From contig NZ_BAMW01000015.1 of assembly GCF_000963945.1 (NCBI RefSeq), forward strand, positions 62,001 through 126,000: DNA of 64,000 nt, read 5' to 3'. Shown here piece by piece: positions 1 to 64,000 of this stretch (position 1 is its first letter; every line of letters begins with the position of its first letter). The translations under genes and the position numbers were made by a program. Below the pieces are notes generated by a model. That model was not told the DNA's origin and searched no databases. It saw only the letters and a program-made list of their open reading frames with translations. Source of the DNA: Acetobacter indonesiensis (GTDB taxonomy: Bacteria > Pseudomonadota > Alphaproteobacteria > Acetobacterales > Acetobacteraceae).

Positions 1-54
1 CAGCTACAGAGTTCACGGTAACGCAAGCCGAACAGTTCTGCGTTTGCTAAACAG

Positions 55-87
55 ACGCAGGCTGGGAAACATCTTTCCCGCCTGCGT
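55..87 (-). terminator. hairpin downstream of the AhpD-like gene
   Basis: A strong inverted repeat: ACGCAGGC, a bulged T and GGGAAA on one side, TTTCCC and GCCTGCGT on the other. It sits just past the stop of the minus-strand AhpD-like gene. The T tract on the minus side is poor (CTGTTTAG), so it could equally serve an upstream gene outside the window. Confidence 0.45.
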
Positions 88-93
88 GTCCGC

Positions 94-432
94 TTATTCC
101 TTGACGCTGTCAAAAGCCTCAAGCGCACGGCTGGAATAAACCAGCGCAGCACCTGCGTTCAGCGCAACAGCCACGCCAAGGGCTTCAGCAATTTCTTCCT
201 TCGAAGCACCGGCTTTTTTTGCGGCAACTGTGTGCACGGCAATGCAGCCGTCACAGCGTGTGGTGACTGCCACAGCCAGAGAAATCAGTTCTCGCGTTTT
301 CGCGTCCAGATGTTTGTGTTCCGGGGCCACTTTTTCCAGCGTCTGCAAACCATCGAGCGTGTTGGGTGAAAGCTTTGCCAGCACTTTGACGTTCTGTTTC
401 AGGTTGTCGCGATAGGCGTTCCAGTCGGTCAT
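94..432 (-). CDS. carboxymuconolactone decarboxylase / AhpD-like protein
   Basis: A 112-residue single-domain protein of the carboxymuconolactone decarboxylase (AhpD-like) family. The AhpD signature is visible: a Glu about twelve residues before CDGC, then His four residues after the second Cys. Family members with this CxxC are often thiol-dependent peroxide-defence proteins, so a redox role is more likely than ring cleavage. I place the start at the ATG at 432, because GGAG lies about nine bases upstream; a TTG six bases earlier is the alternative. It stands alone, transcribed away from zapE. The physiological substrate cannot be read from the sequence. Confidence 0.85.
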   Translation of the reverse strand: MTDWNAYRDNLKQNVKVLAKLSPNTLDGLQTLEKVAPEHKHLDAKTRELISLAVAVTTRCDGCIAVHTVAAKKAGASKEEIAEALGVAVALNAGAALVYSSRALEAFDSVKE

Positions 433-564
433 GATCAAGGCGCTCCTGCCTGTTGTGAAAACACTGGTGAGGATGCACCCAGACAGGCAGAGTCTGTCAC
501 GACACGGTTAGGAGAGCCGTAGGCTCTTGCAGACCAGACCATGGCCCAGCTATCGGCGTAAGGT

Positions 565-1758
565 ATGAATGATATGAGCATGAACAGGGCCTCAGCTTCG
601 TCAGGGCAGGGGCCCCTGGCTGTCTATCGGGAGCGTATTGCGACCGGTGACCTGAAAAGCGACCCCGATCAGGCTCGGGTGATTGAGCGACTGGATCAGC
701 TCTGGCGCGAACTGCGGACTATGACGCCGCCTGCGCCGCCTGCAAAAGGTCTGCTGGCTGGGCTTGCACGCCGTATCAAGCCCCCACCTGCGCCCGACTG
801 CCCACGGGGGCTTTATATTGTCGGGCGCGTGGGGCGCGGCAAAACCATGGTGATGGATCTGTTTTTCGGTTGTGCGCCCGTCAAACTGAAAGAGCGGATT
901 CATTTTCTGCGCTTCATGCAGGATGTGCACCAGAAGCTGCACGCCCTGAAAGCAGCCAATCCGGGGATGTCAGACCCTATCCCGCCGCTTGCCAAGGCTC
1001 TGGCCGCCCGCGCCCATCTTCTATGCTTTGACGAATTTCAGGTGAATGACATTGCAGACGCCATGATTCTTGGCCGTCTGTTTGAAGCCCTGTTTGCCGC
1101 TGGTGTCGTGATTGTCGCAACATCGAACACCGAGCCGGGAGAACTGTTTCAGAACAGACCGGGGGCGGACGCCTTCAAACCGTTCATTGCCATCATCAAG
1201 CGTGAACTGGATACCGTTGAGCTTGATTCGCCACGGGATTATCGGCGTGGGCGGCAGCAGGACCGGGAAACGTGGCTGGTGCCAGCCGACGCGAAAGCCA
1301 AAGCACGGCTTGATGAGATTTTTGCCCGCTATGCAGGGGCGGAAAAACCAGCGCCCGTCACGCTGGAGTTCAGCGGCCGGACTTTTGAGGTTGATCAGGC
1401 ATCAGGCCCAGTGGCCCGCTTTGATTTCAACTCTTTGTGTGGAAAGCCCCGTGGCCCGAACGATTATCTGGCCCTTGCAAAGCAGTTCACCGTGCTGATC
1501 ATAGATGACATTCCCCAGATGGGACAGGACGAAGCCAACCTGGCACGGCGCTTCATAACCCTGATTGATGCCTTGTACGACAACGGAAATCTGCTTTTTG
1601 CCTCGGCAGCAGCAACCCCTGACCAGTTGTTTACAACGGGTGAAGGGGCTGATGCATTTGCCCGTACAGCATCACGTCTTGCTGAAATGGGTAGTGAAAG
1701 CTGGCTGGAGCAAGGGGCAAAAGCGGCACAGGCAGCGCATGGGCTCTCTAGAGCGTGA
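565..1758 (+). CDS. zapE: cell division protein ZapE (AFG1-family ATPase)
   Basis: A 397-residue AAA-type ATPase of the AFG1/ZapE family. The Walker A motif GRVGRGKT lies at about 87-94 and the Walker B LLCFDEF at about 152-158; the family-typical QVNDIADAM follows. In E. coli, ZapE associates with the divisome and affects Z-ring stability; mitochondrial homologues take part in respiratory-complex quality control. Placement directly upstream of the 2-oxoglutarate dehydrogenase operon is common in alphaproteobacteria, to my knowledge. Start: ATG 565 has AAGG almost touching it, so the ATG at 574, ten bases from AAGG, may be the true one. Confidence 0.92.
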   Translation: MNDMSMNRASASSGQGPLAVYRERIATGDLKSDPDQARVIERLDQLWRELRTMTPPAPPAKGLLAGLARRIKPPPAPDCPRGLYIVGRVGRGKTMVMDLFFGCAPVKLKERIHFLRFMQDVHQKLHALKAANPGMSDPIPPLAKALAARAHLLCFDEFQVNDIADAMILGRLFEALFAAGVVIVATSNTEPGELFQNRPGADAFKPFIAIIKRELDTVELDSPRDYRRGRQQDRETWLVPADAKAKARLDEIFARYAGAEKPAPVTLEFSGRTFEVDQASGPVARFDFNSLCGKPRGPNDYLALAKQFTVLIIDDIPQMGQDEANLARRFITLIDALYDNGNLLFASAAATPDQLFTTGEGADAFARTASRLAEMGSESWLEQGAKAAQAAHGLSRA

Positions 1759-2042
1759 CAGGCGGCTCTCTTGTTCCGGTCGCAGCCCCGGTCTAGCAAA
1801 ATCACAGTGTGACTGATGGTTAGCAGCCATTGGTCAGAAAACGAATGTGAGGACAGGGATGAGGACTGAACGGATAGGGCACACCGCCGTTGTGCTCCTC
1901 GGTCTGTCTGGGCACGGGAAGAAGGCAGGGCATCCTGCACACAGGTGTGGGATGAAAAAAACAATGTTCCGGGTTTTGTTCGGGAATGACACAACAGCTG
2001 GCTGCCAACGCGGGTTTGCCCGGCAGCAGGGAGGAGTCTGAC

Positions 2043-4916
2043 ATGGCGGCTTCGGATGTGCTTGTCACAGCGCTGAATGGCGCAAACATCGCTTATCTGG
2101 CAGATCTGTATGCCCAGTGGGCCAAAGATCACAAAAGTGTTGATCCATCCTTTGATACACTTTTTGGCTCGCTGGAAGATGAAGAAGCCGCTGTTCTGAA
2201 AGATGCAGTGGGAGCGTCATGGGCACCCCGGGCGTCTATCATCACGGGTGAGGAAAAACCTGCCCCTGCCAAAGGCGACAAAGCCAGTGCGGCGGGCGGT
2301 CTGGCCGCAGAAGATAGTCTGGCCATTGCCCGGCTGGTGCGTGCCTTCCGTGAATACGGGCATCTGGAAGCCAAACTCGACCCGTTGGGTTTGAAAGAAC
2401 CCAAACCGCGTGAAGAGCTTGATCCTGCAACATACGGGTTTGCGGAAAAAGATCTGGGCCGCACGGTCTATATCGGTTCGCTACTGGCACCGCTGCTTGA
2501 TGGGCCATCAGCCAAAGTCAGTGACATTGTAGACGCGCTGCGGGGCGTTTATTGTCACAGCATTGGTGCTGAATACATGTATGCCCGCAACCATGAACAG
2601 CGTGACTGGCTGCGTCAGCGCCTTGAAGGCGATAACTGGCAGGCCAATGTAACGGTTGATGAACAGAAAGCTATTCTGAAAAACCTGACGGAAGCAGAAG
2701 GTTTTGAAAGCTTCTGCCAGAAACGCTATGTAGGTGCAAAGCGCTTCGGGCTTGAAGGCGGCGAAATCTCCATTCCGTCCCTGCACGCCATTATTGATCA
2801 GGCGGCTTCACAGGGTGTTTCGTCCGTTACCATTGGTATGGCGCATCGTGGCCGTCTGAACACGTTGGTCAACGTCGTGCGTAAGCCCTATGTGGCCATT
2901 TTTAACGAATTTGGTGGCGGGTCTTTCAAACCGGATGATGTTGCTGGTTCGGGTGACGTAAAATACCACCTCGGGTCTTCAACGGACGTAGAAGTGGGCG
3001 GACACTCCGTTCATATCTCGCTCCAGCCCAACCCGTCCCATCTTGAAGCAGTTGATCCTGTGGTCTGTGGCAAGGTGCGCGCCATTCAGGACGACGCAGG
3101 CGATACCGAAAGCCGGTCTTCTCATATGGGGATTGTCATTCACGGTGACGCGGCCTTTGCCGGGCAGGGCATCGTGTATGAAACGCTCTCCATGTCGCAG
3201 TTGAAGGGCTATCGTACCGGTGGCACCATTCATATGGTGGTGAACAATCAGGTTGGTTTTACCACTAACCCGGAAAACGGCCATTCTGGCGTTTACGGCA
3301 CGGATATTGCCAAATCCATTGAAGCCCCGGTGCTGCACGTCAATGGTGACGACGCAGAAGCTGTTATCTATGCGTCCCGTCTGGCACAGGATTATCGTCA
3401 GGCTTTTGCCAGCGATATTATCCTTGATATCGTCTGCTACCGTCGTCACGGGCATAACGAAACAGACGAACCTGCTTTCACACAGCCGGTCATGTATAAA
3501 GCCATTGCGGAACATGAAACCCCGCACACGCTTTATTCCCAGCGCCTGATTGCTGCTGGCGTTGTGACGGAAGATGACGTCAAAGCCCAATGGGATGAGT
3601 TTTTCAATAAGCTGGATGAAGACTTCAAGGCTGCACAGTCTTACAAGGTTAACAAGGCCGATTGGCTTGAAGGTGGCTGGTCTGGTCTGACCGCCCCGAC
3701 AGGTAAAGTTGAGACGGCTTATCCGGAAACGGGTATTCAGGCAGAGGCCCTGAAGAAAATTGGCGCTGCCATTTCACAGGTGCCGGATGATTTTGATCTA
3801 AACTCCAAAATTGCCCGTCAGCTTAAAGCCAAAGCCAAAATGTTTGAAACAGGCGAGGGCATTGACTGGGCAACTGGTGAAGCGCTCGGTTTCGGGTCAT
3901 TGCTGCTGGAAAATCATCGTGTGCGTCTGTCTGGCGAAGACTGCCAGCGCGGCACGTTCAGCCAGCGTCATGCCACGCTGATTGACCAGACAAACCAGTC
4001 TCAATACACGCCGCTGAATCATATTCAGGACGAACAGGCGAAAATTGAAATCTGGAACTCGTTCCTTTCAGAATATGGTGTTCTGGGTTTTGAGTACGGT
4101 TATTCGCTGCGTAATCCAAAAACGCTGGTTCTGTGGGAAGCCCAGTTTGGTGACTTCGCAAACTGTGCGCAGGTTATTATCGACCAGTTTATTGCATCGG
4201 GTGAAACCAAGTGGCTGCGTATGTCCGGTCTGGTCATGCTGTTGCCGCATGGTTACGAAGGGCAGGGGCCGGAACATTCTTCCGCCCGTCTGGAGCGGTA
4301 TCTGCAACTGTGCGCAGAAGACAATATGTTTGTCTGCAACATTACCACGCCTGCAAACTACTTCCACGCGCTACGCCGCCAGTTGAAGCTTGATTACCGC
4401 AAGCCGCTTATCCTGATGGAGCCGAAATCTCTGCTGCGTCATAAACTTGCGGTTTCTGATCTGGCTGATTTTGAAGCAGGCACACGCTTCCAGCCTGTTC
4501 TGGGTGAAGTCGATGCTCTGGCACCCGATGCAGAAATCGACCGTGTGGTGATCTGTTCTGGCAAGGTTTATTATGACCTGCTGGCAGAACGGCGTGACAA
4601 GGGGCTGACTAACGTCGCCATTCTGCGCATTGAACAGCTTTACCCGTTCCCTGAAAGCGCATTGGCTACCGAATTGAAGCGTTATCCGAATGCCCAGATT
4701 ATCTGGTGTCAGGAAGAAACGGAAAATGGTGGGGCCTGGCATTTTGCAGACCGCCGGATTGAAAAATCACTGGTGGCCGCAGATCATAAAGCGGGTCGTC
4801 CGCAGTATGTTGGTCGTGCCGCGGCCGCCAGCCCGGCAACCGGCTTGGCCCGCATTCATGCGGCCGAGCAGGCTGATCTCGTCGAAAGGGCCTTGGGTTT
4901 GAAGAAAACAGGCTGA
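2043..4916 (+). CDS. odhA: 2-oxoglutarate dehydrogenase E1 component
   Basis: A 957-residue thiamine-diphosphate-dependent E1 (also called SucA) that decarboxylates 2-oxoglutarate and passes the succinyl group to the E2 lipoyl arm in the TCA cycle. It has the full family length. The N-terminal E2-binding segment (ANIAYLADLYAQW) is followed by the conserved HRGRLNTLVNV of the ThDP domain and the transketolase-like central region with GYEGQGPEHSSAR. I chose ATG 2043 because GGGAGGAG lies six bases upstream; an in-frame ATG 19 codons earlier has no such site. It is first in the odhA-sucB-lpd cluster; the roughly 280-base gap after zapE probably holds the promoter. Confidence 0.97.
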   Translation: MAASDVLVTALNGANIAYLADLYAQWAKDHKSVDPSFDTLFGSLEDEEAAVLKDAVGASWAPRASIITGEEKPAPAKGDKASAAGGLAAEDSLAIARLVRAFREYGHLEAKLDPLGLKEPKPREELDPATYGFAEKDLGRTVYIGSLLAPLLDGPSAKVSDIVDALRGVYCHSIGAEYMYARNHEQRDWLRQRLEGDNWQANVTVDEQKAILKNLTEAEGFESFCQKRYVGAKRFGLEGGEISIPSLHAIIDQAASQGVSSVTIGMAHRGRLNTLVNVVRKPYVAIFNEFGGGSFKPDDVAGSGDVKYHLGSSTDVEVGGHSVHISLQPNPSHLEAVDPVVCGKVRAIQDDAGDTESRSSHMGIVIHGDAAFAGQGIVYETLSMSQLKGYRTGGTIHMVVNNQVGFTTNPENGHSGVYGTDIAKSIEAPVLHVNGDDAEAVIYASRLAQDYRQAFASDIILDIVCYRRHGHNETDEPAFTQPVMYKAIAEHETPHTLYSQRLIAAGVVTEDDVKAQWDEFFNKLDEDFKAAQSYKVNKADWLEGGWSGLTAPTGKVETAYPETGIQAEALKKIGAAISQVPDDFDLNSKIARQLKAKAKMFETGEGIDWATGEALGFGSLLLENHRVRLSGEDCQRGTFSQRHATLIDQTNQSQYTPLNHIQDEQAKIEIWNSFLSEYGVLGFEYGYSLRNPKTLVLWEAQFGDFANCAQVIIDQFIASGETKWLRMSGLVMLLPHGYEGQGPEHSSARLERYLQLCAEDNMFVCNITTPANYFHALRRQLKLDYRKPLILMEPKSLLRHKLAVSDLADFEAGTRFQPVLGEVDALAPDAEIDRVVICSGKVYYDLLAERRDKGLTNVAILRIEQLYPFPESALATELKRYPNAQIIWCQEETENGGAWHFADRRIEKSLVAADHKAGRPQYVGRAAAASPATGLARIHAAEQADLVERALGLKKTG

Positions 4917-5028
4917 AACACACCGTCTGAGCAGACCGCCCGCCCCGGAGAGGGTGGGCATGAACACACCGGCAGAACAATAAAGGGAGTTTCTGCCGGG
5001 CCATGTTTGAAGGAAATGGGGATAGAGG

Positions 5029-6261
5029 ATGTCAGTCGAGATCAAGGTGCCGACACTGGGCGAAAGCGTAACAACAGCCACCATCGCGAAATGGCTTAAA
5101 AAAGCCGGTGACACTGTTGCTGCGGATGAACCGATTGTTGAGCTTGAAACAGACAAGGTCAGCGTTGAAGTGTCTGCACCACAGGCCGGTGTGCTGGGTG
5201 CCGAAGTGGCGAAAGAAGGCGATGAAGTGGAAGTCGGTGCACTGTTGACCACGCTTGAACCCGGCGCGGGGGCTCCGAAATCTGCAGCCAAATCAGCCCC
5301 GGCTGAAAAGCCTGCCGAAAAGAAGGCTGCTCCGGCAACGGCTCCGGCCCCAGCGGCAAAACAGGCAGCCCCTGAAGTTGACGCTGCTGCTGCACTGCCA
5401 GCCGCCCGTAAGCTGATGACTGAAAACAACCTGAGCGCCGAGCAGGTTGGTACAGGCACAGGTCTGAATGGTCGTATCACCAAGGGCGACGTTCTGGGCT
5501 TCCTGTCACAGCCACAGGCGACCCAGCCTGCTGCAGCCCCCAAAGCTGCACGCAATGATGACCCGCGTGAAGAACGTGTGAAGATGACGCGTCTGCGCCG
5601 CACCATTGCACGCCGTCTGAAAGATGCGCAGAACACCGCTGCTATTCTGACAACGTTCAATGAAGTTGATCTGTCTGGCGCTATGGCCATGCGTGCGGAG
5701 TATCAGGAATCCTTCGTTAAGAAACATGGTGTGAAGCTGGGCTTTATGTCCATTTTCTCACGCGCAGTTATTGCCGCGCTGAAGGAATTCCCTGCGATCA
5801 ATGCCGAAATTGATGGTGATGATGTCATTTATCGTGACTTCGTAAACCTTGGTATTGCTGTGGGTGGGCCAAACGGTCTGGTTGTGCCGGTTATCAAAAA
5901 TGCCGACACAATGGGGTATGCCGAAATTGAAAAAACCATTGCAGGTTTTGGTAAGGCAGCCCGTGAAGGCACCCTGAAGATTGATGATCTGGCTGGTGGT
6001 ACCTTCTCTATCACCAACGGCGGGATCTATGGGTCCCTGCTGTCCACACCAATTCTGAATGCGCCGCAGTCTGGTATTCTGGGCATGCACTCCATTCAGG
6101 AACGTCCGGTGGCTGTCAATGGTCAGGTCGTTATTCGCCCCATGATGTATATTGCCTTGTCTTATGACCATCGGATTGTGGATGGTAAGGAAGCGGTCAG
6201 CTTCCTGGTGCGGATCAAACAGAATGTCGAAGACCCCCGTCGTCTTCTGATTGACGTCTGA
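5029..6261 (+). CDS. sucB: dihydrolipoyllysine succinyltransferase (E2 of OGDH)
   Basis: A 410-residue E2 core of the 2-oxoglutarate dehydrogenase complex. The lipoyl domain covers about 1-77 with the lipoylated Lys43 in ETDKVSVEV. An Ala/Pro/Lys-rich linker leads to a peripheral subunit-binding domain at about 121-160. The catalytic acyltransferase domain ends with [13 protein letters not shown], giving active-site His381 and Asp385. It lies 112 bases after odhA and 76 bases before lpd, so co-transcription is likely. Confidence 0.97.
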
Positions 6262-6337
6262 GAGCACGGAACGGGCCGGGCGCGTTGTCCGGCCTCTTCT
6301 TTTTCATCTGACCCTGAACGCTAGCGAGACGAAATTC

Positions 6338-8089
6338 ATGCCGATTGAGATCAAAGTTCCTTCTCTGGGAGAAAGTGTTACCACCGCCACAGTAGGGAAA
6401 TGGCTGAAGCAGCCGGGTGATGCGGTCAAGGCGGATGAACCGATTGTTGAACTTGAGACTGACAAGGTCAGTGTAGAAGTGCCTTCTCCGGCTGATGGGC
6501 GTCTTGAAAACCATGCCGTTGCGGAAGGCGATGAAGTGGATGTTGGCGCAGTGCTGGCAACCCTTGAAAAAGGCGCGGCTGGCAAATCAGGCGCAGCCAA
6601 AGCAGCCCCGGCCAAGCCGGCTGCAAAAACGGATGCAAAGCCAGAAGATGCGCCTAAGGCTGCTCCGAAAGCTGCTGCTCCGGCTGCTGATGTTCCTGCC
6701 AACACGGATTATGATATTGTTGTCATCGGTGCTGGCCCTGGCGGGTATGTGTGCGCAATTCGGGCCGCACAGCTTGGTTTCAAGGTTGCCTGCGTTGAAA
6801 AACGTGCGACACTGGGCGGCACCTGTTTGAATGTTGGGTGTATCCCATCAAAAGCGCTGTTGCAGTCTTCTGAAAACTATCATGCTGCTGGCCACGATTT
6901 TGCATCGCATGGTGTGATTATTGATAGCGTGAAGCTTGACCTTGCTAAAATGCAGGCGCGCAAGGCCGATATCGTTGGTGCCAACGTGAAAGGGGTCGAA
7001 TACCTCTTTAAGAAAAACGGTATCACCTGGCTGAAAGGCCACGGAAAGGTTGAAGGCACAGGCCGCCTTACGGTTGATGGCAAGCCAGTTACGGCAAAGC
7101 ACATCATCATTGCCGCAGGGAGTGACAGTGCAAACCTGCCGGGCATTGAAATTGATGAGAAAGTGATTGTCACCTCAACAGGTGCGCTTGAACTTTCCGC
7201 TGTGCCAAAGCGCCTTGTTGTTATTGGCGGCGGCGTGATTGGTCTGGAACTGGGCAGTGTCTGGGGCCGTCTGGGCGCGGATGTGACCGTGGTTGAATTC
7301 CTGGACCGTCTGGTGCCGGGTACCGATAACGAAGTTGCAACCCAGTTCCAGAAACTGCTGACCAAGCAGGGCTTCAAGATGAAGCTGGGTCATAAAGTGA
7401 CCAAGGCTGAAAAAACCAAGAGCGGTGTGGTGCTGACGGTTGAGCCTTCTGCTGGTGGGCAGGCTGAAACGCTGGAAGCAGATGTTGTTCTGGTTGCCGT
7501 GGGGCGTACAGCCGCCAGCAAGAACATGGGGCTGGAAGAAGCCGGGGTTGAGCTGGACAAACGTGGCCGTGTGGTTACGGACGCCCACTTTGCAACCTCT
7601 GTTCCCGGCGTTTACGCAATTGGGGATGTTATCGCAGGCCCAATGCTGGCCCACAAAGCGGAAGAAGAAGGCGTGGCACTGGCAGAAATTCTGGCAGGGC
7701 AGGCAGGTCATGTGAACTATGACGCCATTCCGGGCGTGATTTATACATGGCCAGAAGTCGCGTCTGTTGGCTTCACTGAAGAACAACTGAAAGAAAAAGG
7801 CACCGAATACAAAATCGGTAAATTTCCTTTCATGGCAAATGGTCGCGCTCGTGCACTGGGCATGACAGATGGATTCGTGAAGGTCTTGGCCTGCAAGAAA
7901 ACAGATCGTGTTCTGGGTGTGCATATTATTGGCCCATGCGCGGGTGAGCTGATTGCAGAAGCCACAATGGCCATTGAATTTGGCGCATCTGCTGAAGATA
8001 TTGGCCGCGTTTGCCACGCCCACCCGACACTGAGCGAAGCTGTTAAAGAAGCGGCGCTGGGTGCGGATGGTCGTTCGTTGAATATTTGA
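6338..8089 (+). CDS. lpd: dihydrolipoyl dehydrogenase (E3) with N-terminal lipoyl domain
   Basis: A 583-residue FAD enzyme that reoxidises dihydrolipoamide with NAD+. It is longer than the usual 460-480 residues because a complete lipoyl domain (1-77, Lys43 in ETDKVSVEV) and an Ala/Lys/Pro linker precede the E3 body. The FAD motif GAGPGG is at 131-136, the redox disulfide GGTCLNVGC gives Cys163 and Cys168, and the catalytic His lies in [14 protein letters not shown] near the C-terminus. Start ATG 6338 mirrors the N-terminus of SucB. The lipoyl domain closely resembles that of SucB, suggesting intra-operon domain duplication. A TTCCTTC/GAAGGAA hairpin at 8094-8113 follows, but has no T tract. 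Confidence 0.96.
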
Positions 8090-8153
8090 AGATTTCCTTC
8101 TTCCCTGAAGGAATGCCATAATCTTCTGGCATGAACGACAGGAGACTTATGGC

Positions 8154-9170
8154 GTGCAGGGAGTAAACCGTCCGACACTGTTTTTGCTGGCGGGCAGTTT
8201 GCTCCTTACGCCAGGTAGCACATGGGCTGCGGCGCAGGAGACTGCCCCACAGCCTGTGACGGCAACCGCACCCCCCGATGCACAGCCTAAACCACCGGCT
8301 ACGAATGCTGATCAGGAAGGTGCTCCTTCCCCAACATTGCCGCCTGTTTCTGTGCCGGTTCCCGTTGATTATCCCCCTTTACCCGTGCTGTCTGAAGCAG
8401 ATGCCCGTGAAGAAGCGACCCGTCTGAACAGTGCATTTCGGCATGAAGTGCCTGTTGCGCTGAAAGTGCCGACGGTGCGTAAAGAAGCGTGGATTGCGCT
8501 GGCGCAAAAACAGCTTGAGCAGGCGTCTTTTCTGCTTGATCGCCCACAGGTCATTATTGTGGTTGATCGGAACCCTGCCGTGCAGCGTCTGTGTCTGATG
8601 CTGGCCATCCCCAACAGTTCAGACTGGCAGGTTATTGGCAGCACAAAAGTTTCCACCGGCACAACAGGCCGCAAATTCTATTACATCACGCCGACGGGGG
8701 TTTTTGAAAACACGGCTGATATTCTGGGATACCGGGCGCTGGGCACCAAGAATGAAAATGGCATCATGGGCAATGGTGTCAAAGGCATGCGGGTTTGGGA
8801 TTTCGGGTGGCAGTGGGCTGAAAAAGGCTGGCTACCATCGCGCGAAAAAGGGCAGATCCGGCTTGAAATGCATGCGACAGACCCGGTTTATCTTGAAAGC
8901 CGGCTGGGCCACACAGCGTCTGAAGGATGTATCCGTATTCCAGCTTCGCTCAATGTGTTCATAGACAAACACGGCTTGATTGATGCGGCATATGAACAGG
9001 CTGCCGCTGTTGATATTCGCTACCGTGCGCTGCTGCGTAAAGACCGTACCCCGTCTTCTCTGGCTGGCAGTGCTGTGGTGGTGGTTGATACGTCAGATAT
9101 GCCCGAGGTCATGAACGTCAATACGGCAGATGCCAAAGCAGTGACGCACAAGACGGCCAGAAACGGGTAA
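8154..9170 (+). CDS. L,D-transpeptidase (YkuD domain), secreted
   Basis: A 338-residue envelope protein with a probable signal peptide (hydrophobic core about 8-20, cleavage near AAAQE) and a Pro/Ala-rich segment up to about 75. The YkuD catalytic signature is at 240-259: HATD and then SEGCIRI, giving His240 and nucleophile Cys259. Such enzymes make 3-3 peptidoglycan cross-links or attach proteins to peptidoglycan; which applies here is unknown. The start is a GTG with GGAG nine bases upstream; the nearby ATG at 8149 runs straight into a stop. It begins 64 bases after lpd and may be read from the same transcript. Confidence 0.88.
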   Translation: MQGVNRPTLFLLAGSLLLTPGSTWAAAQETAPQPVTATAPPDAQPKPPATNADQEGAPSPTLPPVSVPVPVDYPPLPVLSEADAREEATRLNSAFRHEVPVALKVPTVRKEAWIALAQKQLEQASFLLDRPQVIIVVDRNPAVQRLCLMLAIPNSSDWQVIGSTKVSTGTTGRKFYYITPTGVFENTADILGYRALGTKNENGIMGNGVKGMRVWDFGWQWAEKGWLPSREKGQIRLEMHATDPVYLESRLGHTASEGCIRIPASLNVFIDKHGLIDAAYEQAAAVDIRYRALLRKDRTPSSLAGSAVVVVDTSDMPEVMNVNTADAKAVTHKTARNG

Positions 9171-9339
9171 ATTTTCTTTTAGTGTAAGTGAATAATGCGG
9201 GATGAGTGCAGTATGCGGGGCATAGTTCCGCTAAGCTGGCATCAGGCATCCCGTCCTGTTGGTGGCGCGGTACTGCCAAGGCGTTATAACATTAATCAAC
9301 AATGAAACAGCCGATGCCTGAAGCGGAGACTCTTTTTTC

Positions 9340-11058
9340 ATGACACAAACACTGCCCCAAGGTGACCAGTCTTTGCTGGCCAGCCTGAAGACGATTGTTG
9401 GCACACACCACGTTCTGACCAGTGAGGCTGAAACGTACCGGTTTCGGCACGGCTTCCGCTTTGGGGCAGGGAATGTGCTGGCGGTTGTGCAGCCGGGCAG
9501 TCTGGTTGAACTCTGGCGGGTGTCTCAGGCCTGTGCGCAGGCTGGCAAGATTATCATCATGCAAGCGGCTAATACGGGCCTGACCGGGGGCTCCACCCCC
9601 GACGGCAATGATTATGACCGTGAGATTGTGCTGATCAGCACTTTGCGTCTGACCGGTATTCATCTGATTGGTGAAGGCAAGCAGGTTGTGTGTTTGCCGG
9701 GTGCCACGCTGTATGAACTGGAAAGCAAACTTGCCGCCATAGGGCGTGAACCTCATTCCGTTATTGGGTCTTCCTGCATCGGGGCGTCCGTGCTGGGGGG
9801 TATTAGCAATAACTCCGGCGGGGCGTTGGTGCAGCGTGGGCCTGCTTATACCGAAATGGCGGTCTTCGGGCAGGTGGGTGAAGACGGCGTTCTGCGTTTG
9901 GTCAACCATCTGGGTATTCAGTTGGGTGATGACCCCGAAGCTATCCTGGGTAAGCTGGAAGCTGGTACATTCAGTGACGCTGATATTAACTGGGATGCCG
10001 GCCGTGGCCATGACGGCAACTATATCAGCCATATCCGGGAAGTGGATGCAGATACTCCCGCACGGTATAATGCAGACCCCGGTCGCTGGTATGAAGCCGC
10101 AGGGTGTGCGGGCAAACTGGTGGTGTTTGCTGTGCGTCTGGATACGTTTCCGGCAAATAAAAACCCGTCAGTTTTCTACATTGGCACCAACAGCACGGAT
10201 GAGCTGGAAGATCTGCGCCGTCATGTGCTGACAGCGTTTGATGAACTGCCGATTGCTGGTGAATATATCCATCGCGACGCCTTCAATATTGCCGAGAAAT
10301 ACGGCAAAGATACTTTCGCAATTATCCGGAAATTTGGCACGGCGTTCCTGCCCAAGATGTTTGCCATGAAATCCCGGTTTGATATCTTCACCAAGAAGTT
10401 CGGCTTTCTGCCTGAAAATCTGAGTGACCGGATTATGCAGGCGCTGAGCGTATTTATCCCAACCCAGCTTCCCAAACGGATGCTGGATTACCGTGATAAA
10501 TTCGAACATCATCTGATGCTCAAGGTTTCCGCGTCTCTTACGGCCCCGATGCGGGCTTATCTGACGGAATATTTTGGCAGAGTATCAGGCGACTTCTTCG
10601 AATGCACACCCGACGAAGGCACGCGTGCCTTCCTGCATCGTTTTGCTGCGGCTGGTGCAGCAATCCGCTATCGTGCCGTTCATCATAAGGAAGCGGATGA
10701 TATCGTGGCGCTGGATGTTGCGCTGCGTCGTAATGACCGGGAGTGGTTTGAAAAACTACCCAAGGACATTGAAGACAAAATTATTGTCAAACTCTATTAC
10801 GGCCATTTCCTGTGCCATGTGATGCATCAGGATTACGTGGTGAAGAAGGGTTATAACGCCATTGCAGTTGAACACAGCATGTTACCTGGCCTTGACCAGC
10901 GTGGGGCACGTTACCCGGCAGAACATAACGTCGGCCACCTGTATCAGGCTCCTGATGATATGCTGGCCCACTATCGCAGCCTTGACCCGTGCAACTGCTT
11001 TAACCCCGGTATCGGTCAGGCAACAAAGAAGAAGAACTGGGTGGCTGAAAGCGTTTGA
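9340..11058 (+). CDS. dld: quinone-dependent D-lactate dehydrogenase
   Basis: A 572-residue FAD-dependent respiratory D-lactate dehydrogenase of the E. coli Dld type, which oxidises D-lactate to pyruvate and reduces membrane quinone. The N-terminal FAD-binding (PCMH-type) domain contains the glycine-rich TGLTGGSTPDG stretch, and the C-terminal half matches the membrane-binding Dld domain, ending with a Cys- and Asn-containing DPCNCFNPGIG motif. The length agrees with the family. It appears monocistronic, followed by a strong terminator. This gene suits the incomplete-oxidation lifestyle of acetic acid bacteria, where lactate is a common substrate. Confidence 0.95.
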   Translation: MTQTLPQGDQSLLASLKTIVGTHHVLTSEAETYRFRHGFRFGAGNVLAVVQPGSLVELWRVSQACAQAGKIIIMQAANTGLTGGSTPDGNDYDREIVLISTLRLTGIHLIGEGKQVVCLPGATLYELESKLAAIGREPHSVIGSSCIGASVLGGISNNSGGALVQRGPAYTEMAVFGQVGEDGVLRLVNHLGIQLGDDPEAILGKLEAGTFSDADINWDAGRGHDGNYISHIREVDADTPARYNADPGRWYEAAGCAGKLVVFAVRLDTFPANKNPSVFYIGTNSTDELEDLRRHVLTAFDELPIAGEYIHRDAFNIAEKYGKDTFAIIRKFGTAFLPKMFAMKSRFDIFTKKFGFLPENLSDRIMQALSVFIPTQLPKRMLDYRDKFEHHLMLKVSASLTAPMRAYLTEYFGRVSGDFFECTPDEGTRAFLHRFAAAGAAIRYRAVHHKEADDIVALDVALRRNDREWFEKLPKDIEDKIIVKLYYGHFLCHVMHQDYVVKKGYNAIAVEHSMLPGLDQRGARYPAEHNVGHLYQAPDDMLAHYRSLDPCNCFNPGIGQATKKKNWVAESV

Positions 11059-11110
11059 TAATGATGGGGCTGTTCATCTAACTGACGGGTGAACATTATA
11101 GCTATTAAAG

Positions 11111-11147
11111 AAAAAGCGTGTCGGGGCGAACCCGGCACGCTTTTTTT
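11111..11147 (+). terminator. Rho-independent terminator after dld
   Basis: GCGTGTCGGG pairs with CCCGGCACGC (one T-G wobble) around a GCGAA loop, flanked by AAAAA and followed by seven T. It is about 50 bases after the dld stop. The A and T flanks make it partly bidirectional. Confidence 0.9.
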
Positions 11148-11200
11148 GTTCCAGACGGAATAGCTTGCCTTGGTGGAAAGGCTATTCCGCTTTGGGCTGA

Positions 11201-11587
11201 TTACAGACCAGCAGGAACCTTACCGCCGTTTTCAGCCAGCTTCTGACGGACTTCTTTGATCAGCCAGATGTTCATGGTGGCAGAGTCATTGGTGTCACCT
11301 GTGTAACCCAGTTCGCTAGCCAGCTTCTTGCGGGCATCCAGTGAGCTGTCGAGGCCGAGGAGCTTCAGCAGGTCAACAATGGATTCTTTCCAGTTCAGGT
11401 TCTGACCGTTCTTGGCAGCCATGTCTGTCAGGACGGCGTCAACATCAACCGGGGTAGCCGGGGCAGCAGCGGCTGCGGCCGGAGCAGCGGCATCTGGTGT
11501 GGCAGACGCAGCGCCAGCGGTGGTGTCAGGCGTGGCTGCTTTTGCATGGTGAAAGATTGAGGAAAGAATGGAGCCGAAAATGCTCAT
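11201..11587 (-). CDS. DUF3597 family protein
   Basis: A 128-residue protein of the DUF3597 family, whose role is unknown. The N-terminus MSIFGSILSSIF is followed by an Ala/Thr/Pro-rich linker (about 15-42) and the conserved C-terminal domain beginning VDVDAVLTDMAAKNG and containing LDSSLDARKKLASELGY. The C-terminal half has a LysM-like or peptidoglycan-binding-like helical appearance, but I would not assign function from that. The start is the ATG at 11587 with GAAGGAAA upstream. It is monocistronic, with a long AT-rich upstream region. Confidence 0.82.
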   Translation of the reverse strand: MSIFGSILSSIFHHAKAATPDTTAGAASATPDAAAPAAAAAAPATPVDVDAVLTDMAAKNGQNLNWKESIVDLLKLLGLDSSLDARKKLASELGYTGDTNDSATMNIWLIKEVRQKLAENGGKVPAGL

Positions 11588-11915
11588 GCTAAAGTTTCCT
11601 TCTACAATAGTGGGCAGGCTGCACTGTAAGAAAACAATGCTGTAAAAGCCCGTCCCTATACCGCTGCAAGCATACAACAGGGGAGAAGGTTGCCTAGAGT
11701 GCTTGCTGAAATGAAAAAATTAACTTTTTTTAATCAATTTCATTGTGAAATATGTCATGAACACATCAATAACCAGCATTATTTCATGATGATTTCAAAC
11801 CAATACCATATTTGCGCCATCAATCGGAGAGCGCACTCTGAAATGCAGGAGTAGGCCGCATAGCTGGGCACCCTAAAACAGAGCCGTAAAGGCTAGAGGG
11901 CGCGTTTCAACGCAC
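11588..11915. other. AT-rich intergenic region upstream of the DUF3597 gene
   Basis: No credible gene. About 11710-11820 is markedly AT-rich and contains imperfect dyads (GAAATGA ... TTTCATT around 11708-11743; TTTCATGATGA-like stretches further on). It presumably carries the promoter of the minus-strand DUF3597 gene. No specific operator is recognised. Confidence 0.5.
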
Positions 11916-11965
11916 AAAAAAGGCGCTGATTATCGATGCATCTGCACCATAACCAACGCCTTTTT
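11916..11965 (-). terminator. Rho-independent terminator after ahcY
   Basis: Read on the minus strand, GGCGTTGGTTAT pairs with ATAATCAGCGCC (12 bp, with two wobbles) and is followed by six T. It begins about 46 bases past the ahcY stop. Confidence 0.85.
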
Positions 11966-12011
11966 GAAAAACTTTAGCAGAGCCCTGTTTGCCAGAACTC
12001 TGCGTCAGATT

Positions 12012-13301
12012 TTAGTAACGGTATTCTTCATGCTTGAACGGGCCGTTAACCGGCACGTCAATGTAGTCAGCCTGTTTCTGGCTCATCTTGCTCAACTGAG
12101 CACCAACTTTGGCCAGATGCAGGGCGGCAACCTTTTCGTCCAGCTTCTTCGGCAGGGTGTAGACTTTAACGTCATACTTGCCTTCAGGCGCTGTCCACAG
12201 TTCGATCTGGGCCAGTGTCTGGTTGGTGAAGGAAGCAGACATCACGAAAGACGGGTGGCCTGTGGCGTTACCAAGGTTCACCAGACGGCCTTCGGACAGG
12301 ACGATCAGACGCTTGCCATCAGGGAAGACAACTTCATCAACCTGCGGTTTGATGTTGTCCCACGTGAAGTTGCGCAGGCCGCCAATCTGAATTTCAGAAT
12401 CGAAGTGGCCGATGTTGCACACGATTGCGCGGTTTTTCATGGCGCGCATGTGGTCAACGGTAATCACGTCCACGTTGCCGGTTGCTGTCACGAAGATATC
12501 GCCGCGGGGGGCTGCTTCTTCCATGGTGACAACTTCATAGCCTTCCATAGCGGCCTGAAGAGCGCAGATCGGGTCAACTTCCGTAACCAGAACGCGGCAG
12601 CCAGCGTTACGCAGGGAAGCAGCAGAACCTTTACCCACGTCACCATAACCTGCAACCACGGCAACTTTACCGGCCATCATTACGTCTGTGCCACGGCGAA
12701 TGGCGTCAACCAGACTTTCGCGGCAGCCATACAGGTTGTCGAACTTGGATTTGGTAACGCTGTCATTCACGTTGATGGCCGGAACCTTCAGCGTGCCTTT
12801 TTTCTGCATTTCCCACAGGCGGTGCACGCCCGTTGTGGTTTCTTCAGACAGGCCCTTAACGTTCTTCAGCAGTTCCGGATACTGGTCATGCATCATGACC
12901 GTCAGGTCACCACCGTCGTCCAGAATCATGTTCGGGGTCCAGCCATCGGGGCCCTGAATGGTCTGCTCAATGCACCAGTTGAATTCGTCTTCCGTCAGGC
13001 CCTTCCAGGCGAACACGGGAATACCGGCAGCAGCAATGGCAGCCGCTGCGTGATCCTGCGTGGAGAAAATGTTGCAGGAAGACCAGCGCACGGTTGCGCC
13101 CAGTGCAACCAGCGTTTCAATCAGAACAGCGGTCTGAATGGTCATGTGCAGGCAGCCTGCAATGCGCGCACCCTTCAGCGGCTGGCTGGCACCATATTCC
13201 TCACGCAGTGCCATCAGGCCCGGCATTTCGCCTTCTGCGATTGAAATTTCCTTGCGGCCCCAGTCTGCCAGAGAGAGGTCTTTAACCTTGTAGTCGCTCA
13301 T
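12012..13301 (-). CDS. ahcY: adenosylhomocysteinase
   Basis: A 429-residue NAD-dependent hydrolase that splits S-adenosylhomocysteine into adenosine and homocysteine, relieving product inhibition of methyltransferases. The Rossmann NAD motif [10 protein letters not shown], the N-terminal [15 protein letters not shown] and the C-terminal KHEEYRY ending are all family hallmarks. The start ATG at 13301 has AGGA about six bases upstream. It is divergent from the plsC-type gene with a shared upstream region of roughly 175 bases. It is strongly codon-biased, which leaves the opposite strand open over most of its length. Confidence 0.97.
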
Positions 13302-13476
13302 GTCGGTCCTGTTCTTCCTGTCGAAATCGAGCGTTTATATACAGACAGGGGGCCGTGCAGACCAGATATAACCCGCATGTCTTGTGCTTAAAGCTGGCCT
13401 GCGGGTTGCAAGATGCGCGGTTTTCTGGTCTCCACAGGGCAGTCTGAACCTGAAAATATGGTGGTCTGGCGCGGTT

Positions 13477-14178
13477 ATGGCTGTGTTTCGTTCTGTCCTG
13501 TTCAATGTTCTGGCGTTTCTGCTCACACTGATTATGGGGGTAGGGGCGTTTCCGGTGCGGTGGTTCGCGCATGGTCTGGCCCTGCCTTACGCAAAACTTT
13601 GGTCACGCTTGGTGCTTGACCTGTTTCGCGCCATCTGTGGGGTGGAAATACGGATTACGGGGCAGGAGCATGTCGCGGGCGCTGGCCCGAAACTGATAGC
13701 CTCCCAGCATCAGTCGGCTTTTGATACCCTGATCTGGATGCTGCTGGTGCCGCAGCCTTCCTATGTCATGAAGGGGGAATTGCGCCGTATTCCTCTTCTG
13801 GGGCCAATGCTGATTTTAACTGGCATGATGCCCATAGACCGTGCGGACGGGGCAAAGGCATTGCGTCTTTTGCTGCGTGAAACCGATACTGCTGTTCAGG
13901 CTGGCAAACAGATTATCATCTTCCCGGAAGGCACCCGCACGGCACCCGGAGAACACGTTGCGCTGAAACCCGGAATTGCTGCGATGGCAGCCCATAGTGG
14001 CTTGCCTGTGGTACCAGTCGCGACAAATTCTGGCCTGTTCTGGGGGCGAAATGCGTTTTTCAAGCGATCAGGCGTGCTGCATATTGCAATTGGCACCCCC
14101 ATTGACGCCCCCAACCGCAAGGTTCTGCTTCCGCGGATTGAGGGCGCCTGGCGGGATCTGGAAAAAACGTTTCACTGA
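13477..14178 (+). CDS. plsC: 1-acyl-sn-glycerol-3-phosphate acyltransferase (PlsC family)
   Basis: A roughly 233-residue membrane-associated acyltransferase that would convert lysophosphatidic acid to phosphatidic acid. One hydrophobic N-terminal segment (about 5-28) precedes the acyltransferase motifs: HQSAFD (His78, Asp83) and FPEGTR (149-154). The start is uncertain: ATG 13477 lacks a clear ribosome-binding site, though GGTGG lies 12 bases upstream, and the frame stays open to 13384. Paralogous lyso-lipid acyltransferases share these motifs, so substrate is inferred from the family. Confidence 0.85.
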   Translation: MAVFRSVLFNVLAFLLTLIMGVGAFPVRWFAHGLALPYAKLWSRLVLDLFRAICGVEIRITGQEHVAGAGPKLIASQHQSAFDTLIWMLLVPQPSYVMKGELRRIPLLGPMLILTGMMPIDRADGAKALRLLLRETDTAVQAGKQIIIFPEGTRTAPGEHVALKPGIAAMAAHSGLPVVPVATNSGLFWGRNAFFKRSGVLHIAIGTPIDAPNRKVLLPRIEGAWRDLEKTFH

Positions 14179-14619
14179 ATTCTAATCCTGTTGGTCAAGA
14201 AATCAGCAGGGTAAAAGTGCGCTTATACCCTGTTTCTCCTGTGGATAAGTGTGTGGATTTTTAGAGTTTGCGTGAAATACTTTGCCCTGAAGCCTCGCGT
14301 ATTTAAGGCGTTATTTAAACAGAACTGTCACATATGGTTCGATCTGTTTTTGCTTTTCGCATGATGAATTTCAAAAACTGATTGCATAACAATGGGTTTC
14401 TATAAATCAAAATATGTATTTTTTGTGACGAATATTATAAACTTCATGGATTTTCCACGAGTCTGCTAACCAGTGTAGGCAATCAGACTATTGTGGACAA
14501 AAACAGGTGTGCTCAAAACTACTGCACAGGCCATGCGTTGAAAGAGCAGGCTTCCAGACGTTGAGACAACGTGAAAAGCAGGTAATATATTCGGGATAAC
14601 TTCAACAGAGCTTTGTTTG
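14179..14619. other. AT-rich gap with DnaA-box-like sites
   Basis: No gene fits here. The stretch 14280-14460 is much richer in A and T than its surroundings. TGTGGATAA at 14240-14248 is an exact reverse-strand copy of the consensus DnaA box TTATCCACA. TGTGGACAA at 14492-14500 has one mismatch; TGTGGATTT at 14252-14260 and TTTTCCACG at 14451-14459 have two. It also must hold the promoter of the downstream methyltransferase. Confidence 0.45.
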
Positions 14620-15309
14620 ATGCCGCAGATGACACCAGCCGTGCCTTTACCGCAATTTCTGCTTCGCAACGCGCGTATTGTGCCGAACAGAGATGATATC
14701 CTGCCACTTCTGCCCCGCCATGCTGTTATTGCTGAAGTTGGTGTCATGACAGGGGATTTCTCCCAAAAAATCCTGACAGTTTGCCAGCCAAAGACATTTT
14801 ACGCGCTGGATCTGTTCGACATCCATAATCTTCCCATGGTCTGGGGGCAGCCGACAGCCGATCTTTTCACCAACAAGACTCATCTGGATTTCTATAAACA
14901 TCGTTTTGCGGCGGAAATTGCGGCTGGTCGCGTGAATGTTCTGCCCGGTGACAGTGCGGCGATGCTGGAGCAACTGCCAGATAACAGTCTGGATGTCGTG
15001 TATCTGGATGCCGATCATCGATATGAAGCGGTTGAAAGAGAGCTGGAAATATGCAGCCGCAAGCTTAAGCCGCATACGGGGCTGATTGTGCTGAATGACT
15101 ACATCATGACAGATGGCGGGGGCCCTTATGGTGTTATTCAGGCAGCCCACGAATTCATGCTGAAATACGGGTGGGAAATGGTGGTCTTCGCCCTGCAAGA
15201 ATATATGTATTGCGATATTGTTATTCGCAAACTGCCTGCCAGCCGGTCCCGCCGTATTGCGCAACGGTTGGCATTGCAACTGGGCTATAAGGGGCTGGGT
15301 CGTTTTTAA
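14620..15309 (+). CDS. class I SAM-dependent methyltransferase
   Basis: A 229-residue protein of the Methyltransf_24-like class. AVIAEVGVMTGDFSQKI is the SAM-binding motif I region, followed by FYALDLFDI, and VVYLDADHRYEAVEREL marks the motif II/III region. The VLNDY further on resembles metal-assisted small-molecule O-methyltransferases and sugar methyltransferases. Substrate unknown. The ATG at 14620 is chosen; a TTG immediately before it is an equally framed alternative. It follows an unusually AT-rich intergenic region. Confidence 0.78.
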   Translation: MPQMTPAVPLPQFLLRNARIVPNRDDILPLLPRHAVIAEVGVMTGDFSQKILTVCQPKTFYALDLFDIHNLPMVWGQPTADLFTNKTHLDFYKHRFAAEIAAGRVNVLPGDSAAMLEQLPDNSLDVVYLDADHRYEAVERELEICSRKLKPHTGLIVLNDYIMTDGGGPYGVIQAAHEFMLKYGWEMVVFALQEYMYCDIVIRKLPASRSRRIAQRLALQLGYKGLGRF

Positions 15310-15358
15310 GTTAGACAGATCTGTTCTGAAACCCGCCATAGCCTGCTTAATTGGAGGA

Positions 15359-16474
15359 ATGATTCTTGATACTGCGTGCTGGTGGGGCGGCGTCCGGTAT
15401 CTTGACGTGCGACTGGCAAAGGTTGAGGCCGAAACCGGCTGTCAGATTTCAAGCCAGCACCACCACAAGGGCGGATGGCCAATCGCGGCTCGTCTAACGC
15501 TTTCTTTACCCGTGATGATATGCCCTGCTGGTTCCAACTCCCGCGTGGTCTTTGCCTCCGATAGGATGCGAGTGGAGGGTGTTCCGTGGGCTCCCGCATC
15601 AGTGCGGCTCTGGCTGGAAGGGAGCCAGTCGATAGGACAGACAGCGTCAGATAATACGTTCCGTCTGCTTGCCAAGCGCGACGGTGCCCCCTTTGGTCTT
15701 TTTCTGCCGCTCGGATCGCAAAATGGTCAGGGTGTCGTAAAATTCCAGTCGGCTTTTGCCCATTTTCAAGCGCAACTGGGCATAGCCTCGCGTTACCCCG
15801 TTACGGTCAAAAATCTGTCTGGCCGTATAGTCTGGAACAGGCGGGCTACAGATCAGGCAAGTGCTCTGGCGATCAGCGCATCTGCGGATCAGGCAAGAGT
15901 GGCTCCTATGGCCGATAGCCTCAGCCAAGTTTCAGTGGTAGTTTCTGTGCCCGGCCCATTTCCACAAGCAAATGTCATGGCATTGTTGGGTGCCGTGCTC
16001 TTGCCTGATCTTGCGCATAATAAAGGGGAGGTCGATGACCAGTCAGACGCCGTTACACAAAAACAGGTAAATCCTCCGTCCATTCTGGTGCAGAAATTAG
16101 CAGCCCGATGGCGTGGGGTTGATTTTTCGTGGTCGGCACGCCTGCTGGCTGCACAAACAGGCCTGACGGGCGAAAGCTGGTTGACCCTGACCAACTGGCG
16201 CACGCTGCTGAAAACGCTGGCAGATGATAAAACACTTACTCCACAACAAACGGTGTTTCTAAACAGGTTGTCAGACGAACTGTCTCAGAGATTTTCGCAA
16301 TTTGATGGCCCATTTGCGTTTCCGCTTCCGGTCCGAAAGGGTAGCATCATGCTGGGTGGTGTCTCTGGAACGGCATTGCTGGGGGTTCTGCGATCAGGCC
16401 AGCCGTCTTCGGCTCTATTTCCCGTCTTTCAACGGGGCGATAGGGCTCTGTCGGGTGCGTCACCCGCGCCGTGA
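15359..16474 (+). CDS. DUF2125-like exported protein
   Basis: About 371 residues, resembling the alphaproteobacterial DUF2125 family: a short hydrophobic N-terminus, then a GCQISSQHHHKGGWPIAARL segment and alternating polar/hydrophobic beta-rich sequence. Function unknown; family members are predicted periplasmic or membrane-anchored. The start is unclear. ATG 15359 has GGAGGA practically touching it, and the hydrophobic stretch LKPAIACLIGGMILDTA begins ten codons earlier without any ATG, GTG or TTG. Either the signal anchor is truncated or a non-standard start is used; an in-frame start at 15218 would overlap the preceding gene by 92 bases. Confidence 0.6.
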   Translation: MILDTACWWGGVRYLDVRLAKVEAETGCQISSQHHHKGGWPIAARLTLSLPVMICPAGSNSRVVFASDRMRVEGVPWAPASVRLWLEGSQSIGQTASDNTFRLLAKRDGAPFGLFLPLGSQNGQGVVKFQSAFAHFQAQLGIASRYPVTVKNLSGRIVWNRRATDQASALAISASADQARVAPMADSLSQVSVVVSVPGPFPQANVMALLGAVLLPDLAHNKGEVDDQSDAVTQKQVNPPSILVQKLAARWRGVDFSWSARLLAAQTGLTGESWLTLTNWRTLLKTLADDKTLTPQQTVFLNRLSDELSQRFSQFDGPFAFPLPVRKGSIMLGGVSGTALLGVLRSGQPSSALFPVFQRGDRALSGASPAP

Positions 16475-16680
16475 GATGGCCTTACTCAGAACGCTCCAGC
16501 CCTGTTTTATTGACCGCGCTTGTCCTGCATCTACCCCGTCAACGCGATGATAGATTTCTGAACAATAACGCCTTCATAAATCTCTCGCACCAGGAGGTTC
16601 GGCTAGTTGCACCGTAACCGCACGCGTGAGATGCCCAATCCTCAAAAAACCAAGCATCTGCACAGCATGATAGTGCAAGG

Positions 16681-16711
16681 AAAAAAGGAGGGAGAGACCA
16701 ATTCGCTCCCC
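16681..16711 (-). terminator. probable terminator after gloB
   Basis: On the minus strand GGGAG pairs with CTCCC across a short loop, followed by TCC and six T. It lies about 25 bases past the gloB stop. The stem is only five base pairs, so the call is tentative. Confidence 0.45.
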
Positions 16712-16734
16712 TACATCCTTAGCCTATGGGGCAG

Positions 16735-17460
16735 TTAGAAAGTGTCTTTTGCCAGCCTTAATGCTGCAAGGGCTTTGACTGTGCCAGCACGCAGGAACGG
16801 GTTTGTTGCGCGCTCTAGTCCCAACGAGGAAGGAACGGTAGGCATCCCTTTGGCTCTTAAATGACGCACGTCTTCAGCACGTTTCTGTAGGGCTGCGTTG
16901 TCTGGCGTTGCATGCAGGGCAAATGCCGCGTTTGACTGGGTATATTCATGCCCGCAATACACCAAAGTTGTGTCTGGCAGCGTGTCGAACCGATGCAGGG
17001 TGTGGAACATTTGTTCTGCTGTGCCTTCAAAAAGGCGACCGCAACCCAGACTGAACAGGGTATCTCCGCAGAATAAGGTGGGCGGGTCAGAAAAATAGAA
17101 CGCAATATGCCCGCTTGTGTGGCCGGGCACGGCAATGACGTTGCCAACGGACGCTCCGACCATCAGTGTGTCATTGTCTTTTAGGGGAATATCAAGATCA
17201 GGCATCCGGTGCTGTTCGGCAGCAGGGCCAGCAACTTTTGCGCCATAGCGCGCCCGCAAAGCCGTGCTGCCACCGATATGGTCAGCGTGATGATGGGTGA
17301 GCAGAATAAGATCAAGCCTGCCGCCTTCTTTCTCAATCACTGCTTCAATAGGGGCTGCGTCTCCGGGGTCCACGACCGCAATGGTGCCTGTTTCTTCGTC
17401 GCGCAACAGCCACGCGTAGTTGTCTGACAAAACCGGAATGGCACGGGTATGAAGCGGCAT
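16735..17460 (-). CDS. gloB: hydroxyacylglutathione hydrolase (glyoxalase II)
   Basis: A 241-residue metallo-beta-lactamase-fold hydrolase that releases D-lactate and glutathione from S-lactoylglutathione in methylglyoxal detoxification. The metal motif THHHADHIGG is at 55-64; further ligands appear in VPGHTSGH, FCGDTLF and VYCGHEYT, the last typical of glyoxalase II. Start ATG 17460 is preceded by GGGAG nine bases upstream, better than the in-frame ATG 20 codons earlier. It is divergent from a methyltransferase gene with 74 bases between the starts. The product D-lactate could feed the dld enzyme encoded nearby (inference). Confidence 0.93.
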   Translation of the reverse strand: MPLHTRAIPVLSDNYAWLLRDEETGTIAVVDPGDAAPIEAVIEKEGGRLDLILLTHHHADHIGGSTALRARYGAKVAGPAAEQHRMPDLDIPLKDNDTLMVGASVGNVIAVPGHTSGHIAFYFSDPPTLFCGDTLFSLGCGRLFEGTAEQMFHTLHRFDTLPDTTLVYCGHEYTQSNAAFALHATPDNAALQKRAEDVRHLRAKGMPTVPSSLGLERATNPFLRAGTVKALAALRLAKDTF

Positions 17461-17534
17461 GGGCGGGGTCTCCCGTTTTTTAAGGTAATGCCGATACATG
17501 GCATCTTGGGGGAAGGTCATGATAGACAGGAGAT

Positions 17535-18290
17535 ATGCAGACTGTCATGCAGCCCGATATCACAGATTTTTATAACTCCCATGAAGGCGCTGTCTGCGCT
17601 GCGTTGATTCGTGAGCGGCTGCAATGGTTCTGGCCAGATCTGCGGCGGCAGTCGGTGCTGGGGGTTGGGTTCGCGCAGCCTTATCTTAGCGCGTGGCGCG
17701 GGCGTGGCGCTCTGTGCGTATCGGCCATCCTGCCAAGCCAGATCATGCCAATGCAAGATACCGCCGCGTCGGACGGTTTTTCGGTCTTTTCAAGGGAAGA
17801 TCGCTGCTGCGTGGTCGATGCCCAGCATCTTCCTTTCTGTGACGAAATGTTTGATCGTGTGCTGGTGGTTCATGCGCTTGAAAATGCGGAACAGGCCGTG
17901 ACTCTGCTACGCGCTGCCAGCCGTGTGTTGCGCGATGATGGACGTATTCTACTGATTGTCCCAAACAAAATCGGTGGGCGATTACGCCAGAAAAACACAC
18001 CTTTTGCACGCGATGCCCGGTTTACCCGTAACGGATTGAAAGCCGTTCTGGGCCGGGCCATGCTGCATATGGAAAGACGGGACGAAGCCTGTTTTCTGCC
18101 AGTTTTACGGGGGTACAGCACATTGGAGCGCGGCCGGGCGTCTGATATTGCCGGAAAAGTCTTTTGCCCCGGTCTCGGCAGTCTGATGTTGGTTGAAGCG
18201 GTTAAGGACGTTCATGCCGCATTACCCCTACCGGTTACGGCCAAGCGCTCATGGTTTCGTAAATCCGTGGTCGCCACGCAGGAATTTTAG
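17535..18290 (+). CDS. class I SAM-dependent methyltransferase
   Basis: A 251-residue methyltransferase of the Methyltransf_11 type. The motif I glycine stretch is SVLGVGFAQPYL, the motif II/III region includes CCVVDAQHLPFCDEMFDRVLVVHALE, and DDGRILLIVPN is the post-II segment. Substrate unknown. Head-to-head pairing of such a gene with gloB recurs in alphaproteobacteria to my knowledge, but the functional link is unproven. ATG 17535 has AGGAG six bases upstream in the shared divergent region. Confidence 0.8.
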   Translation: MQTVMQPDITDFYNSHEGAVCAALIRERLQWFWPDLRRQSVLGVGFAQPYLSAWRGRGALCVSAILPSQIMPMQDTAASDGFSVFSREDRCCVVDAQHLPFCDEMFDRVLVVHALENAEQAVTLLRAASRVLRDDGRILLIVPNKIGGRLRQKNTPFARDARFTRNGLKAVLGRAMLHMERRDEACFLPVLRGYSTLERGRASDIAGKVFCPGLGSLMLVEAVKDVHAALPLPVTAKRSWFRKSVVATQEF

Positions 18291-18493
18291 ACGTTTTCTG
18301 CCGCCTGCCGGTATTCCTGCCACAAAGTCCGTGCAAAGGCGCAAGTTGGGCGTTGCCACACGGCGGCGTGCATGGTGTTATCCGCCAGTTTTTTAATAAA
18401 GACCGCTTTCTCCGGGCTTAAAGTCAGGGGGCGGATGTTGTGTAAGGCAGGACAGGGCCAATTCTTACATCCTTTCTTCTTTGCAGCCTGCTG

Positions 18494-20188
18494 GTGTTAC
18501 TGGTGTGTGCAGGTGTTCTGTCTGTGCTTCCCGATCGGCTTTTGCGACAGGTTGCTCCCTGGCGGCCAGAAATACTGGCTGTGCTATGGGGGGGTATTGG
18601 CCTGTTGGCTGTTGTCGGGGCCAGCTTGCGTGTCGAAGGCGGTGTGAGTTGGTTTCCAGTCTTCGGCATGGATGGGCCGACACTTCCCATGCTTGTTCTG
18701 CTGGCCTTTACGGGCGGCGTCATAGGTAAAGGGTATCGCGGGCTGGCTTGTGTTCTCACTGGTCTTGCTTTTCTAGCGCTTTCGCCATTGGTTTTTGGTC
18801 TGTTGTCCGGGACGGCTCTGGTCATGCTGGCAGATCACGGACGGCAGGGAGTGTGCCTTCCGGCCGCAATTATTCCCGCCTGTATTCCTGCCGACAGCCC
18901 GCTTTCTCCACCTGCATTGTGCTTTATGGTGCTGCTGCTTGGCTGGGCGGTTTCCAGCCAGAAGGGGCCGCAGGCGCTGCTGCCTGCTGGCATCGGTCTG
19001 TTTCTGCTGGGGCGGTTGCTGGCAGAAGTAGGCGTTCTTTCTCCCATTGATCAGGGATTGCTGCTGCTCAGTGGTGGGGTTGTTGCATTAAGCGGCGGTG
19101 TGCAGGCGCTTCGAGTATCCTCGGCCAGTGGGGTAGCCAGCGGCCTGACAAGTGCGGGCTTTGGCGCACAGGTGCTGCTGCTAACACTGGCTCTTTCTAC
19201 GTCTTTGGAAGGCGCGGAACAGTTTCGTACGGCTACCTTACTGGGTATGGGAGCACCATTTCTGGCTCTGCTGGCATTGCTCTGGTTGTGCAAAAGTGAA
19301 GCAACTGACACGGACACGGCTGGCCAGCCGTTTTTTTCATCCGGCAGTCTGGTTGTTTCCTCTGTTGCCGGAAGAATGGCGTTGTCGGCAGCGCTTCTGA
19401 TGCTGTCTGGTTTGCCGCCGCTGGGTGGTTTTTCTGTTTTATGGTGTCTGCTGACTGCGGGTGAACTCGCGGCTGTGGGGGCTCAGCCAGTGCAGGCCTT
19501 GTGCACTATTCTGGTTCTGGTCTGCTCTGCCCTGCTTATGGTGCTCGGCCTGTTTGGCCTGATGCGGATTGGGCTGGAGGCTCTGGCTCCGTCACGGAAA
19601 GACGATGGTGTTATGCCGCAGGCGGCAAATGCCATGCTGGTGTTGCCCTCCGTCGTGTGTCTGGCCGTAGCCGCCGGCGTTGCCCTTTTGCCCGGCGGCT
19701 GGCTGGCATTGGTTGACCATTTGTTTGTGGGCACGTCTTCGCGTGATTTTACGTGGGCCAAAGTCGCAACCGTCTGGTTTGTTGATACCGCGGTCAGCTT
19801 CACCCCAGCTTTCTGTGTCTTGGCGCTGAGTGTGTGTGTCGGGGCGGTTGTGGGTGTAGGGCGAGTGCTCCGCCTGTATCCGTTCAGCCATGGCACGGCT
19901 GTGCGGGCGGAATGGTGTGACGGCGCCCCGGTTCTGACACGCGCGGGTGAGAGTGTGGCTGAAACAGAAGAGTCATCAGCCCAGATTTGGAGGATGCTCA
20001 CGGTTTTCCTTGGGCTTGATGGTAAGAACTTGGCCGAATGGCCGGTGGTCGAAAAAACGCAGGCCGGAGGGCATTACCTGCAAGGTCTGTTGTTCAAAGG
20101 GGTTGCCTGGTGTGAAGCACAGGGAATGGTTCTCATTCTGCTCTTTTTGGGGGCAGGACTGTTTCTGGGGCTGTTTGCAGGCAAATGA
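18494..20188 (+). CDS. hydrogenase-4 subunit B / NuoL-like membrane protein, degenerate
   Basis: A roughly 564-residue very hydrophobic protein, related to the proton-translocating antiporter-like subunits (HyfB/NuoL/NuoN). The clearest family trace is SGLPPLGGFSVLW, matching the SGLPPLNGF-type motif of HyfB. The usual central block with a conserved His-Pro and Lys-bearing transmembrane helices is absent, and the few lysines lie outside obvious helix centres. The start is doubtful: GTG 18494 has no ribosome-binding site, and the frame is open upstream to 18446 with no standard start codon. It opens a six-gene operon, overlapping the next gene by four bases. Confidence 0.7.
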   Translation: MLLVCAGVLSVLPDRLLRQVAPWRPEILAVLWGGIGLLAVVGASLRVEGGVSWFPVFGMDGPTLPMLVLLAFTGGVIGKGYRGLACVLTGLAFLALSPLVFGLLSGTALVMLADHGRQGVCLPAAIIPACIPADSPLSPPALCFMVLLLGWAVSSQKGPQALLPAGIGLFLLGRLLAEVGVLSPIDQGLLLLSGGVVALSGGVQALRVSSASGVASGLTSAGFGAQVLLLTLALSTSLEGAEQFRTATLLGMGAPFLALLALLWLCKSEATDTDTAGQPFFSSGSLVVSSVAGRMALSAALLMLSGLPPLGGFSVLWCLLTAGELAAVGAQPVQALCTILVLVCSALLMVLGLFGLMRIGLEALAPSRKDDGVMPQAANAMLVLPSVVCLAVAAGVALLPGGWLALVDHLFVGTSSRDFTWAKVATVWFVDTAVSFTPAFCVLALSVCVGAVVGVGRVLRLYPFSHGTAVRAEWCDGAPVLTRAGESVAETEESSAQIWRMLTVFLGLDGKNLAEWPVVEKTQAGGHYLQGLLFKGVAWCEAQGMVLILLFLGAGLFLGLFAGK

Positions 20189-21204
20189 CACACGTAACCA
20201 CACCAACGCCCCTGACGTGGGGATGGATTAGCCTTTCGATCCTGATGCTGGCTTTTCAAACAGCTTTGATGCTGGCTACAGCCCCGTTCTTCAGTGGGTG
20301 GGTTGACCGATTGGGTGGCCGCCTGACAGGGCAGAACCGCTATCGGTCGTCAGGCCGATGGCAGGAGATACGGCATCAATTTGTCCGGCCCGGCTATTTT
20401 GTTGCAGGCGACAGACTCAGCAGCCTTGGCTGCCGCAGCGGGTTTGTTCTGTCTGTTCTGGCTGCGGGCATGGTGCCTGTTTTTGCGTTGCTGCCTGCAG
20501 GGTTCCCGGCACCGGGGTTGTTGCTTGTCTGTGCTGTGCTGGTGGGTGCCTCACTGCTTCTTTGCCTGCCTTTGCTGGTTCAGCGACGGCATATGGTGCA
20601 GAACGCGTATATGGCCCTTATGGCAGAAAGCCTGTTGCTGCCAGCGCTGGTGCCCGTGTTGGTTATGGTGGGTGGGCAAGACCTTTCAGCCTTTCTGGCG
20701 CATGTGCGCAGTCTGTCGCCGTTGGGCAGCGGGGCCCCATTTGTGCTGATGGGTGTGGCCCTGTTTGCCGCTGCCGCATGGCGCGGACGGCAGGCGGGAG
20801 AAACTTCGGTCTGCCCTCTATCGGGGGCAGATCGTGGCCTGTGGTTACTGGCAACAGATATCGTGTTGCTGTGCTGGGTCACGCTGGCGGGCGATGTGGC
20901 ATGGGCTGGGTGTCTGGCGCTCCCGTCTGACGGTACGGTTGAAACGTGGCTGATGGAATGCCTGCAAGGCGGCAGCGCATGGCTTCTGAAATTGGTGGTA
21001 GCGGCAAGTCTTCTGGCGGTTACGCAGTTAATGGTGCTTCCGTTGCCCCGCCGCGCCCGTGTCCGTCTGGCGTCTGTGTTTCTGTTAGGGTTGCTGGCGT
21101 GGCAAGCGGCTTATCCAAGCCTTGCTCCTGCCGCAGTACAGGATAAAACAGCCTCCATTCAGGTTCAGGATCCTGCGTTGGGAGAAGAAGGGACACCCCA
21201 GTGA
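20185..21204 (+). CDS. HyfC / NuoH-like membrane subunit, degenerate
   Basis: A 339-residue membrane protein related to HyfC and NuoH, the subunit that links the peripheral arm to the membrane arm. The first helix and following loop, APFFSGWVDRLGGRLTGQ, match the APLFSGWVNRIKARLQG-type family start. After that the conserved RRGPSPLQPYRDLLKLL loop is replaced by NRYRSSGRWQEIRH, and the acidic residue of the AAAIKL-type helix is not evident (WLLATDIVLLC). At least eight hydrophobic segments. Its start codon overlaps the previous gene by four bases, as does its end with the next, indicating translational coupling. Confidence 0.72.
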   Translation: MTHVTTPTPLTWGWISLSILMLAFQTALMLATAPFFSGWVDRLGGRLTGQNRYRSSGRWQEIRHQFVRPGYFVAGDRLSSLGCRSGFVLSVLAAGMVPVFALLPAGFPAPGLLLVCAVLVGASLLLCLPLLVQRRHMVQNAYMALMAESLLLPALVPVLVMVGGQDLSAFLAHVRSLSPLGSGAPFVLMGVALFAAAAWRGRQAGETSVCPLSGADRGLWLLATDIVLLCWVTLAGDVAWAGCLALPSDGTVETWLMECLQGGSAWLLKLVVAASLLAVTQLMVLPLPRRARVRLASVFLLGLLAWQAAYPSLAPAAVQDKTASIQVQDPALGEEGTPQ

Positions 21205-21863
21205 CACTTGCTGCCATTCTGGCCCCTTTGCTGGCTTTGTGTGTTGTGGCCCGTGGGATGGGGTTTCTGCCTGCGTTAGGCGTGGTGACGGCCATTGCCA
21301 TTTTGGTTGATGGTCTGGAGCCGTTGCAACAGGTTGGCGCGGGTTTGGTGTTGGTGTTTTCCATCGGGCCAGCGTGGTTTCTTAGCTATTATCAACATGA
21401 CGGCGTGCAGGAACGGGGTGGCCCCGCTGTACCCTTTCTGGCGCTTGGCCTGATGGTTGTACTGCTGCTGGCCAGTGCCCGTTCGGGCTCGGCTGCCTTT
21501 CCGGCTGGCCTTTGTGTGGTGTTGGCCGGACTGGTGGCTGTTACGTGCCGCCATGCCATGGTGTGGCAGTGGGCGGGCCTGCTGACCTGCATCAACGGAA
21601 TTATGCTGGCGGGTGTTGTTGAAAAACAGATTATGGTGGTTGGGGTCACGGCTCTGGCCGGGTGCGTCATTGCCCTGTTGGGTGGCATGTGTGTGCATCG
21701 CGTCATGCCCCGTATTGCTGTAGTGCGGGCACCTGGCCGCGATGGCGATAAGAAAAAAGGCAAAAAACACAAATCATCCCAATCTGAGACGGGTTCTACG
21801 GGTGCGCCTCGTCCGGATTATGTGCCAAAGCCGCCTCTAGCCGATGCCGAGAGTGAGGCCTGA
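21201..21863 (+). CDS. HyfE-like membrane subunit, degenerate
   Basis: A 220-residue membrane protein matching HyfE in size and in one conserved region: RHAMVWQWAGLLTCINGI aligns with the HyfE pattern R-x4-Q-x2-G-x4-ENG. At the usual acidic position of that ENG motif there is Ile131, although Asn132 and Gly133 are kept. After about six hydrophobic segments comes a lysine-rich cytoplasmic tail (KKKGKKHK at about 181-190). HyfE corresponds to a NuoK-like membrane component in hydrogenase-4. It overlaps both neighbours by a few bases. Confidence 0.68.
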   Translation: MTLAAILAPLLALCVVARGMGFLPALGVVTAIAILVDGLEPLQQVGAGLVLVFSIGPAWFLSYYQHDGVQERGGPAVPFLALGLMVVLLLASARSGSAAFPAGLCVVLAGLVAVTCRHAMVWQWAGLLTCINGIMLAGVVEKQIMVVGVTALAGCVIALLGGMCVHRVMPRIAVVRAPGRDGDKKKGKKHKSSQSETGSTGAPRPDYVPKPPLADAESEA

Positions 21864-22984
21864 TGACCATTCCCGTTTTTCTGGCTGCTTTAGCATTTGC
21901 GTGGCCGTTACTTGGGGCCGCTGTGGTCATGAGCGTCTCGACACCCCGTAGTCGCGACGTTGCTGTCTGGATGGCAGGCATAGGTTGTCTTCTGGCTTTG
22001 GCGGTTTTTCTTTTCCCCGCAACCGGGGCGGTCGCCACGGGTTGGGATGATGACCCGGTGCAACGGGCGGGCCGTGTCATGCTGGCCTGTGGCCTGTTGC
22101 TGACCGTGTTGGAAAGCCGGGATATGGCTGACCGGTTTCTTCGGGGGCTGCCACATGTTTCAACGGCGCTGGCCGGTCTGGCATGTGTTGCGCCAGACCC
22201 TGTTATCGGTCTGGGTATTCTTGAAGCCTCACTCGCCTACGGCGTGTTTGTGTTCAGCCGCCCCGCCGGGCAGGCGCGGGCAGGGTGGGCGCTGGTACGT
22301 ACGGGGTCTGTTGGTATTTTTCTGGTTCTGGCAGGGCTTCTTTTGCCCGTTGGCTCACCCTCCGCAGGGCTGATGATGGCCTGTGGCATTGTCATGCTGG
22401 CGGGTTTGACGCCGTTTGGGCAGCCTTGGCGGGCAGAAAACGATACTTTCCTGTTTCTCCCGTTTGCCGGTGCGGCACTGTTACTCGCAATGCGGCTACG
22501 CGTACATGGTGGTGAGGCGTTCGATAACGCGCTGGTTGCCGCTGGTTTGGCATCGGTATGGTTGACTGCCTGTGCTGGCCGTTCAGATGATGGCATGCGC
22601 TTGTTCCGTACGTTCCCTTCGGCGCTGGCGCTGATTGCTGTTGGGGCACAGGCGGATGTAGCGGCGTTGCTGTTCCTGTGCGGCTGGTGTCTGGCAGGGG
22701 GCAGCCGTTCTGGTAGGTCTTGGGCGGCGCGGGCGTTGGCCTGCTTTCCGCCGGGTGCGCCTTTTGTGGGGTGCCTTTTGCTTTTATCCATGATGAGCGA
22801 CTGGTCATGGATTTTCACCGTGCTGACGGTTGCCGGGATTCTGTGTGCCGTGGTGCGTGCAGTCCCTGCTGGTGGCTTTGGCCGGGATATCTGGCCGGAT
22901 GATGTTGCTGGCCGTATGGCGTGCTCCGTTTTGGTTTTGACCGGATTTCTGGTGCCGCTGGCCATGATGTTGGGAGCATTCTGA
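21863..22984 (+). CDS. HyfF / NuoN-like membrane subunit, lysine-free
   Basis: A 373-residue hydrophobic protein with about ten membrane segments. Its position between the HyfE-like and HyfG-like genes and its character suggest the HyfF (NuoN-like antiporter) subunit. It is much shorter than HyfF (over 500 residues). I find no lysine anywhere in the sequence, whereas canonical antiporter-like subunits rely on several conserved membrane lysines. Similarity beyond operon position is weak, so the name is an inference from context. The start overlaps the previous stop by one base, and its stop overlaps the next start by one base. Confidence 0.6.
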   Translation: MTIPVFLAALAFAWPLLGAAVVMSVSTPRSRDVAVWMAGIGCLLALAVFLFPATGAVATGWDDDPVQRAGRVMLACGLLLTVLESRDMADRFLRGLPHVSTALAGLACVAPDPVIGLGILEASLAYGVFVFSRPAGQARAGWALVRTGSVGIFLVLAGLLLPVGSPSAGLMMACGIVMLAGLTPFGQPWRAENDTFLFLPFAGAALLLAMRLRVHGGEAFDNALVAAGLASVWLTACAGRSDDGMRLFRTFPSALALIAVGAQADVAALLFLCGWCLAGGSRSGRSWAARALACFPPGAPFVGCLLLLSMMSDWSWIFTVLTVAGILCAVVRAVPAGGFGRDIWPDDVAGRMACSVLVLTGFLVPLAMMLGAF

Positions 22985-24486
22985 TGGATGCCGAAGCCCA
23001 TATCCGCGCAGGCGCGGAAACGGAAACACCGTGGCGCTACCGGCTGGATGAACTGGCATGGCGCGATCTTGTCGATGGGCTAAAGCAGTCTCATCTGCCG
23101 TTTGTTGGGGTGTGGTGTGACGGCGTGGATGTTCACGCCTTGTTTTTACCCCACGGGGTTCAGCCTCTGGCTGCCACGCTGGCACTGGAGGACGGGCGTT
23201 ACCCGGCTTTGTCACCCGCACGGGCAGTCTCCAGCCTGTATGAACGCATGATATTTGACCTGTATGGGGCCGAGGCTATGTGGGCCACGGATGTTCGACC
23301 TCTGGTTGACCATGAGGTCTGGTCGAACACGACCCCATTAGCAGCGTCCCCCGGCCCGGCAGGTGGCCATAAGGGGATGATAGCGTTCCAGCCATCTGAC
23401 GCATGGGCCGCAGAGACGGTAGGCGTCATGACCGGAATTGGCCCCGCTACGGGGGCCAGAGAAACACCGCTGCACACGGCCCTGGTGCTTGATGGGGAGA
23501 CGATTACAAGGGCTGAAACACTCAGCGGCTATGCCCATAGGGGACTCACGCAGCGGTGGAAAAATAGCCGCGTTGATGATGCCTGTCGGTTAAGCGGACG
23601 TGTCGTAGCTGGGTGCTCTGCTGCGCATCAGGTTGCCTTCTGTCAGGCGGTCGAGGCTGCATGCGGTGAAACCATAGGGCATGAAGTCGCCCAACTCCGC
23701 GTTGTCTTGCTGGAGTTGGAGCGCTGCTTACAGCATCTCTACACCTTGGGAGGGCTGGCGCGGGAAGCCGGGGCTCTGTTGGTCTCTTCCCGCTGCATGT
23801 GGTTTCGGGAACAAATCCTGACAGAAACCGCGCCCGTGATTGGGTCTCGTCTGTTGATGGACCATTGCGTACCGGGTGGTGTGAACCTGCGCGCTGCAAC
23901 TGAAATTGGTACGCTCTGCACCCGCATTGCTGAACTGGGCGAGGAAATTTACCCGACACTGGTGGAGCTCTGGCAAGGGTATGCCGGTCTTGCAGGGCGG
24001 ATGGCTGGTGTCGGTGTGGTGAATAGCGCTGTATTGGAGCAGGTAGGGCTGGATGGTCCGGTTGCCCGCGCAGGCGGAGGAGATTGTGACTGCCGACGCG
24101 ATTTGCGGATGTATGATGGGTTGTGGCGTTTTACGGCAGGCCGCCATGATGGCAGCGTAGAAGACCGAGCCGCCGTGTTGCTGGATGAGATAGGCGAAAG
24201 CCTGCGCATGTTGACCGAACTGGGCCCCCGCCTTGGCCTGACAGCCGGTGGCCGTATTGACCTGACCTACCCCGACGGTGAGGGTGTCGGCATGGCGGAA
24301 GGCCCATGGGGCACTATTCTTTACTGGGTCAGATTGCAGAATGGGCGTGTTGATCAGGTCTTTATGCGCGACCCGTCAGCATCTGCATTGCTGGCCTACG
24401 AGGCGGCGCTCCCCGGTCAGGCTGTGGCGGATATCGGGTTGATCCGGGCATCGCTAGGTGTCAACGCAGCCGCGCTGGATGGGTAA
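22984..24486 (+). CDS. HyfG-like large subunit (NuoC-NuoD fusion) lacking NiFe ligands
   Basis: A 500-residue homologue of the hydrogenase-4/formate hydrogenlyase large subunit. A NuoC-like domain (about 1-130, with YERMIFDLYG) precedes a NuoD-like domain starting with YAHRGL at about 183. The hydrogenase motif RVCGxC..H reads RVVAGCSAAH (206-215): the first Cys is Val208, the second is Cys211. The C-terminal DPCxxC aligns with GVNAAA (492-497), so both ligands are missing and the protein ends right there. EGPWGTILYW and LIRASL align well with the HycE/HyfG C-terminal region. Hydrogenase activity is therefore very unlikely; a scaffold or quinone-related role is possible. Confidence 0.88.
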   Translation: MDAEAHIRAGAETETPWRYRLDELAWRDLVDGLKQSHLPFVGVWCDGVDVHALFLPHGVQPLAATLALEDGRYPALSPARAVSSLYERMIFDLYGAEAMWATDVRPLVDHEVWSNTTPLAASPGPAGGHKGMIAFQPSDAWAAETVGVMTGIGPATGARETPLHTALVLDGETITRAETLSGYAHRGLTQRWKNSRVDDACRLSGRVVAGCSAAHQVAFCQAVEAACGETIGHEVAQLRVVLLELERCLQHLYTLGGLAREAGALLVSSRCMWFREQILTETAPVIGSRLLMDHCVPGGVNLRAATEIGTLCTRIAELGEEIYPTLVELWQGYAGLAGRMAGVGVVNSAVLEQVGLDGPVARAGGGDCDCRRDLRMYDGLWRFTAGRHDGSVEDRAAVLLDEIGESLRMLTELGPRLGLTAGGRIDLTYPDGEGVGMAEGPWGTILYWVRLQNGRVDQVFMRDPSASALLAYEAALPGQAVADIGLIRASLGVNAAALDG

Positions 24487-24521
24487 ATCATGCCGCTTGT
24501 AATGAAGAAAGACAGACAGTC

Positions 24522-25034
24522 ATGGGCCTGATACGTGCCGTATTTGACGCCGCGTTTCGGCAGGGTGGAACGCGCCTGAAACCTGTTGGCCCACGCTGGC
24601 CTCTTCTGCTGTTTCATGTCGATACTGGCGGTTGTGGTGGTTGCGGAATGGAACTGGAGGCTCTGGGCGCAGGGGCCTATGACGTGCAGGGCGCAGGCTT
24701 CGGCTTTGTGCAATCGCCCCGTGCTGCCGACGTATTGCTGATAACCGGATCCCTGACCCGGACAATGGCCCCTGTGCTTGAAGCCGCATGGCAGGCAATG
24801 CCTACCCCGAAAGGCGTTATCTGCGTGGGGAATTGCGCAATAGATGGAGGCTTTTTCCCGGAAAACTATACGACCATGGGCGGACTGGACCGCAAGGTTC
24901 GGATAGATCTGCGTATTCCCGGCTGCCCCCCAACACCGTTGCAGGTGCTGGAAGGTTTGTGCTCACTGTTCGGCAAACGCCCGGAAGGCGAGACCTCGGC
25001 AGATCACGGAGCCGGTTCTTCGACGTCTTCCTGA
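24522..25034 (+). CDS. HyfI / NuoB-like small iron-sulfur subunit
   Basis: A 170-residue homologue of HyfI/HycG/NuoB, which carries the terminal [4Fe-4S] cluster. The four likely ligands are present: Cys38 and Cys41 (GGCGGCGMEL), Cys105 in CVGNCAIDGG and Cys135 in PGCPPTP. The CxxC arrangement is of the hydrogenase-small-subunit kind rather than the tandem Cys of NuoB. So the electron-carrying cluster is kept while the NiFe site of its partner is lost. It is the last gene of the operon, starting 35 bases after the large subunit, and its 3' end overlaps the convergent pssA by about 30 bases. Confidence 0.88.
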   Translation: MGLIRAVFDAAFRQGGTRLKPVGPRWPLLLFHVDTGGCGGCGMELEALGAGAYDVQGAGFGFVQSPRAADVLLITGSLTRTMAPVLEAAWQAMPTPKGVICVGNCAIDGGFFPENYTTMGGLDRKVRIDLRIPGCPPTPLQVLEGLCSLFGKRPEGETSADHGAGSSTSS

Positions 25035-25951
25035 AGGTCTTCGGCGGCCTTTTTTAGCTTGAAGAAGCTAAGACGGCTGAGTGGCAGCAATGCCATATAG
25101 ATAATGCCCGCCGCAGCCAGTGCACCCCAAGGGTCAGCTACCAGAATGGCGGCATAGGCCCCTGTGCCAAGCATGACAGGCAGCACAAAGTGGGCTGGCA
25201 CCTTAAAGTTTTTGAAAGACCAGACGGGCAGGGTCGAAACTAACAGAAACGCCGTGCTGATAAGCGTGAAGCTTGGCAGATAAGGCAGGCGTGTCAGTTT
25301 ATAAAGCCAGTCGATGCCCAGTTTTTCAGCTTCTAACCCAAGAAAGAGCGGGAAGAGCGCAAGACCTGCCCCGGCAGGGGCTGGCACGCCCGTAAAGAAG
25401 TTACTGGCGTATTTGGGTTTGTCTTCCGATTCTTCCAGTGTGGCGTTGAAGCGGGCCAGCCGCAGCGCCATACAGACGGTAAACATCAGACACGGCAGAA
25501 ATGCGTAGCGCCCGCCCTCTTTCAGTGCCCAGAAATACAGCAGGAAAGATGGGGCAACCCCAAAACACAGAAAGTCCGACAGGCTGTCAAATTCCGCCCC
25601 AAAGCGTGTGGAACCACGCAACAGGCGTGCAATGCGTCCATCCAACCCGTCAATAAAAGCTGAAATCAGCAACGCAATGGCAGCAGCCTGAAAGCGGCCA
25701 TCCACGGCAAAGCGCATGCCGGTCAGGCCAGCACACAGTCCCAGCATGGTCAAAATATTCGGGATCAACCTGTTGAAGGATGGTCCCTTAATCTTGTTCC
25801 GCACCCGCTTACGCAGGCGCTTCCGGCGTAACATGCGGGGCGTCAGGTGGTCTGACGCAGTTGTTCCCGCCACACCGGGTTGCCCAGATGCCGGGACACC
25901 GGGGCCATTGTTTTCAGGGGATGGGATGGAAGAGGGAGACTGATCTATCAC
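25004..25951 (-). CDS. pssA: CDP-diacylglycerol-serine O-phosphatidyltransferase
   Basis: A 315-residue membrane enzyme making phosphatidylserine from CDP-diacylglycerol and serine. The CDP-alcohol phosphotransferase signature is complete: D104-G-x2-A-R-x8-G-x3-D122-x3-D126. An unusual polar N-terminal extension of about 40 residues, rich in Pro, Ser and Gly, precedes a basic stretch and the membrane domain. The start used here is a GTG five bases past the psd stop; the ATG at 25834 would remove the extension, but has no ribosome-binding site. It follows psd in the same operon, so synthesis and decarboxylation of PS are coupled. Confidence 0.93.
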   Translation of the reverse strand: MIDQSPSSIPSPENNGPGVPASGQPGVAGTTASDHLTPRMLRRKRLRKRVRNKIKGPSFNRLIPNILTMLGLCAGLTGMRFAVDGRFQAAAIALLISAFIDGLDGRIARLLRGSTRFGAEFDSLSDFLCFGVAPSFLLYFWALKEGGRYAFLPCLMFTVCMALRLARFNATLEESEDKPKYASNFFTGVPAPAGAGLALFPLFLGLEAEKLGIDWLYKLTRLPYLPSFTLISTAFLLVSTLPVWSFKNFKVPAHFVLPVMLGTGAYAAILVADPWGALAAAGIIYMALLPLSRLSFFKLKKAAEDLQEDVEEPAP

Positions 25952-25956
25952 GGGGA

Positions 25957-26646
25957 TCAGAGACGCGCCATAATGGTTTCGCCACCAATCATGGTCTGAC
26001 CAACAGCAACCAGAGGTTCAACACCCGGTGGCAGATACAGATCCGTGCGGGAACCAAAGCGGATCAAGCCAAAACGCTCACCGGCTTCTACCTGCATGCC
26101 TTCTGTCACGCTGCACACAATACGGCGGGCAACCAGACCAGCAATCTGCACCACGGCAACCATGCGGCCATCAGGCAGAGTGACGCTCAGGGCGTTGCGT
26201 TCATTCAGTTCGGATGCCTTGTCCAGACTGGCGTTCAGGAACTGACCGGGATGGTAGGCAATGCGGGTGACGGTGCCTGCTGTCGGCATTCTGTTCACAT
26301 GCACATCCAGCACGGACAGAAAGGTGGCAATACGCCAGACGGGGGTGGGGCTCATGCCCAGTTCAGCCGGTGGAGCAACTTTTTCGATGGAGACAATGCG
26401 TCCGTCAGCCGGGGCAACGGCAACATCACTGCGTGCGGGTGTGGTGCGTTCAGGGTCGCGGAAAAAATACAGGCAGAACCCGAAAAACAGACCGCTGGCA
26501 GTGCCGACCAGTTTCAGTTTGGGGCAGTTGAGTTTTTTACCCAGAAAACGCGTGACCAGTGTTGCGGCACCAGACGCTAGCAAAAACGGTCGGGCTTCCG
26601 GGTGCGGAGGGGCCATAACCATTTTAAGGGATGCAAGAAGGGACAT
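25957..26646 (-). CDS. psd: phosphatidylserine decarboxylase proenzyme
   Basis: A 229-residue short-form (archaeal/alphaproteobacterial-size) phosphatidylserine decarboxylase, which converts PS to phosphatidylethanolamine. The autocleavage site that makes the pyruvoyl group is visible as RFGSRTD, cleaving between Gly198 and Ser199. One or two N-terminal membrane segments (about 22-34 and 47-62). It is the first gene of a psd-pssA pair, reversed relative to pathway order. Confidence 0.94.
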   Translation of the reverse strand: MSLLASLKMVMAPPHPEARPFLLASGAATLVTRFLGKKLNCPKLKLVGTASGLFFGFCLYFFRDPERTTPARSDVAVAPADGRIVSIEKVAPPAELGMSPTPVWRIATFLSVLDVHVNRMPTAGTVTRIAYHPGQFLNASLDKASELNERNALSVTLPDGRMVAVVQIAGLVARRIVCSVTEGMQVEAGERFGLIRFGSRTDLYLPPGVEPLVAVGQTMIGGETIMARL

Positions 26647-26687
26647 GAAGCGGGTCCTTGTAAGTGAAGCCTAAGGCATGAACAGAC

Positions 26688-26718
26688 AACAGGGGAGGGT
26701 GCCAACCGTTCCCCTGTT
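26688..26718 (-). terminator. hairpin after alaS
   Basis: AACAGGGG at 26688-26695 pairs perfectly with CCCCTGTT at 26711-26718, in the 83-base gap between the alaS stop and the psd start. The T tract that should follow is weak (GTCTGTT). Confidence 0.45.
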
Positions 26719-26729
26719 TACAGAATGCT

Positions 26730-29375
26730 TCAGGCTAATGCGGCCAGAGCGTCACGCACGGCTGCGAGTGCGGCATCTGCTGCACCGGCATTGGGGCCAC
26801 CGGCCTGCGCCATATCGCGACGGCCGCCGCCACCTTTGCCGCCCATTGCTTCACTGGCGGTGCGAACCAGGGCAACGGCGTCAACTTTTTCAACGGCATC
26901 AGGGGCAACGCCAGCCACCACGCTGCCTTTGTCTCCGGCAGTGGAGATCAGAACAACAACATCCGCATTGCCCTGTTTCAGAATGGTCTCGGCCAGACCT
27001 TTCAGTTCACGTGGCGCAGTATCCCCCACGTTGCGTGTGGCCAGACGGATACCGGCCACCGTTTCTACCCCGGCGGAGGCCACATTTCCCGCTGCCAACT
27101 GGCGTTGAAGCTGGGAGATCTGCCGTTCCATGGTACGGCGTTCTTCCAACAGAAGGGCCAGACGTTCCGGCGCTTCCGCCACGCCTACCTTCATCATGGC
27201 GGCCATCTGGTTCAGGCGCTGTTCTGTTGCAATCGAGAGGCTTTCAGCCGCTTTACCTGCAACCGCTTCAATACGCCTTACCCCGGCTGAAACCCCATTT
27301 TCAGACGTAATGCGGAACAGCCCAATATCCCCGGTGCGGCCAACATGCGTGCCACCACAGAGTTCGATTGACCATGCGCTCTTGTTCCCGTCCGGGCCAC
27401 CCATAGAGACAACACGTACTTCGTCACCATACTTTTCACCGAACAGAGCCATGGCACCTTCTGCCACAGCTTCTTCTGGTGTCATGGACCGCGTGACAAC
27501 CTGTGAGTTTGCACGGATCAGCCGGTTTACTTCGGCTTCAACGTCAGCAAGTTCTTCTGCCGTAATGGGGCGTGGCTGACTGACGTCAAACCGCAGGCGG
27601 TCTGGGGTGTTCAGGCTGCCTTTCTGGGCAACATGCGTTCCCAGTTTACGACGCAGGGCTTCGTGCAGCAGATGTGTGGCGGAATGATGCGCGCGAATGG
27701 CAGAGCGTCGGTCATGGTCAACTGTTGCGGTGACAGCCAGCCCGGGACGCAGTGTGCCTTCAGTTACCGTGCCGTAGTGAACAATCAGGTCCCCAGCTTT
27801 TTTCTGCGTGTCTGTAATGGTAACGCGCAGGCCTTTGGCCGTCAGTGTGCCGGTGTCACCAGCCTGTCCACCGCTTTCCCCATAGAATGGGGTCTGGTTC
27901 AGCATAACCGCGACTTCAGCACCGACGGTGGCTTCTTTTACAAAACCATTGCCGACAACAACGGCCTGAACTTCAGCATCGGCCTGCTCGGTAGTGTAGC
28001 CCAGAAACTCGGATGCCCCGAATTTGTCACGTGCTTCAAACCATACAGTCTCGAGCGCCGTATCGCCCGACCCAACCCACGAAGCACGAGCCCGTTCGCG
28101 TTGCACGGTCATAGCGGCATCAAAGCCGTCAACATCAACCGTGTGGCCGCTGCCACGCAGGGCATCCTGTGTCAGATCAAGTGGGAAGCCGAACGTGTCG
28201 TAGAGACGGAAGGCCACATCCCCCGGCAGGGCAGAGCCAGGGGTGAGTTTTTCGGTTTCGTCTGCCAGCAGGCCAAGACCGCGATCAAGCATGGCTTTGA
28301 AGCGTTCTTCTTCGCCACGCATGCTTTCACGGATCAGCGCTTCGCTTTGCACCAGTTCCGGGTAAGCCTGCCCCATCTGTTGAATAAGGACGGGCAGAAG
28401 CTTGTAGAAGACGGGTTCACGCGTACCCATCATATGCAGGTGGCGCATGGCGCGACGCATAATGCGGCGCAGAACATACCCACGACCATCCTTGGACGGC
28501 AAAACGCCATCCGCAATCAGAAACGCGGTTGAACGCAGATGATCAGCGACAACGCGATGGCTTGCCTTGAACGGCCCTTCAATGCTCTGCCCGGTCAGAT
28601 CAGCCGAGGCCTGAATCAGGGCAACAAAGGTGTCTGTGTCATAGTTGTCGCGTTTGCCCTGAAGAATGGCAGCAAAGCGTTCCAACCCAAGGCCGGTATC
28701 AATAGACGGACGCGGCAGCGGAGAGCGAACACCCGGTGGGTCTTCAAAATACTGCATGAAGACCAGATTCCAGATTTCGACAAATCGGTCCCCATCTTCA
28801 TCGGGCGAGCCTGGGGGGCCACCGGGCACATCAGGTCCGTGGTCATAGAAAATTTCTGAACACGGGCCGCATGGGCCTGTATCACCCATACGCCAGAAAT
28901 TGTCTGATGTAGGGATACGGATAATCCGGCTGTCATCCAGACCAGCAATCTTGCGCCATAGACCAGCTGCATCTTCATCTTCAGCAAAGACGGTAACCAG
29001 CAACTTGTCTTTGGGGAGGCCGAAATTTTTGGTAACCAGCGTCCAGGCAAGTTCAATGGCTTCGGGTTTGAAATAATCCCCGAAGGAGAAATTGCCCATC
29101 ATTTCAAAAAATGTGTGGTGACGGGCTGTGTAACCTACATTGTCCAGATCATTATGCTTGCCACCGGCACGCACGACTTTCTGCGCCGTTGTGGCGCGGG
29201 AGTAGGGACGGGTTTCCTGCCCGGTGAACACGTTCTTGAACTGCACCATGCCTGCGTTGGTAAACAGCAGCGTGGGGTCATTCCGTGGAACCAGGGAAGA
29301 AGAAGGCACAATCTGGTGCCCTTTCCCGGCAAAATACTCCAGAAAGGTGGTGCGAATTTCGTTTGTGGTCAGCAT
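26730..29375 (-). CDS. alaS: alanyl-tRNA synthetase
   Basis: About 881 residues, full length for class IIc AlaRS. The N-terminus [20 protein letters not shown] is canonical, followed by the aminoacylation core ([23 protein letters not shown]), the editing domain with the zinc motif HHSATHLLH and [12 protein letters not shown], and the C-terminal oligomerisation (C-Ala) domain. I start it at ATG 29375 by family alignment; none of the candidate starts (29375, 29423, 29438) has an ideal ribosome-binding site, though CAGGGG just precedes 29423. Confidence 0.97.
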
Positions 29376-29578
29376 GGCGTGAGGCAGACGGTCCTGAAAC
29401 TGGTTGGGCGCGTGATCTCCCATCCCCTGTTTTTTCAAGCGCGTCTGAAAAAACAGGCCAGAGACAAGTCCTCACGGCCAGGTGGAAGCAGGAAGGCTCC
29501 CTTTAACCCGGAGCCAGATGTAGCGCACCCGGCGCATTATCGGAAGGGGTTAGCGTTCAGGCCCGTACAGCGCAGCAA

Positions 29579-30085
29579 TTATGGCTTGGGTGTGGGGTTT
29601 TTGTGTGACGCTGGCAAATCAAGGCTAAGTTCAGCTAATTCAAGTGCGGAGTGCGGTGGTTTTTCTTTGAAAACCATTTTCTGGCTCAGATTGAAATTAG
29701 CAAACATGCCTGCCAGAGCCCCCACGGCCAGAGCAATCACCGGATAGGTAACGCACAGAGAAACCGTGTAAAACAGTGTATAAACCGCGCCACGATTCAG
29801 CAGAAACCCCAGACTGTTTGCTGTCAGAAAGCGCAACCATTGTAAAAATGGATGGTCATGCAGGCCCGCGCCCTTGAATGTCCAGATACGGTTAAGAACC
29901 CAGTTGAGGGTAGCTGCGACAAAATAGGCAACCAATGTTGCGGCAGTCAGCCCGATAAAAGGCCGCAGCGCATAAACGGTACCGGAATCCCAAAGAAAAC
30001 CTAATCCGCCAACAACGCCGAATTTCAGCAGCCGCAGAATTTTTGCGTGTGTCAGGCCAAACGGCAGGGAAGGAGTTGTATTCAC
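29579..30085 (-). CDS. GtrA family membrane protein
   Basis: A 168-residue protein with four predicted membrane helices of the GtrA family. The family-typical start LLKFGVVGGLGFLWDSG and the LNWVLNRIWTFK motif are clear. GtrA-like proteins are thought to help translocate undecaprenyl-linked sugars across the inner membrane, or to take part in surface polysaccharide synthesis. No glycosyltransferase partner is adjacent, so its pathway is undetermined. It lies between alaS and the ompA-like gene, all on the minus strand. Confidence 0.85.
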   Translation of the reverse strand: MNTTPSLPFGLTHAKILRLLKFGVVGGLGFLWDSGTVYALRPFIGLTAATLVAYFVAATLNWVLNRIWTFKGAGLHDHPFLQWLRFLTANSLGFLLNRGAVYTLFYTVSLCVTYPVIALAVGALAGMFANFNLSQKMVFKEKPPHSALELAELSLDLPASHKNPTPKP

Positions 30086-30123
30086 GCCATGGGGCTACGC
30101 GAAAAGAGGGGAGAAAAACAAGA

Positions 30124-30152
30124 CAAAAAAAGAGGCACCCGAAGGTGCCCCT
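30124..30152 (-). terminator. Rho-independent terminator after the OmpA-family gene
   Basis: Minus strand: AGGGGCACC, TTCG tetraloop, GGTGCCTCT, then seven T. It starts about 28 bases past the stop, in the gap before the GtrA gene. A textbook hairpin. Confidence 0.92.
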
Positions 30153-30179
30153 TTCTTTGATCACGAAGATCAGACCGAA

Positions 30180-31319
30180 TTAGTGGAGGATGATTTCCAC
30201 GCGACGGTTCTGAGGTTCGCGGGTGTTCGGGCCAGTCGGCACCAGCGGCTTGGATTCACCATAACCGTGGATGTCGATTGCAGTGGCAGGAACGCCGTCA
30301 CGGATCAGTTCAGCCTTCACGCTGTTAGCACGACGCAGGGACAGGCCCAGGTTGTACTTTTCACCGCGGGGACCAGGGTGAGCAGCAGAGTTATCGGTGT
30401 AACCGTTAACTTCGATGCGGGTCGTCTGAACGTGTGTGGAAGCCTGAGCAGCTTCTGCAACGATCTGGCGAGCGCGAGACGTCAGGACAGACTTATCCCA
30501 GTCGAAGAACACCAGGTAAGAGCGAGCCGGCAGCGGAGCCGGAGCTGCTACAACCGGAGCCGGCGGCGGCGGCGGCGGAGCCGTATCGAACGCATAACGC
30601 AGACCCAGGATGAACTGGTGGTTGAAGCGGTGATCGAAGTTCACGTTGCCGCGACCACGGTGACCGTTTGCATAGTTCGCTGTGGAGGTGAAAGCACCAT
30701 CCGTGAAGGAACCAGGCTGGCCGATCATGCGGTATTCGGTGGTCAACTGCAGACCCGGAACGCCAACATCATACGCTGCACCGACGATGCCCTGGTAAGC
30801 AAAGCCACCGTTCGTGCCGCCAAGACGGCTGGTGTTGTGGTTAACGAAGTTGGTCTGTGTCGGGTTGTAGTGCTGCCACAGGTAACCAGCACCAACACCA
30901 ACGAACGGGGTGACAGGAGCATCGATACCGAACTGCTTCAGGTCGATGTCATACAGCACGTTCACGAAACCGCCGTAAGACTGGTCGCTGCCACGGGTAT
31001 GGCCCGGAACAGACGTACCACCACGGTGGTCGATGTTGGAGTAGTTGTACACGCCTTCTACTTCAGCGCGCAGACCGTTGCCGAAGCCCCAGCCGAATGC
31101 ACCAAAGCCAGTGAAGCCGGTGTTGTGACGGTACTGAGAAGAGCTACCGTTGGTGTAGCTGTCACCGCCGGAAAAACCGGACATGTGAGCGTGCTGATTC
31201 TGCACCAGGTTGTAACCACCGCCCACATTTACATACGGGCCTGTAATCGTGGTGGCAGATGCGGCCGCCGGAGCCGCTGCCATCAATGTCGTTGCAAGTA
31301 ACGCCGTGCGGAGACGCAT
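30180..31319 (-). CDS. OmpA-family outer membrane protein
   Basis: A 379-residue outer-membrane protein. A signal peptide (about 1-22, ending ASA) is followed by an N-terminal beta-barrel rich in Gly, Tyr and Asn, a Pro/Ala hinge (APPPPPPAP), and an OmpA C-terminal peptidoglycan-binding domain (YLVFFDWDKSVLT to NRRVEIILH). The peptidoglycan-contact residues lie in VNGYTDNSA and LSLRRANSVKAEL. It tethers the outer membrane to the wall. Strong codon bias suggests high expression. GAGGACGAAAAA gives a good ribosome-binding site, and a strong terminator follows. Confidence 0.94.
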   Translation of the reverse strand: MRLRTALLATTLMAAAPAAASATTITGPYVNVGGGYNLVQNQHAHMSGFSGGDSYTNGSSSQYRHNTGFTGFGAFGWGFGNGLRAEVEGVYNYSNIDHRGGTSVPGHTRGSDQSYGGFVNVLYDIDLKQFGIDAPVTPFVGVGAGYLWQHYNPTQTNFVNHNTSRLGGTNGGFAYQGIVGAAYDVGVPGLQLTTEYRMIGQPGSFTDGAFTSTANYANGHRGRGNVNFDHRFNHQFILGLRYAFDTAPPPPPPAPVVAAPAPLPARSYLVFFDWDKSVLTSRARQIVAEAAQASTHVQTTRIEVNGYTDNSAAHPGPRGEKYNLGLSLRRANSVKAELIRDGVPATAIDIHGYGESKPLVPTGPNTREPQNRRVEIILH

Positions 31320-31654
31320 TTTTTCGTCCTCAATATTTCATCTGTTCGACTCTGCCGCCAACCATTCAGCGGTCAGACCCAGCAAGATGCCTAAAGCCGT
31401 ATAAAACGATCGGTTCCAAAATAGAAACCCGAAGCGTGATGCTCTGGGCGATTAGAAGCCATAACCGTGTTTTCTTTGCAACACTTCATTTCGGTTTCCC
31501 AAGATGTAAGTGCTGCATGAGTAATATTCAGCTTTATCCATCCTGCTCTGAACATTGCGTATTAGCGAATGCAGCGCCTGTCTCCCGTCTGAATAAGGCG
31601 GAATTGAGGCGTGGATACTTCTTTGCCACAGTATTCGGAACAAGTGGCTGTTTT
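31320..31654. other. intergenic region between aroKB and the OmpA-family gene
   Basis: No convincing gene or structured RNA. It contains the leader and presumed promoter of the minus-strand OmpA-family gene and the sequence immediately upstream of that, plus the 3' end side of nothing else on the plus strand. TATACG near 31410 (minus strand) could be a -10 element, but no matching -35 at proper spacing is seen. Confidence 0.4.
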
Positions 31655-33388
31655 CTAAGGGGAGCAGCCATCCTCCAGAAGCACGTCACGCACACTATCG
31701 GCAGGCACATTGCGGCTGGTGAACGCCTGACCGATTCCGTTTGCAAGTACAAACGATAATTGTCCGTCCTGCATTTTCTTGTCGCGCTGCATGTGGGCCA
31801 TCAAATCTGCTGCTCGAAAAGCGTATGGCAGGTCACGAATTCGCGCAGGCATGCCAAGGGCGTCTAGATGCGCGGTCACACGCTCCAGATCACTTTCGGG
31901 GCACACGCCCAGCTTTACGGACAAAGCGAAAGCCAGCCGCTGGCCGATGGAGACTCCTTCCCCATGCAGCAAGCGGCCATCGTATCCAAGCTCGGCTTCC
32001 AGCGCGTGGCCGAAGGTATGACCCAGATTAAGCAGAGCGCGGCCGCCGCTGCTTTGCTGTTCCCGTTCATCGGCTGCGACGACGCGGGCCTTGAATGCGC
32101 ATGCCTGTCTGACAGCCTCGGTCAGGGTTTGGGGATCACACGCAAGAACGGCTTCTCCGTGCTTTTCGCACCATTCGAAGAGCGGAGTGTCGCCAATCAG
32201 GCCTGCTTTCACAATTTCAGCGTAACCAGCAACCAGCTCACGTCGGGGAAGTGTTGCCAATGCCGAGGCATCTGCAAGCACGGCGAGGGGTTGATGAAAC
32301 GCCCCCAACAGATTCTTACCCCAGCGTGTGTTGATGCCAGTTTTGCCACCAACGGAGGAATCGACCTGTGACAGAAGCGTGGTCGGAATCTGCACGAAGG
32401 GCAGGCCGCGCAGAGTTGAAGCCGCGACGAATCCGGCCAGATCCCCCACCACGCCGCCACCGAATGCAATGACGGTTGTTTTGCGTTCCACGCCCTCTTT
32501 CAGAATGTCATCAACCAGACGTTCATAAGTGCCCAGACTTTTAGACTGCTCCCCCGGTTTGACGACCAGCGTGCGGAACGCAATGGCTGTTTCACGCAGC
32601 GATTCTTCCAGTCGGGCCAGATGAAGGGCTGCCACGGTTTCATCCGTAATAATGATGACGCGCTTCTGGGGCAGCACGGGCGCAAGTAACGCCCCTGCGC
32701 GGGCTATCAGGTCTGTGCCGATCACGACGTCGTATGATGTGTGGCTCAGATGGATAGGCAGGCGCACGGGGCGGCGCGACAGCGCCATGGCCTCAATCAC
32801 GCGGGAAGTGCTGTGGTCCACGTTGTGGTCTCCGCAATCAACAATAATATCGGCTTCTGCATAGACTGGGTGGCGAAGGGTCATAAGCCGGGCCAGCACG
32901 TCTCGGGGCGAGGCTTCATTCAGAAGCGGGCGATGATTGCGGCCCTGCACCCGGCGTAACAGAACGGGCAGGGGGCACCGCAGCCAGATAGAAATGGCGC
33001 GCTCATGCACCAGCGCTCGTGTGCTGGCATCCATGTATGCCCCGCCGCCGGTTGCCAGCACCATGGGCGGCCCCTCAAGCAGACGGCGTATGACGCGACG
33101 TTCCCCATCGCGGAAGGCGGCTTCGCCATACAGGCGAAACACATCGGCAATGGAGCATCCGGCTGCGCGTTCTATTTCCACATCGGCGTCAACAAACGGC
33201 AGGCCCAGCCGTGTGGCCAGTCTGCGGCCAATGGTTGTTTTGCCAGCGCCCATCAGGCCAACAAGAACAATACTGCGCCCGGAAGGGATCAGCCCGGTGC
33301 TCTGCCGGTTGCCGACCCTTTCCAGATCAAGCGGAATCGGCGGAGGGTCCGCCGTATCGTGGGGTGGATACGAGATACGTGATGACAT
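31655..33388 (-). CDS. aroKB: bifunctional shikimate kinase / 3-dehydroquinate synthase
   Basis: A 577-residue fusion of two shikimate-pathway enzymes. The N-terminal kinase (about 40-205) has the P-loop [18 protein letters not shown] and ATGGGAYM. The C-terminal dehydroquinate synthase (about 215-577) has [33 protein letters not shown] and the metal-binding [12 protein letters not shown]. In most bacteria aroK and aroB are adjacent separate genes; here the joint is seamless. The start ATG 33388 follows family homology; the frame is open 174 codons further upstream but that stretch is Arg/Cys-rich and overlaps the divergent gene, so it is not coding. Confidence 0.94.
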
Positions 33389-33451
33389 GAAACGCAGCTT
33401 AACATAGAGCAGGGAGAACACACCTACTCTGTTGTTATGGAGCAAAGTCTT

Positions 33452-33760
33452 ATGAACCGCATGGTTCTCATTGTTGCGGCTGTGGTCTGCGTTGCCTTGG
33501 TGGGCGGTTTTGCGGCGCTGGGTCTGACAGCACATGCCCCCACGCCCCAGGCTGTGCATCGTGATGTTGCCTTGTCTGCGCCTCCTGCTGCGGCCCCGGC
33601 CCCTATGGCGGCTATTCCGGCCCCGCCGCCAGCCCCGGTTGTAACACCTGTTACCCCTGTTCAGCAGCCCGCTGTCGCCCCAGCAGGCACAGCAGCGCCA
33701 GCACAGGCACCTGCTGTGGCACCTACGGTTACTGTTCCGGCAACGGCACCGCATCACTGA
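33452..33760 (+). CDS. small membrane-anchored Pro/Ala-rich protein
   Basis: About 102 residues: one N-terminal hydrophobic segment ([20 protein letters not shown]) followed by a low-complexity Pro/Ala/Val/Thr tail with no recognisable domain. I do not recognise a family. Start ATG 33452 has GGAG nine bases upstream; an ATG five codons earlier is the alternative. The stop overlaps the xerD start by one base (TGATG), so it is probably co-translated with xerD. It may be a lipid-bilayer-anchored periplasmic spacer, but the function is unknown. Confidence 0.7.
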
Positions 33761-34695
33761 TGCCTGCCAGCCGCGAGGCCGAGCTTTTTCTGGAAATGCT
33801 CGCGGCCGAACGGGCCGCAGCCCCCAATACGCTTGCGGCTTATGCGGCTGATCTCGAAACCTGCGCCAGTTTTCTTGCTGCACAGGGAAGCGGGCTGGTT
33901 GCAGCTTCAACGGCCGATCTGGCCAACTGGTTGTCCGATCTGGGGGCAGAGGGACAGGCGCGTCGCACTGTGGCGCGTCGTCTGTCCTGCATACGCCAGT
34001 TCTATCTTTTTCTGCTGCGGGAAGGACTCCGTGAGGACAATCCGGCCGCTAACCTTGACGCACCACAACCCGAGGCGACGTTGCCGCGGTTTCTATCCGA
34101 ATCGGAAGTGGTGGCGCTGATTGAGGCCTGTGTTCCGTCGCCTGATGCCTCTGCTGCCAAGATCAGACGGGCGTTGGTGGCCCGTGCAGCGCTAGAACTG
34201 CTTTATGCTTCCGGGTTGCGCATTTCAGAGCTTCTGTCTCTGCCACGCGATGCGCTGAAAAACGATAAACCCATGATGGTTATTCGTGGCAAAGGCGGCC
34301 GTGAACGGCTTGTTCCAATTTCTGAAAGTGCCCGTGACGCGGCGCTGGCGCTGCAGGCCGTTGATGCCGGGCGCGAAAGTCCGTGGCTTTTCCCCGGGCG
34401 CGACCCGAAGCGGGCGCTGACGCGGCAGGCTTTTGACAAAATATTGCATGAAGTGGGCCTTCAGGCGGGCATAGAGCCAGCACGCCTTTCGCCCCACGTC
34501 TTACGGCATTCATTCGCAACACATCTGCTGGCGCATGGAGCGGACCTTCGTGCCCTGCAAATGCTGCTGGGGCATGCGGATATCGCTACGACACAAATCT
34601 ACACGCATGTGCAGACGGAACGGCTGCGGCAGGTGGTCGAAACGTATCATCCCCTTGCAACATCTGGTGACAAAACGCCTGAAAAAGCGGGGTAA
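33760..34695 (+). CDS. xerD: site-specific tyrosine recombinase XerD
   Basis: A 311-residue tyrosine recombinase. All catalytic residues are present: Arg154 (SGLRISELL), Lys178 (RGKGGRER), His246 and Arg249 ([12 protein letters not shown]), His272 (GHADI) and Tyr281 (QIYTHV). The N-terminal SAM-like DNA-binding domain is at about 5-90. With XerC it resolves chromosome dimers at dif. RHSFATHLL and the TTQIYTHV ending fit XerD better than XerC. Its location beside aroKB and accA is a chromosomal, conserved-looking setting, not that of a mobile-element integrase. Confidence 0.93.
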
Positions 34696-34766
34696 TGACG
34701 TTTCATGTGCAGGCTGTTGCACGAAGTGACTTGGTTTTACGTGTGACTGTGCTATCCGCATTGCCC

Positions 34767-35723
34767 ATGCGTCAGTTCCTGGATTTCGAAAAGCCCGTCG
34801 CCGAACTTGAGAACAAGATCGACGAACTACGGCAAATGACCGACCCGAACGGGGTCAATATTGCAGAAGAGACGGCCCGCCTTCAGGAAAAGGCGGAAAA
34901 GCATCTGCGCACGATCTATGCCAAGCTCACGCCTTGGCAAAAAGTGCAGGTGGCCCGTCATGCCCAGCGCCCCCATGCGCAGGATTACATCAACGCATTG
35001 CTGACTGAGTTCACGCCGCTGGCCGGGGACCGTCTATATGCGGATGATAAAGCCATCGTTGGCGGGATTGGCCGCTTTGATGGTGCTCCCGTGGTTGTAA
35101 TTGGCACCGAACGTGGGTCAGACCTTGAAACTCGTCTGGCACATAATTTCGGTATGGCCCGCCCGGAAGGCTATCGCAAAGCGCAGCGTCTGATGAAGCT
35201 GGCCGGACGATTCAACCTGCCGATTCTGACGTTTATTGATACCGCAGGCGCATGGCCCGGTATTGATGCCGAGGAACGTGGGCAGGCTGAAGCCATCGCC
35301 CGGTCGATTGAAGTGTGTCTGGACGCGCCGGTGCCGGTGATTGCAACCGTTATTGGCGAAGGTGGATCAGGCGGTGCCGTCGCATTAGGCGCGGGCGACC
35401 GTGTGATGATGCTCGAGCACGCAATTTACTCGGTCATTTCCCCAGAGGCCTGTGCTTCCATTTTGTGGCGCGACCCGAAGCAGGCCAGCACAGCGGCTGA
35501 AACCCTGCGTCTGACAGCGCAGGATTTGTATAAGCTGGGTCTGGTTGACCGGATTATTCCAGAACCGATTGGTGGCGCACAGCGTGACCCGTCAGAAGCT
35601 CTGGCAGCGGTCAAGAAAGCTATTGGCGAAGAACTGAAAGAATTGACGCCACTGACATCAGCGCGCCTGAAAGAACAGCGGCGCGAGAAGTTTCTGGCTA
35701 TGGGACGTGAAAATCTGACCTGA
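34767..35723 (+). CDS. accA: acetyl-CoA carboxylase carboxyltransferase subunit alpha
   Basis: A 318-residue alpha subunit of the ACC carboxyltransferase, which transfers the carboxyl group from biotin to acetyl-CoA in fatty acid synthesis. The sequence begins MRQFLDFEKPVAELENKI, as in the E. coli protein, and has the crotonase-fold acyl-CoA regions FIDTAGAWPGIDAEERGQ and GEGGSGGAVALG. Length agrees with the family. An in-frame ATG 24 codons earlier touches the xerD stop but adds residues absent from the family; neither start has a clear ribosome-binding site. Confidence 0.96.
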   Translation: MRQFLDFEKPVAELENKIDELRQMTDPNGVNIAEETARLQEKAEKHLRTIYAKLTPWQKVQVARHAQRPHAQDYINALLTEFTPLAGDRLYADDKAIVGGIGRFDGAPVVVIGTERGSDLETRLAHNFGMARPEGYRKAQRLMKLAGRFNLPILTFIDTAGAWPGIDAEERGQAEAIARSIEVCLDAPVPVIATVIGEGGSGGAVALGAGDRVMMLEHAIYSVISPEACASILWRDPKQASTAAETLRLTAQDLYKLGLVDRIIPEPIGGAQRDPSEALAAVKKAIGEELKELTPLTSARLKEQRREKFLAMGRENLT

Positions 35724-35751
35724 TCGGCCAGATTTTCTTACAGATGCTTTT

Positions 35752-35769
35752 CCCCGGAATTTTCCGGGG
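35752..35769. terminator. hairpin between convergent accA and cinA-like genes
   Basis: CCCCGGAA and TTCCGGGG form a perfect 8-bp palindrome in the 53-base gap between two convergent stops. There is no good T tract on either strand (CTTTT precedes it), so it may act as a bidirectional pause or terminator. Confidence 0.5.
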
Positions 35770-35776
35770 AGCAGAC

Positions 35777-36529
35777 TCAGGGCGGTGGTTCTCCTTCAAC
35801 GGGAACGCCGCCTTTTTCTTTGATCAGATCATGAATGGCCTGCGCCGCTTTTTCCAGATCAGGAACGTCCTGCCCTTTGGCCACCAGGGCAACACCGCGC
35901 CGCCCATCATCACGATGGAAAGGGTAAGACCCGATATCCAGGTCAGGAAACTGCGTCTGAATGGCCTCAAGCCCGTCCGCAATCGTCCCTTCAAACAGCG
36001 AAGTTGTGTACCACGTGCGGGAAAAGACCGGGGCTCCGCGTTTCAGGCTGGGGGCTAATTCATTAAACATCGCCCGCATGATGCGTGGCACACCAGCCAT
36101 GACATGCACGTTGCCTATGCTGTATCCGGGCGCACGGGACACAGGGTTGGGAATGGGCACAGCCCCGCGCGGCAGCTTTGCCATGCGCTGACGGGCGGCA
36201 TTGAAGTCTGCACCAAACTGTTCTTGCAGCATGTCAAATGTGGGTCGATGAAATTCCCACGGCACGCCGAATGCTTCTGCCACGCAGGGGCCGGTAATAT
36301 CATCATGCGTGGGGCCAATGCCGCCCGTAGTAAAGACCTCATCATAACGGGCGCGCAGTTCAACAACCGTCTTCACGATTGTTTCACGCACGTCGGGGAT
36401 AACGCGAATTTCCCGCAACGGAATGCCGAGTTCACCCAGATTTGTGGCCAGAAACTGGATGTTGTCGTCTCTCGTGCGGCCAGACAGGATTTCATTTCCT
36501 ATCAGAATGAGGGCGGCGGTGCGGCGCAT
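35777..36529 (-). CDS. CinA-like molybdopterin-binding domain protein
   Basis: A 250-residue protein with the MoCF/CinA N-terminal fold. The start [17 protein letters not shown] and the motif [14 protein letters not shown] are diagnostic. It lacks the C-terminal nicotinamide-nucleotide amidase domain of full CinA, so it resembles the short competence/damage-inducible A proteins found separately in alphaproteobacteria. Some relatives have ADP-ribose or CoA pyrophosphatase activity; the specific activity here is not determined. Monocistronic, convergent with accA and divergent from lysS. Confidence 0.85.
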
Positions 36530-36694
36530 GAAAAACCAGTCCTTTCAATGCTGGCCCGGTGTCGGGCCCAGACGTCAGGGTGGCAGGATGTCCCGCCCTG
36601 TTGGTGGGGTCAATGCTCCAGAAAAACACACCAGAATGCGGCACAACGCGTTTATGGATTGACCGAAGGCAGTCCAGTTCATAGCTTTCGCGCC

Positions 36695-38320
36695 ATGTCA
36701 GACAGCCGTACAACCTCCGCACCCGTCCTTCCTCGCGCCTGGCCTTTTGAAGAGGCGCAGAAACTTGCCACGCATGTTGATGCCCGCACGGCCAAAGCCG
36801 GGGCTGATGACGCACGGCCTGCACTGCTTGAAACGGGCTATGGCCCGTCAGGCCTGCCGCATATCGGCACTTTTGGCGAGGTTGCGCGTACATCCTGGGT
36901 GCGTCAGGCCTATACGGCCCTGACCGGGCGTCCGTCCCGTCTGCTGGCATTTTCTGATGACATGGATGCGTTGCGGAAAGTGCCAGACAACGTGCCCAAC
37001 CGGGATATGCTGGAAAAATTTATCGGGCAGCCGCTGTCCCGTGTGCCCGACCCGTTTGGCACGCACGAGTCGTTTGCGGCCCATAACAATGCGCGGCTCT
37101 GCAGCTTTCTGGATAGCTTCGGCTTTGATTATGAATTTGCGTCTTCAACCCAATATTACACGGGGGGCCGGTTTGATGCGGCCCTGAAGCGCGTGCTTGA
37201 AGTGCATGAAGAGGTTGTGGGCGTTATTGCTCCCACGCTTGGGCCGGATCGTCGGGCGACCTATTCTCCTGTTTTGCCGCTGCACCCGCGCACGGGTGAG
37301 GTGATGCAGGTAAAAATGGATGCCGTGAACGCGCAGGCTGGCACCGTGCAGTGGACAGACCCTGCGACTGGCGAAAAATTTGAAACGCCTGTGACGGGTG
37401 GCCATGCCAAAATGCAGTGGAAGGCCGACTGGGCCATGCGCTGGTATGCGCTGGGCGTTGATTACGAAATGTCCGGCAAGGATCTGATTGATAGCGTGCG
37501 CCTGTCTGGCCGTATCTGCCGTATTCTGGGTGGTGAGCCCCCGGCCGGTCTGACCTACGAACTTTTTCTGGACGAAAACGGACAGAAAATTTCCAAGTCA
37601 AAAGGCAACGGTCTGTCTGTTGAAGAATGGCTGCGTTACGCTCCGCAGGAAAGTCTGGGCCAGTTCATGTTCAATCAGCCGCAGCGCGCGAAGCGGCTCT
37701 ATTTTGACGTGATTCCCAAAACTGCGGACGACTATCTGACGCACGTTGAAAAAGCCAAGACGTTGCAGGCGGCAGATCCGAAAGGGAACGACCTGCGTGC
37801 CAACCCGGCGTGGTTCATCAACAAGGGTGATATTGCGAACAACGCAGGCTCACCCGTGTCTTTCGGGATGCTGCTGAATCTGGCCAGTGTGGCGAACGCT
37901 GAAACACCGGAAGTGCTGTGGGGCTTTATCCGCCGCTATGATGCGTCCGTGTCGCCTGAAACGCACCCCATGCTGGCGTGTCTGGTGGAACATGCGATTG
38001 CCTACTACGCTGACTTTGTACGCCCCGCCAAAACCTTCCGGGCACCGTCTGACAAGGAACGGGCTGCATTGGTAGATCTGGCCGATGCGCTGCGCGGTTA
38101 CGAAGGGGAGGCAGCCGATGCCTCGACCTTGCAAAATCTGGTGTTTGAAATTGGCAAGCGGCATGAGTTTGAACCGCTAAGAAGCTGGTTTGGCTGCCTG
38201 TATGAAGTGCTTTTGGGCCAGAAAGAAGGCCCACGTTTTGGTGGCTTCGTGGCGCTGTATGGGGTGCGTGAAACCGTTGCCCTGATAGAAGCCGCTTTGC
38301 TGCGAGAGCAGCAGGGCTGA
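36695..38320 (+). CDS. lysS: lysyl-tRNA synthetase, class I
   Basis: A 541-residue class I LysRS, the archaeal-type enzyme found in many alphaproteobacteria, not the class II enzyme of E. coli. The HIGH-type motif is PSGLPHIG (51-58) and the KMSKS motif is KISKS (298-302). C-terminal helical tRNA anticodon-binding domain. The start ATG 36695 matches the family; an open frame extends nearly 200 codons upstream, over the antisense strand of the cinA-like gene, and is not coding. It lies 16 bases upstream of the MprF-like gene, so the two are probably co-transcribed. A short hairpin (CAGGGTGG/CCGCCCTG) sits near 36573-36600. Confidence 0.96.
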
Positions 38321-38336
38321 GCCGCGGTTTTTTTCC

Positions 38337-40409
38337 ATGGTGAAGACACTTCCTCCCTCACCACATGAACAGCAGGCGGATGTCACCCCGAAACCGCAGG
38401 GGTGTCGACGCTGGTTGAAGCATCTGCCGCATCTTGTTGGTTTGCTGTTGATGATCGCGGCCATAGCCGTGGTGCAGCACGAATTAAGGCATCTGCGTCT
38501 TGCTGATATCCGGCAGGCGATGGAAGCTATTCCGGTCCGGCGGATGTGGCTGGGGGTAGGCTGCACGTTTCTGTCCTACTTCATTCTTTCTTTTTATGAC
38601 CGTCTGGCCGTGGTGCAGGTGGGTTATGGCCATCTGTCCTATCGTCGCACGGCTTTTGCGGCCTTTTGTTCCTACGTTCTGTCACATAATTTAGGGTTTT
38701 CTGCCGTTTCAGGCGCTGCCGTGCGGTACCGGCTGTATCGGAACTGGGGTGTAGGTTCATTTGCCATTGCGCAGATTATAGCCTTCTGTTCAGCCACTTA
38801 TCTGTTGGGGGCCGCTGTTCTGATTGGCGGCGTGTTGATGTGGGAACCATCGGTTATCCCGATGGCAGGCAAGCATGTGCCGGGGTGGGTACTGACGGCT
38901 ACCGGCATCGTGCTGTGGCTGATTGTGCTGGCCTATATCGGGCTTGCCTTCCGGGTGCGGGAATTCACGTTCCGTAAATGGACCATCTCTCTGCCATCCC
39001 CCACCATGGGTGTGTTGCAGACTGTGGTTTCTGCCGCAGATGTTGCTGCAACTGCCGCTATTGCTTTCGTGCTGCTGCCTCCCGAAGCCGGGATTGATTA
39101 CGGGTCTTTTCTGGCAATTTACATAGCCTCCTATACCGCAGGGCTGGTAGCCAGTGTACCGGGTGGTCTGGGCGTGTTTGACGGGGCCATGTTGCTTGCG
39201 TTGGGGCCGTATATGCCCGCACCGCAAATACTGGGCGTCGTTCTGATTTTTCGGCTGTTTTACTACATTGTACCGCTGTTTATGGCGGGTCTTATGTTTG
39301 CCGCGCATGAACTGTTTTTGCGTGGGGATGACGCGCTGGCAGCCAAAAAACGTAAAAAACAGGCCCAAGCCGGTCAGCCCCGCCGGGTACGGCCAAGCCA
39401 ACTGGTGCGTGAAAGTGAAGCCGGGTTTTCTGTGGCAGTTTCGACCGGTACGGTCTCACTATGCGGCGTGATGCTCATCTGCCTGGTGCTGCTTGACCCG
39501 ATTGCCAAATTCTCCGTGGTGCAGGGGCCGTTTCTGGGCTGGGTCGGGGCAATCAGCAATTACCTGCTGTCGCTTATGGGGGTGGCTCTGATTGGTCTGG
39601 GTATCGGATTGTCCCAACGGGTGACGCTGGCATGGCGGGCAACACTGATTTTTCTGGTTGTCGCCGCCGCCATGACGTTTCTGCGGGGAAACACTATCTT
39701 CGTGCCTGTTATGCTGGGGCTGTCAGCGTTCCTGATCGCTCCGTTCAGATCATGTTACTACCGCCGCGCACGCTTGCTGAGCGAACCGCTCTCCATGTCC
39801 ACCATGCTGAGCCTTCTGTTGCTGTTTGGCTGCGTGATTGCGCTGGCCACACGTCACGGGGTTGGCAGTTGGTGGCAGATGGTCTTCGTGTTTCCGGCAT
39901 CCGGTTCTGCGCGGTGGACTGTGGCGTTGGCTGTTGTTCTGGCACTGCTGGTTATTGGCCGTCTGATGCTGCCGGGGCGTATTGCGGTACGAGCATGGGA
40001 TAACGACGCGCTGACCCGTTATCTGACTCTGCCGCACGCTTTACCTGACATCGCGGCCATGAAGCCGGAAGGCTATGTGACGGGTGAGGGCGGAGAAGCT
40101 GTTATTCCGCTATGCCGTCGGGATCGCTTTCTGGTGGGGTTAGGTGACCCTGCCGGGGCTGAGGATGATAGCGTGTCTGCTATCTGGCGTCTGCGCGACG
40201 TTGCCTTGCAGGAAGGTCTGAAACCTGCCTTCTGGCATGTTGGAACGCCCTTTCTGCGTATTTATGATGATATTGGCCTGAACGTCTGGCCGCTTGATGA
40301 GGCAGAGCAACTGAATTTCTGCTATCCGGCAGAAGATATTGCGCTCGCATCCCGTTTTGTTGCGACCTATAAGGGCGACGATGTGAAGCCCGAGGTTTCG
40401 TCATCGTAA
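38337..40409 (+). CDS. mprF: MprF-like protein with shortened C-terminal domain
   Basis: A 690-residue membrane protein. Residues 1 to about 550 match the MprF flippase region (some 14 membrane helices, two UPF0104-type halves), which moves lysyl-phosphatidylglycerol to the outer leaflet. The cytoplasmic domain (about 560-690) aligns with the first part of the DUF2156 synthase: VTGEGGEAVIP, VGLGDPAG, GLKPAFWHVG and the IGLNVWPLDEAEQL that resembles YADLGL..LGEEA. The protein stops there, without the second GNAT-like half that holds the aminoacyl-transfer site (full MprF is about 840-870 residues). No frameshift continuation is seen. Adjacency to lysS suggests a link with lysyl-tRNA. Confidence 0.8.
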   Translation: MVKTLPPSPHEQQADVTPKPQGCRRWLKHLPHLVGLLLMIAAIAVVQHELRHLRLADIRQAMEAIPVRRMWLGVGCTFLSYFILSFYDRLAVVQVGYGHLSYRRTAFAAFCSYVLSHNLGFSAVSGAAVRYRLYRNWGVGSFAIAQIIAFCSATYLLGAAVLIGGVLMWEPSVIPMAGKHVPGWVLTATGIVLWLIVLAYIGLAFRVREFTFRKWTISLPSPTMGVLQTVVSAADVAATAAIAFVLLPPEAGIDYGSFLAIYIASYTAGLVASVPGGLGVFDGAMLLALGPYMPAPQILGVVLIFRLFYYIVPLFMAGLMFAAHELFLRGDDALAAKKRKKQAQAGQPRRVRPSQLVRESEAGFSVAVSTGTVSLCGVMLICLVLLDPIAKFSVVQGPFLGWVGAISNYLLSLMGVALIGLGIGLSQRVTLAWRATLIFLVVAAAMTFLRGNTIFVPVMLGLSAFLIAPFRSCYYRRARLLSEPLSMSTMLSLLLLFGCVIALATRHGVGSWWQMVFVFPASGSARWTVALAVVLALLVIGRLMLPGRIAVRAWDNDALTRYLTLPHALPDIAAMKPEGYVTGEGGEAVIPLCRRDRFLVGLGDPAGAEDDSVSAIWRLRDVALQEGLKPAFWHVGTPFLRIYDDIGLNVWPLDEAEQLNFCYPAEDIALASRFVATYKGDDVKPEVSSS

Positions 40410-40458
40410 GCTGGTTTTGACCGTCGGCTCTATTGGGCTGTGATTTTTGGGTTCAGGA

Positions 40459-41184
40459 ATGGTGTCTCATTTTTCTGTCTCGTTCCTGACCCAAGGCGCA
40501 TTGCCTGTTGCGACAACGTCTTTTCTGCTGGCGTTTCCGGCCCTGTTCTCCATCGTGAACCCGTTGGGCGCATCCCTGATTTTTGCGCAGGTAACGGGCG
40601 GGCGCTCCCGGCGTGAGATTCTGGCACTGGCCAAGCTGGTCGCTTTTTACTCCTTCATGCTCATGCTGGTGTCTATCTGGCTGGGCGGTAAGGTTCTGGT
40701 GTTTTTTGGTGTGACTGTCAGCGCCTTGCGGGTCGCGGGTGGTCTGGTCGTGGCCATACGGGCATGGAACCTGCTGCAAAGCCCTGAAACCATGGAAGCC
40801 CAGAAGCAGAAGCAGGCGTCACAAGGGGGCAAGACCGTTATGGCCCCTAACTGGTCTGACGCTGCGTTTTTTCCGCTGGCCATGCCGTTTACCGTTGGCC
40901 CCGGCACGATTGCGGTGGCGATTGCCTTAGGGTCTGGTTGCCCGCCCGGTGAGTCTTTTCTGGCTTATGAAATGGGCATTACCGTTGCGGCTGTTTGCGT
41001 CGTGTTGATTGTGTGGGCCGCGTACTCGGGTTCGGAAAAGCTGGTGTCCCTTTTGGGGGTTACCGGCACGCGGATTGTCAGCCGTATGGCAGCGTTGGTG
41101 CTGCTGTGCATTGGCGTGCAGATTCTGGCAGCCGGGGTGCAGGGGTTTGCCATTGATATCTGGAAGCACATGAAGGCAGCCTGA
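40459..41184 (+). CDS. MarC family integral membrane protein
   Basis: About 241 residues with six hydrophobic segments. The MarC family hallmarks are FPALFSIVNPLGASLIF near the start and APNWSDAAFFPLAMPFTVGPGTIA in the middle. Despite the name, family members have no proven role in multidrug resistance. The start is uncertain: ATG 40459 has AGGA directly touching it, and a TTG at 40447 is an alternative. It is convergent with rlmJ, with only 20 bases between stops. Confidence 0.88.
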   Translation: MVSHFSVSFLTQGALPVATTSFLLAFPALFSIVNPLGASLIFAQVTGGRSRREILALAKLVAFYSFMLMLVSIWLGGKVLVFFGVTVSALRVAGGLVVAIRAWNLLQSPETMEAQKQKQASQGGKTVMAPNWSDAAFFPLAMPFTVGPGTIAVAIALGSGCPPGESFLAYEMGITVAAVCVVLIVWAAYSGSEKLVSLLGVTGTRIVSRMAALVLLCIGVQILAAGVQGFAIDIWKHMKAA

Positions 41185-41204
41185 GCTGCTGCCGGACGTT
41201 ACTC

Positions 41205-42026
41205 CTATTCTGGCACAATCTGGGTGATGGAGTAATCATGGGCATGCAGCAGCGTTTTCAGGCGCTTTAGCTGCGCGTCTGCCTGCGCGGCAAATCCGTA
41301 AGGTGGTTTGATCGCCAGCAAGCCGGACCCATTCAGGCGGTCCGGGTCAACAGGTGGGCGCATCAAAAATTCAGCCGCCAGCACATCACGCACGCCTGCG
41401 TCCTTCAGGGCTGTATGAAACGCCCGGACTGGTGTGCGGTGCTTGATGGGGTACCAGATAGCGATAATCCCAGTCGGAAATCGCGCCTGAATGGTCTGAA
41501 CAGCCGTGATAAGCCGCCCAAATTCATCAGGTTCTTCAAAAGGCGGGTCAATCAAGACCAGACCACGTTTGGCCGTTGCGGGCGGAAGTAAAGCGCGCAG
41601 GGCTTCATACCCATCGCGTTCGTGCACGGCCACGTTGGGGTTGCGGGAAAATACGCCGTACAGCTTGCGTTTATCGTCCGGGTGTTTTTCGCAACATACC
41701 AGATGATCTTCCGCGCGCAGCATCATAGCAACCAGCATGGGGGAACCGGGATAAATATCCGGGCCACCCGCTTTTCTGACCAGATCAAGCCATGGAGCGA
41801 GGGGGCTGTCAGGCCCTTCGTCCATCAGAAGGCCAATCCCGTTCCGCCATTCCTGCGTTTTTTCCGCTTCTTCACAATGCAGATCGTACCGGCCAATGCC
41901 AGCATGCGTATCCAACACCATAAAAGGAGTCGATTTGCGCAGAAAACTGCCAAGCAGCGACACCAGAAGCGCATGCTTCATACAGTCTGCAAAGTTTCCA
42001 GCGTGGTAGGCGTGGCGGTAGTTCAT
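41205..42026 (-). CDS. rlmJ: 23S rRNA (adenine(2030)-N(6))-methyltransferase
   Basis: A 273-residue RlmJ. The N-terminus MNYRHAYHAGNFADCMKHA is nearly invariant in the family, and LVLIDPPFEEPDEF carries the N6-adenine methyltransferase DPPF motif. It modifies A2030 of 23S rRNA. The start overlaps the tsaD stop by four bases (ATGA), so the pair is translationally coupled: both act on RNA of the translation apparatus. Confidence 0.95.
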   Translation of the reverse strand: MNYRHAYHAGNFADCMKHALLVSLLGSFLRKSTPFMVLDTHAGIGRYDLHCEEAEKTQEWRNGIGLLMDEGPDSPLAPWLDLVRKAGGPDIYPGSPMLVAMMLRAEDHLVCCEKHPDDKRKLYGVFSRNPNVAVHERDGYEALRALLPPATAKRGLVLIDPPFEEPDEFGRLITAVQTIQARFPTGIIAIWYPIKHRTPVRAFHTALKDAGVRDVLAAEFLMRPPVDPDRLNGSGLLAIKPPYGFAAQADAQLKRLKTLLHAHDYSITQIVPE

Positions 42027-43258
42027 ACGGAGGTATCCAACGGGGTAAAGCGGGCGGCCATGTCTTCCAATGGCCAGCGGGGACGGGGACGAATGGCGCT
42101 GTCATCCGGGTGGGGAAGACCACGTTCTGCGGCTTCACGGCAGGTTTCCAGTGCTGCCCAGGCCACCATCACAGCATTATCCGTGCAGAGCCGCAGCGGC
42201 GGGGCTGTAAAGCGGAGGTGATGGTGTGCTGCAACCTTTTGCAATCGGGCGCGAAGCACACTGTTGGCGGCGACGCCGCCGGCAGCAACCAGCAGTTTTG
42301 CTTCGGGCATCATGGCAAGGGCATGTTCTATACGGTTGGCAACAACATCCGCCACGGCCTGCTGGAAGGATGCAGCAAGATCAGCCGCAAACTGACGCGG
42401 GAGGGGATTTTGCCCGAAAGGTGCCAGTTTTTGGGAGATAGCTGTTTTCAGCCCCGAGAACGAGAAATCACATCCCTCTCGGCCCATAAGCGGACGAGGG
42501 AGGGGGATTGCGGAGGCATCACCCTCCTGCGCCAGTTTTTCCAGTGCCGGTCCGCCGGGCCAGCCCAAGCCCAGCATCTTGGCGACCTTATCAAAGGCTT
42601 CGCCCGCGGCATCATCAATCGTGCCACCCAGCTTGCGGTAACGGCCGACTCCTTCAACAGCGATGCACTGGCAATGGCCGCCTGAAACCAGAAGCAGCAG
42701 GAAAGGAAAATCCGCGCCATCAGGCACCAGACCGGGCAGGCGGGCGGTGAGTGCATGCGCTTCAACGTGGTTGACGGCTACAAACGGTTTCCCCAGCGCC
42801 AGCGCCATGCCTTTGGCAAAGCCAGTGCCGACAATCAGCCCGCCGATCAACCCCGGCCCGGTGCTGGCTGCAATCAGGCCAAGCTGTTCCGGCTTTAACC
42901 CAGCATCCTGCAAGGTGGCCTGCACGAGTCCCGGTAGAAGGGCCAGATGGGCGCGTGCGGCAATTTCTGGCACCACCCCCCCGAAATCTGCATGTCCGTC
43001 CTGCGATACAACGCGTTGGGCGAGGCACTCTCCTGTCGGTGACAGAATCGCGCAGGCTGTTTCATCGCAAGACGATTCTATGGCCAGCACAGGCCCGGAG
43101 ACAAAGGACACGCTGCTGCCTGCGGGTTCTGTCGCGGCAGGGTTCTGAGTGTCCATTAGTCCGTAAGAACCTGATTTTTCTCCCATTTTTGTGGAAGGTG
43201 ACAGGTTTGGCGTGGTCAATGGGGCTGCACCAAATGGCGGGCTGCTGGCCGGGTTCAT
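42023..43258 (-). CDS. tsaD: tRNA N6-adenosine threonylcarbamoyltransferase
   Basis: A 411-residue TsaD (YgjD/Gcp), which with TsaB, TsaE and the TsaC product makes t6A37 in ANN-decoding tRNAs. VLAIESSCDETACAI starts the ASKHA fold; the metal-binding HVEAH gives His164 and His168, and LLVAAGGVAANSVLR is near the C-terminus. About 55 residues precede the conserved core, which is unusually long. The upstream start (ATG 43258) has GGGAGAG at good spacing, so the extension is probably made; alternatives are ATG 43186 and 43156. Confidence 0.95.
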   Translation of the reverse strand: MNPASSPPFGAAPLTTPNLSPSTKMGEKSGSYGLMDTQNPAATEPAGSSVSFVSGPVLAIESSCDETACAILSPTGECLAQRVVSQDGHADFGGVVPEIAARAHLALLPGLVQATLQDAGLKPEQLGLIAASTGPGLIGGLIVGTGFAKGMALALGKPFVAVNHVEAHALTARLPGLVPDGADFPFLLLLVSGGHCQCIAVEGVGRYRKLGGTIDDAAGEAFDKVAKMLGLGWPGGPALEKLAQEGDASAIPLPRPLMGREGCDFSFSGLKTAISQKLAPFGQNPLPRQFAADLAASFQQAVADVVANRIEHALAMMPEAKLLVAAGGVAANSVLRARLQKVAAHHHLRFTAPPLRLCTDNAVMVAWAALETCREAAERGLPHPDDSAIRPRPRWPLEDMAARFTPLDTSV

Positions 43259-43431
43259 AAGGTGGTCTCTCCCGTATTGTGCAGATGTAGCGTATAATGA
43301 ACGAACAAAGCGTTGCGCGCCCGGAATTGTGCGTGGCGTGGCGGCGTGGGCACCGGGGGCGCAAAGTTTTCAGACCTGCCGGGCATCATGGCTGCTTGTC
43401 CTTTCATCATTCCCGGTAATAGACACAACTT

Positions 43432-44502
43432 ATGGACTCAGCCTACCCTTCCTCGCTTGCTCCTTCCCCCGCGCTGCAAAAAGTTGCGGCTGAAGCGGCA
43501 GCTCGCCAGAAAAAGACAGCAGGGCATTCAACCCGCCGTCATCTGCCACTCCGTGTTGGTACCCGTGGGTCTCCGCTCGCGCTGGTGCAGACGCGTGCGT
43601 TCCTGACCATGTTGACCCGCTTCTGCCCCGTGCTGCGCGATATGGGCGCATTTCAGGAGCATCAGATCAACACCACGGGTGATCAGGTGCAGAACCGACG
43701 CCTGGCGGAAATTGGCGGTAAGGGCCTGTTTGCCAAAGAAATACATGAAGCCTTGTCTGATGGGCGGATCGACTTTGCTGTTCATAGCCTGAAAGACCTT
43801 GAGACCGATCTACCCCCCGGTCTTGTGCTGGCCTGTACCTTAAAGCGTGAAGATGCGCGTGATGCGCTTATTCTGGGGCCAGACCTTGCCCAGACAGACC
43901 CGGATGATCCGTATTCAGCGCTGCCGCATGGGGCGCTGGTTGGGTGTGCGTCTGTGCGTCGTCAGGCGCAGATGCTGCATGTACGGCCTGACCTGAAATT
44001 CGGCCTGCTGCGCGGCAACGTTCAAACCCGAATCGATAAACTGGCGGCGCATCATTGCGATGCCACCCTGCTGGCCTTGGCGGGGCTTCGCCGTCTGGGT
44101 ATGGCCGAGCGGGCAGATATCGTGCTTGACCCAACGGTTATGGTGCCTGCTGCCGGTCAAGGCATTGTTGGTGTGACCGTGCGTGAAGACGATGTTGAAC
44201 TGCGCGAACTTCTTGCCGCCATTGAGGATTATGAAGCCCGCGCTGTTGCCACGGCTGAGCGCGCTTTGCTGGCCGAACTTGACGGGTCATGCCGCACGCC
44301 GATTGGGGGCTATGCCCAACTTATTCCTGTTGTGGCGGGCGAGGAACCCAAACTGCATCTGACAGGGCTTGTCGCGCGTGAAGATGGCTCGTTCCTGCTG
44401 AAACGCTCGATCAGCGGTGCACCGGAAGATGCCTCCCGTCTGGGCCATGAACTGGGGCAAAGCCTGCTGCTGGATAGCCCTGCCGATATTTTTGAAGAAT
44501 AA
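43432..44502 (+). CDS. hemC: hydroxymethylbilane synthase (porphobilinogen deaminase)
   Basis: A 356-residue HemC, which links four porphobilinogen units into hydroxymethylbilane. RVGTRGSPLALVQT is the conserved N-terminal block after a roughly 38-residue extension; VHSLKDLETDLPPGL and LLRGNVQTRIDKL bind substrate; Cys287 in ELDGSCRTPIGGY carries the dipyrromethane cofactor. It is followed, with overlap, by hemD, and is divergent from tsaD. HemF further along the window is a later step of the same pathway. Confidence 0.96.
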   Translation: MDSAYPSSLAPSPALQKVAAEAAARQKKTAGHSTRRHLPLRVGTRGSPLALVQTRAFLTMLTRFCPVLRDMGAFQEHQINTTGDQVQNRRLAEIGGKGLFAKEIHEALSDGRIDFAVHSLKDLETDLPPGLVLACTLKREDARDALILGPDLAQTDPDDPYSALPHGALVGCASVRRQAQMLHVRPDLKFGLLRGNVQTRIDKLAAHHCDATLLALAGLRRLGMAERADIVLDPTVMVPAAGQGIVGVTVREDDVELRELLAAIEDYEARAVATAERALLAELDGSCRTPIGGYAQLIPVVAGEEPKLHLTGLVAREDGSFLLKRSISGAPEDASRLGHELGQSLLLDSPADIFEE

Positions 44503-45268
44503 AACTGCTTCTTTTCCGGGTTTTTCATCGGGCGGGCTAATCGGTTCGCCGCTTGGTGTTCTGGTAACCCGCCCGGAGCCCGGGCTTTCTGAAACAATGG
44601 AAGCCCTGAAGGCTGCCGGGTGGAGCCCTTACGCTTCACCCGCGCTGGAAATTATCCCCCATGCAGTGGCACCGTTGCGGAGGCCACCGGCCGCTATTCT
44701 GCTGACCAGTGGACAGGCTATTGCCGCAGCCCGTGATGCATTTTCGGCTGACCTGCCTGTTTACGCAGTTGGCGACCGCACGGCTGCACGCGCCAAAAAT
44801 GCTGGGTTCAAAACAGTCTTTAGTGCGGGCGGAGATGCGAGGGCCCTTGCTGCGCTAGTGATCTCCCATCTCGGGCCGACTAAGGGCACCTTGCTGCTTT
44901 TATCTGGCGCAGGTCAGGGGATGAGCTTGGCCTCGCAGCTTCGACAGGTAGGGTTTGCGGTGGTTCGGCGGGTCGCATATCGGGCGCATCCCGTCAGGTA
45001 TATTGCACCAGATGTGCAGCAGGCACTGGCCGAGGGCCTCGTGCATTATACGCTCTTTTTTTCTGCTGAAAGCGCCAAAAGCTGGATCAGTGCTCTACCG
45101 GCTGCGCTGAGAGCACAAGCGACACAGACAACGGCGTTGGTGATGTCTGATGCCGCCGCCGAGGTTGCGAAAAAAGCAGGCTGGCAAACTACTCGCGTTG
45201 CGCCTCACCCTAACGCTGCGGACTTACTGGGTTTGTTGGGAACGCGCGTGCAGGGTGAGCCCAAATAG
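44492..45268 (+). CDS. hemD: uroporphyrinogen-III synthase
   Basis: About 258 residues of the HemD family, which closes hydroxymethylbilane to uroporphyrinogen III. GVLVTRPEPGLSETMEAL is a typical N-terminus; LLTSGQAIAAARD, VYAVGDRTAARAKNAGF, LLLSGAGQG and LFFSAESAKSW follow as expected. The start is unclear: no ATG or GTG lies between the hemC stop and the first conserved residue. A TTG at 44492, inside the end of hemC, is my best guess; ATG 44417 deeper in hemC is possible. Confidence 0.9.
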   Translation: MKNKTASFPGFSSGGLIGSPLGVLVTRPEPGLSETMEALKAAGWSPYASPALEIIPHAVAPLRRPPAAILLTSGQAIAAARDAFSADLPVYAVGDRTAARAKNAGFKTVFSAGGDARALAALVISHLGPTKGTLLLLSGAGQGMSLASQLRQVGFAVVRRVAYRAHPVRYIAPDVQQALAEGLVHYTLFFSAESAKSWISALPAALRAQATQTTALVMSDAAAEVAKKAGWQTTRVAPHPNAADLLGLLGTRVQGEPK

Positions 45269-45423
45269 GTCTGTCACCCCTTTGCGTTTCTTGGGTGTGC
45301 GTAGGCCAAAATCCGAGCCATTAGTACGGAATCAGCAAAAGCCCGAGGCCTTGTTGCTGAGAGAATACTAAGGGCGTTCGCTGGCTAAGGTCCAAAACAT
45401 TGGCAACGTACGACAGCCTCATA

Positions 45424-45463
45424 AAAAAGGACCTTCAAGCCGAAGCCTGAAAGCCCTTTTTTT
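45424..45463. terminator. bidirectional terminator between hemD and secB
   Basis: AAAAAGG, ACC, TTCA-A-GC, loop CGAA, GC-C-TGAA, AGC, CCTTTTTTT: an interrupted stem flanked by A and T tracts, located between convergent hemD and secB. It can serve both directions. Confidence 0.75.
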
Positions 45464-45525
45464 GCGTAGGAAAAATCCCTCGCTCATTCTTCTTGGCCTG
45501 AAATCAGGCGCGCAAAGAAACCGTA

Positions 45526-46023
45526 TCAGGCATTGCCTGCTGTCTGCGGAAATTCTGCGCGTTTGGCCTGCCACAGCGCAACAAAATCGATCGGCTGAAG
45601 CACGATGGGCGGGAAGCCGCCGTCACGTGTGACATCGCTGATGATGTTGCGAGCATAGGGGAAAATCAGACGCGGCACTTCAACCAGCAGCATCGGCTCG
45701 ATCAGATCCTGCGGCGGGTTGGTCAGTGTGACAACGGCTGCATAAGCCAGTTCAGCAATGAACACGGTACGGCCGGGGGTGCCGCCTTCGGTTTCTGGCG
45801 CTTCTTTTGCTTCTGCCTTGATAGCCAGCGTTACTTCGTAAACGGACTGGTCATCCTGCAGGCGGTTTGCCTGAACGTCGATGTTCACAGCAATGTTTGG
45901 CTGAGAACGCAGGGTGGCGAAAATTTCTGCACCAACCGGCACTTCAAATGACAGGTCGCGTGTGTATTGCAGGTTAATGGCCAGCGGGAGGGCGGGCGGC
46001 GTAGACTGGTCAGTTTCAGACAT
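45526..46023 (-). CDS. secB: protein-export chaperone SecB
   Basis: A 165-residue SecB. LPLAINLQYTRDLSFEVP is the characteristic beta strand 1 region, and EVTLAIKAEAKE and LLVEVPRLIFPYARNIISDVTRDGGFPP the core. SecB holds preproteins unfolded and passes them to SecA. In many alphaproteobacteria secB is beside the TimA gene; here a histidine phosphatase gene separates them. Confidence 0.96.
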   Translation of the reverse strand: MSETDQSTPPALPLAINLQYTRDLSFEVPVGAEIFATLRSQPNIAVNIDVQANRLQDDQSVYEVTLAIKAEAKEAPETEGGTPGRTVFIAELAYAAVVTLTNPPQDLIEPMLLVEVPRLIFPYARNIISDVTRDGGFPPIVLQPIDFVALWQAKRAEFPQTAGNA

Positions 46024-46195
46024 GGAAAAAAACAGCTTTCGTGTCAGGTCATACTATATGTTCGGCGGTAGCATGATGGTTGCCCATCGCCAACCACCCG
46101 AAGGGCCTTTGGCCTGATAAAGAGGGCATTTCCTGCCGGTCTGCGCAAGGGGAAAAGCGCGCAACCCGAAGACAAAAGGCAGCCGTGACCCGGTA

Positions 46196-46714
46196 TCAGG
46201 GATGTTCGTGCCGCCAGTCTCCGTTTTCCAAGCTGTCACCGCACAGGCCAAGCAGAAACCACCAATGTGACACCACAAGGGTTTGCCCTGCTTCTGGCTG
46301 GGCTGTCATGAAGGATCGGAAACGTTGCACACGGTTTTGCAGGGCGCGATCGCTTTCGGGCAGGTCAGACCACCAGACTTCCTCCAGTCCTGCAAAATCA
46401 AGGCGCGGCCACGCGGCGCACAGGGCGGAGGCGGGTGAGCCTTCATCGCAGGAATACATGCCGCGTTCGCGCACTAATGGCGTGATTTCTGGTGTAATAT
46501 CCAGCGCCTTGGCTATGGGGGCGGCTGTCTCCAGTGCCCGTGTGAAAGGGGAGACCAGAATGCGGGTAATGGGTTCAGCGGCGAGTTCCTGCACCAGCCG
46601 TTGGGCATGGTCGCGTCCCTGCCGTGACAGACTTGGGTCTGCCACGCCGGGGTCTCGGCCTGTCAGGGTGTAGAGCCGGTTGAATTCGCTTTCGCAATGC
46701 CGCAGAATAATCAT
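46196..46714 (-). CDS. histidine phosphatase family protein
   Basis: About 172 residues of the phosphoglycerate-mutase-like superfamily. The catalytic signature is present as LRHCESEFN (RHC instead of the usual RHG), with SPFTRALETA and the second catalytic His in VVSHWWFLLGLCG. A phosphatase role is likely; the substrate is unknown. The start ATG 46714 follows homology. The frame stays open 94 codons upstream, across the divergent TimA gene's start, and that part is not coding. Confidence 0.83.
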   Translation of the reverse strand: MIILRHCESEFNRLYTLTGRDPGVADPSLSRQGRDHAQRLVQELAAEPITRILVSPFTRALETAAPIAKALDITPEITPLVRERGMYSCDEGSPASALCAAWPRLDFAGLEEVWWSDLPESDRALQNRVQRFRSFMTAQPEAGQTLVVSHWWFLLGLCGDSLENGDWRHEHP

Positions 46715-46889
46715 ACCTAGAAATAGGGAGAAGACGGGAGTTTTCGCAAGAGGATGCCGCATCTTGTCGCATCTGATGCAGTCTGCCGCATTGTAACAGG
46801 CAGGGGGCTTGTCTATGTGTAAGGAAAGCCCAGTTCCTGAGTGTGTCGTGCCCAAGGGGGCGGCCACGTAGAAAATGGACATGTGAAAG

Positions 46890-47570
46890 ATGGATTTCTC
46901 TTTCGGCCACTTCCCGGTCGATCTGATTCTTTTTGCTCTGGTTGCGGCCTTTCTGGCGCTGCGCCTGCGAAGCGTGCTTGGTCGGCGCGTGGGCATTCAG
47001 CCTGCGCCCATGCCTGTGCCGCCGCGGCCAGATGCCGCAGGCAAGGTCATAGACGGTAAAGCCGCCCAGCCTGAACAGGCTGCGGATTATGATATCCCAA
47101 CACCCGGCACCCGTGTTGGGCAATTGCTGGCTGACATCCACACTCAGGACCCGACATTCAGCCCGCAGCAGTTTCTGTCAGGTGTGCAGACGGCCTTCCG
47201 GCAGGTTGTGAAAGCCTTTGCTGAAGGGGACCGCATCACGTTGCAGGCGCGTCTGACCCCGGCGGTCTATCAGTCTTTTGATGCGGCTATTACGGCGCGT
47301 GATGCTGCTGGTGAAAAGCAGCGGACAGAAATCCGTGCGATTCGGTCTTTAGGCATTGAAGACGTGCGTCTGACTCCGCTTGCGGTTGGCACAGGTGCGT
47401 CCGTTGATGTGCGTATTGTCTCTGACCAGATCAGCCTTGTGCTAGGCAGTGATGGTCAGCCGATCAGCGGTATGGACGCCGTGACCGAGTTTTCTGATCT
47501 ATGGACGTTTGAACGCCTGCTAGGTGCAGGTGGCAGCAGCTGGCGTCTGGCGTCGGCACGTAGTGCGTGA
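46890..47570 (+). CDS. Tim44/TimA family adaptor protein
   Basis: A 226-residue protein with one N-terminal membrane segment (about 10-25, VDLILFALVAAFLALRL), a Pro/Ala linker and a Tim44-like C-terminal domain (about 78-225: FLSGVQTAFRQVVKAFAEGD, EIRAIRSLGIEDVRL, EFSDLWTFER). Mitochondrial Tim44 recruits Hsp70 to the import channel; the bacterial TimA role is less clear but membrane protein biogenesis is suspected. Its stop overlaps the next gene by four bases (GTGA), coupling it with a DNA methyltransferase. Confidence 0.88.
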   Translation: MDFSFGHFPVDLILFALVAAFLALRLRSVLGRRVGIQPAPMPVPPRPDAAGKVIDGKAAQPEQAADYDIPTPGTRVGQLLADIHTQDPTFSPQQFLSGVQTAFRQVVKAFAEGDRITLQARLTPAVYQSFDAAITARDAAGEKQRTEIRAIRSLGIEDVRLTPLAVGTGASVDVRIVSDQISLVLGSDGQPISGMDAVTEFSDLWTFERLLGAGGSSWRLASARSA

Positions 47571-48412
47571 AGGCAGCAAAAGGGCCTGCGTCTGAAACGC
47601 CGATTCGGTCTCGGCGCTACAAGGTTGGGCGGCAGGAAATTGTCAGGGGTGATTGCTTGCGTGTGCTCAGACGCATGCAGGCTGACTCCGTTGACGTGGT
47701 TGTCACCTCTCCCCCGTATAATATCGGCCTGTCCTACCGCAGCTATCCTGATCGGAAGGAAGAAGCCCATTATCTTGACTGGATGATGGAGGTCGCGGCT
47801 GGTCTGCGCCGTGTGTTGCGGCCTGATGGGTCGTTTTTTCTCAATATCTCCGGCTCATCAGCACAGCCTTGGCTGCCGTTTGAACTTGCAGTGCGTTTGC
47901 GGTCGCTATTTGTGCTGCAAAATCACATCACTTGGGTCAAATCCATTTCGGTGGGGGATGACAGCTTCGGCCATTTCAAGCCCATGAATAGCAAGCGCTA
48001 CCTGCACCGTGGGCATGAGCATCTGTTCCATTTCACGCTTGAAGGCGATGTCATTCTTGATCGGCTGACGGCTGGGGTGCCGTATAAGGATAAATCAAAC
48101 ATCGCGCGCCGTGGCCATGCACAGGACCGGCGATGCCGGGGCGATGCCTGGTTTATTCCTTATGAAACGGTGCGGGGCCGGTCAGAAAAGTTTGATCATC
48201 CGGGCACGTTTCCAGTTGCCTTGCCCGAGCAATGTATTCTGCTGCATGGCCGTAAGGATGCCGATATCCTTGACCCCTTCATGGGGACAGGCACCACGCT
48301 TCTGGCGGCCCAACGCATGGGGTGTCGTGGGGTGGGAATAGAAATAGATGCTGATTACGTTGCCATTGCCCGCAGGCGTTTGGTGGAAGATCAGCAAGAA
48401 ATCGATAGTTGA
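47567..48412 (+). CDS. orphan beta-class DNA methyltransferase
   Basis: A 281-residue N4-cytosine/N6-adenine DNA methyltransferase. Motif IV is TSPPYNIG (48-54 region) near the N-terminus and motif I, DPFMGTGT (236-243), near the C-terminus, followed by GVGIEIDADY: this order defines the beta class. The SPPY form is more frequent in N4-cytosine enzymes, but CcrM-like N6 specificity is not excluded. No CcrM-style C-terminal extension is present. No restriction gene is adjacent. Start: GTG overlapping the TimA stop. A conserved RYLHRGHEHLFHF segment may be part of target recognition. Confidence 0.85.
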   Translation: MKAAKGPASETPIRSRRYKVGRQEIVRGDCLRVLRRMQADSVDVVVTSPPYNIGLSYRSYPDRKEEAHYLDWMMEVAAGLRRVLRPDGSFFLNISGSSAQPWLPFELAVRLRSLFVLQNHITWVKSISVGDDSFGHFKPMNSKRYLHRGHEHLFHFTLEGDVILDRLTAGVPYKDKSNIARRGHAQDRRCRGDAWFIPYETVRGRSEKFDHPGTFPVALPEQCILLHGRKDADILDPFMGTGTTLLAAQRMGCRGVGIEIDADYVAIARRRLVEDQQEIDS

Positions 48413-48459
48413 TAATCGATTTTCTTCATCATTTTTATGAAAATAATCTATTTGACAGT

Positions 48460-48473
48460 TTGATATGTATCAA
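48460..48473 (+). promoter_or_regulatory. FNR/ANR-type operator upstream of the peroxidase gene
   Basis: TTGATATGTATCAA is an exact match to the FNR half-site arrangement TTGAT-N4-ATCAA. Its centre is about 71 bases before the likely peroxidase start. If it acts as a class II site (centred at -41.5), transcription would start near 48508, with an A/T-rich -10 at about 48493-48501. FNR-type regulation is known for bacterial cytochrome c peroxidases. Confidence 0.75.
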
Positions 48474-48536
48474 ACACAACCCTGACGAGAATGAATAAAA
48501 GTAAATGAACGTTATCAAAAGATCGTCAGGAGTTTG

Positions 48537-49958
48537 GTGTTGCGTAGATTAATTGCTTCTCTGGTTGGGGTGGGTGTTCTTGCTTATGGCGGGACAGTTG
48601 CGTTCCTGACGCATTTTGACCACACGACGGCACCGGGGCTTCCTGCGTCTTCTCCTACCCTGAAAGACCCGGTTGCGCTGGCGGCGTTCAATACGCTGGG
48701 TGAAGCCCGGTGTGATTACTGTCATGCTCTGGGGCGTGATCTGCCATTTTACTTCAAGCTGCCACTGGCCAAGCAGTTGATGGAAAAAGACCTGCATGAA
48801 GGTCTGCGCCACTTCCGTATTGAACCTGTTCTTGAAGCCTTCAAGCAGGGCACACCACCCTCAGAAGAACAGCTTTCCCGTATTGAGGAAGTGATTACCC
48901 AGAACCGTATGCCGCCAACAATGTATCTGCTGATGCACTGGCATGCTCATCTGTCTGATGCTGAACGTCAGTCCGTTCTGCACTGGGTAGAAGAAACCCG
49001 TCGCAAATATTACGCCGACACGGGCGCTACAGCCAAAATGGCGGGTGAGCCTGTCCGTCCGGTGCCAGCCAGTGTTCCGGTTGATGCAGCCAAGGTTGTT
49101 CTGGGCCGTCAACTGTTCTTTGATAAGTCATTGTCAGGCGATGGCACGTTGAACTGTGCAAGCTGCCATGACCTGAACCACGGCGGTGTTGACCATCTGA
49201 CCACGGCAACGGGTATTGGCGGGCAGAAAGGCCCCATCAATGTGCCGACCGTGTATGACGCCTATTTCAAAATTGCCCAGTTCTGGAATGGTCGCGCTGC
49301 TGATCTGGCTGAACAGGCCGCCGGTCCGGTGATGAACCCTGTTGAAATGGGGTCGCATGATTGGGCAGGGGTTGCCGCAAAATTGCAGGCTAACCCTGAA
49401 TATACCAATCTGTTCCAGACAGCATTTGGCCCGAATGCCAGCATTGATCAGAACACCATTACCACGGCGATTGGCGAATTTGAAAAAACGCTGCTGACCC
49501 CGGACAGCCCGTTTGATGATTATCTGAAGGGCAATGCTTCAGCCATCAGCGATCAGGCAAAGCGTGGGTATGAAAAATTCAAGAGCATCGGGTGCTCGGG
49601 CTGTCATAGTGGTATTGCGCTGGGCGGCGGTGCCTATGAAGCCATGGGGCTGGAAGCGGATTACTTCAAAGACCGTGGTGGCAAGGTAACGGATGCGGAT
49701 GAAGGACGTTACACCGTGACCCATAACGAGGCTGACCGCTTCCGTTTTGTGGTGCCAACCCTGCGCAACATTGACCAGACAGCACCTTACTTCCACGATG
49801 GCAGCGTGAAAACGCTGGATGAAGCCGTGCGCAAAATGGCCCGTTATCAGACGCCTGATGCCAACATTTCCGATCAGGATGTGGCAGATATCGTGGCCTT
49901 CCTGAAAACCCTTACGGGCAAGTATCAGGGGCGTTCACTGGCTGATATGGCCCAGTAA
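48537..49958 (+). CDS. tri-haem cytochrome c peroxidase family protein
   Basis: About 473 residues with an N-terminal membrane anchor or signal (about 5-26) and three CxxCH haem sites: CDYCH near 60, CASCH near 208 and CSGCH near 354. The last two belong to the classical di-haem peroxidase; the N-terminal haem domain makes it resemble E. coli YhjA, a quinol-linked peroxidase. It would reduce periplasmic hydrogen peroxide. CAGGAG at 48527-48532 serves the start; GTG 48537 and TTG 48540 are both possible. An exact FNR-like box lies upstream and a terminator downstream. Confidence 0.88.
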   Translation: MLRRLIASLVGVGVLAYGGTVAFLTHFDHTTAPGLPASSPTLKDPVALAAFNTLGEARCDYCHALGRDLPFYFKLPLAKQLMEKDLHEGLRHFRIEPVLEAFKQGTPPSEEQLSRIEEVITQNRMPPTMYLLMHWHAHLSDAERQSVLHWVEETRRKYYADTGATAKMAGEPVRPVPASVPVDAAKVVLGRQLFFDKSLSGDGTLNCASCHDLNHGGVDHLTTATGIGGQKGPINVPTVYDAYFKIAQFWNGRAADLAEQAAGPVMNPVEMGSHDWAGVAAKLQANPEYTNLFQTAFGPNASIDQNTITTAIGEFEKTLLTPDSPFDDYLKGNASAISDQAKRGYEKFKSIGCSGCHSGIALGGGAYEAMGLEADYFKDRGGKVTDADEGRYTVTHNEADRFRFVVPTLRNIDQTAPYFHDGSVKTLDEAVRKMARYQTPDANISDQDVADIVAFLKTLTGKYQGRSLADMAQ

Positions 49959-49982
49959 GGCTAGTATCATCGCTTGAAAGCA

Positions 49983-50022
49983 GACCCGTCCGCAGGCGAT
50001 AAGCTTGCAGACGGGTTTTTTT
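49983..50022 (+). terminator. Rho-independent terminator after the peroxidase gene
   Basis: ACCCGTC and GCA pair with TGC and GACGGGT around a GC-rich loop, followed by seven T. It lies about 25 bases past the stop. Confidence 0.88.
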
Positions 50023-50056
50023 ATGGACATTGCCTGATCGGCAGGGGGCTTGAGCG

Positions 50057-50665
50057 TTGGTGAAGCGGCGTCATTTACGGGATGAGGAAAAGACGCTGTG
50101 GCAACACGTCATGAGGGATGTTGTGCCGTTCCACGCAAAGCCCTCGCTTCCGGTTACAGAAACAACATCTGACCCTTCGGCGGGCGAGGTGCCTGCCGAG
50201 GCTCCGCGTCCGTCTGGTGCCCGGATGCCCCGGCGCAGGGCACGGTTGCGCACGGTTGATGCCGCGTGGTTTGTACCCCCCGTTAAGCCCACGGTGCAGG
50301 TGCAGCATGCGCCCCATCCCACCGATTCAATCGGTAAGCGCTATCCCGGCGTGGATAACTATAGCTGGCGCACTTTTTCAGAAGGGGAAATGCGCATTGA
50401 GCGACGATTGGACCTGCACGGGCTGGTTGCGCAGGAAGCCTTTCGTCGTCTGATGGAGTTTATGGATGTGGCCCATGTGCGCGGCTTGCGCTGCGTCGAA
50501 ATCATCACGGGCCTTGGCACAGGGCAGGAAGGGGGCATTCTGCGGCGTGAATTACCGCACTGGCTGGCACGACCCGAAATCCGGCACCGTGTTCTGGGGC
50601 TGTCTTACCCGCATGGGGGGAACAAGGGGTCAGTTCGGGTTCTGTTGCGCCGCCGCAGGGCTTGA
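50057..50665 (+). CDS. Smr/MutS2-family endonuclease-domain protein
   Basis: A 202-residue Smr-domain protein. The N-terminal half is variable and charged. The Smr domain covers about 112-200 and shows RLDLHGLVAQEAFRRL and IITGLGTGQEGGILRRELPHWL, with the conserved DLHG. Smr domains act as nucleases on structured nucleic acids or on collided ribosomes' mRNA; which applies to this stand-alone type is unknown. The start is TTG 50057 (AGGGGG eight bases upstream) or GTG 50060. Its 3' end overlaps the convergent binding-protein gene by about 36 bases. Confidence 0.85.
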   Translation: MVKRRHLRDEEKTLWQHVMRDVVPFHAKPSLPVTETTSDPSAGEVPAEAPRPSGARMPRRRARLRTVDAAWFVPPVKPTVQVQHAPHPTDSIGKRYPGVDNYSWRTFSEGEMRIERRLDLHGLVAQEAFRRLMEFMDVAHVRGLRCVEIITGLGTGQEGGILRRELPHWLARPEIRHRVLGLSYPHGGNKGSVRVLLRRRRA

Positions 50666-51802
50666 TCGGCGTGCTGCGGCATCACGCCAGCGCGGCACGT
50701 TGAGCGCTATCCAGCGCCGCAATGCCATAATGACACTAATGTCGGGTGACATTTCCGCATAAGCACTAATGCAGGCTGCGCCCGTCAGCATGGTTTGGTT
50801 TTCATCACGCGCATGATCGCGGGCTTCCTGTGCTGCGGCAGCCGCCTGACACGCATGCCGCCAACGGGCGACCGTGGCTGGCGGTGACAGAATGGGAAGC
50901 ATCAATCCGGCCTTCATGCTGATTGCGGCTGCCGTCGCCGCCCATGCATTATAGAGCAACCCGGCGGGAACGCGATGCCGCTCCTGCCGATACACGGTGG
51001 CGAAATCAAGTGGCAGGCCGTGATTTTGGAACGCACTGTGGGTCGGTGCATTGGCAAAAAGCGGCAGGAAGTCATCGTCCTGCAACGCAGCGATCCGGTT
51101 ACTGTAATCAGCATCAAACGGAAGCTGGATGACATCAACTGTACCGGCACGCAATGCATCGATTGCGGCGTCAGGCGTGGCAAACCCGGTGATGGGTAAC
51201 GGTCGGAGAGAAAGCAGATCAAGCGCCAGAACAGTCGGCAGTTCTGCACCGCCATAACGTGAGACCCCGACACGCAACGGCTGGCCCTTCAAAAACCCTG
51301 CGAAAGAGCGGTGTAACGCGGCTTTGCCGACTGCGACCGTTGGCTGCTGGCTTATGAAGGTTGGTACCCAGCGCAGATAATCATAATGGACGCGGGAATC
51401 CCCTGTCAGCGCCGCAAGAACCACTGTGCCGGGCGCAATGATGCCTGATGGCGGAACAGCCTGTTCCTGCTGAATGTCAAATAGATTGGCACCCGTTACA
51501 CCATCCCATCCGGTTGTCGTGGTCAGTGTAAAAGGCGCGACATACTGAAGCGCATCGGCAAGCAGAGGGGCAAGGACGGAGGCCCAGTGCCCACATTGGC
51601 TATCCGCAATGCCAGCAACAATAAGTGGGGCAGGGGATTGGCCGTCACCGGGTAGATTGGCCGCAATATCGTAGCGCAGGCCGGGTGCGGCCCGCGCGGC
51701 AGAAAGGGAATACAGACCAGAAAGCGCGCACCCCAGCGCCATACGGCGTGAGAGAAGTGCTGGTGGTCTGGGTGTTTGATCTATCTGCTTTCGGCGCGGC
51801 AC
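50630..51802 (-). CDS. periplasmic tricarboxylate-type substrate-binding protein
   Basis: A 390-residue exported protein. The N-terminus has a twin-arginine-like signal (LSRRMALGCALSGLYSLSAARA). The body resembles the TctC/Bug family of tripartite tricarboxylate transporter receptors in layout: PLIVAGIADSQ, NLFDIQQEQAVPP, GTVVLAALTGDSR, GVSRYGGAELPTVLAL and GTVDVIQLPFD. No TctA or TctB membrane gene is adjacent, so it is a lone receptor; such orphans can also have sensory roles. The start is a GTG with AGGGGG upstream. Family assignment is moderate. Confidence 0.6.
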   Translation of the reverse strand: MPRRKQIDQTPRPPALLSRRMALGCALSGLYSLSAARAAPGLRYDIAANLPGDGQSPAPLIVAGIADSQCGHWASVLAPLLADALQYVAPFTLTTTTGWDGVTGANLFDIQQEQAVPPSGIIAPGTVVLAALTGDSRVHYDYLRWVPTFISQQPTVAVGKAALHRSFAGFLKGQPLRVGVSRYGGAELPTVLALDLLSLRPLPITGFATPDAAIDALRAGTVDVIQLPFDADYSNRIAALQDDDFLPLFANAPTHSAFQNHGLPLDFATVYRQERHRVPAGLLYNAWAATAAAISMKAGLMLPILSPPATVARWRHACQAAAAAQEARDHARDENQTMLTGAACISAYAEMSPDISVIMALRRWIALNVPRWRDAAARRSSPAAAQQNPN

Positions 51803-51935
51803 TCTGTAGAATCCCCCTTGGTCTTACTTTGCTTTTGTTGTCCTCAGTGGGCCGGGGTGCGCGGATCAGGGAGAAAACCTTCAGCACACCAACACACAAT
51901 TAAAAATTCATCGCGGCAAAATCACGGCGTTTGCA

Positions 51936-52850
51936 TTACGGCCATTTAACTTCCGGCGGCATACTCATCAAAATAGCTTCCGTGTGCCCGCCCGTTTTCA
52001 GGCCAAACAACGTACCACGGTCATGGAGCAGATTAAACTCCACATAGCGGCCACGGCGCACCAGTTGGGCTTCGCGTTGTTCTGGTGTCCATGGCTCCAT
52101 CATGCGGCCGCGAATAATTTCCGGGTAAGTTTCCAGAAAGGCCAGCCCGACATCTTTGGTAAAGGCAAAATCTTCTGCAATGTCTCCGCTATCCAGACGG
52201 TCATAGAAAATACCGCCCAGACCACGCGGTTCATTGCGATGTGGCAGAAAGAAGTATTTGTCACACCACGCCTTGAAACGCGGATAATACTCCGGGTTGT
52301 GTTTGGCGCAGGCCTGTTCAAACCCGGCGTGGAAGCGGGCGGCATCGTCAATCGCTTCTTCAGATGCGGGGAACATGGGGGTAATATCGCCGCCACCGCC
52401 AAACCAGCCTTTGGTGGTAATAATCATGCGTGTGTTAAAATGTGCGGCTGGCACCAGCGGGCTGCACATATGGGCGACAAGGCTAATGCCTGTGGCGAAA
52501 AAGCGTGGATCTTCTGATGCACCGGGGATGGTGGCGGCAAATTCAGGGCTGAATGTGCCTTCTACGGTAGAGACGTTGACCCCGACTTTTTCAAAAACGC
52601 GGCCTCGCATCACGCTCATGATACCGCCGCCACCGGGTGAGCCATCATCATTCGGACGGTCCCAGCTTTTGCGCTCAAACCGGCCTGCCTGCTCGTGCCC
52701 TGCCAGAATGGGGCTATTGTTCTGCGCACCTTCATCTTCAATCTGTTCAAAAGCAGCGCAGATTTTATCACGCAGGGATTCAAACCAGGCACGTGCGTCA
52801 GCCTTCAGTGCGGTATGGGCCGGAACGGAATCAGCTTTTGTGGGTATCAT
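51936..52850 (-). CDS. hemF: oxygen-dependent coproporphyrinogen III oxidase
   Basis: A 304-residue HemF, which uses O2 to decarboxylate coproporphyrinogen III to protoporphyrinogen IX. It contains [56 protein letters not shown], and the C-terminal [20 protein letters not shown]. Use of the aerobic enzyme fits a strictly aerobic bacterium. Divergent from the small ORF and petBC, with a GCACCCC/GGGGTGC inverted repeat just upstream of its start. Confidence 0.96.
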
Positions 52851-52908
52851 GCCGGGTCGTGTGTCCTTTACGCGCAGGGAGCACCCCCTGCCATTCGTTT
52901 CGTAAGGG

Positions 52909-53100
52909 GTGCGCTTTCTTGGCGATCATTGCAAGATCAGCCTTTTCATCGCTAAACACAGGGGCGCTGTAAAGACAGCTGCGCCAGAAACTCTGGCAGA
53001 AGAAGCACATGCAGTCCCTGTGCCATCTGCGCGTGAAGCGACTGTTGCGGCAGGTACAGCAGGCAGAATGATGGCTGAAGGGCTATTGTCCCTTCGGTAA
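52909..53100 (+). CDS. possible small protein upstream of petB
   Basis: A 63-codon frame beginning with GTG and ending 20 bases before petB. Its Ala/Glu-rich middle ([20 protein letters not shown]) has coding-like composition but matches no family I know and has neither the CTHLGC nor the CPCHGS motif of a Rieske protein. The ribosome-binding site overlaps the start (AAGGGGTG). It could be a leader peptide, a remnant or chance. Its position is where petA normally lies. Confidence 0.3.
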
Positions 53101-53120
53101 AGCAGGGCAGGATACAGCAG

Positions 53121-54308
53121 ATGGCAGGCACCCCGTCTTATCAAAAGCAGCACCCACCCACCGGATCATCCGTGGGTGTGTCTGCTTTTGTAAAAGAGTA
53201 TATGGGCTTTCTGTTGCCGCGTGATCTGAACATCCTGTGGACAGTGGGTGCCATGTTGCTGGCCGTTCTGGCCCTGATGGTCATGAGCGGCCTGAGCCTT
53301 GCGCTGTCATATACGCCGGACGCCACACTGGCCTTCCATTCGGTTGAGGCGCTGGAGCGTCGTCTGCCAGCAGGCTGGTTGTTACGCAGCCTGCACATGA
53401 CGGGTGCCAGCTTTTTTATGGCAGCCCTGTATCTGCATGTTTTCCGCGGGCTGTGTTATGGGTCTTACCGTGCACCCCGCCGTGGGCTGTGGCTGATTGG
53501 CACGGCTTTGCTGGTTATGGTCATGGTCACGGCTTTTGCCGGATATGTGTTGCCATGGGGCCAGATGTCTTACTGGGGGGCTGACGTCGCCGGGAAAGCT
53601 GTCGGGGCTGTGCCGGTTGTAGGCCCCTTCCTTGAGCGTGTTTTTCTGGGTGGGGATGCCCCCGGCACGGCAACGTTGCATCGTATGTTCGTGCTGCATT
53701 TTACGTTGGCGTTCAGCATTGTCGGGGCCGTAATTCTGCATGTGGCCGTTCTGCATGCGAAGGGGAGCAGTAGCCCATCGGGTCGAATTGGCGAGCGGCC
53801 TGACCGTAAGCTGCCTTTTTATCCTTATTTTACTATCAAGGACACGCTGGGCGTTGTTCTCATGGCCCTGCTGTTTACGTTGGTAATGTGTTTCTGGCCC
53901 GGACTGATAACGGAAAGCGCGAATTATCGGCCCGCTAACCCCCTGCACACACCCGCAGATATCGAGCCAGAATGGTACTTTCTGCCTTTCTACGGCATGT
54001 TGCAGGCTGTGCCGTCAAAATTCGGAGGGCTGGTGGTTTCCGCCGGGGCTGTCGTCATTCTGTTTTGTGTGCCGTGGCTTGATAAAGGGGCAGCCAGCCA
54101 GTTGCCGTGGGCAGGACGCCGCTGGCTGGCCCGTGTGGCCTTGGGTGTTTTGGTTGTGTCTTTTATCGTAGCTGGGTTGGCTGGACGGCATCATGTGCAA
54201 GGACCTTGGTTGTTGGCCGGGCGCATCGCCACGCTGGGATATTATGCTTACTTCCTTGCCTTTCTACCGTTTTATGCGCGCCTCGGCAGGCGAGGAGAGG
54301 ACGCATGA
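53121..54308 (+). CDS. petB: cytochrome b of the bc1 complex
   Basis: A 395-residue cytochrome b. The haem-ligand histidine pairs lie in LLRSLHMTGASFFMAALYLHVFRG-type helix B (His92 and His106, approximate) and in LHFTLAFSIVGAVILHVAVLH of helix D. The Qo-site PEWY motif is intact (EPEWYFLPFYGML), and VLPWGQMSYWGADV is the usual helix C/cd region. About eight membrane helices. It would oxidise ubiquinol together with cytochrome c1 and a Rieske protein. Its stop overlaps petC by four bases (ATGA). Confidence 0.95.
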   Translation: MAGTPSYQKQHPPTGSSVGVSAFVKEYMGFLLPRDLNILWTVGAMLLAVLALMVMSGLSLALSYTPDATLAFHSVEALERRLPAGWLLRSLHMTGASFFMAALYLHVFRGLCYGSYRAPRRGLWLIGTALLVMVMVTAFAGYVLPWGQMSYWGADVAGKAVGAVPVVGPFLERVFLGGDAPGTATLHRMFVLHFTLAFSIVGAVILHVAVLHAKGSSSPSGRIGERPDRKLPFYPYFTIKDTLGVVLMALLFTLVMCFWPGLITESANYRPANPLHTPADIEPEWYFLPFYGMLQAVPSKFGGLVVSAGAVVILFCVPWLDKGAASQLPWAGRRWLARVALGVLVVSFIVAGLAGRHHVQGPWLLAGRIATLGYYAYFLAFLPFYARLGRRGEDA

Positions 54309-55156
54309 AAATGCTTTCTAGGCTGTCGTCCTTTCTTGTTCTTGGTGTCGGTCTTGGCGCTGTCAGTCTGGCAGGCATTGGCTCCGCAGCCGCGCAGTCG
54401 CTTGCCCCGGCGCATGCGCCGGAACAGAACTGGTCTTTCAAAGGGCCACTGGGCCATTTTGACCTTGCCGCAGTGCAACGTGGCTACGCTGTTTTTGCTG
54501 GCGTTTGTGCCTCTTGCCACGGTCTGTCCGAATTGCATTTTTCAGATCTGACGGAGACAGGCTTAACATCCGAACAAGTCAGTGCTCTGGCTGCGGCATG
54601 GCAGGTGGCGGATGGGCTAGATACAGACGGGCGCTTAAAACATCGCAAGGCTTCCCCTGATGATGCGCTTCCTGCACCGTATCCTAACGCGCAGGCTGCA
54701 CGGGCTGCTAATCGGGGTGCCGTACCGCCAGACCTTTCCCGTATTACGCAGGTGTACCCAGGTGGGGCTGATCGGGTATTCGCTTTACTGACAGGCTATA
54801 CGGTATCCGCGCACACTTCCGTGCCAGGAGCGGCCGGTAACAGCGGAAACCTGATTGAAGCAAAAGCAGAAAAGACCGCAGACCATGACGCTGGTGGTTT
54901 TGCCAATCGCTATGCCATTGGGCACCGGACAGCGATGCCGCCACCCTTGCGACCTGCCGCTGTGGCTTATAGCGACGGCACACCCCCTACAGTTGAGCAG
55001 GAAGCCCGTGATGTTACGACCTTCCTGGCGTGGGTTTCAAACCCGCATGCAGACAGCAAGCGCAGGCTGGGTGTTGGCGTGACGCTTTATCTGTGTTTTC
55101 TCGCAATTCTACTTGTCATCCTGAAGCGGAGAATCTGGTCTGATGTCCGAAGATAA
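54305..55156 (+). CDS. petC: cytochrome c1 of the bc1 complex
   Basis: A 283-residue cytochrome c1. A signal peptide (about 1-31, ending AAA) is followed by the haem motif CASCH in GVCASCHGLSELHFSDL, and the axial Met is in AMPPPL, the standard c1 arrangement. One C-terminal anchor helix (about 259-277) precedes a basic tail. The start overlaps petB and the end overlaps mtnP by 14 bases, so it lies in a compact operon. Confidence 0.93.
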   Translation: MKMLSRLSSFLVLGVGLGAVSLAGIGSAAAQSLAPAHAPEQNWSFKGPLGHFDLAAVQRGYAVFAGVCASCHGLSELHFSDLTETGLTSEQVSALAAAWQVADGLDTDGRLKHRKASPDDALPAPYPNAQAARAANRGAVPPDLSRITQVYPGGADRVFALLTGYTVSAHTSVPGAAGNSGNLIEAKAEKTADHDAGGFANRYAIGHRTAMPPPLRPAAVAYSDGTPPTVEQEARDVTTFLAWVSNPHADSKRRLGVGVTLYLCFLAILLVILKRRIWSDVRR

Positions 55157-56033
55157 TGTTGTGGAACCTGTAATCGGCCTTATTGGTGGCTCTGGCCTGT
55201 ATGATATTGATGGTCTGGAAGACAAGGAATGGCGCACGGTTGAAACGCCATGGGGCAGTCCGTCGGACCAGCTTCTGTTCGGGCGTCTGGACGGTGTGCG
55301 CTGCGTGTTTCTGCCCCGTCATGGGCGTGGTCATCCTATACCGCCCTCTCGTCTGAACTATCGGGCCAATATTGCGGCGCTGAAAATGTCTGGCGTTACG
55401 GATATTGTGTCTCTCTCCGCTGTCGGGTCTTTGAAAGAAGAACTGCCCCCCGGACATTTTGTCATTGTCGATCAGTTTATCGACCGCACGATCTGGCGTG
55501 AAAAAAGCTTTTTCGATACCGGCTGCGTTGCCCATATTTCTATGGCTGACCCACTATGCGCCCGTATAGGGGATGTGCTTGAAGCCCAGACCAAGGCGCT
55601 GGGAATTGAAGCCACACGTGGCGGCACTTATCTGGTGATGGAAGGCCCCCAGTTTTCAACCCGTGCGGAAAGTGAATTGTATCGCACATGGGGATGCTCG
55701 GTTATTGGTATGACCAACATGCCGGAAGCCACTTTGGCCCGTGAAGCGGAAATCTGCTACGCCACAGTCGCCATGGTGACGGACTACGATTGCTGGCACA
55801 CCGAGCATGACAACGTGACGGTCGATAGTGTTGTGAAAATCATGCAGGGCAATTCAGCCAAGGCCAAGGCTCTTGTCAAAGCGGTTATTCCCGCGCTGGG
55901 TAAACCGCGTGGTTTGTGCTTCGCAGGGTGTGACCGTGCGCTTGAACACGCCATCATTACCGCACCAGAAGCACGTGACCCGGCCTTGATCAGCAAGCTG
56001 AAAGTGGTTGCTGGGCGCGTTCTTGGCGGCTGA
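55143..56033 (+). CDS. mtnP: S-methyl-5'-thioadenosine phosphorylase
   Basis: A 296-residue PNP/MTAP family enzyme, which phosphorolyses methylthioadenosine for methionine and adenine salvage. GLIGGSGLYDIDGLED is the N-terminal phosphate loop; FLPRHGRGHPIPPSRLNYRANI, YLVMEGPQFSTRAESELYR and GMTNMPEATLARE are class markers, with the final Asp-containing VTDYDCWH fitting adenosine-type substrates. It begins inside the end of petC; no functional link with bc1 is known to me. Confidence 0.94.
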   Translation: MSEDNVVEPVIGLIGGSGLYDIDGLEDKEWRTVETPWGSPSDQLLFGRLDGVRCVFLPRHGRGHPIPPSRLNYRANIAALKMSGVTDIVSLSAVGSLKEELPPGHFVIVDQFIDRTIWREKSFFDTGCVAHISMADPLCARIGDVLEAQTKALGIEATRGGTYLVMEGPQFSTRAESELYRTWGCSVIGMTNMPEATLAREAEICYATVAMVTDYDCWHTEHDNVTVDSVVKIMQGNSAKAKALVKAVIPALGKPRGLCFAGCDRALEHAIITAPEARDPALISKLKVVAGRVLGG

Positions 56034-56108
56034 TGAGAAAGCGTCTCTTGCGTGAGAAGGCAAAGCAGTGAATGTTGGGGCTAATGAAATGAGTGGCCTG
56101 TAACTGTT

Positions 56109-56930
56109 ATGTCTTCTTCACGCTTTCCAGAGACTAATTCGCGCCCGATAGCTCTTGTGACCGGGGCTGCTGGTGGCATCGGGGGCAGGCTTGTTACCCG
56201 GCTGGTTGCACAGGGCTACCATGTGCTGGCGTTCAGCCGGAAAGCAGATACGGCCCAGCAACCCTTTGTCACCTCCATAGCGTGTGATCTGACACAGCCT
56301 GCACAGATTGAAGCTGCTGTGGCAGATCTTGCCGCCAAGAAAATAAACTTGCAGGCCATTGTCCATTGCGCCGGGGTGATAACCCCGCAGCGCATGGGCA
56401 CGACCAATACAGCCTGTGTGTCAGCACAGTTGATGGTTAATCTTGAAGCACCCATCTTACTGACCATGCTGGCACTCCCCTTGCTCCCTGCGGGTGCGCA
56501 TATTGTATTCATCAATTCCATGGCGGCTCTGGTGCCGCTTGAAGGCAGCAGCATTTATACCGCCAGCAAATTCGGTTTACGTGGCTTTGCCCTGTCTCTG
56601 GCGCAGGATGTTCAGAAACGTGGCATCCATGTATCGTCCGTTTTTCCGGGTGCTGTTGATACGCCCATGCTGCGGCGGGAAATTGATGCGGGTGGGTCTC
56701 CTCTGAATTTTGTAACAGCGCCTGCCACGGCTGATGAAATTGCTGCCATTGTACAAAAGCTTTTGCGCGTCCCCCGGGCGGAAGTGTTCTGCCCAAGTTC
56801 GGATGGGGTTCTGGCGCAACTTATGCTGATGATGCCTCGCGTGTGGCGGCTGGTTTTGCCGGTGCTTTTGAAAAAGGGTCGGAAGGGACAGAAGAAATAT
56901 CTGGCCGCGCAACAGCCATCTGACAAATGA
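56109..56930 (+). CDS. SDR family oxidoreductase
   Basis: A 273-residue short-chain dehydrogenase. The nucleotide-binding TGAAGGIGG (with SRK just after the second strand, favouring NADP) and the catalytic triad are present: Ser in FINSMAAL and YTASK with Tyr and Lys. VFPGAVDTPM follows, as usual. A C-terminal tail with Leu/Lys-rich segments (RVWRLVLPVLLKKGRKGQKK) may attach to the membrane. The substrate is unknown. It ends at a shared terminator. Confidence 0.88.
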   Translation: MSSSRFPETNSRPIALVTGAAGGIGGRLVTRLVAQGYHVLAFSRKADTAQQPFVTSIACDLTQPAQIEAAVADLAAKKINLQAIVHCAGVITPQRMGTTNTACVSAQLMVNLEAPILLTMLALPLLPAGAHIVFINSMAALVPLEGSSIYTASKFGLRGFALSLAQDVQKRGIHVSSVFPGAVDTPMLRREIDAGGSPLNFVTAPATADEIAAIVQKLLRVPRAEVFCPSSDGVLAQLMLMMPRVWRLVLPVLLKKGRKGQKKYLAAQQPSDK

Positions 56931-56980
56931 GGTCTGTGTGAACCGTATCGGTTCTGCGTGAAAATTTGCGGCAAAAAGAG

Positions 56981-57016
56981 AAAAAGGGAGGCCGGGGTAA
57001 CTGGCCTCCCTTTTTT
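56981..57016. terminator. bidirectional terminator between SDR and porin genes
   Basis: AAAAAGGGAGGCC pairs with GGCCTCCCTTTTT around an 9-base loop. It separates convergent stops and has A/T tracts on both sides, so it should work for the SDR gene (+) and the porin gene (-). Confidence 0.92.
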
Positions 57017-57021
57017 GTATT

Positions 57022-58758
57022 TCAGAATGTAACGGCGGAGCGCATACCAACAATATTGCCGCTGTTGGGGCCAATGTAATTGCCGGTTTTGTTGGTGACG
57101 TCTGCGTGGGTGTAGTTAAACATCAGGCGGGCGAAGCTTAGCAGATACCAGTTCACACCAATGGTTGCTGTCCAGGCACGGCCACCTGTGGGGATGGATG
57201 TCGCATCGATCCAGTCCCATCGTGCGGCAACTTCCCAGCCACCGTAACCACCTTCTGTCAACGGGTGCAAAATACGCGGTGTGGCCCACTGACCGGTATG
57301 GGCGAAGTAGTTGGGGGTTTCCCCTGTCAGGAATGCACCGGTCTGGAAACTGAAAGCCTGTTCCGTGCCTTGTGCACCAAGATAGCGTCTGCTGACTGTT
57401 AGGCCGGGAACGGTGTCGCGCAGTTGCATATGACGTGCGCCATATTCAGCCAGCGCCCACGCTGACCCGTAAATACCAAACAGTTCAAGGCCACCAGCCA
57501 TGGAGTTAGCCAAAGGTACCATAGGGCCGAACTGAAGACTAAAGGCATCATCAGTACGGGCGAGCAGACGAATACTTTGTGAGAACGTCGTTGCAGGTTT
57601 GACGTCCTCATAAAATCCCCAAGCACCCAAATGGATAAGAGCTTTTTTGTTGCGCCATGGGATATAATGCGCGCGTAGCATGTAAGTCATGTCATCGCGA
57701 ACATTGTTGGTGACATTGGCGCTATTTACGTCATTTCCACTAATTTGTGTGGCGACATGCCAATTGTCACCAAAGATCTTGAATGCGCCGCCCAGACCGT
57801 ACCATCCTTTGACTGGCAGAAGAGCGTTGGCAACAATGTCACGATCAAGAAACACTGTCTGATCCGACCCTGTAGAGCCGTCAAAGCTTCTTTCGTTAAA
57901 TTTGTTCCCAAGCGTATATTCAACAAGATGACCTGCCATCTTGTCACTCCATGTCATGAAAGCGCTGACAACAGAGAGCTGATTGTTAGAGTAGTCGCCT
58001 TCAAACACCCATGAAAGTTGGTGAGCGTTGCCTTCAACGCCCAGACGTGCGGCGCGTAATGTGGTGCGAGAGACATTCTGTGCAGGAAAGCGGGAGCCAA
58101 AACCTGAGCCATAATCAGCCAGAATACGCCCGCGCATACGGAAGGAGTAAGCATTGTCTGGGGTTGTGATTTCAGGCAGGCCCTTACCCCATTTCAGCAC
58201 AAGCCCACCGACCGTGGTTGTGCGGTTAGAGGTCGGGATTTGTGACGCCACGCCCATAACAGGTGCGGAGCCAGATGGCATATTTGAAATAGCCCCGAAA
58301 GACCCTGGTGCAGCGGCAGTCAGAGGGTAGCTGGCGTGCCCGGTATCTATGAACAGCGGGTTTTGTGTTGGTGTCGTGTCGCCCGCAAACTTGATGTCTT
58401 CTACCGGACCAGACTTCAAAGATGGCGTGACACGTGCGACAGACTCACGGGGGTAAAGCGCAGGACTGCGTACAAAAGGTTTGCGCGTGGATTGTTGTGC
58501 GGCGGCATTGGCGTTGGTAGCTGCCGCAATATGCACTGTCCGTTTTTCAACATTTGAAAGACGGGATTGCAGTTCATGGATCTGCTGGGCCTGCATTTTT
58601 ACAAGGCGTGTCAGTTGCTGCACATCGGAGTCAGAGGATGCAGCATAAGCGTGTGTGGTGTGTGTCATAAGACCAAGCACACCAATGCCAAGAGTAAAGC
58701 GATTTCGCATGGAGGTATCTGCTACAAGGCGTGAAAACGCACGGCGGGTGGGGATCAT
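57022..58758 (-). CDS. OprO/OprP-type outer membrane porin
   Basis: A 578-residue porin. An extended signal region (about 1-40, ending THAYAA) is followed by a coiled coil (VQQLTRLVKMQAQQIHELQSRLSNVEKRT, with its heptads) and a 16-strand-like barrel ending with a C-terminal aromatic: MRSAVTF. The phosphate-selective porin O/P family fits; which ion is preferred cannot be told. The ATG start overlaps the stop of the upstream MFS gene by four bases, which also settles the start over two other candidates (58710 and 58878). Porin and transporter are thus co-translated. Confidence 0.85.
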   Translation of the reverse strand: MIPTRRAFSRLVADTSMRNRFTLGIGVLGLMTHTTHAYAASSDSDVQQLTRLVKMQAQQIHELQSRLSNVEKRTVHIAAATNANAAAQQSTRKPFVRSPALYPRESVARVTPSLKSGPVEDIKFAGDTTPTQNPLFIDTGHASYPLTAAAPGSFGAISNMPSGSAPVMGVASQIPTSNRTTTVGGLVLKWGKGLPEITTPDNAYSFRMRGRILADYGSGFGSRFPAQNVSRTTLRAARLGVEGNAHQLSWVFEGDYSNNQLSVVSAFMTWSDKMAGHLVEYTLGNKFNERSFDGSTGSDQTVFLDRDIVANALLPVKGWYGLGGAFKIFGDNWHVATQISGNDVNSANVTNNVRDDMTYMLRAHYIPWRNKKALIHLGAWGFYEDVKPATTFSQSIRLLARTDDAFSLQFGPMVPLANSMAGGLELFGIYGSAWALAEYGARHMQLRDTVPGLTVSRRYLGAQGTEQAFSFQTGAFLTGETPNYFAHTGQWATPRILHPLTEGGYGGWEVAARWDWIDATSIPTGGRAWTATIGVNWYLLSFARLMFNYTHADVTNKTGNYIGPNSGNIVGMRSAVTF

Positions 58759-60104
58759 GGGGTGGTTTTGTCGTACGGGCGCGCCATTAACGTCGCAGCC
58801 AGTCCGCACAGGGCAGCCAGAGCAAGCCATGCGCCAGGAATGGCGCGATTGCCCGTGCTGTGAATAAGCCAGGTGCACACGGTAGGAGTAAAACCACCCA
58901 CGCAGGTTGCCAGACTATAGGCCATGGAAAAGCCAGTCGTGCGGATACGCGGGGGCACAATTTCTGTCAGATACACAACAGCGGCTCCGTTATAGGCGCT
59001 ATAGATTATCGCCAGCCACAGTTCGACGGTCAGCAGCCGCCCGAAAGATGGGGCCGATACCAGCCAGCTCATTGCCGGGTAAGCCGTAAGAATAGCCAGA
59101 ACAGTTGACGTAATCAGCAGCTTTTTGCGGCCAACACGGTCAGAGAGTGCGCCAAAAACAGGCAGTAGCAAAAAGTTTGCCAAGCCCACACATAATGTCA
59201 CGACCAGACTGTCTATTGTTGAAAGATGCAGAACAGAACTGCCGAAGGACGGCGTGTATGCCGTAATGATGTAGAAAGAGGTTGTGGTCATCAGGACCAT
59301 AAGCAGGCCGGTCGAAATAATGCGCCATTCGCGCACAATGGTCTGCACGATTTCAGAAAAATGAGGGGGCTTGTGCGTGTTGGCGAAGGATTCCGTTTCC
59401 TGCAGGTTACGCCGCAGGAAAAATAGAACAGGCACAATCAGACAGCCAATCAGCAGGGGAATACGCCATCCCCATGCCACCATATCTGGCGGGGAAATGA
59501 GAGATGCCAGCACAACGCCAATGGCTGCCGCTGCCATAACCGCCAACTGCTGCGATGCAGATTGAAAGGAGACGATAAAACCGCGGTTATGCGGCTGGGC
59601 AATTTCAGCCAGATAGACCGACGTTGACCCCAGTTCGACCCCGGCCGAAAACCCCTGTAGCAAGCGCCCCGATAGCACCATAAGGGGGGCTAGAATACCA
59701 ATGGCCGCATAACCGGGTGTTAGCGTCAATGTCAGCGTGCCGATAGACATAAGGGTGAGGGTAAGGATCAGCCCTTTGCGGCGGCCAATACGGTCTACAT
59801 AGGCACCAAGCAGAAGCGCACCCAATGGGCGCATCAAAAAGCCTGCGCCGAACGTGGCGAAGGACATCATGAGTTCTGCATAGGGGTCTGTGGACGGAAA
59901 GAAGGCGCGACCAATGGCGGCGGCATAATAGCCAAACACCATGAAGTCATACATCTCCAGCATGTTGCCACTGGCAACCTGTGCTGCGGCTTTCATGCGT
60001 TCACGCTTGGTCATGGGCGGGGTAGAAAGATGCCGCGTATCATCCGTGGTAACGGTTTCAGAACAGGCAAGGCCGGAACAGGTGCTGCTGGTGCTTTGTG
60101 TCAT
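58755..60104 (-). CDS. MFS transporter, metabolite:H+ symporter type
   Basis: A 449-residue MFS permease with twelve helices of the metabolite:H+ symporter family (ProP/KgtP/CitA-like). YDFMVFGYYAAAIGRAFFP, GAYVDRIGRRKGL (the inter-helix 2/3 signature), GRLLQGFSAGVELGST and DRVGRKKLL are typical. Sequence style near ELMMSFATFGAGFLMRPLGALL recalls dicarboxylate/citrate carriers, but the substrate is not readable. First in a two-gene unit with a porin, suggesting outer- and inner-membrane passage of the same acid (inference). Confidence 0.88.
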   Translation of the reverse strand: MTQSTSSTCSGLACSETVTTDDTRHLSTPPMTKRERMKAAAQVASGNMLEMYDFMVFGYYAAAIGRAFFPSTDPYAELMMSFATFGAGFLMRPLGALLLGAYVDRIGRRKGLILTLTLMSIGTLTLTLTPGYAAIGILAPLMVLSGRLLQGFSAGVELGSTSVYLAEIAQPHNRGFIVSFQSASQQLAVMAAAAIGVVLASLISPPDMVAWGWRIPLLIGCLIVPVLFFLRRNLQETESFANTHKPPHFSEIVQTIVREWRIISTGLLMVLMTTTSFYIITAYTPSFGSSVLHLSTIDSLVVTLCVGLANFLLLPVFGALSDRVGRKKLLITSTVLAILTAYPAMSWLVSAPSFGRLLTVELWLAIIYSAYNGAAVVYLTEIVPPRIRTTGFSMAYSLATCVGGFTPTVCTWLIHSTGNRAIPGAWLALAALCGLAATLMARPYDKTTP

Positions 60105-60270
60105 GACTCATTTCTTGATGTTTTATTATTGAGCCCGCCTCACAGGGCGAATTCCCACCATATGCTGACATGCATGACTTAATTATTAATTTCTGTCCAC
60201 ATTTTCTCAGAAGGATGTGAGTATTGGCTGACCGCGGCATTTTTGCTACGCTTCAGGCTACCAAGGGTTT

Positions 60271-61275
60271 TCAGGGCAAAAGCGCTTTCCGAATATCCTG
60301 CGAATAGTTTTCTTCAGGTAGTGCGGTAGGTGGTCGCTGAATACGGCTATGCTGTTTCAATGTTTTGAAATCCATATCATCAGATTTCAAAAGTCCCAGA
60401 TCATATGCCAGAGAAGCCGTGTAGCCACTTAACAGCACACGCCAGTCTAACCGATAGCGAAACCGTGCCTGTGCCCGTGCCAGAATACCCGTGGTGCAGT
60501 TATCGGTCAGGGTATTGTACCATGCAGGCTGACGGGCCAGAGTGTGAATTTCTGCCAGATAGCTAAGGAAAAGACGTTCTCTGGCCGCATCGGAAAGGGC
60601 GACTTGGTACAGATAGACGCGTTCCTTACGGATATCTGTGCGGACGCCAATCAGGTCTCTTTCATCAGCCGTAACGTAAAAGAGTTCGTAATGATGAAAA
60701 AACCCGGCAATGGCGGAGTAGGGAAATCTTTTCTGCCGTCGTGTTTCAATGGAGATGGCCAGATGTTTGCCGTCCCGGAAGCCAAAGCTGAGGAACACAT
60801 GCGCAATCGAGTCACCTGCCCAATAGGATGTAATCAGATCAAGTGATGTCAGATCATCCAGATTATAATCAGCATCATAGTACTGCGGGGTGTAGGTATC
60901 GGGCGTTGTGTAAATAAAGTTTCTTACATGCTTAATGTGGGCAATGCGGCCCTGAAGGATGGCATCTGCTGGGATGGCGTATTCACCAGCCCAGTCTCGG
61001 TCATTGCGTGGGGCATCCGTGCAATACCAGACCAGAAAACCTCCAAATAAAAATGCAAGGGACAGGTTTTTTCTCAAGCGTGTTTTGATGAGAAAAACTG
61101 CGCAGAGAACCAGAACCGGAAAAGTCCCTGTCAGCGTTAAGCGCAAACTGTCTGGCAAAAGGGTGGAGTAATAAAACGCCGCAGTGGCAAACGCTGTGCC
61201 GCATAATACAACAAACGCTGCAACCCATCGCATCCAGCGGTGAGGGAGGCGGCTGCTACGATGCGCCGTTTTCAT
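60271..61275 (-). CDS. DUF4105-containing membrane protein
   Basis: A 334-residue protein with two or three N-terminal membrane segments, followed by a periplasmic DUF4105 domain (about 115-300: DSIAHVFLSFGFRDGKHLAISIETRR, YVTADERDLIGVRTDIR, YNTLTDNCTTGIL). The conserved His, Glu and Cys resemble a papain-like or NlpC-like hydrolase arrangement, but activity has not been shown as far as I know. The start overlaps the stop of the lipoprotein gene by four bases, so they are co-translated. Confidence 0.82.
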   Translation of the reverse strand: MKTAHRSSRLPHRWMRWVAAFVVLCGTAFATAAFYYSTLLPDSLRLTLTGTFPVLVLCAVFLIKTRLRKNLSLAFLFGGFLVWYCTDAPRNDRDWAGEYAIPADAILQGRIAHIKHVRNFIYTTPDTYTPQYYDADYNLDDLTSLDLITSYWAGDSIAHVFLSFGFRDGKHLAISIETRRQKRFPYSAIAGFFHHYELFYVTADERDLIGVRTDIRKERVYLYQVALSDAARERLFLSYLAEIHTLARQPAWYNTLTDNCTTGILARAQARFRYRLDWRVLLSGYTASLAYDLGLLKSDDMDFKTLKQHSRIQRPPTALPEENYSQDIRKALLP

Positions 61276-63293
61276 GGTGTCTGGGCACCGGCATGTGCCG
61301 GAGCAGAGACCCCGGCAGGACTGAGTGGGGTCAAGGCTGGCGGTTCTGGCTTGTCATGGAAAGGGCGCTGGGTAGGAATATATTCACCCCCCAAAGTCAT
61401 AATGTCCCTTTTAGTAACAAAATCATCAGGGGTTGCGTGGTCGTCATCGTGTAATTGTTGCAGCAGAATACGACGGACTTCAGAAATCGTAATCGGGTTG
61501 GACTGTGTGGAGTGGGAAGAGTGCCGTACCACAAGCTCCGAATTAACGTCCTCAATATGTGCGCTTTTGTAGGACACAACGCCATCATCGCTTTTTGCCA
61601 ACGCATTGTTGCCCAACACAGGGATAATGGAATGGGCGTCAATATCTTGCGCTACGGGGATTGTGGCGAGCGATTTGATGAATGAACTGCGAGGCGACAT
61701 GCCATAGACACTCCCGACACGCCATGGACGCATGTTCAGGCGGCGAATAGTGGGGTCACTGGTGAGAACGGCTTTTGTCACTTCCGTTACGGTCAGCGGA
61801 AACGTAACCATTCGTCCGACCATATGCGCAATTGAAAACCCGGCAATATAGCTGCCGTGTTGCGGTGTGGAAATGAACACGACACTTTTGACGGACGGCA
61901 TGGGTTCAGGAAACAACGCGTCCTGCAATAGGGTTTTGTTTTGGGCGGACAGATTCAAACTTTCAAGCGGGCGAGACACCATGCCGTTCCACAGCTTGTC
62001 CTGCGCATGAACGGCGAGGAGTTTTATCAGTAAGCCACCCTGACTGTGGCCAATCAACGTGATTTTGCCCAATGCAGGGTCAGATTGCATACCCCCAAAA
62101 TGTTTGACGGCATCGTCTAATGATTTACGAAGTTGGAGCGCAGAATAAGGAATAGGGTTTCCCGTTGCGTACGAAAAAAACCAGAATTCGTAATGGTTGC
62201 GAATATTCGGGTCTTCCAGCAGATCATTCACCATATCCGCCCATCGCGCAGCGCTTGATGCTGTTCCGTGCACCAGCACAACGGGGCGATGGCCGCTGCG
62301 GTGTGGTTCAATGGTAATGAGCTGCGGTCTGCTGCTTTGGTCAAACAACCGACCATCTAAAAAGCCTTTATACTCAGCGGACCAATCCATGCCTTCCGTC
62401 AGGCTAAGGGCACGGGCGGCTGTCTGGTCATATTGGAGGGGTGTCTGGTTTTGTGCAGCACTCGTCTCTTCAATGGCAGTAAGCTTTAACTGTGCCTGAA
62501 GTCTGTTTTTCAGAACCTGCTGGCGGGGTGTGTCAAATGTCAGGAGGAGATTAAGCGGAACACGCAGCCTGTCTGAAACCTGAAAGGATTTTGCTTCCTG
62601 TTCGGTGAGATGAGGCAGGGCAGCCACGGGTTCGCCCAGTCCCATATGGCTATACACATTCTGAATTCCCGAGACCTTGAGCCGGGCCAGCGGACGCAAA
62701 TCAGTCAGATCATGCCCAAACCAGCGATAGTGGGGGAACGGTTCAGAGAGCGTCAGGGAACCAAAAGGAAGCGTCCACTGCTGCGGTGTCAGTACAATGG
62801 GAGCCCCCAATGCTTCGGTCAGACCCAGCATGTAAATATCGCACGCTTGCCGGAAATGGCGATCATAAGGGCTGGGGCGGTCAGCTTCCGTGCCGGTGGG
62901 GTTCAGGTAGGCATACGCATACAGGGCTGCGGCCATGAACAATGCACGGTCATTCTGTTTGCGCGCACGCTGGTAGCTCAGTTCCGAAAGGGCAAAAAGC
63001 TGATCGGGGAGTGTTTGCGCATAAAAATGGTTCTGGGTCATTGTGCGCAGGGCTGCAATCGCCTGCGTAGGGTGAGACCGCCAGAGCGAGAGCAGATTTT
63101 GGCGTTGAAGAATGGTGTGGGTGGTATTGCTAAGCGCAGACCCACTTAACGCGCTACGGTTTCGCTCAATGTATGTGTGCTTAAGCGATTGCTGGCTGAT
63201 GGAAATTGGCGCAGCGCAGCCCGATAGCAGGGCAACGACTGCTAGCGGCAAAAAAGAACGCGACGGAAAACGAAAGCTGGAAATCACACGCAC
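61272..63293 (-). CDS. alpha/beta-hydrolase lipoprotein
   Basis: A 673-residue exported lipoprotein. The lipobox LSGC puts the acylated Cys at position 26. The N-terminal 300 residues resemble no named domain and contain helical repeats. The C-terminal alpha/beta-hydrolase has the oxyanion HGTASSAARW at about 342-351 and the nucleophile elbow GHSQGG with Ser417; FISTPQHGSY is also lipase-like. It would act on lipids or esters in the periplasm or outer membrane. The start is GTG 63293 (GTG 63287 is possible). It forms an operon with the DUF4105 gene. Confidence 0.83.
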   Translation of the reverse strand: MRVISSFRFPSRSFLPLAVVALLSGCAAPISISQQSLKHTYIERNRSALSGSALSNTTHTILQRQNLLSLWRSHPTQAIAALRTMTQNHFYAQTLPDQLFALSELSYQRARKQNDRALFMAAALYAYAYLNPTGTEADRPSPYDRHFRQACDIYMLGLTEALGAPIVLTPQQWTLPFGSLTLSEPFPHYRWFGHDLTDLRPLARLKVSGIQNVYSHMGLGEPVAALPHLTEQEAKSFQVSDRLRVPLNLLLTFDTPRQQVLKNRLQAQLKLTAIEETSAAQNQTPLQYDQTAARALSLTEGMDWSAEYKGFLDGRLFDQSSRPQLITIEPHRSGHRPVVLVHGTASSAARWADMVNDLLEDPNIRNHYEFWFFSYATGNPIPYSALQLRKSLDDAVKHFGGMQSDPALGKITLIGHSQGGLLIKLLAVHAQDKLWNGMVSRPLESLNLSAQNKTLLQDALFPEPMPSVKSVVFISTPQHGSYIAGFSIAHMVGRMVTFPLTVTEVTKAVLTSDPTIRRLNMRPWRVGSVYGMSPRSSFIKSLATIPVAQDIDAHSIIPVLGNNALAKSDDGVVSYKSAHIEDVNSELVVRHSSHSTQSNPITISEVRRILLQQLHDDDHATPDDFVTKRDIMTLGGEYIPTQRPFHDKPEPPALTPLSPAGVSAPAHAGAQTP

Positions 63294-63540
63294 ACCGCAA
63301 AGACTGTATCAGGTCACGACCAAAAGGGGCCTTCTAAGGCGTGTATCCTATCAGCGGGGATCTGGGCCAGACATAAGCCTGCGATAAGGAAAATCTGACG
63401 CACCTTGATTGGATCAGGGAAAGACCTGCCGGTAAAGTAATTTGATCAGGCAGAATAAAGACGTGTCAGATCACACGAAATACAGGCAGAAAAAGCCTAT
63501 AAACGCGACGACAATAATAAATTTTATGGATTGTAACAAA

Positions 63541-63626
63541 TGGTGGAAGGGGTTGGATTCGAACCAACGTAGGCGTACGCCAGCGGATTTACAGTCCGCC
63601 CCCTTTAGCCACTCGGGCACCCTTCC
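63541..63626 (-). tRNA. tRNA-Tyr (anticodon GTA)
   Basis: An 86-nt type II tRNA. The acceptor GGAAGGG pairs with CCCTTCC, followed by A and encoded CCA. The anticodon loop CTGTAAA gives GTA, and a long variable arm (about 13 bases) and the TTCGAATCC T-loop are present. It stands upstream, on the opposite strand, of panB. Confidence 0.97.
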
Positions 63627-63790
63627 GTCTTGTTGAGCAGTGAACTAACGGGCGGGGTGGCTGTTGTCAATGCCCAGTTTCCATTCTCTTTCCGGTTTCT
63701 TGAAAAAACATTCTCTTGAGCGGGTGGACAGAGTGTCGGCTTCTCGGTGATGGTGCGGCAGTGCTGAATTCTTGAGCGGGAGATATTTTT

Positions 63791-64000
63791 TTGAGCAAAC
63801 ATGGTGCGACCAAACGGCATACTCCGCGCTCTCTCGCCGCGTTGGAGACCCCGGTTGTTGCTTTGACGGCGTACACAGCCCCCATGGCAAAGCTGATGGA
63901 CCCCCATTGTGATCTTCTGCTGGTGGGGGATTCGTTGGGTATGGTGGTGTATGGCATGGACTCAACGCTGGCCGTGACAACTGACATGATGATTGCCCAT
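63791..64000 (+). CDS. panB: 3-methyl-2-oxobutanoate hydroxymethyltransferase, N-terminal part
   Basis: The first 70 codons of PanB, cut by the window end. The enzyme makes ketopantoate for pantothenate and CoA synthesis. [18 protein letters not shown] and [19 protein letters not shown] are the diagnostic N-terminal regions with Mg2+/substrate residues. The start is a TTG at 63791 with GGGAG nine bases upstream; the next ATG would cut into the conserved core. Confidence 0.93.

Follow-up and report, generated by a model that had tools for sequence, protein, structure and literature searches.

The energy-converting hydrogenase-related (Ehr) complexes of Geobacter, Nitrospira and other organisms are described in published accounts as having group-4-like large and small subunits that lack the NiFe CxxC motifs, together with HyfE-like and NuoL-like membrane subunits. 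Those accounts treat their function as unknown, and the complexes are suspected of charge translocation because of their Mrp-like subunits (PMC6349859). The operon analyzed here, from a 64,000-nucleotide stretch of Acetobacter indonesiensis DNA (the window; positions are counted from its first nucleotide), shares these features, in the case of the membrane subunits by profile comparison and gene order. Measured against the published descriptions, it differs in that its membrane subunits lack the ion-translocation residues, its pocket lacks the beta1-beta2 Glu and the canopy residues, and the locus has no ferredoxin subunit. Ehr complexes that keep the TM7 Lys motif, here called pump-intact, occur both in the same family (L052, L054, and L058, with the order hyfB-C-E-F-G-I) and in other alphaproteobacterial families (L139 to L158, with the same kinds of genes); like the Acetobacter operon, they have no NiFe Cys pair and mostly keep the HyfI cysteines, but the Acetobacter operon has lost the motif.

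Formate hydrogenlyase (FHL; HycBCDEFG) and hydrogenase-4 (Hyf) of E. coli resemble the operon by sequence in having a fused large subunit of the NuoCD type and a small subunit of the HycG type, and the membrane arm is named after Hyf from order and profile; the Acetobacter operon, however, lacks the NiFe ligands and a HycB/HycF-type ferredoxin gene at the locus, and its genome lacks HypD. NuoB, NuoCD, NuoH and the antiporter-type subunits of respiratory complex I (NDH-1) are likewise homologous, but the operon has no ORF for the NADH module or NuoI, its antiporter lysines and loop glutamates are lost, and Ehr-type operons persist in genomes without NuoF. A true complex I is encoded in the host genome as well, with NuoD and NuoF on a separate contig (C175). 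The hyc-type genes Rv0082-Rv0087 of Mycobacterium tuberculosis are again six in number (NuoB/L/H/HyfE/N/HycE) and include no ferredoxin subunit. Judged by homology, the operon is a descendant of the Ehr complexes, relatives of the group 4 hydrogenases, and a search of the open-licence PMC literature found no description of the loss of pump residues that sets it apart.

The Membrane Arm

The operon consists in Acetobacter of six genes, hyfB-C-E-F-G-I, spanning 18494-25034 (Table 1). None of the four membrane ORFs matches a Pfam or NCBIfam model at E <= 0.01, so the operon is called hydrogenase-4-like on gene-order and profile grounds. By hhalign, HyfB, HyfC, and HyfE could be aligned to their pump-intact counterparts at 6.6e-6 (84.7%), 2.3e-10, and 2.5e-5, respectively. 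The Acetobacter-only HyfF profile matched pump-intact HyfF weakly (8% probability, E 0.0041, 27 columns), and widening it with other genera gave 2.6e-9. AlphaFold models of HyfF and HyfB, using eight Acetobacter rows each, are uninformative on new ion paths because their mean pLDDT is only 49.5 and 46.6, respectively. Foldseek with these low-confidence models returned complex I antiporter-type chains as the first 24 matches for HyfF (best E 5.5e-3, none <= 0.001) and, against the PDB, as the first 19 for HyfB (seven <= 0.001). The HyfB of L051, a locus without the TM7 motif, nonetheless matches PF00361 (3.7e-7).

Table 1. Genes of the Ehr-type operon in the window
Gene	Type	Coordinates	Strand	Length (aa)	Remarks
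hyfB-like	antiporter-type subunit	18494..20188	+	564	0/8 mapped ion-translocation residues
hyfC-like	NuoH/HycD-type subunit	20185..21204	+	339	loop glutamates lost; Arg46 and Asp216 kept
hyfE-like	HyfE-like subunit	21201..21863	+	220	LENG glutamate replaced by Ile131
hyfF-like	antiporter-type subunit	21863..22984	+	373	0 Lys; 1/7 mapped residues
hyfG-like	large subunit (NuoC-NuoD / HycE type)	22984..24486	+	500	NiFe ligand positions V208, C211, N494, A497; canopy Arg replaced by W442
hyfI-like	small subunit (NuoB / HycG type)	24522..25034	+	170	PF01058 1.8e-26; four [4Fe-4S] cysteines kept

The only mapped residue remaining in HyfF is the TM5 Glu (E121). In the HyfC loop, LEYSG has become PLSG, with P211 in place of the Glu, and two more glutamates are gapped, whereas in the pump-intact loci L052, L054, and L058 the EYSG Glu of HyfC and the Glu of HyfE are both kept. 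The residue table had four valid control rows for HyfF (the L050 HyfF row was a wrong-frame ORF), and one HyfC motif was not found in the reference used. By this accounting, the membrane arm is stripped of nearly all residues that its relatives use for proton movement.

The Large and Small Subunits

HyfG is translated without interruption. It matches E. coli HycE (7z0s_E) with a phmmer E of 1.6e-18, and HycE C241 and C244 fall on V208 and C211 (the numbering was shifted by 12, which gave the expected letter at each of nine HycE residues tried); the C-terminal DPCxxC region, placed by MAFFT and not by phmmer, reads SLGVNAAALDG. Three of the four NiFe cysteines are thus missing, as the preliminary description of the locus had proposed from Val208 and GVNAAA. 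Its further remark that the rest aligns well with HyfG/HycE was too generous: PF00374 reaches only 20.6 bits, under its cut-off of 25.8, and NuoD and PF00346 are better matches.

The two ways in which the missing cysteines might have been illusory, shifted CxxC pairs and sequencing error, were both rejected. HyfG has cysteines at 45, 201, 211, 220, 227, 248, 271, 295, 312, 368, and 370, and no C-x2-C occurs anywhere in its 500 residues; relatives likewise lack the aligned pair, with the exception of one true hydrogenase. In an alignment of the window with 39 loci (including the window's own copy, a complex I NuoD and one duplicate), an aligned CxxC pair is seen in none of the rows; a lone Cys occupies the first NiFe position in L015 and L022 and the second in eight rows, the window and its own copy among them. 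That second position shows no conservation, being C in four, S in three, Q in two, A in one, and V in one of 11 Acetobacter rows, and C in 4/47 rows of the clade defined below. Among 87 family loci, both Cys pairs are present only in L093 (genome G029), the positive control and a true NiFe hydrogenase. HypD was found in 4 of 25 genomes, the identical four that have a PF00374 match at 1e-10; the host genome, one of those searched, yielded neither. Because the ligand cysteines are missing and the genome lacks HypD and a PF00374 match, the HyfG complex cannot, on its sequence, be a NiFe hydrogenase, and the earlier assignment as Ehr-type holds. In L010, one of two A. okinawensis records (JCM 25146), hyfG is split across two frames, and in the other (L009) it is intact.

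The surroundings of the lost metal site have changed as well. The beta1-beta2 Glu is present in 28/28 pump-intact rows versus 1/47 in the clade (seven gapped), and the canopy Arg is kept in 27/28 pump-intact rows of the family. The pump-intact Ehr pocket is uniform, with N at the D529 position (26/28), S at C531 (27/28), and S at C241 (27/28), whereas these positions are mixed in the 47-row clade except for Gly at D529 in 40. Most of the proton-handling pocket residues kept by pump-intact Ehr relatives are therefore gone from the large subunit of the clade. The preliminary description had placed the operon among the Ehr-like (energy-converting hydrogenase-related) complexes; Ehr descent stands, but "energy-converting" does not follow for this operon because the membrane translocation residues and most pocket proton residues are lost.

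The motifs GGCGGC, GNC, and PGCP in HyfI supply the N2-type proximal [4Fe-4S] ligands (CCCC). All four cysteines are present in 46/48 small subunits of the pump-lost group and in 34/35 of the others. Thirteen loci without hyfI had suggested loss of the subunit, but this was rejected in the genomes tested, since a HyfI match was located elsewhere: 23/24 genomes have one, and in seven of those hyfI is unlinked, lying on a different contig or hundreds of kb away from hyfG. The exception, G066, also lacks hyfG. The stop in the G101 hyfI coincides, by coordinates, with the gene's own end.

Distribution of Pump-Residue Loss

The alignment-free TM7 motif K.G..P.[HQ].W was absent from 54, present in 27 and not assessable in 6 of the 87 family loci; each of the 54 has at least three membrane ORFs, and they include one locus counted twice and one broken copy. 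Outside the family the motif was present in 20/20 loci from 18 genomes. A stricter variant gave fewer HyfF matches there, and the stricter search missed the HyfC motif in L154 and the HyfE motif in L141, L146, L151, and L155. On the large-subunit tree, which has long branches and omits the broken L095, the fragment L073, and L098, whose place coincides with that of L043, pump-residue loss falls in a single clade made up of 47 large subunits (support 100/99) from 20 genera including Acetobacter; from kinship and genome size, we infer that these are acetic acid bacteria. On that tree, the label "lost" for L085, L087, L093, and L108 means not assessable by the TM7 motif, and L119 was scored intact by a looser motif only. 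Further losses are likely, because L057, L077, L082, L097, and L114 have no motif yet lie outside the clade. Motif-bearing and motif-less copies occur together in G083, G062, and G096. An intact Ehr-type large subunit was present in 35 of the 40 family genomes examined closely, which were chosen and are not a random sample.

Selection, Retention, and Possible Function

The dN/dS of the operon genes was 0.011-0.169 in seven Acetobacter pairs, compared with 0.048-0.096 for nearby pssA, psd, and gloB, and that of hyfG/hyfI was 0.043-0.124 in four further pairs where it was computable; constraint was weaker in two non-Acetobacter pairs (0.24-0.60). Gene order is conserved among relatives. hyfG is the sole match kept in 11 of 12 genomes without NuoF, the 11 being near-complete and only 1.9-2.6 Mb in size. 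By these ratios, the complex is still maintained under purifying selection in Acetobacter. It is dispensable for some genomes: G126 has hyfG in pieces and a hyfI match with a stop near its start, and in G116 and G066 nothing of Ehr type was matched. A functionless, decaying relic would accord with those three genomes, with the long branches and the higher ratios of the non-Acetobacter pairs, and with the very low similarity to canonical subunits, but given the Acetobacter ratios, the kept order, and the retention in small genomes without NuoF, this is very improbable and for Acetobacter largely refuted.

The complex probably does something unlike any known member of its enzyme family. Our main reading, to which we assign a probability of about 40%, is a de-coupled, single-cluster, membrane-anchored redox module that does not pump and perhaps passes electrons to quinone; it builds on the residue losses, the kept cluster ligands, purifying selection and retention without NuoF. 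In the lineage of Acetobacter and its kin, an Ehr-type relative of complex I and group 4 hydrogenases has lost the NiFe site, which is missing from the pump-intact Ehr seen here too, together with most pocket proton donors and nearly all ion-carrying membrane residues; six genes are left for a membrane complex with a single [4Fe-4S] cluster, carried by HyfI next to the emptied HyfG pocket. The six subunits would still assemble, a cytosolic donor would reduce the exposed HyfI cluster, and the electron would go on to ubiquinone or to some other small acceptor that enters the pocket by way of HyfC, with the energy dissipated and not conserved. Against this, the two residues with which complex I handles quinone, His38 and Tyr87 in Thermus, correspond to E160 and A209 in our reading of the HycE phmmer alignment, so that a quinone site in HyfG is suggested by position only. 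A broader statement, a little more probable though still short of an even chance, is that this is a permanently uncoupled complex I-type machine whose four ion-carrying subunits are kept as a scaffold without charged channel residues, and which now serves acetic acid bacteria as a non-pumping redox or sensing module, even without complex I.

Almost all known catalytic and ion-path residues are gone, yet gene order and purifying selection persist, and HyfF, which keeps just one of its seven translocation residues, shows a lower dN/dS than any other operon gene in 4/7 Acetobacter pairs; together with the variable pocket positions, this gives some weight to a non-enzymatic pseudo-complex, in which the complex I scaffold has a structural, regulatory, or redox-sensing role and the Fe-S cluster is a sensor or stabilizer. 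We regard this as a tentative alternative, as the near-universal cluster cysteines and the keeping of hyfI when unlinked fit a working redox centre at least equally. The uniform, re-set pocket of pump-intact Ehr (N/S/S) suggests a defined ligand there, and Pyrococcus MBS, mentioned in a published account, is an example of a related complex whose substrate has changed (PMC9474812). It is nevertheless unlikely that the emptied HyfG pocket of the Acetobacter operon has acquired a new small substrate, to be reduced by the HyfI cluster, as the same positions, Gly at D529 excepted, are mixed in the 47-row clade and its beta1-beta2 Glu is almost always missing. Continued ion pumping via other residues appears more doubtful still. 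Hydrophobic stretches do retain some charged residues (e.g., HyfF E121 and D265, HyfB E178), and the same account reports that FHL HycC also has no TM7 Lys and that six HycC point mutants showed no significant loss of in vivo H2 production (PMC9474812); however, HyfB, HyfF, and HyfC are wholly without Lys in L044, L046, L051, and L053, from two other genera, and the HyfC loop glutamates and the HyfE Glu have gone along with the antiporter residues.

How complex I couples electron transfer to ion pumping is still an open question. The family contains a natural series, from a NiFe hydrogenase (L093) through Ehr with pump residues to Ehr without them, and the series offers a natural test that could separate the residues pumping requires from those required only for folding and assembly. 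The Ehr-type operon would also represent an uncharacterized membrane complex that is common across the vinegar-bacteria lineage. Its genes are usually annotated as parts of hydrogenase-4 or NADH dehydrogenase.

Possible Electron-Transfer Partners and Gene Neighborhood

No ORF with a ferredoxin motif was found in the stretches examined around any locus of the 47-row clade, nor a NuoI/HyfA-type ferredoxin gene at the Acetobacter locus, the sole motif match across the window being in another frame with stops nearby. There is no formate dehydrogenase among the identified flanking genes, which are housekeeping genes (pssA, psd, a methyltransferase gene, gloB, an aldo/keto reductase gene, and holC). 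The neighborhood as a source of a functional partner was rejected, as the neighbors are mostly convergent or conserved by synteny. An aldo/keto reductase gene lies upstream of hyfB in several genera, and in one sub-lineage hyfI adjoins nrtR-nadA-nadB-nadC; both are leads and not evidence. The latter adjacency could reflect an ancestral proximity of nad and hyf genes without a functional tie.

Gene content and distribution

The six hyf genes lie head to tail in the ORF listing of the Acetobacter indonesiensis window. HyfG is 78% identical to its counterpart in A. senegalensis and 77% in A. tropicalis; its nearest solved structures by sequence are 6cfw_L (1.1e-22), the alpha subunit of Pyrococcus MBH, and then E. 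coli FHL HycE (1.6e-18). None of the four membrane ORFs matched Pfam or NCBIfam at E ≤ 0.01. When Acetobacter profiles were compared with those of pump-intact loci (keeping the antiporter TM7 Lys motif), every subunit paired best with the one in the matching position (B 6.6e-6, C 2.3e-10, E 2.5e-5, F 0.0041; no off-diagonal value better than 0.015), and a HyfF profile widened by other genera of the clade described below reached 2.6e-9, versus 0.0041 for Acetobacter alone. The poor AlphaFold models of HyfB and HyfF (pLDDT 46.6 and 49.5), whose best PDB matches were complex I antiporter-type chains, weakly support homology to that family.

Features of the hyf operon and its upstream neighbor
Feature	Position	Strand	Basis or location
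UbiE-like SAM methyltransferase gene	17535-18290	+	upstream of hyfB
hyfB	18494-20188	+	gene order + profile comparison
hyfC	20185-21204	+	gene order + profile comparison
hyfE	21201-21863	+	gene order + profile comparison
hyfF	21863-22984	+	gene order + profile comparison
hyfG, NuoC-NuoD/HycE-type large subunit, 500 aa	22984-24486	+	sequence search
hyfI, NuoB-type protein	24522-25034	+	PF01058, 1.8e-26

B, C, G, and I, identified by HMM, always occurred in the same order across 26 loci (6 named Acetobacter and 20 others, six of these same-genus); E was undetected in L048, L049, and L057, and F was set by position wherever the HMM failed. HMM searches of distant loci L060-L070 did not detect HyfB and mostly not HyfC. 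Nine loci inspected (seven distant, two of genus g46) had membrane ORFs at matching places, one ORF being hidden by reading-frame overlap in some. A large-subunit match at 1e-5 was found in 294/299 Acetobacteraceae genomes drawn, a figure that includes true complex I NuoD (~1e-7 to 1e-17); most Ehr-type large subunits scored 1e-20 or better. At 1e-20, 21/192 genomes of the alphaproteobacterial draw had a match, 18 of them outside the family.

Loss of the NiFe site and of the ion path

The preliminary description held that HyfG lacks three of the four NiFe cysteines, and C-x2-C is indeed absent from the whole protein. Renumbered on HycE, with the expected letter at all nine residues inspected, C241 corresponds to V208 and C244 to C211, which varies among relatives. 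In the canopy, S283 and R478 are replaced by Q250 and W442, and beta1-beta2 D192/E193 by E160/T161; H284, R395, and E437 are retained as H251, R362, and E402 (residue roles from PMC9474812). Host genetics agree that HyfG is not a NiFe hydrogenase, since a search of this genome found no HypD and, among 25 genomes, HypD was confined to the four in which PF00374 is also matched at 1e-10. G029, a family member of 1.9 Mb, encodes HypD as well as a group-4-type NiFe hydrogenase large subunit (L093) in which both CxxC pairs are present.

All 28 pump-intact rows have the beta1-beta2 Glu and 27 have the canopy Arg; 26 carry Asn in place of D529 and 27 carry Ser in place of C531. D529, C531, and C534 were placed by MAFFT alignment, the phmmer match stopping short of them. 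As aligned, the pocket of these rows is re-set yet uniform. In the 47-row clade of Acetobacter and 19 other genera, the Glu occurs in 1/47 rows (7 gapped), the canopy Arg in 20/47 (Trp in 11/11 close Acetobacter rows), and Gly at the MAFFT-placed D529 position in 40/47.

Pump-intact locus L052, whose membrane subunits are canonical (PF00361 2.3e-44 and 1.4e-42; PF00146 8.7e-38), served as residue reference, helix numbers being approximate. Eight HyfB positions (TM5 Glu, TM7 Lys and His, TM8 Lys, DLK Lys, TM10 His and Lys, TM12 Glu) are all retained in five pump-intact loci versus 0/8 in the window, two being gaps. Window HyfF keeps 1/7 (E121, TM5), and HyfC 2/8 (Arg46 and Asp216), with all glutamates lost; the LENG Glu of HyfE is Ile. 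Independently of any alignment, the 373 residues of window HyfF include no lysine, and L044, L046, L051, and L053 have none in HyfB, HyfC, and HyfF together. Loss of a single residue in an antiporter subunit would not be unusual because E. coli HycC also lacks the TM7 Lys (PMC9474812); the unusual feature is that a near-complete set of ion-path residues is gone.

Of 87 family loci, 27 carry the motif K.G..P.[HQ].W and 54 lack it, the remaining 6 not being assessable; absence was scored only where at least three membrane ORFs were seen; outside the family, it occurred in 20/20 loci (18 genomes), some cut by contig ends. The 0.9 Mb genome G439, whose completeness is rated 100%, retains an Ehr-type operon (L140) in which one or more subunits carry the motif. 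Maximum-likelihood analysis of 85 large subunits (84 labelled; bootstrap not settled) gave the 47-row clade, entirely without the motif, support of 100/99, and the window row grouped with four other Acetobacter rows (99/99). Additional losses are likely, since five assessable motif-less rows (L057, L077, L082, L097, and L114) fall outside the clade. Both operon kinds occur in G083 (L114/L115), G062 (L082/L081), and G096 (L097/L096), which are suited to comparing them within one cell.

Retention of the operon and its possible role

The operon is maintained. For the six genes in seven Acetobacter pairs, dN/dS (NG86) was 0.011-0.169, one value not being computable (HyfF 0.013-0.054, HyfI 0.018-0.092; neighbors pssA, psd, and gloB 0.048-0.096). 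hyfG and hyfI in four pairs of other genera gave 0.043-0.124 (three values not computable); two pairs from further genera, at 0.24-0.60, count against maintenance. NuoF was absent at 1e-30 from 12/62 genomes searched, in 11 of which (1.9-2.6 Mb, completeness 99-100%, several drafts) hyfG is the sole large-subunit match; G066 lacks both.

HyfI keeps all four cluster cysteines in 46/48 rows of the window's group, L086 and the G001 copy each being exceptional at one Cys, and in 34/35 others. A HyfI match was found in 23/24 genomes tested, lying in seven of them (G022, G008, G149, G085, G001, G037, and G046) hundreds of kb away from hyfG or on a different contig; in G126, hyfG is fragmented and a stop falls close to the start of the hyfI match. 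Retention and decay of the cluster protein in step with the large subunit suggest a role in redox chemistry or sensing.

The sequences show a complex that lacks both a NiFe site and any known ion path, has one cluster, and is under selection. No ferredoxin-motif ORF was found at loci of the 47-row clade within the stretches fetched, so, in the favored reading, a cytosolic donor would pass electrons directly to the HyfI cluster, from which quinone or a different small acceptor would receive them with no pumping. The acceptor is the weakest point of this redox proposal, the complex I quinone residues not being conserved in HyfG, and a non-catalytic scaffold or sensor is about as likely. Ehr complexes are described in PMC6349859, PMC10284858, PMC12342949, and PMC7894505 as missing NiFe ligands, of unknown or uninvestigated function, and suspected of charge translocation. 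The window operon belongs with them by descent and absent NiFe ligands but, at the residue level, fails the expected energy coupling; open-licence PMC literature yielded no description of such ion-path residue loss.

Neighboring genes

The UbiE-like methyltransferase is probably not part of the Hyf complex, since in other genera the related genes are found between psd and gloB. An NrtR-type regulator gene lies directly downstream of hyfI in L128-L131, L134, and L135 (also L080, L091, and L138), with the NAD de novo synthesis genes nadA-nadB-nadC coming next in six of these loci. This adjacency may reflect a functional link or residual synteny, the latter being possible because nad genes also lie near pssA/psd/gloB in L063-L065, L136, and L137. 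In L044-L046, L049-L053, L055, and others, hyfB is immediately preceded by an aldo/keto reductase gene of the same orientation, an arrangement spanning several genera both with and without pump residues.
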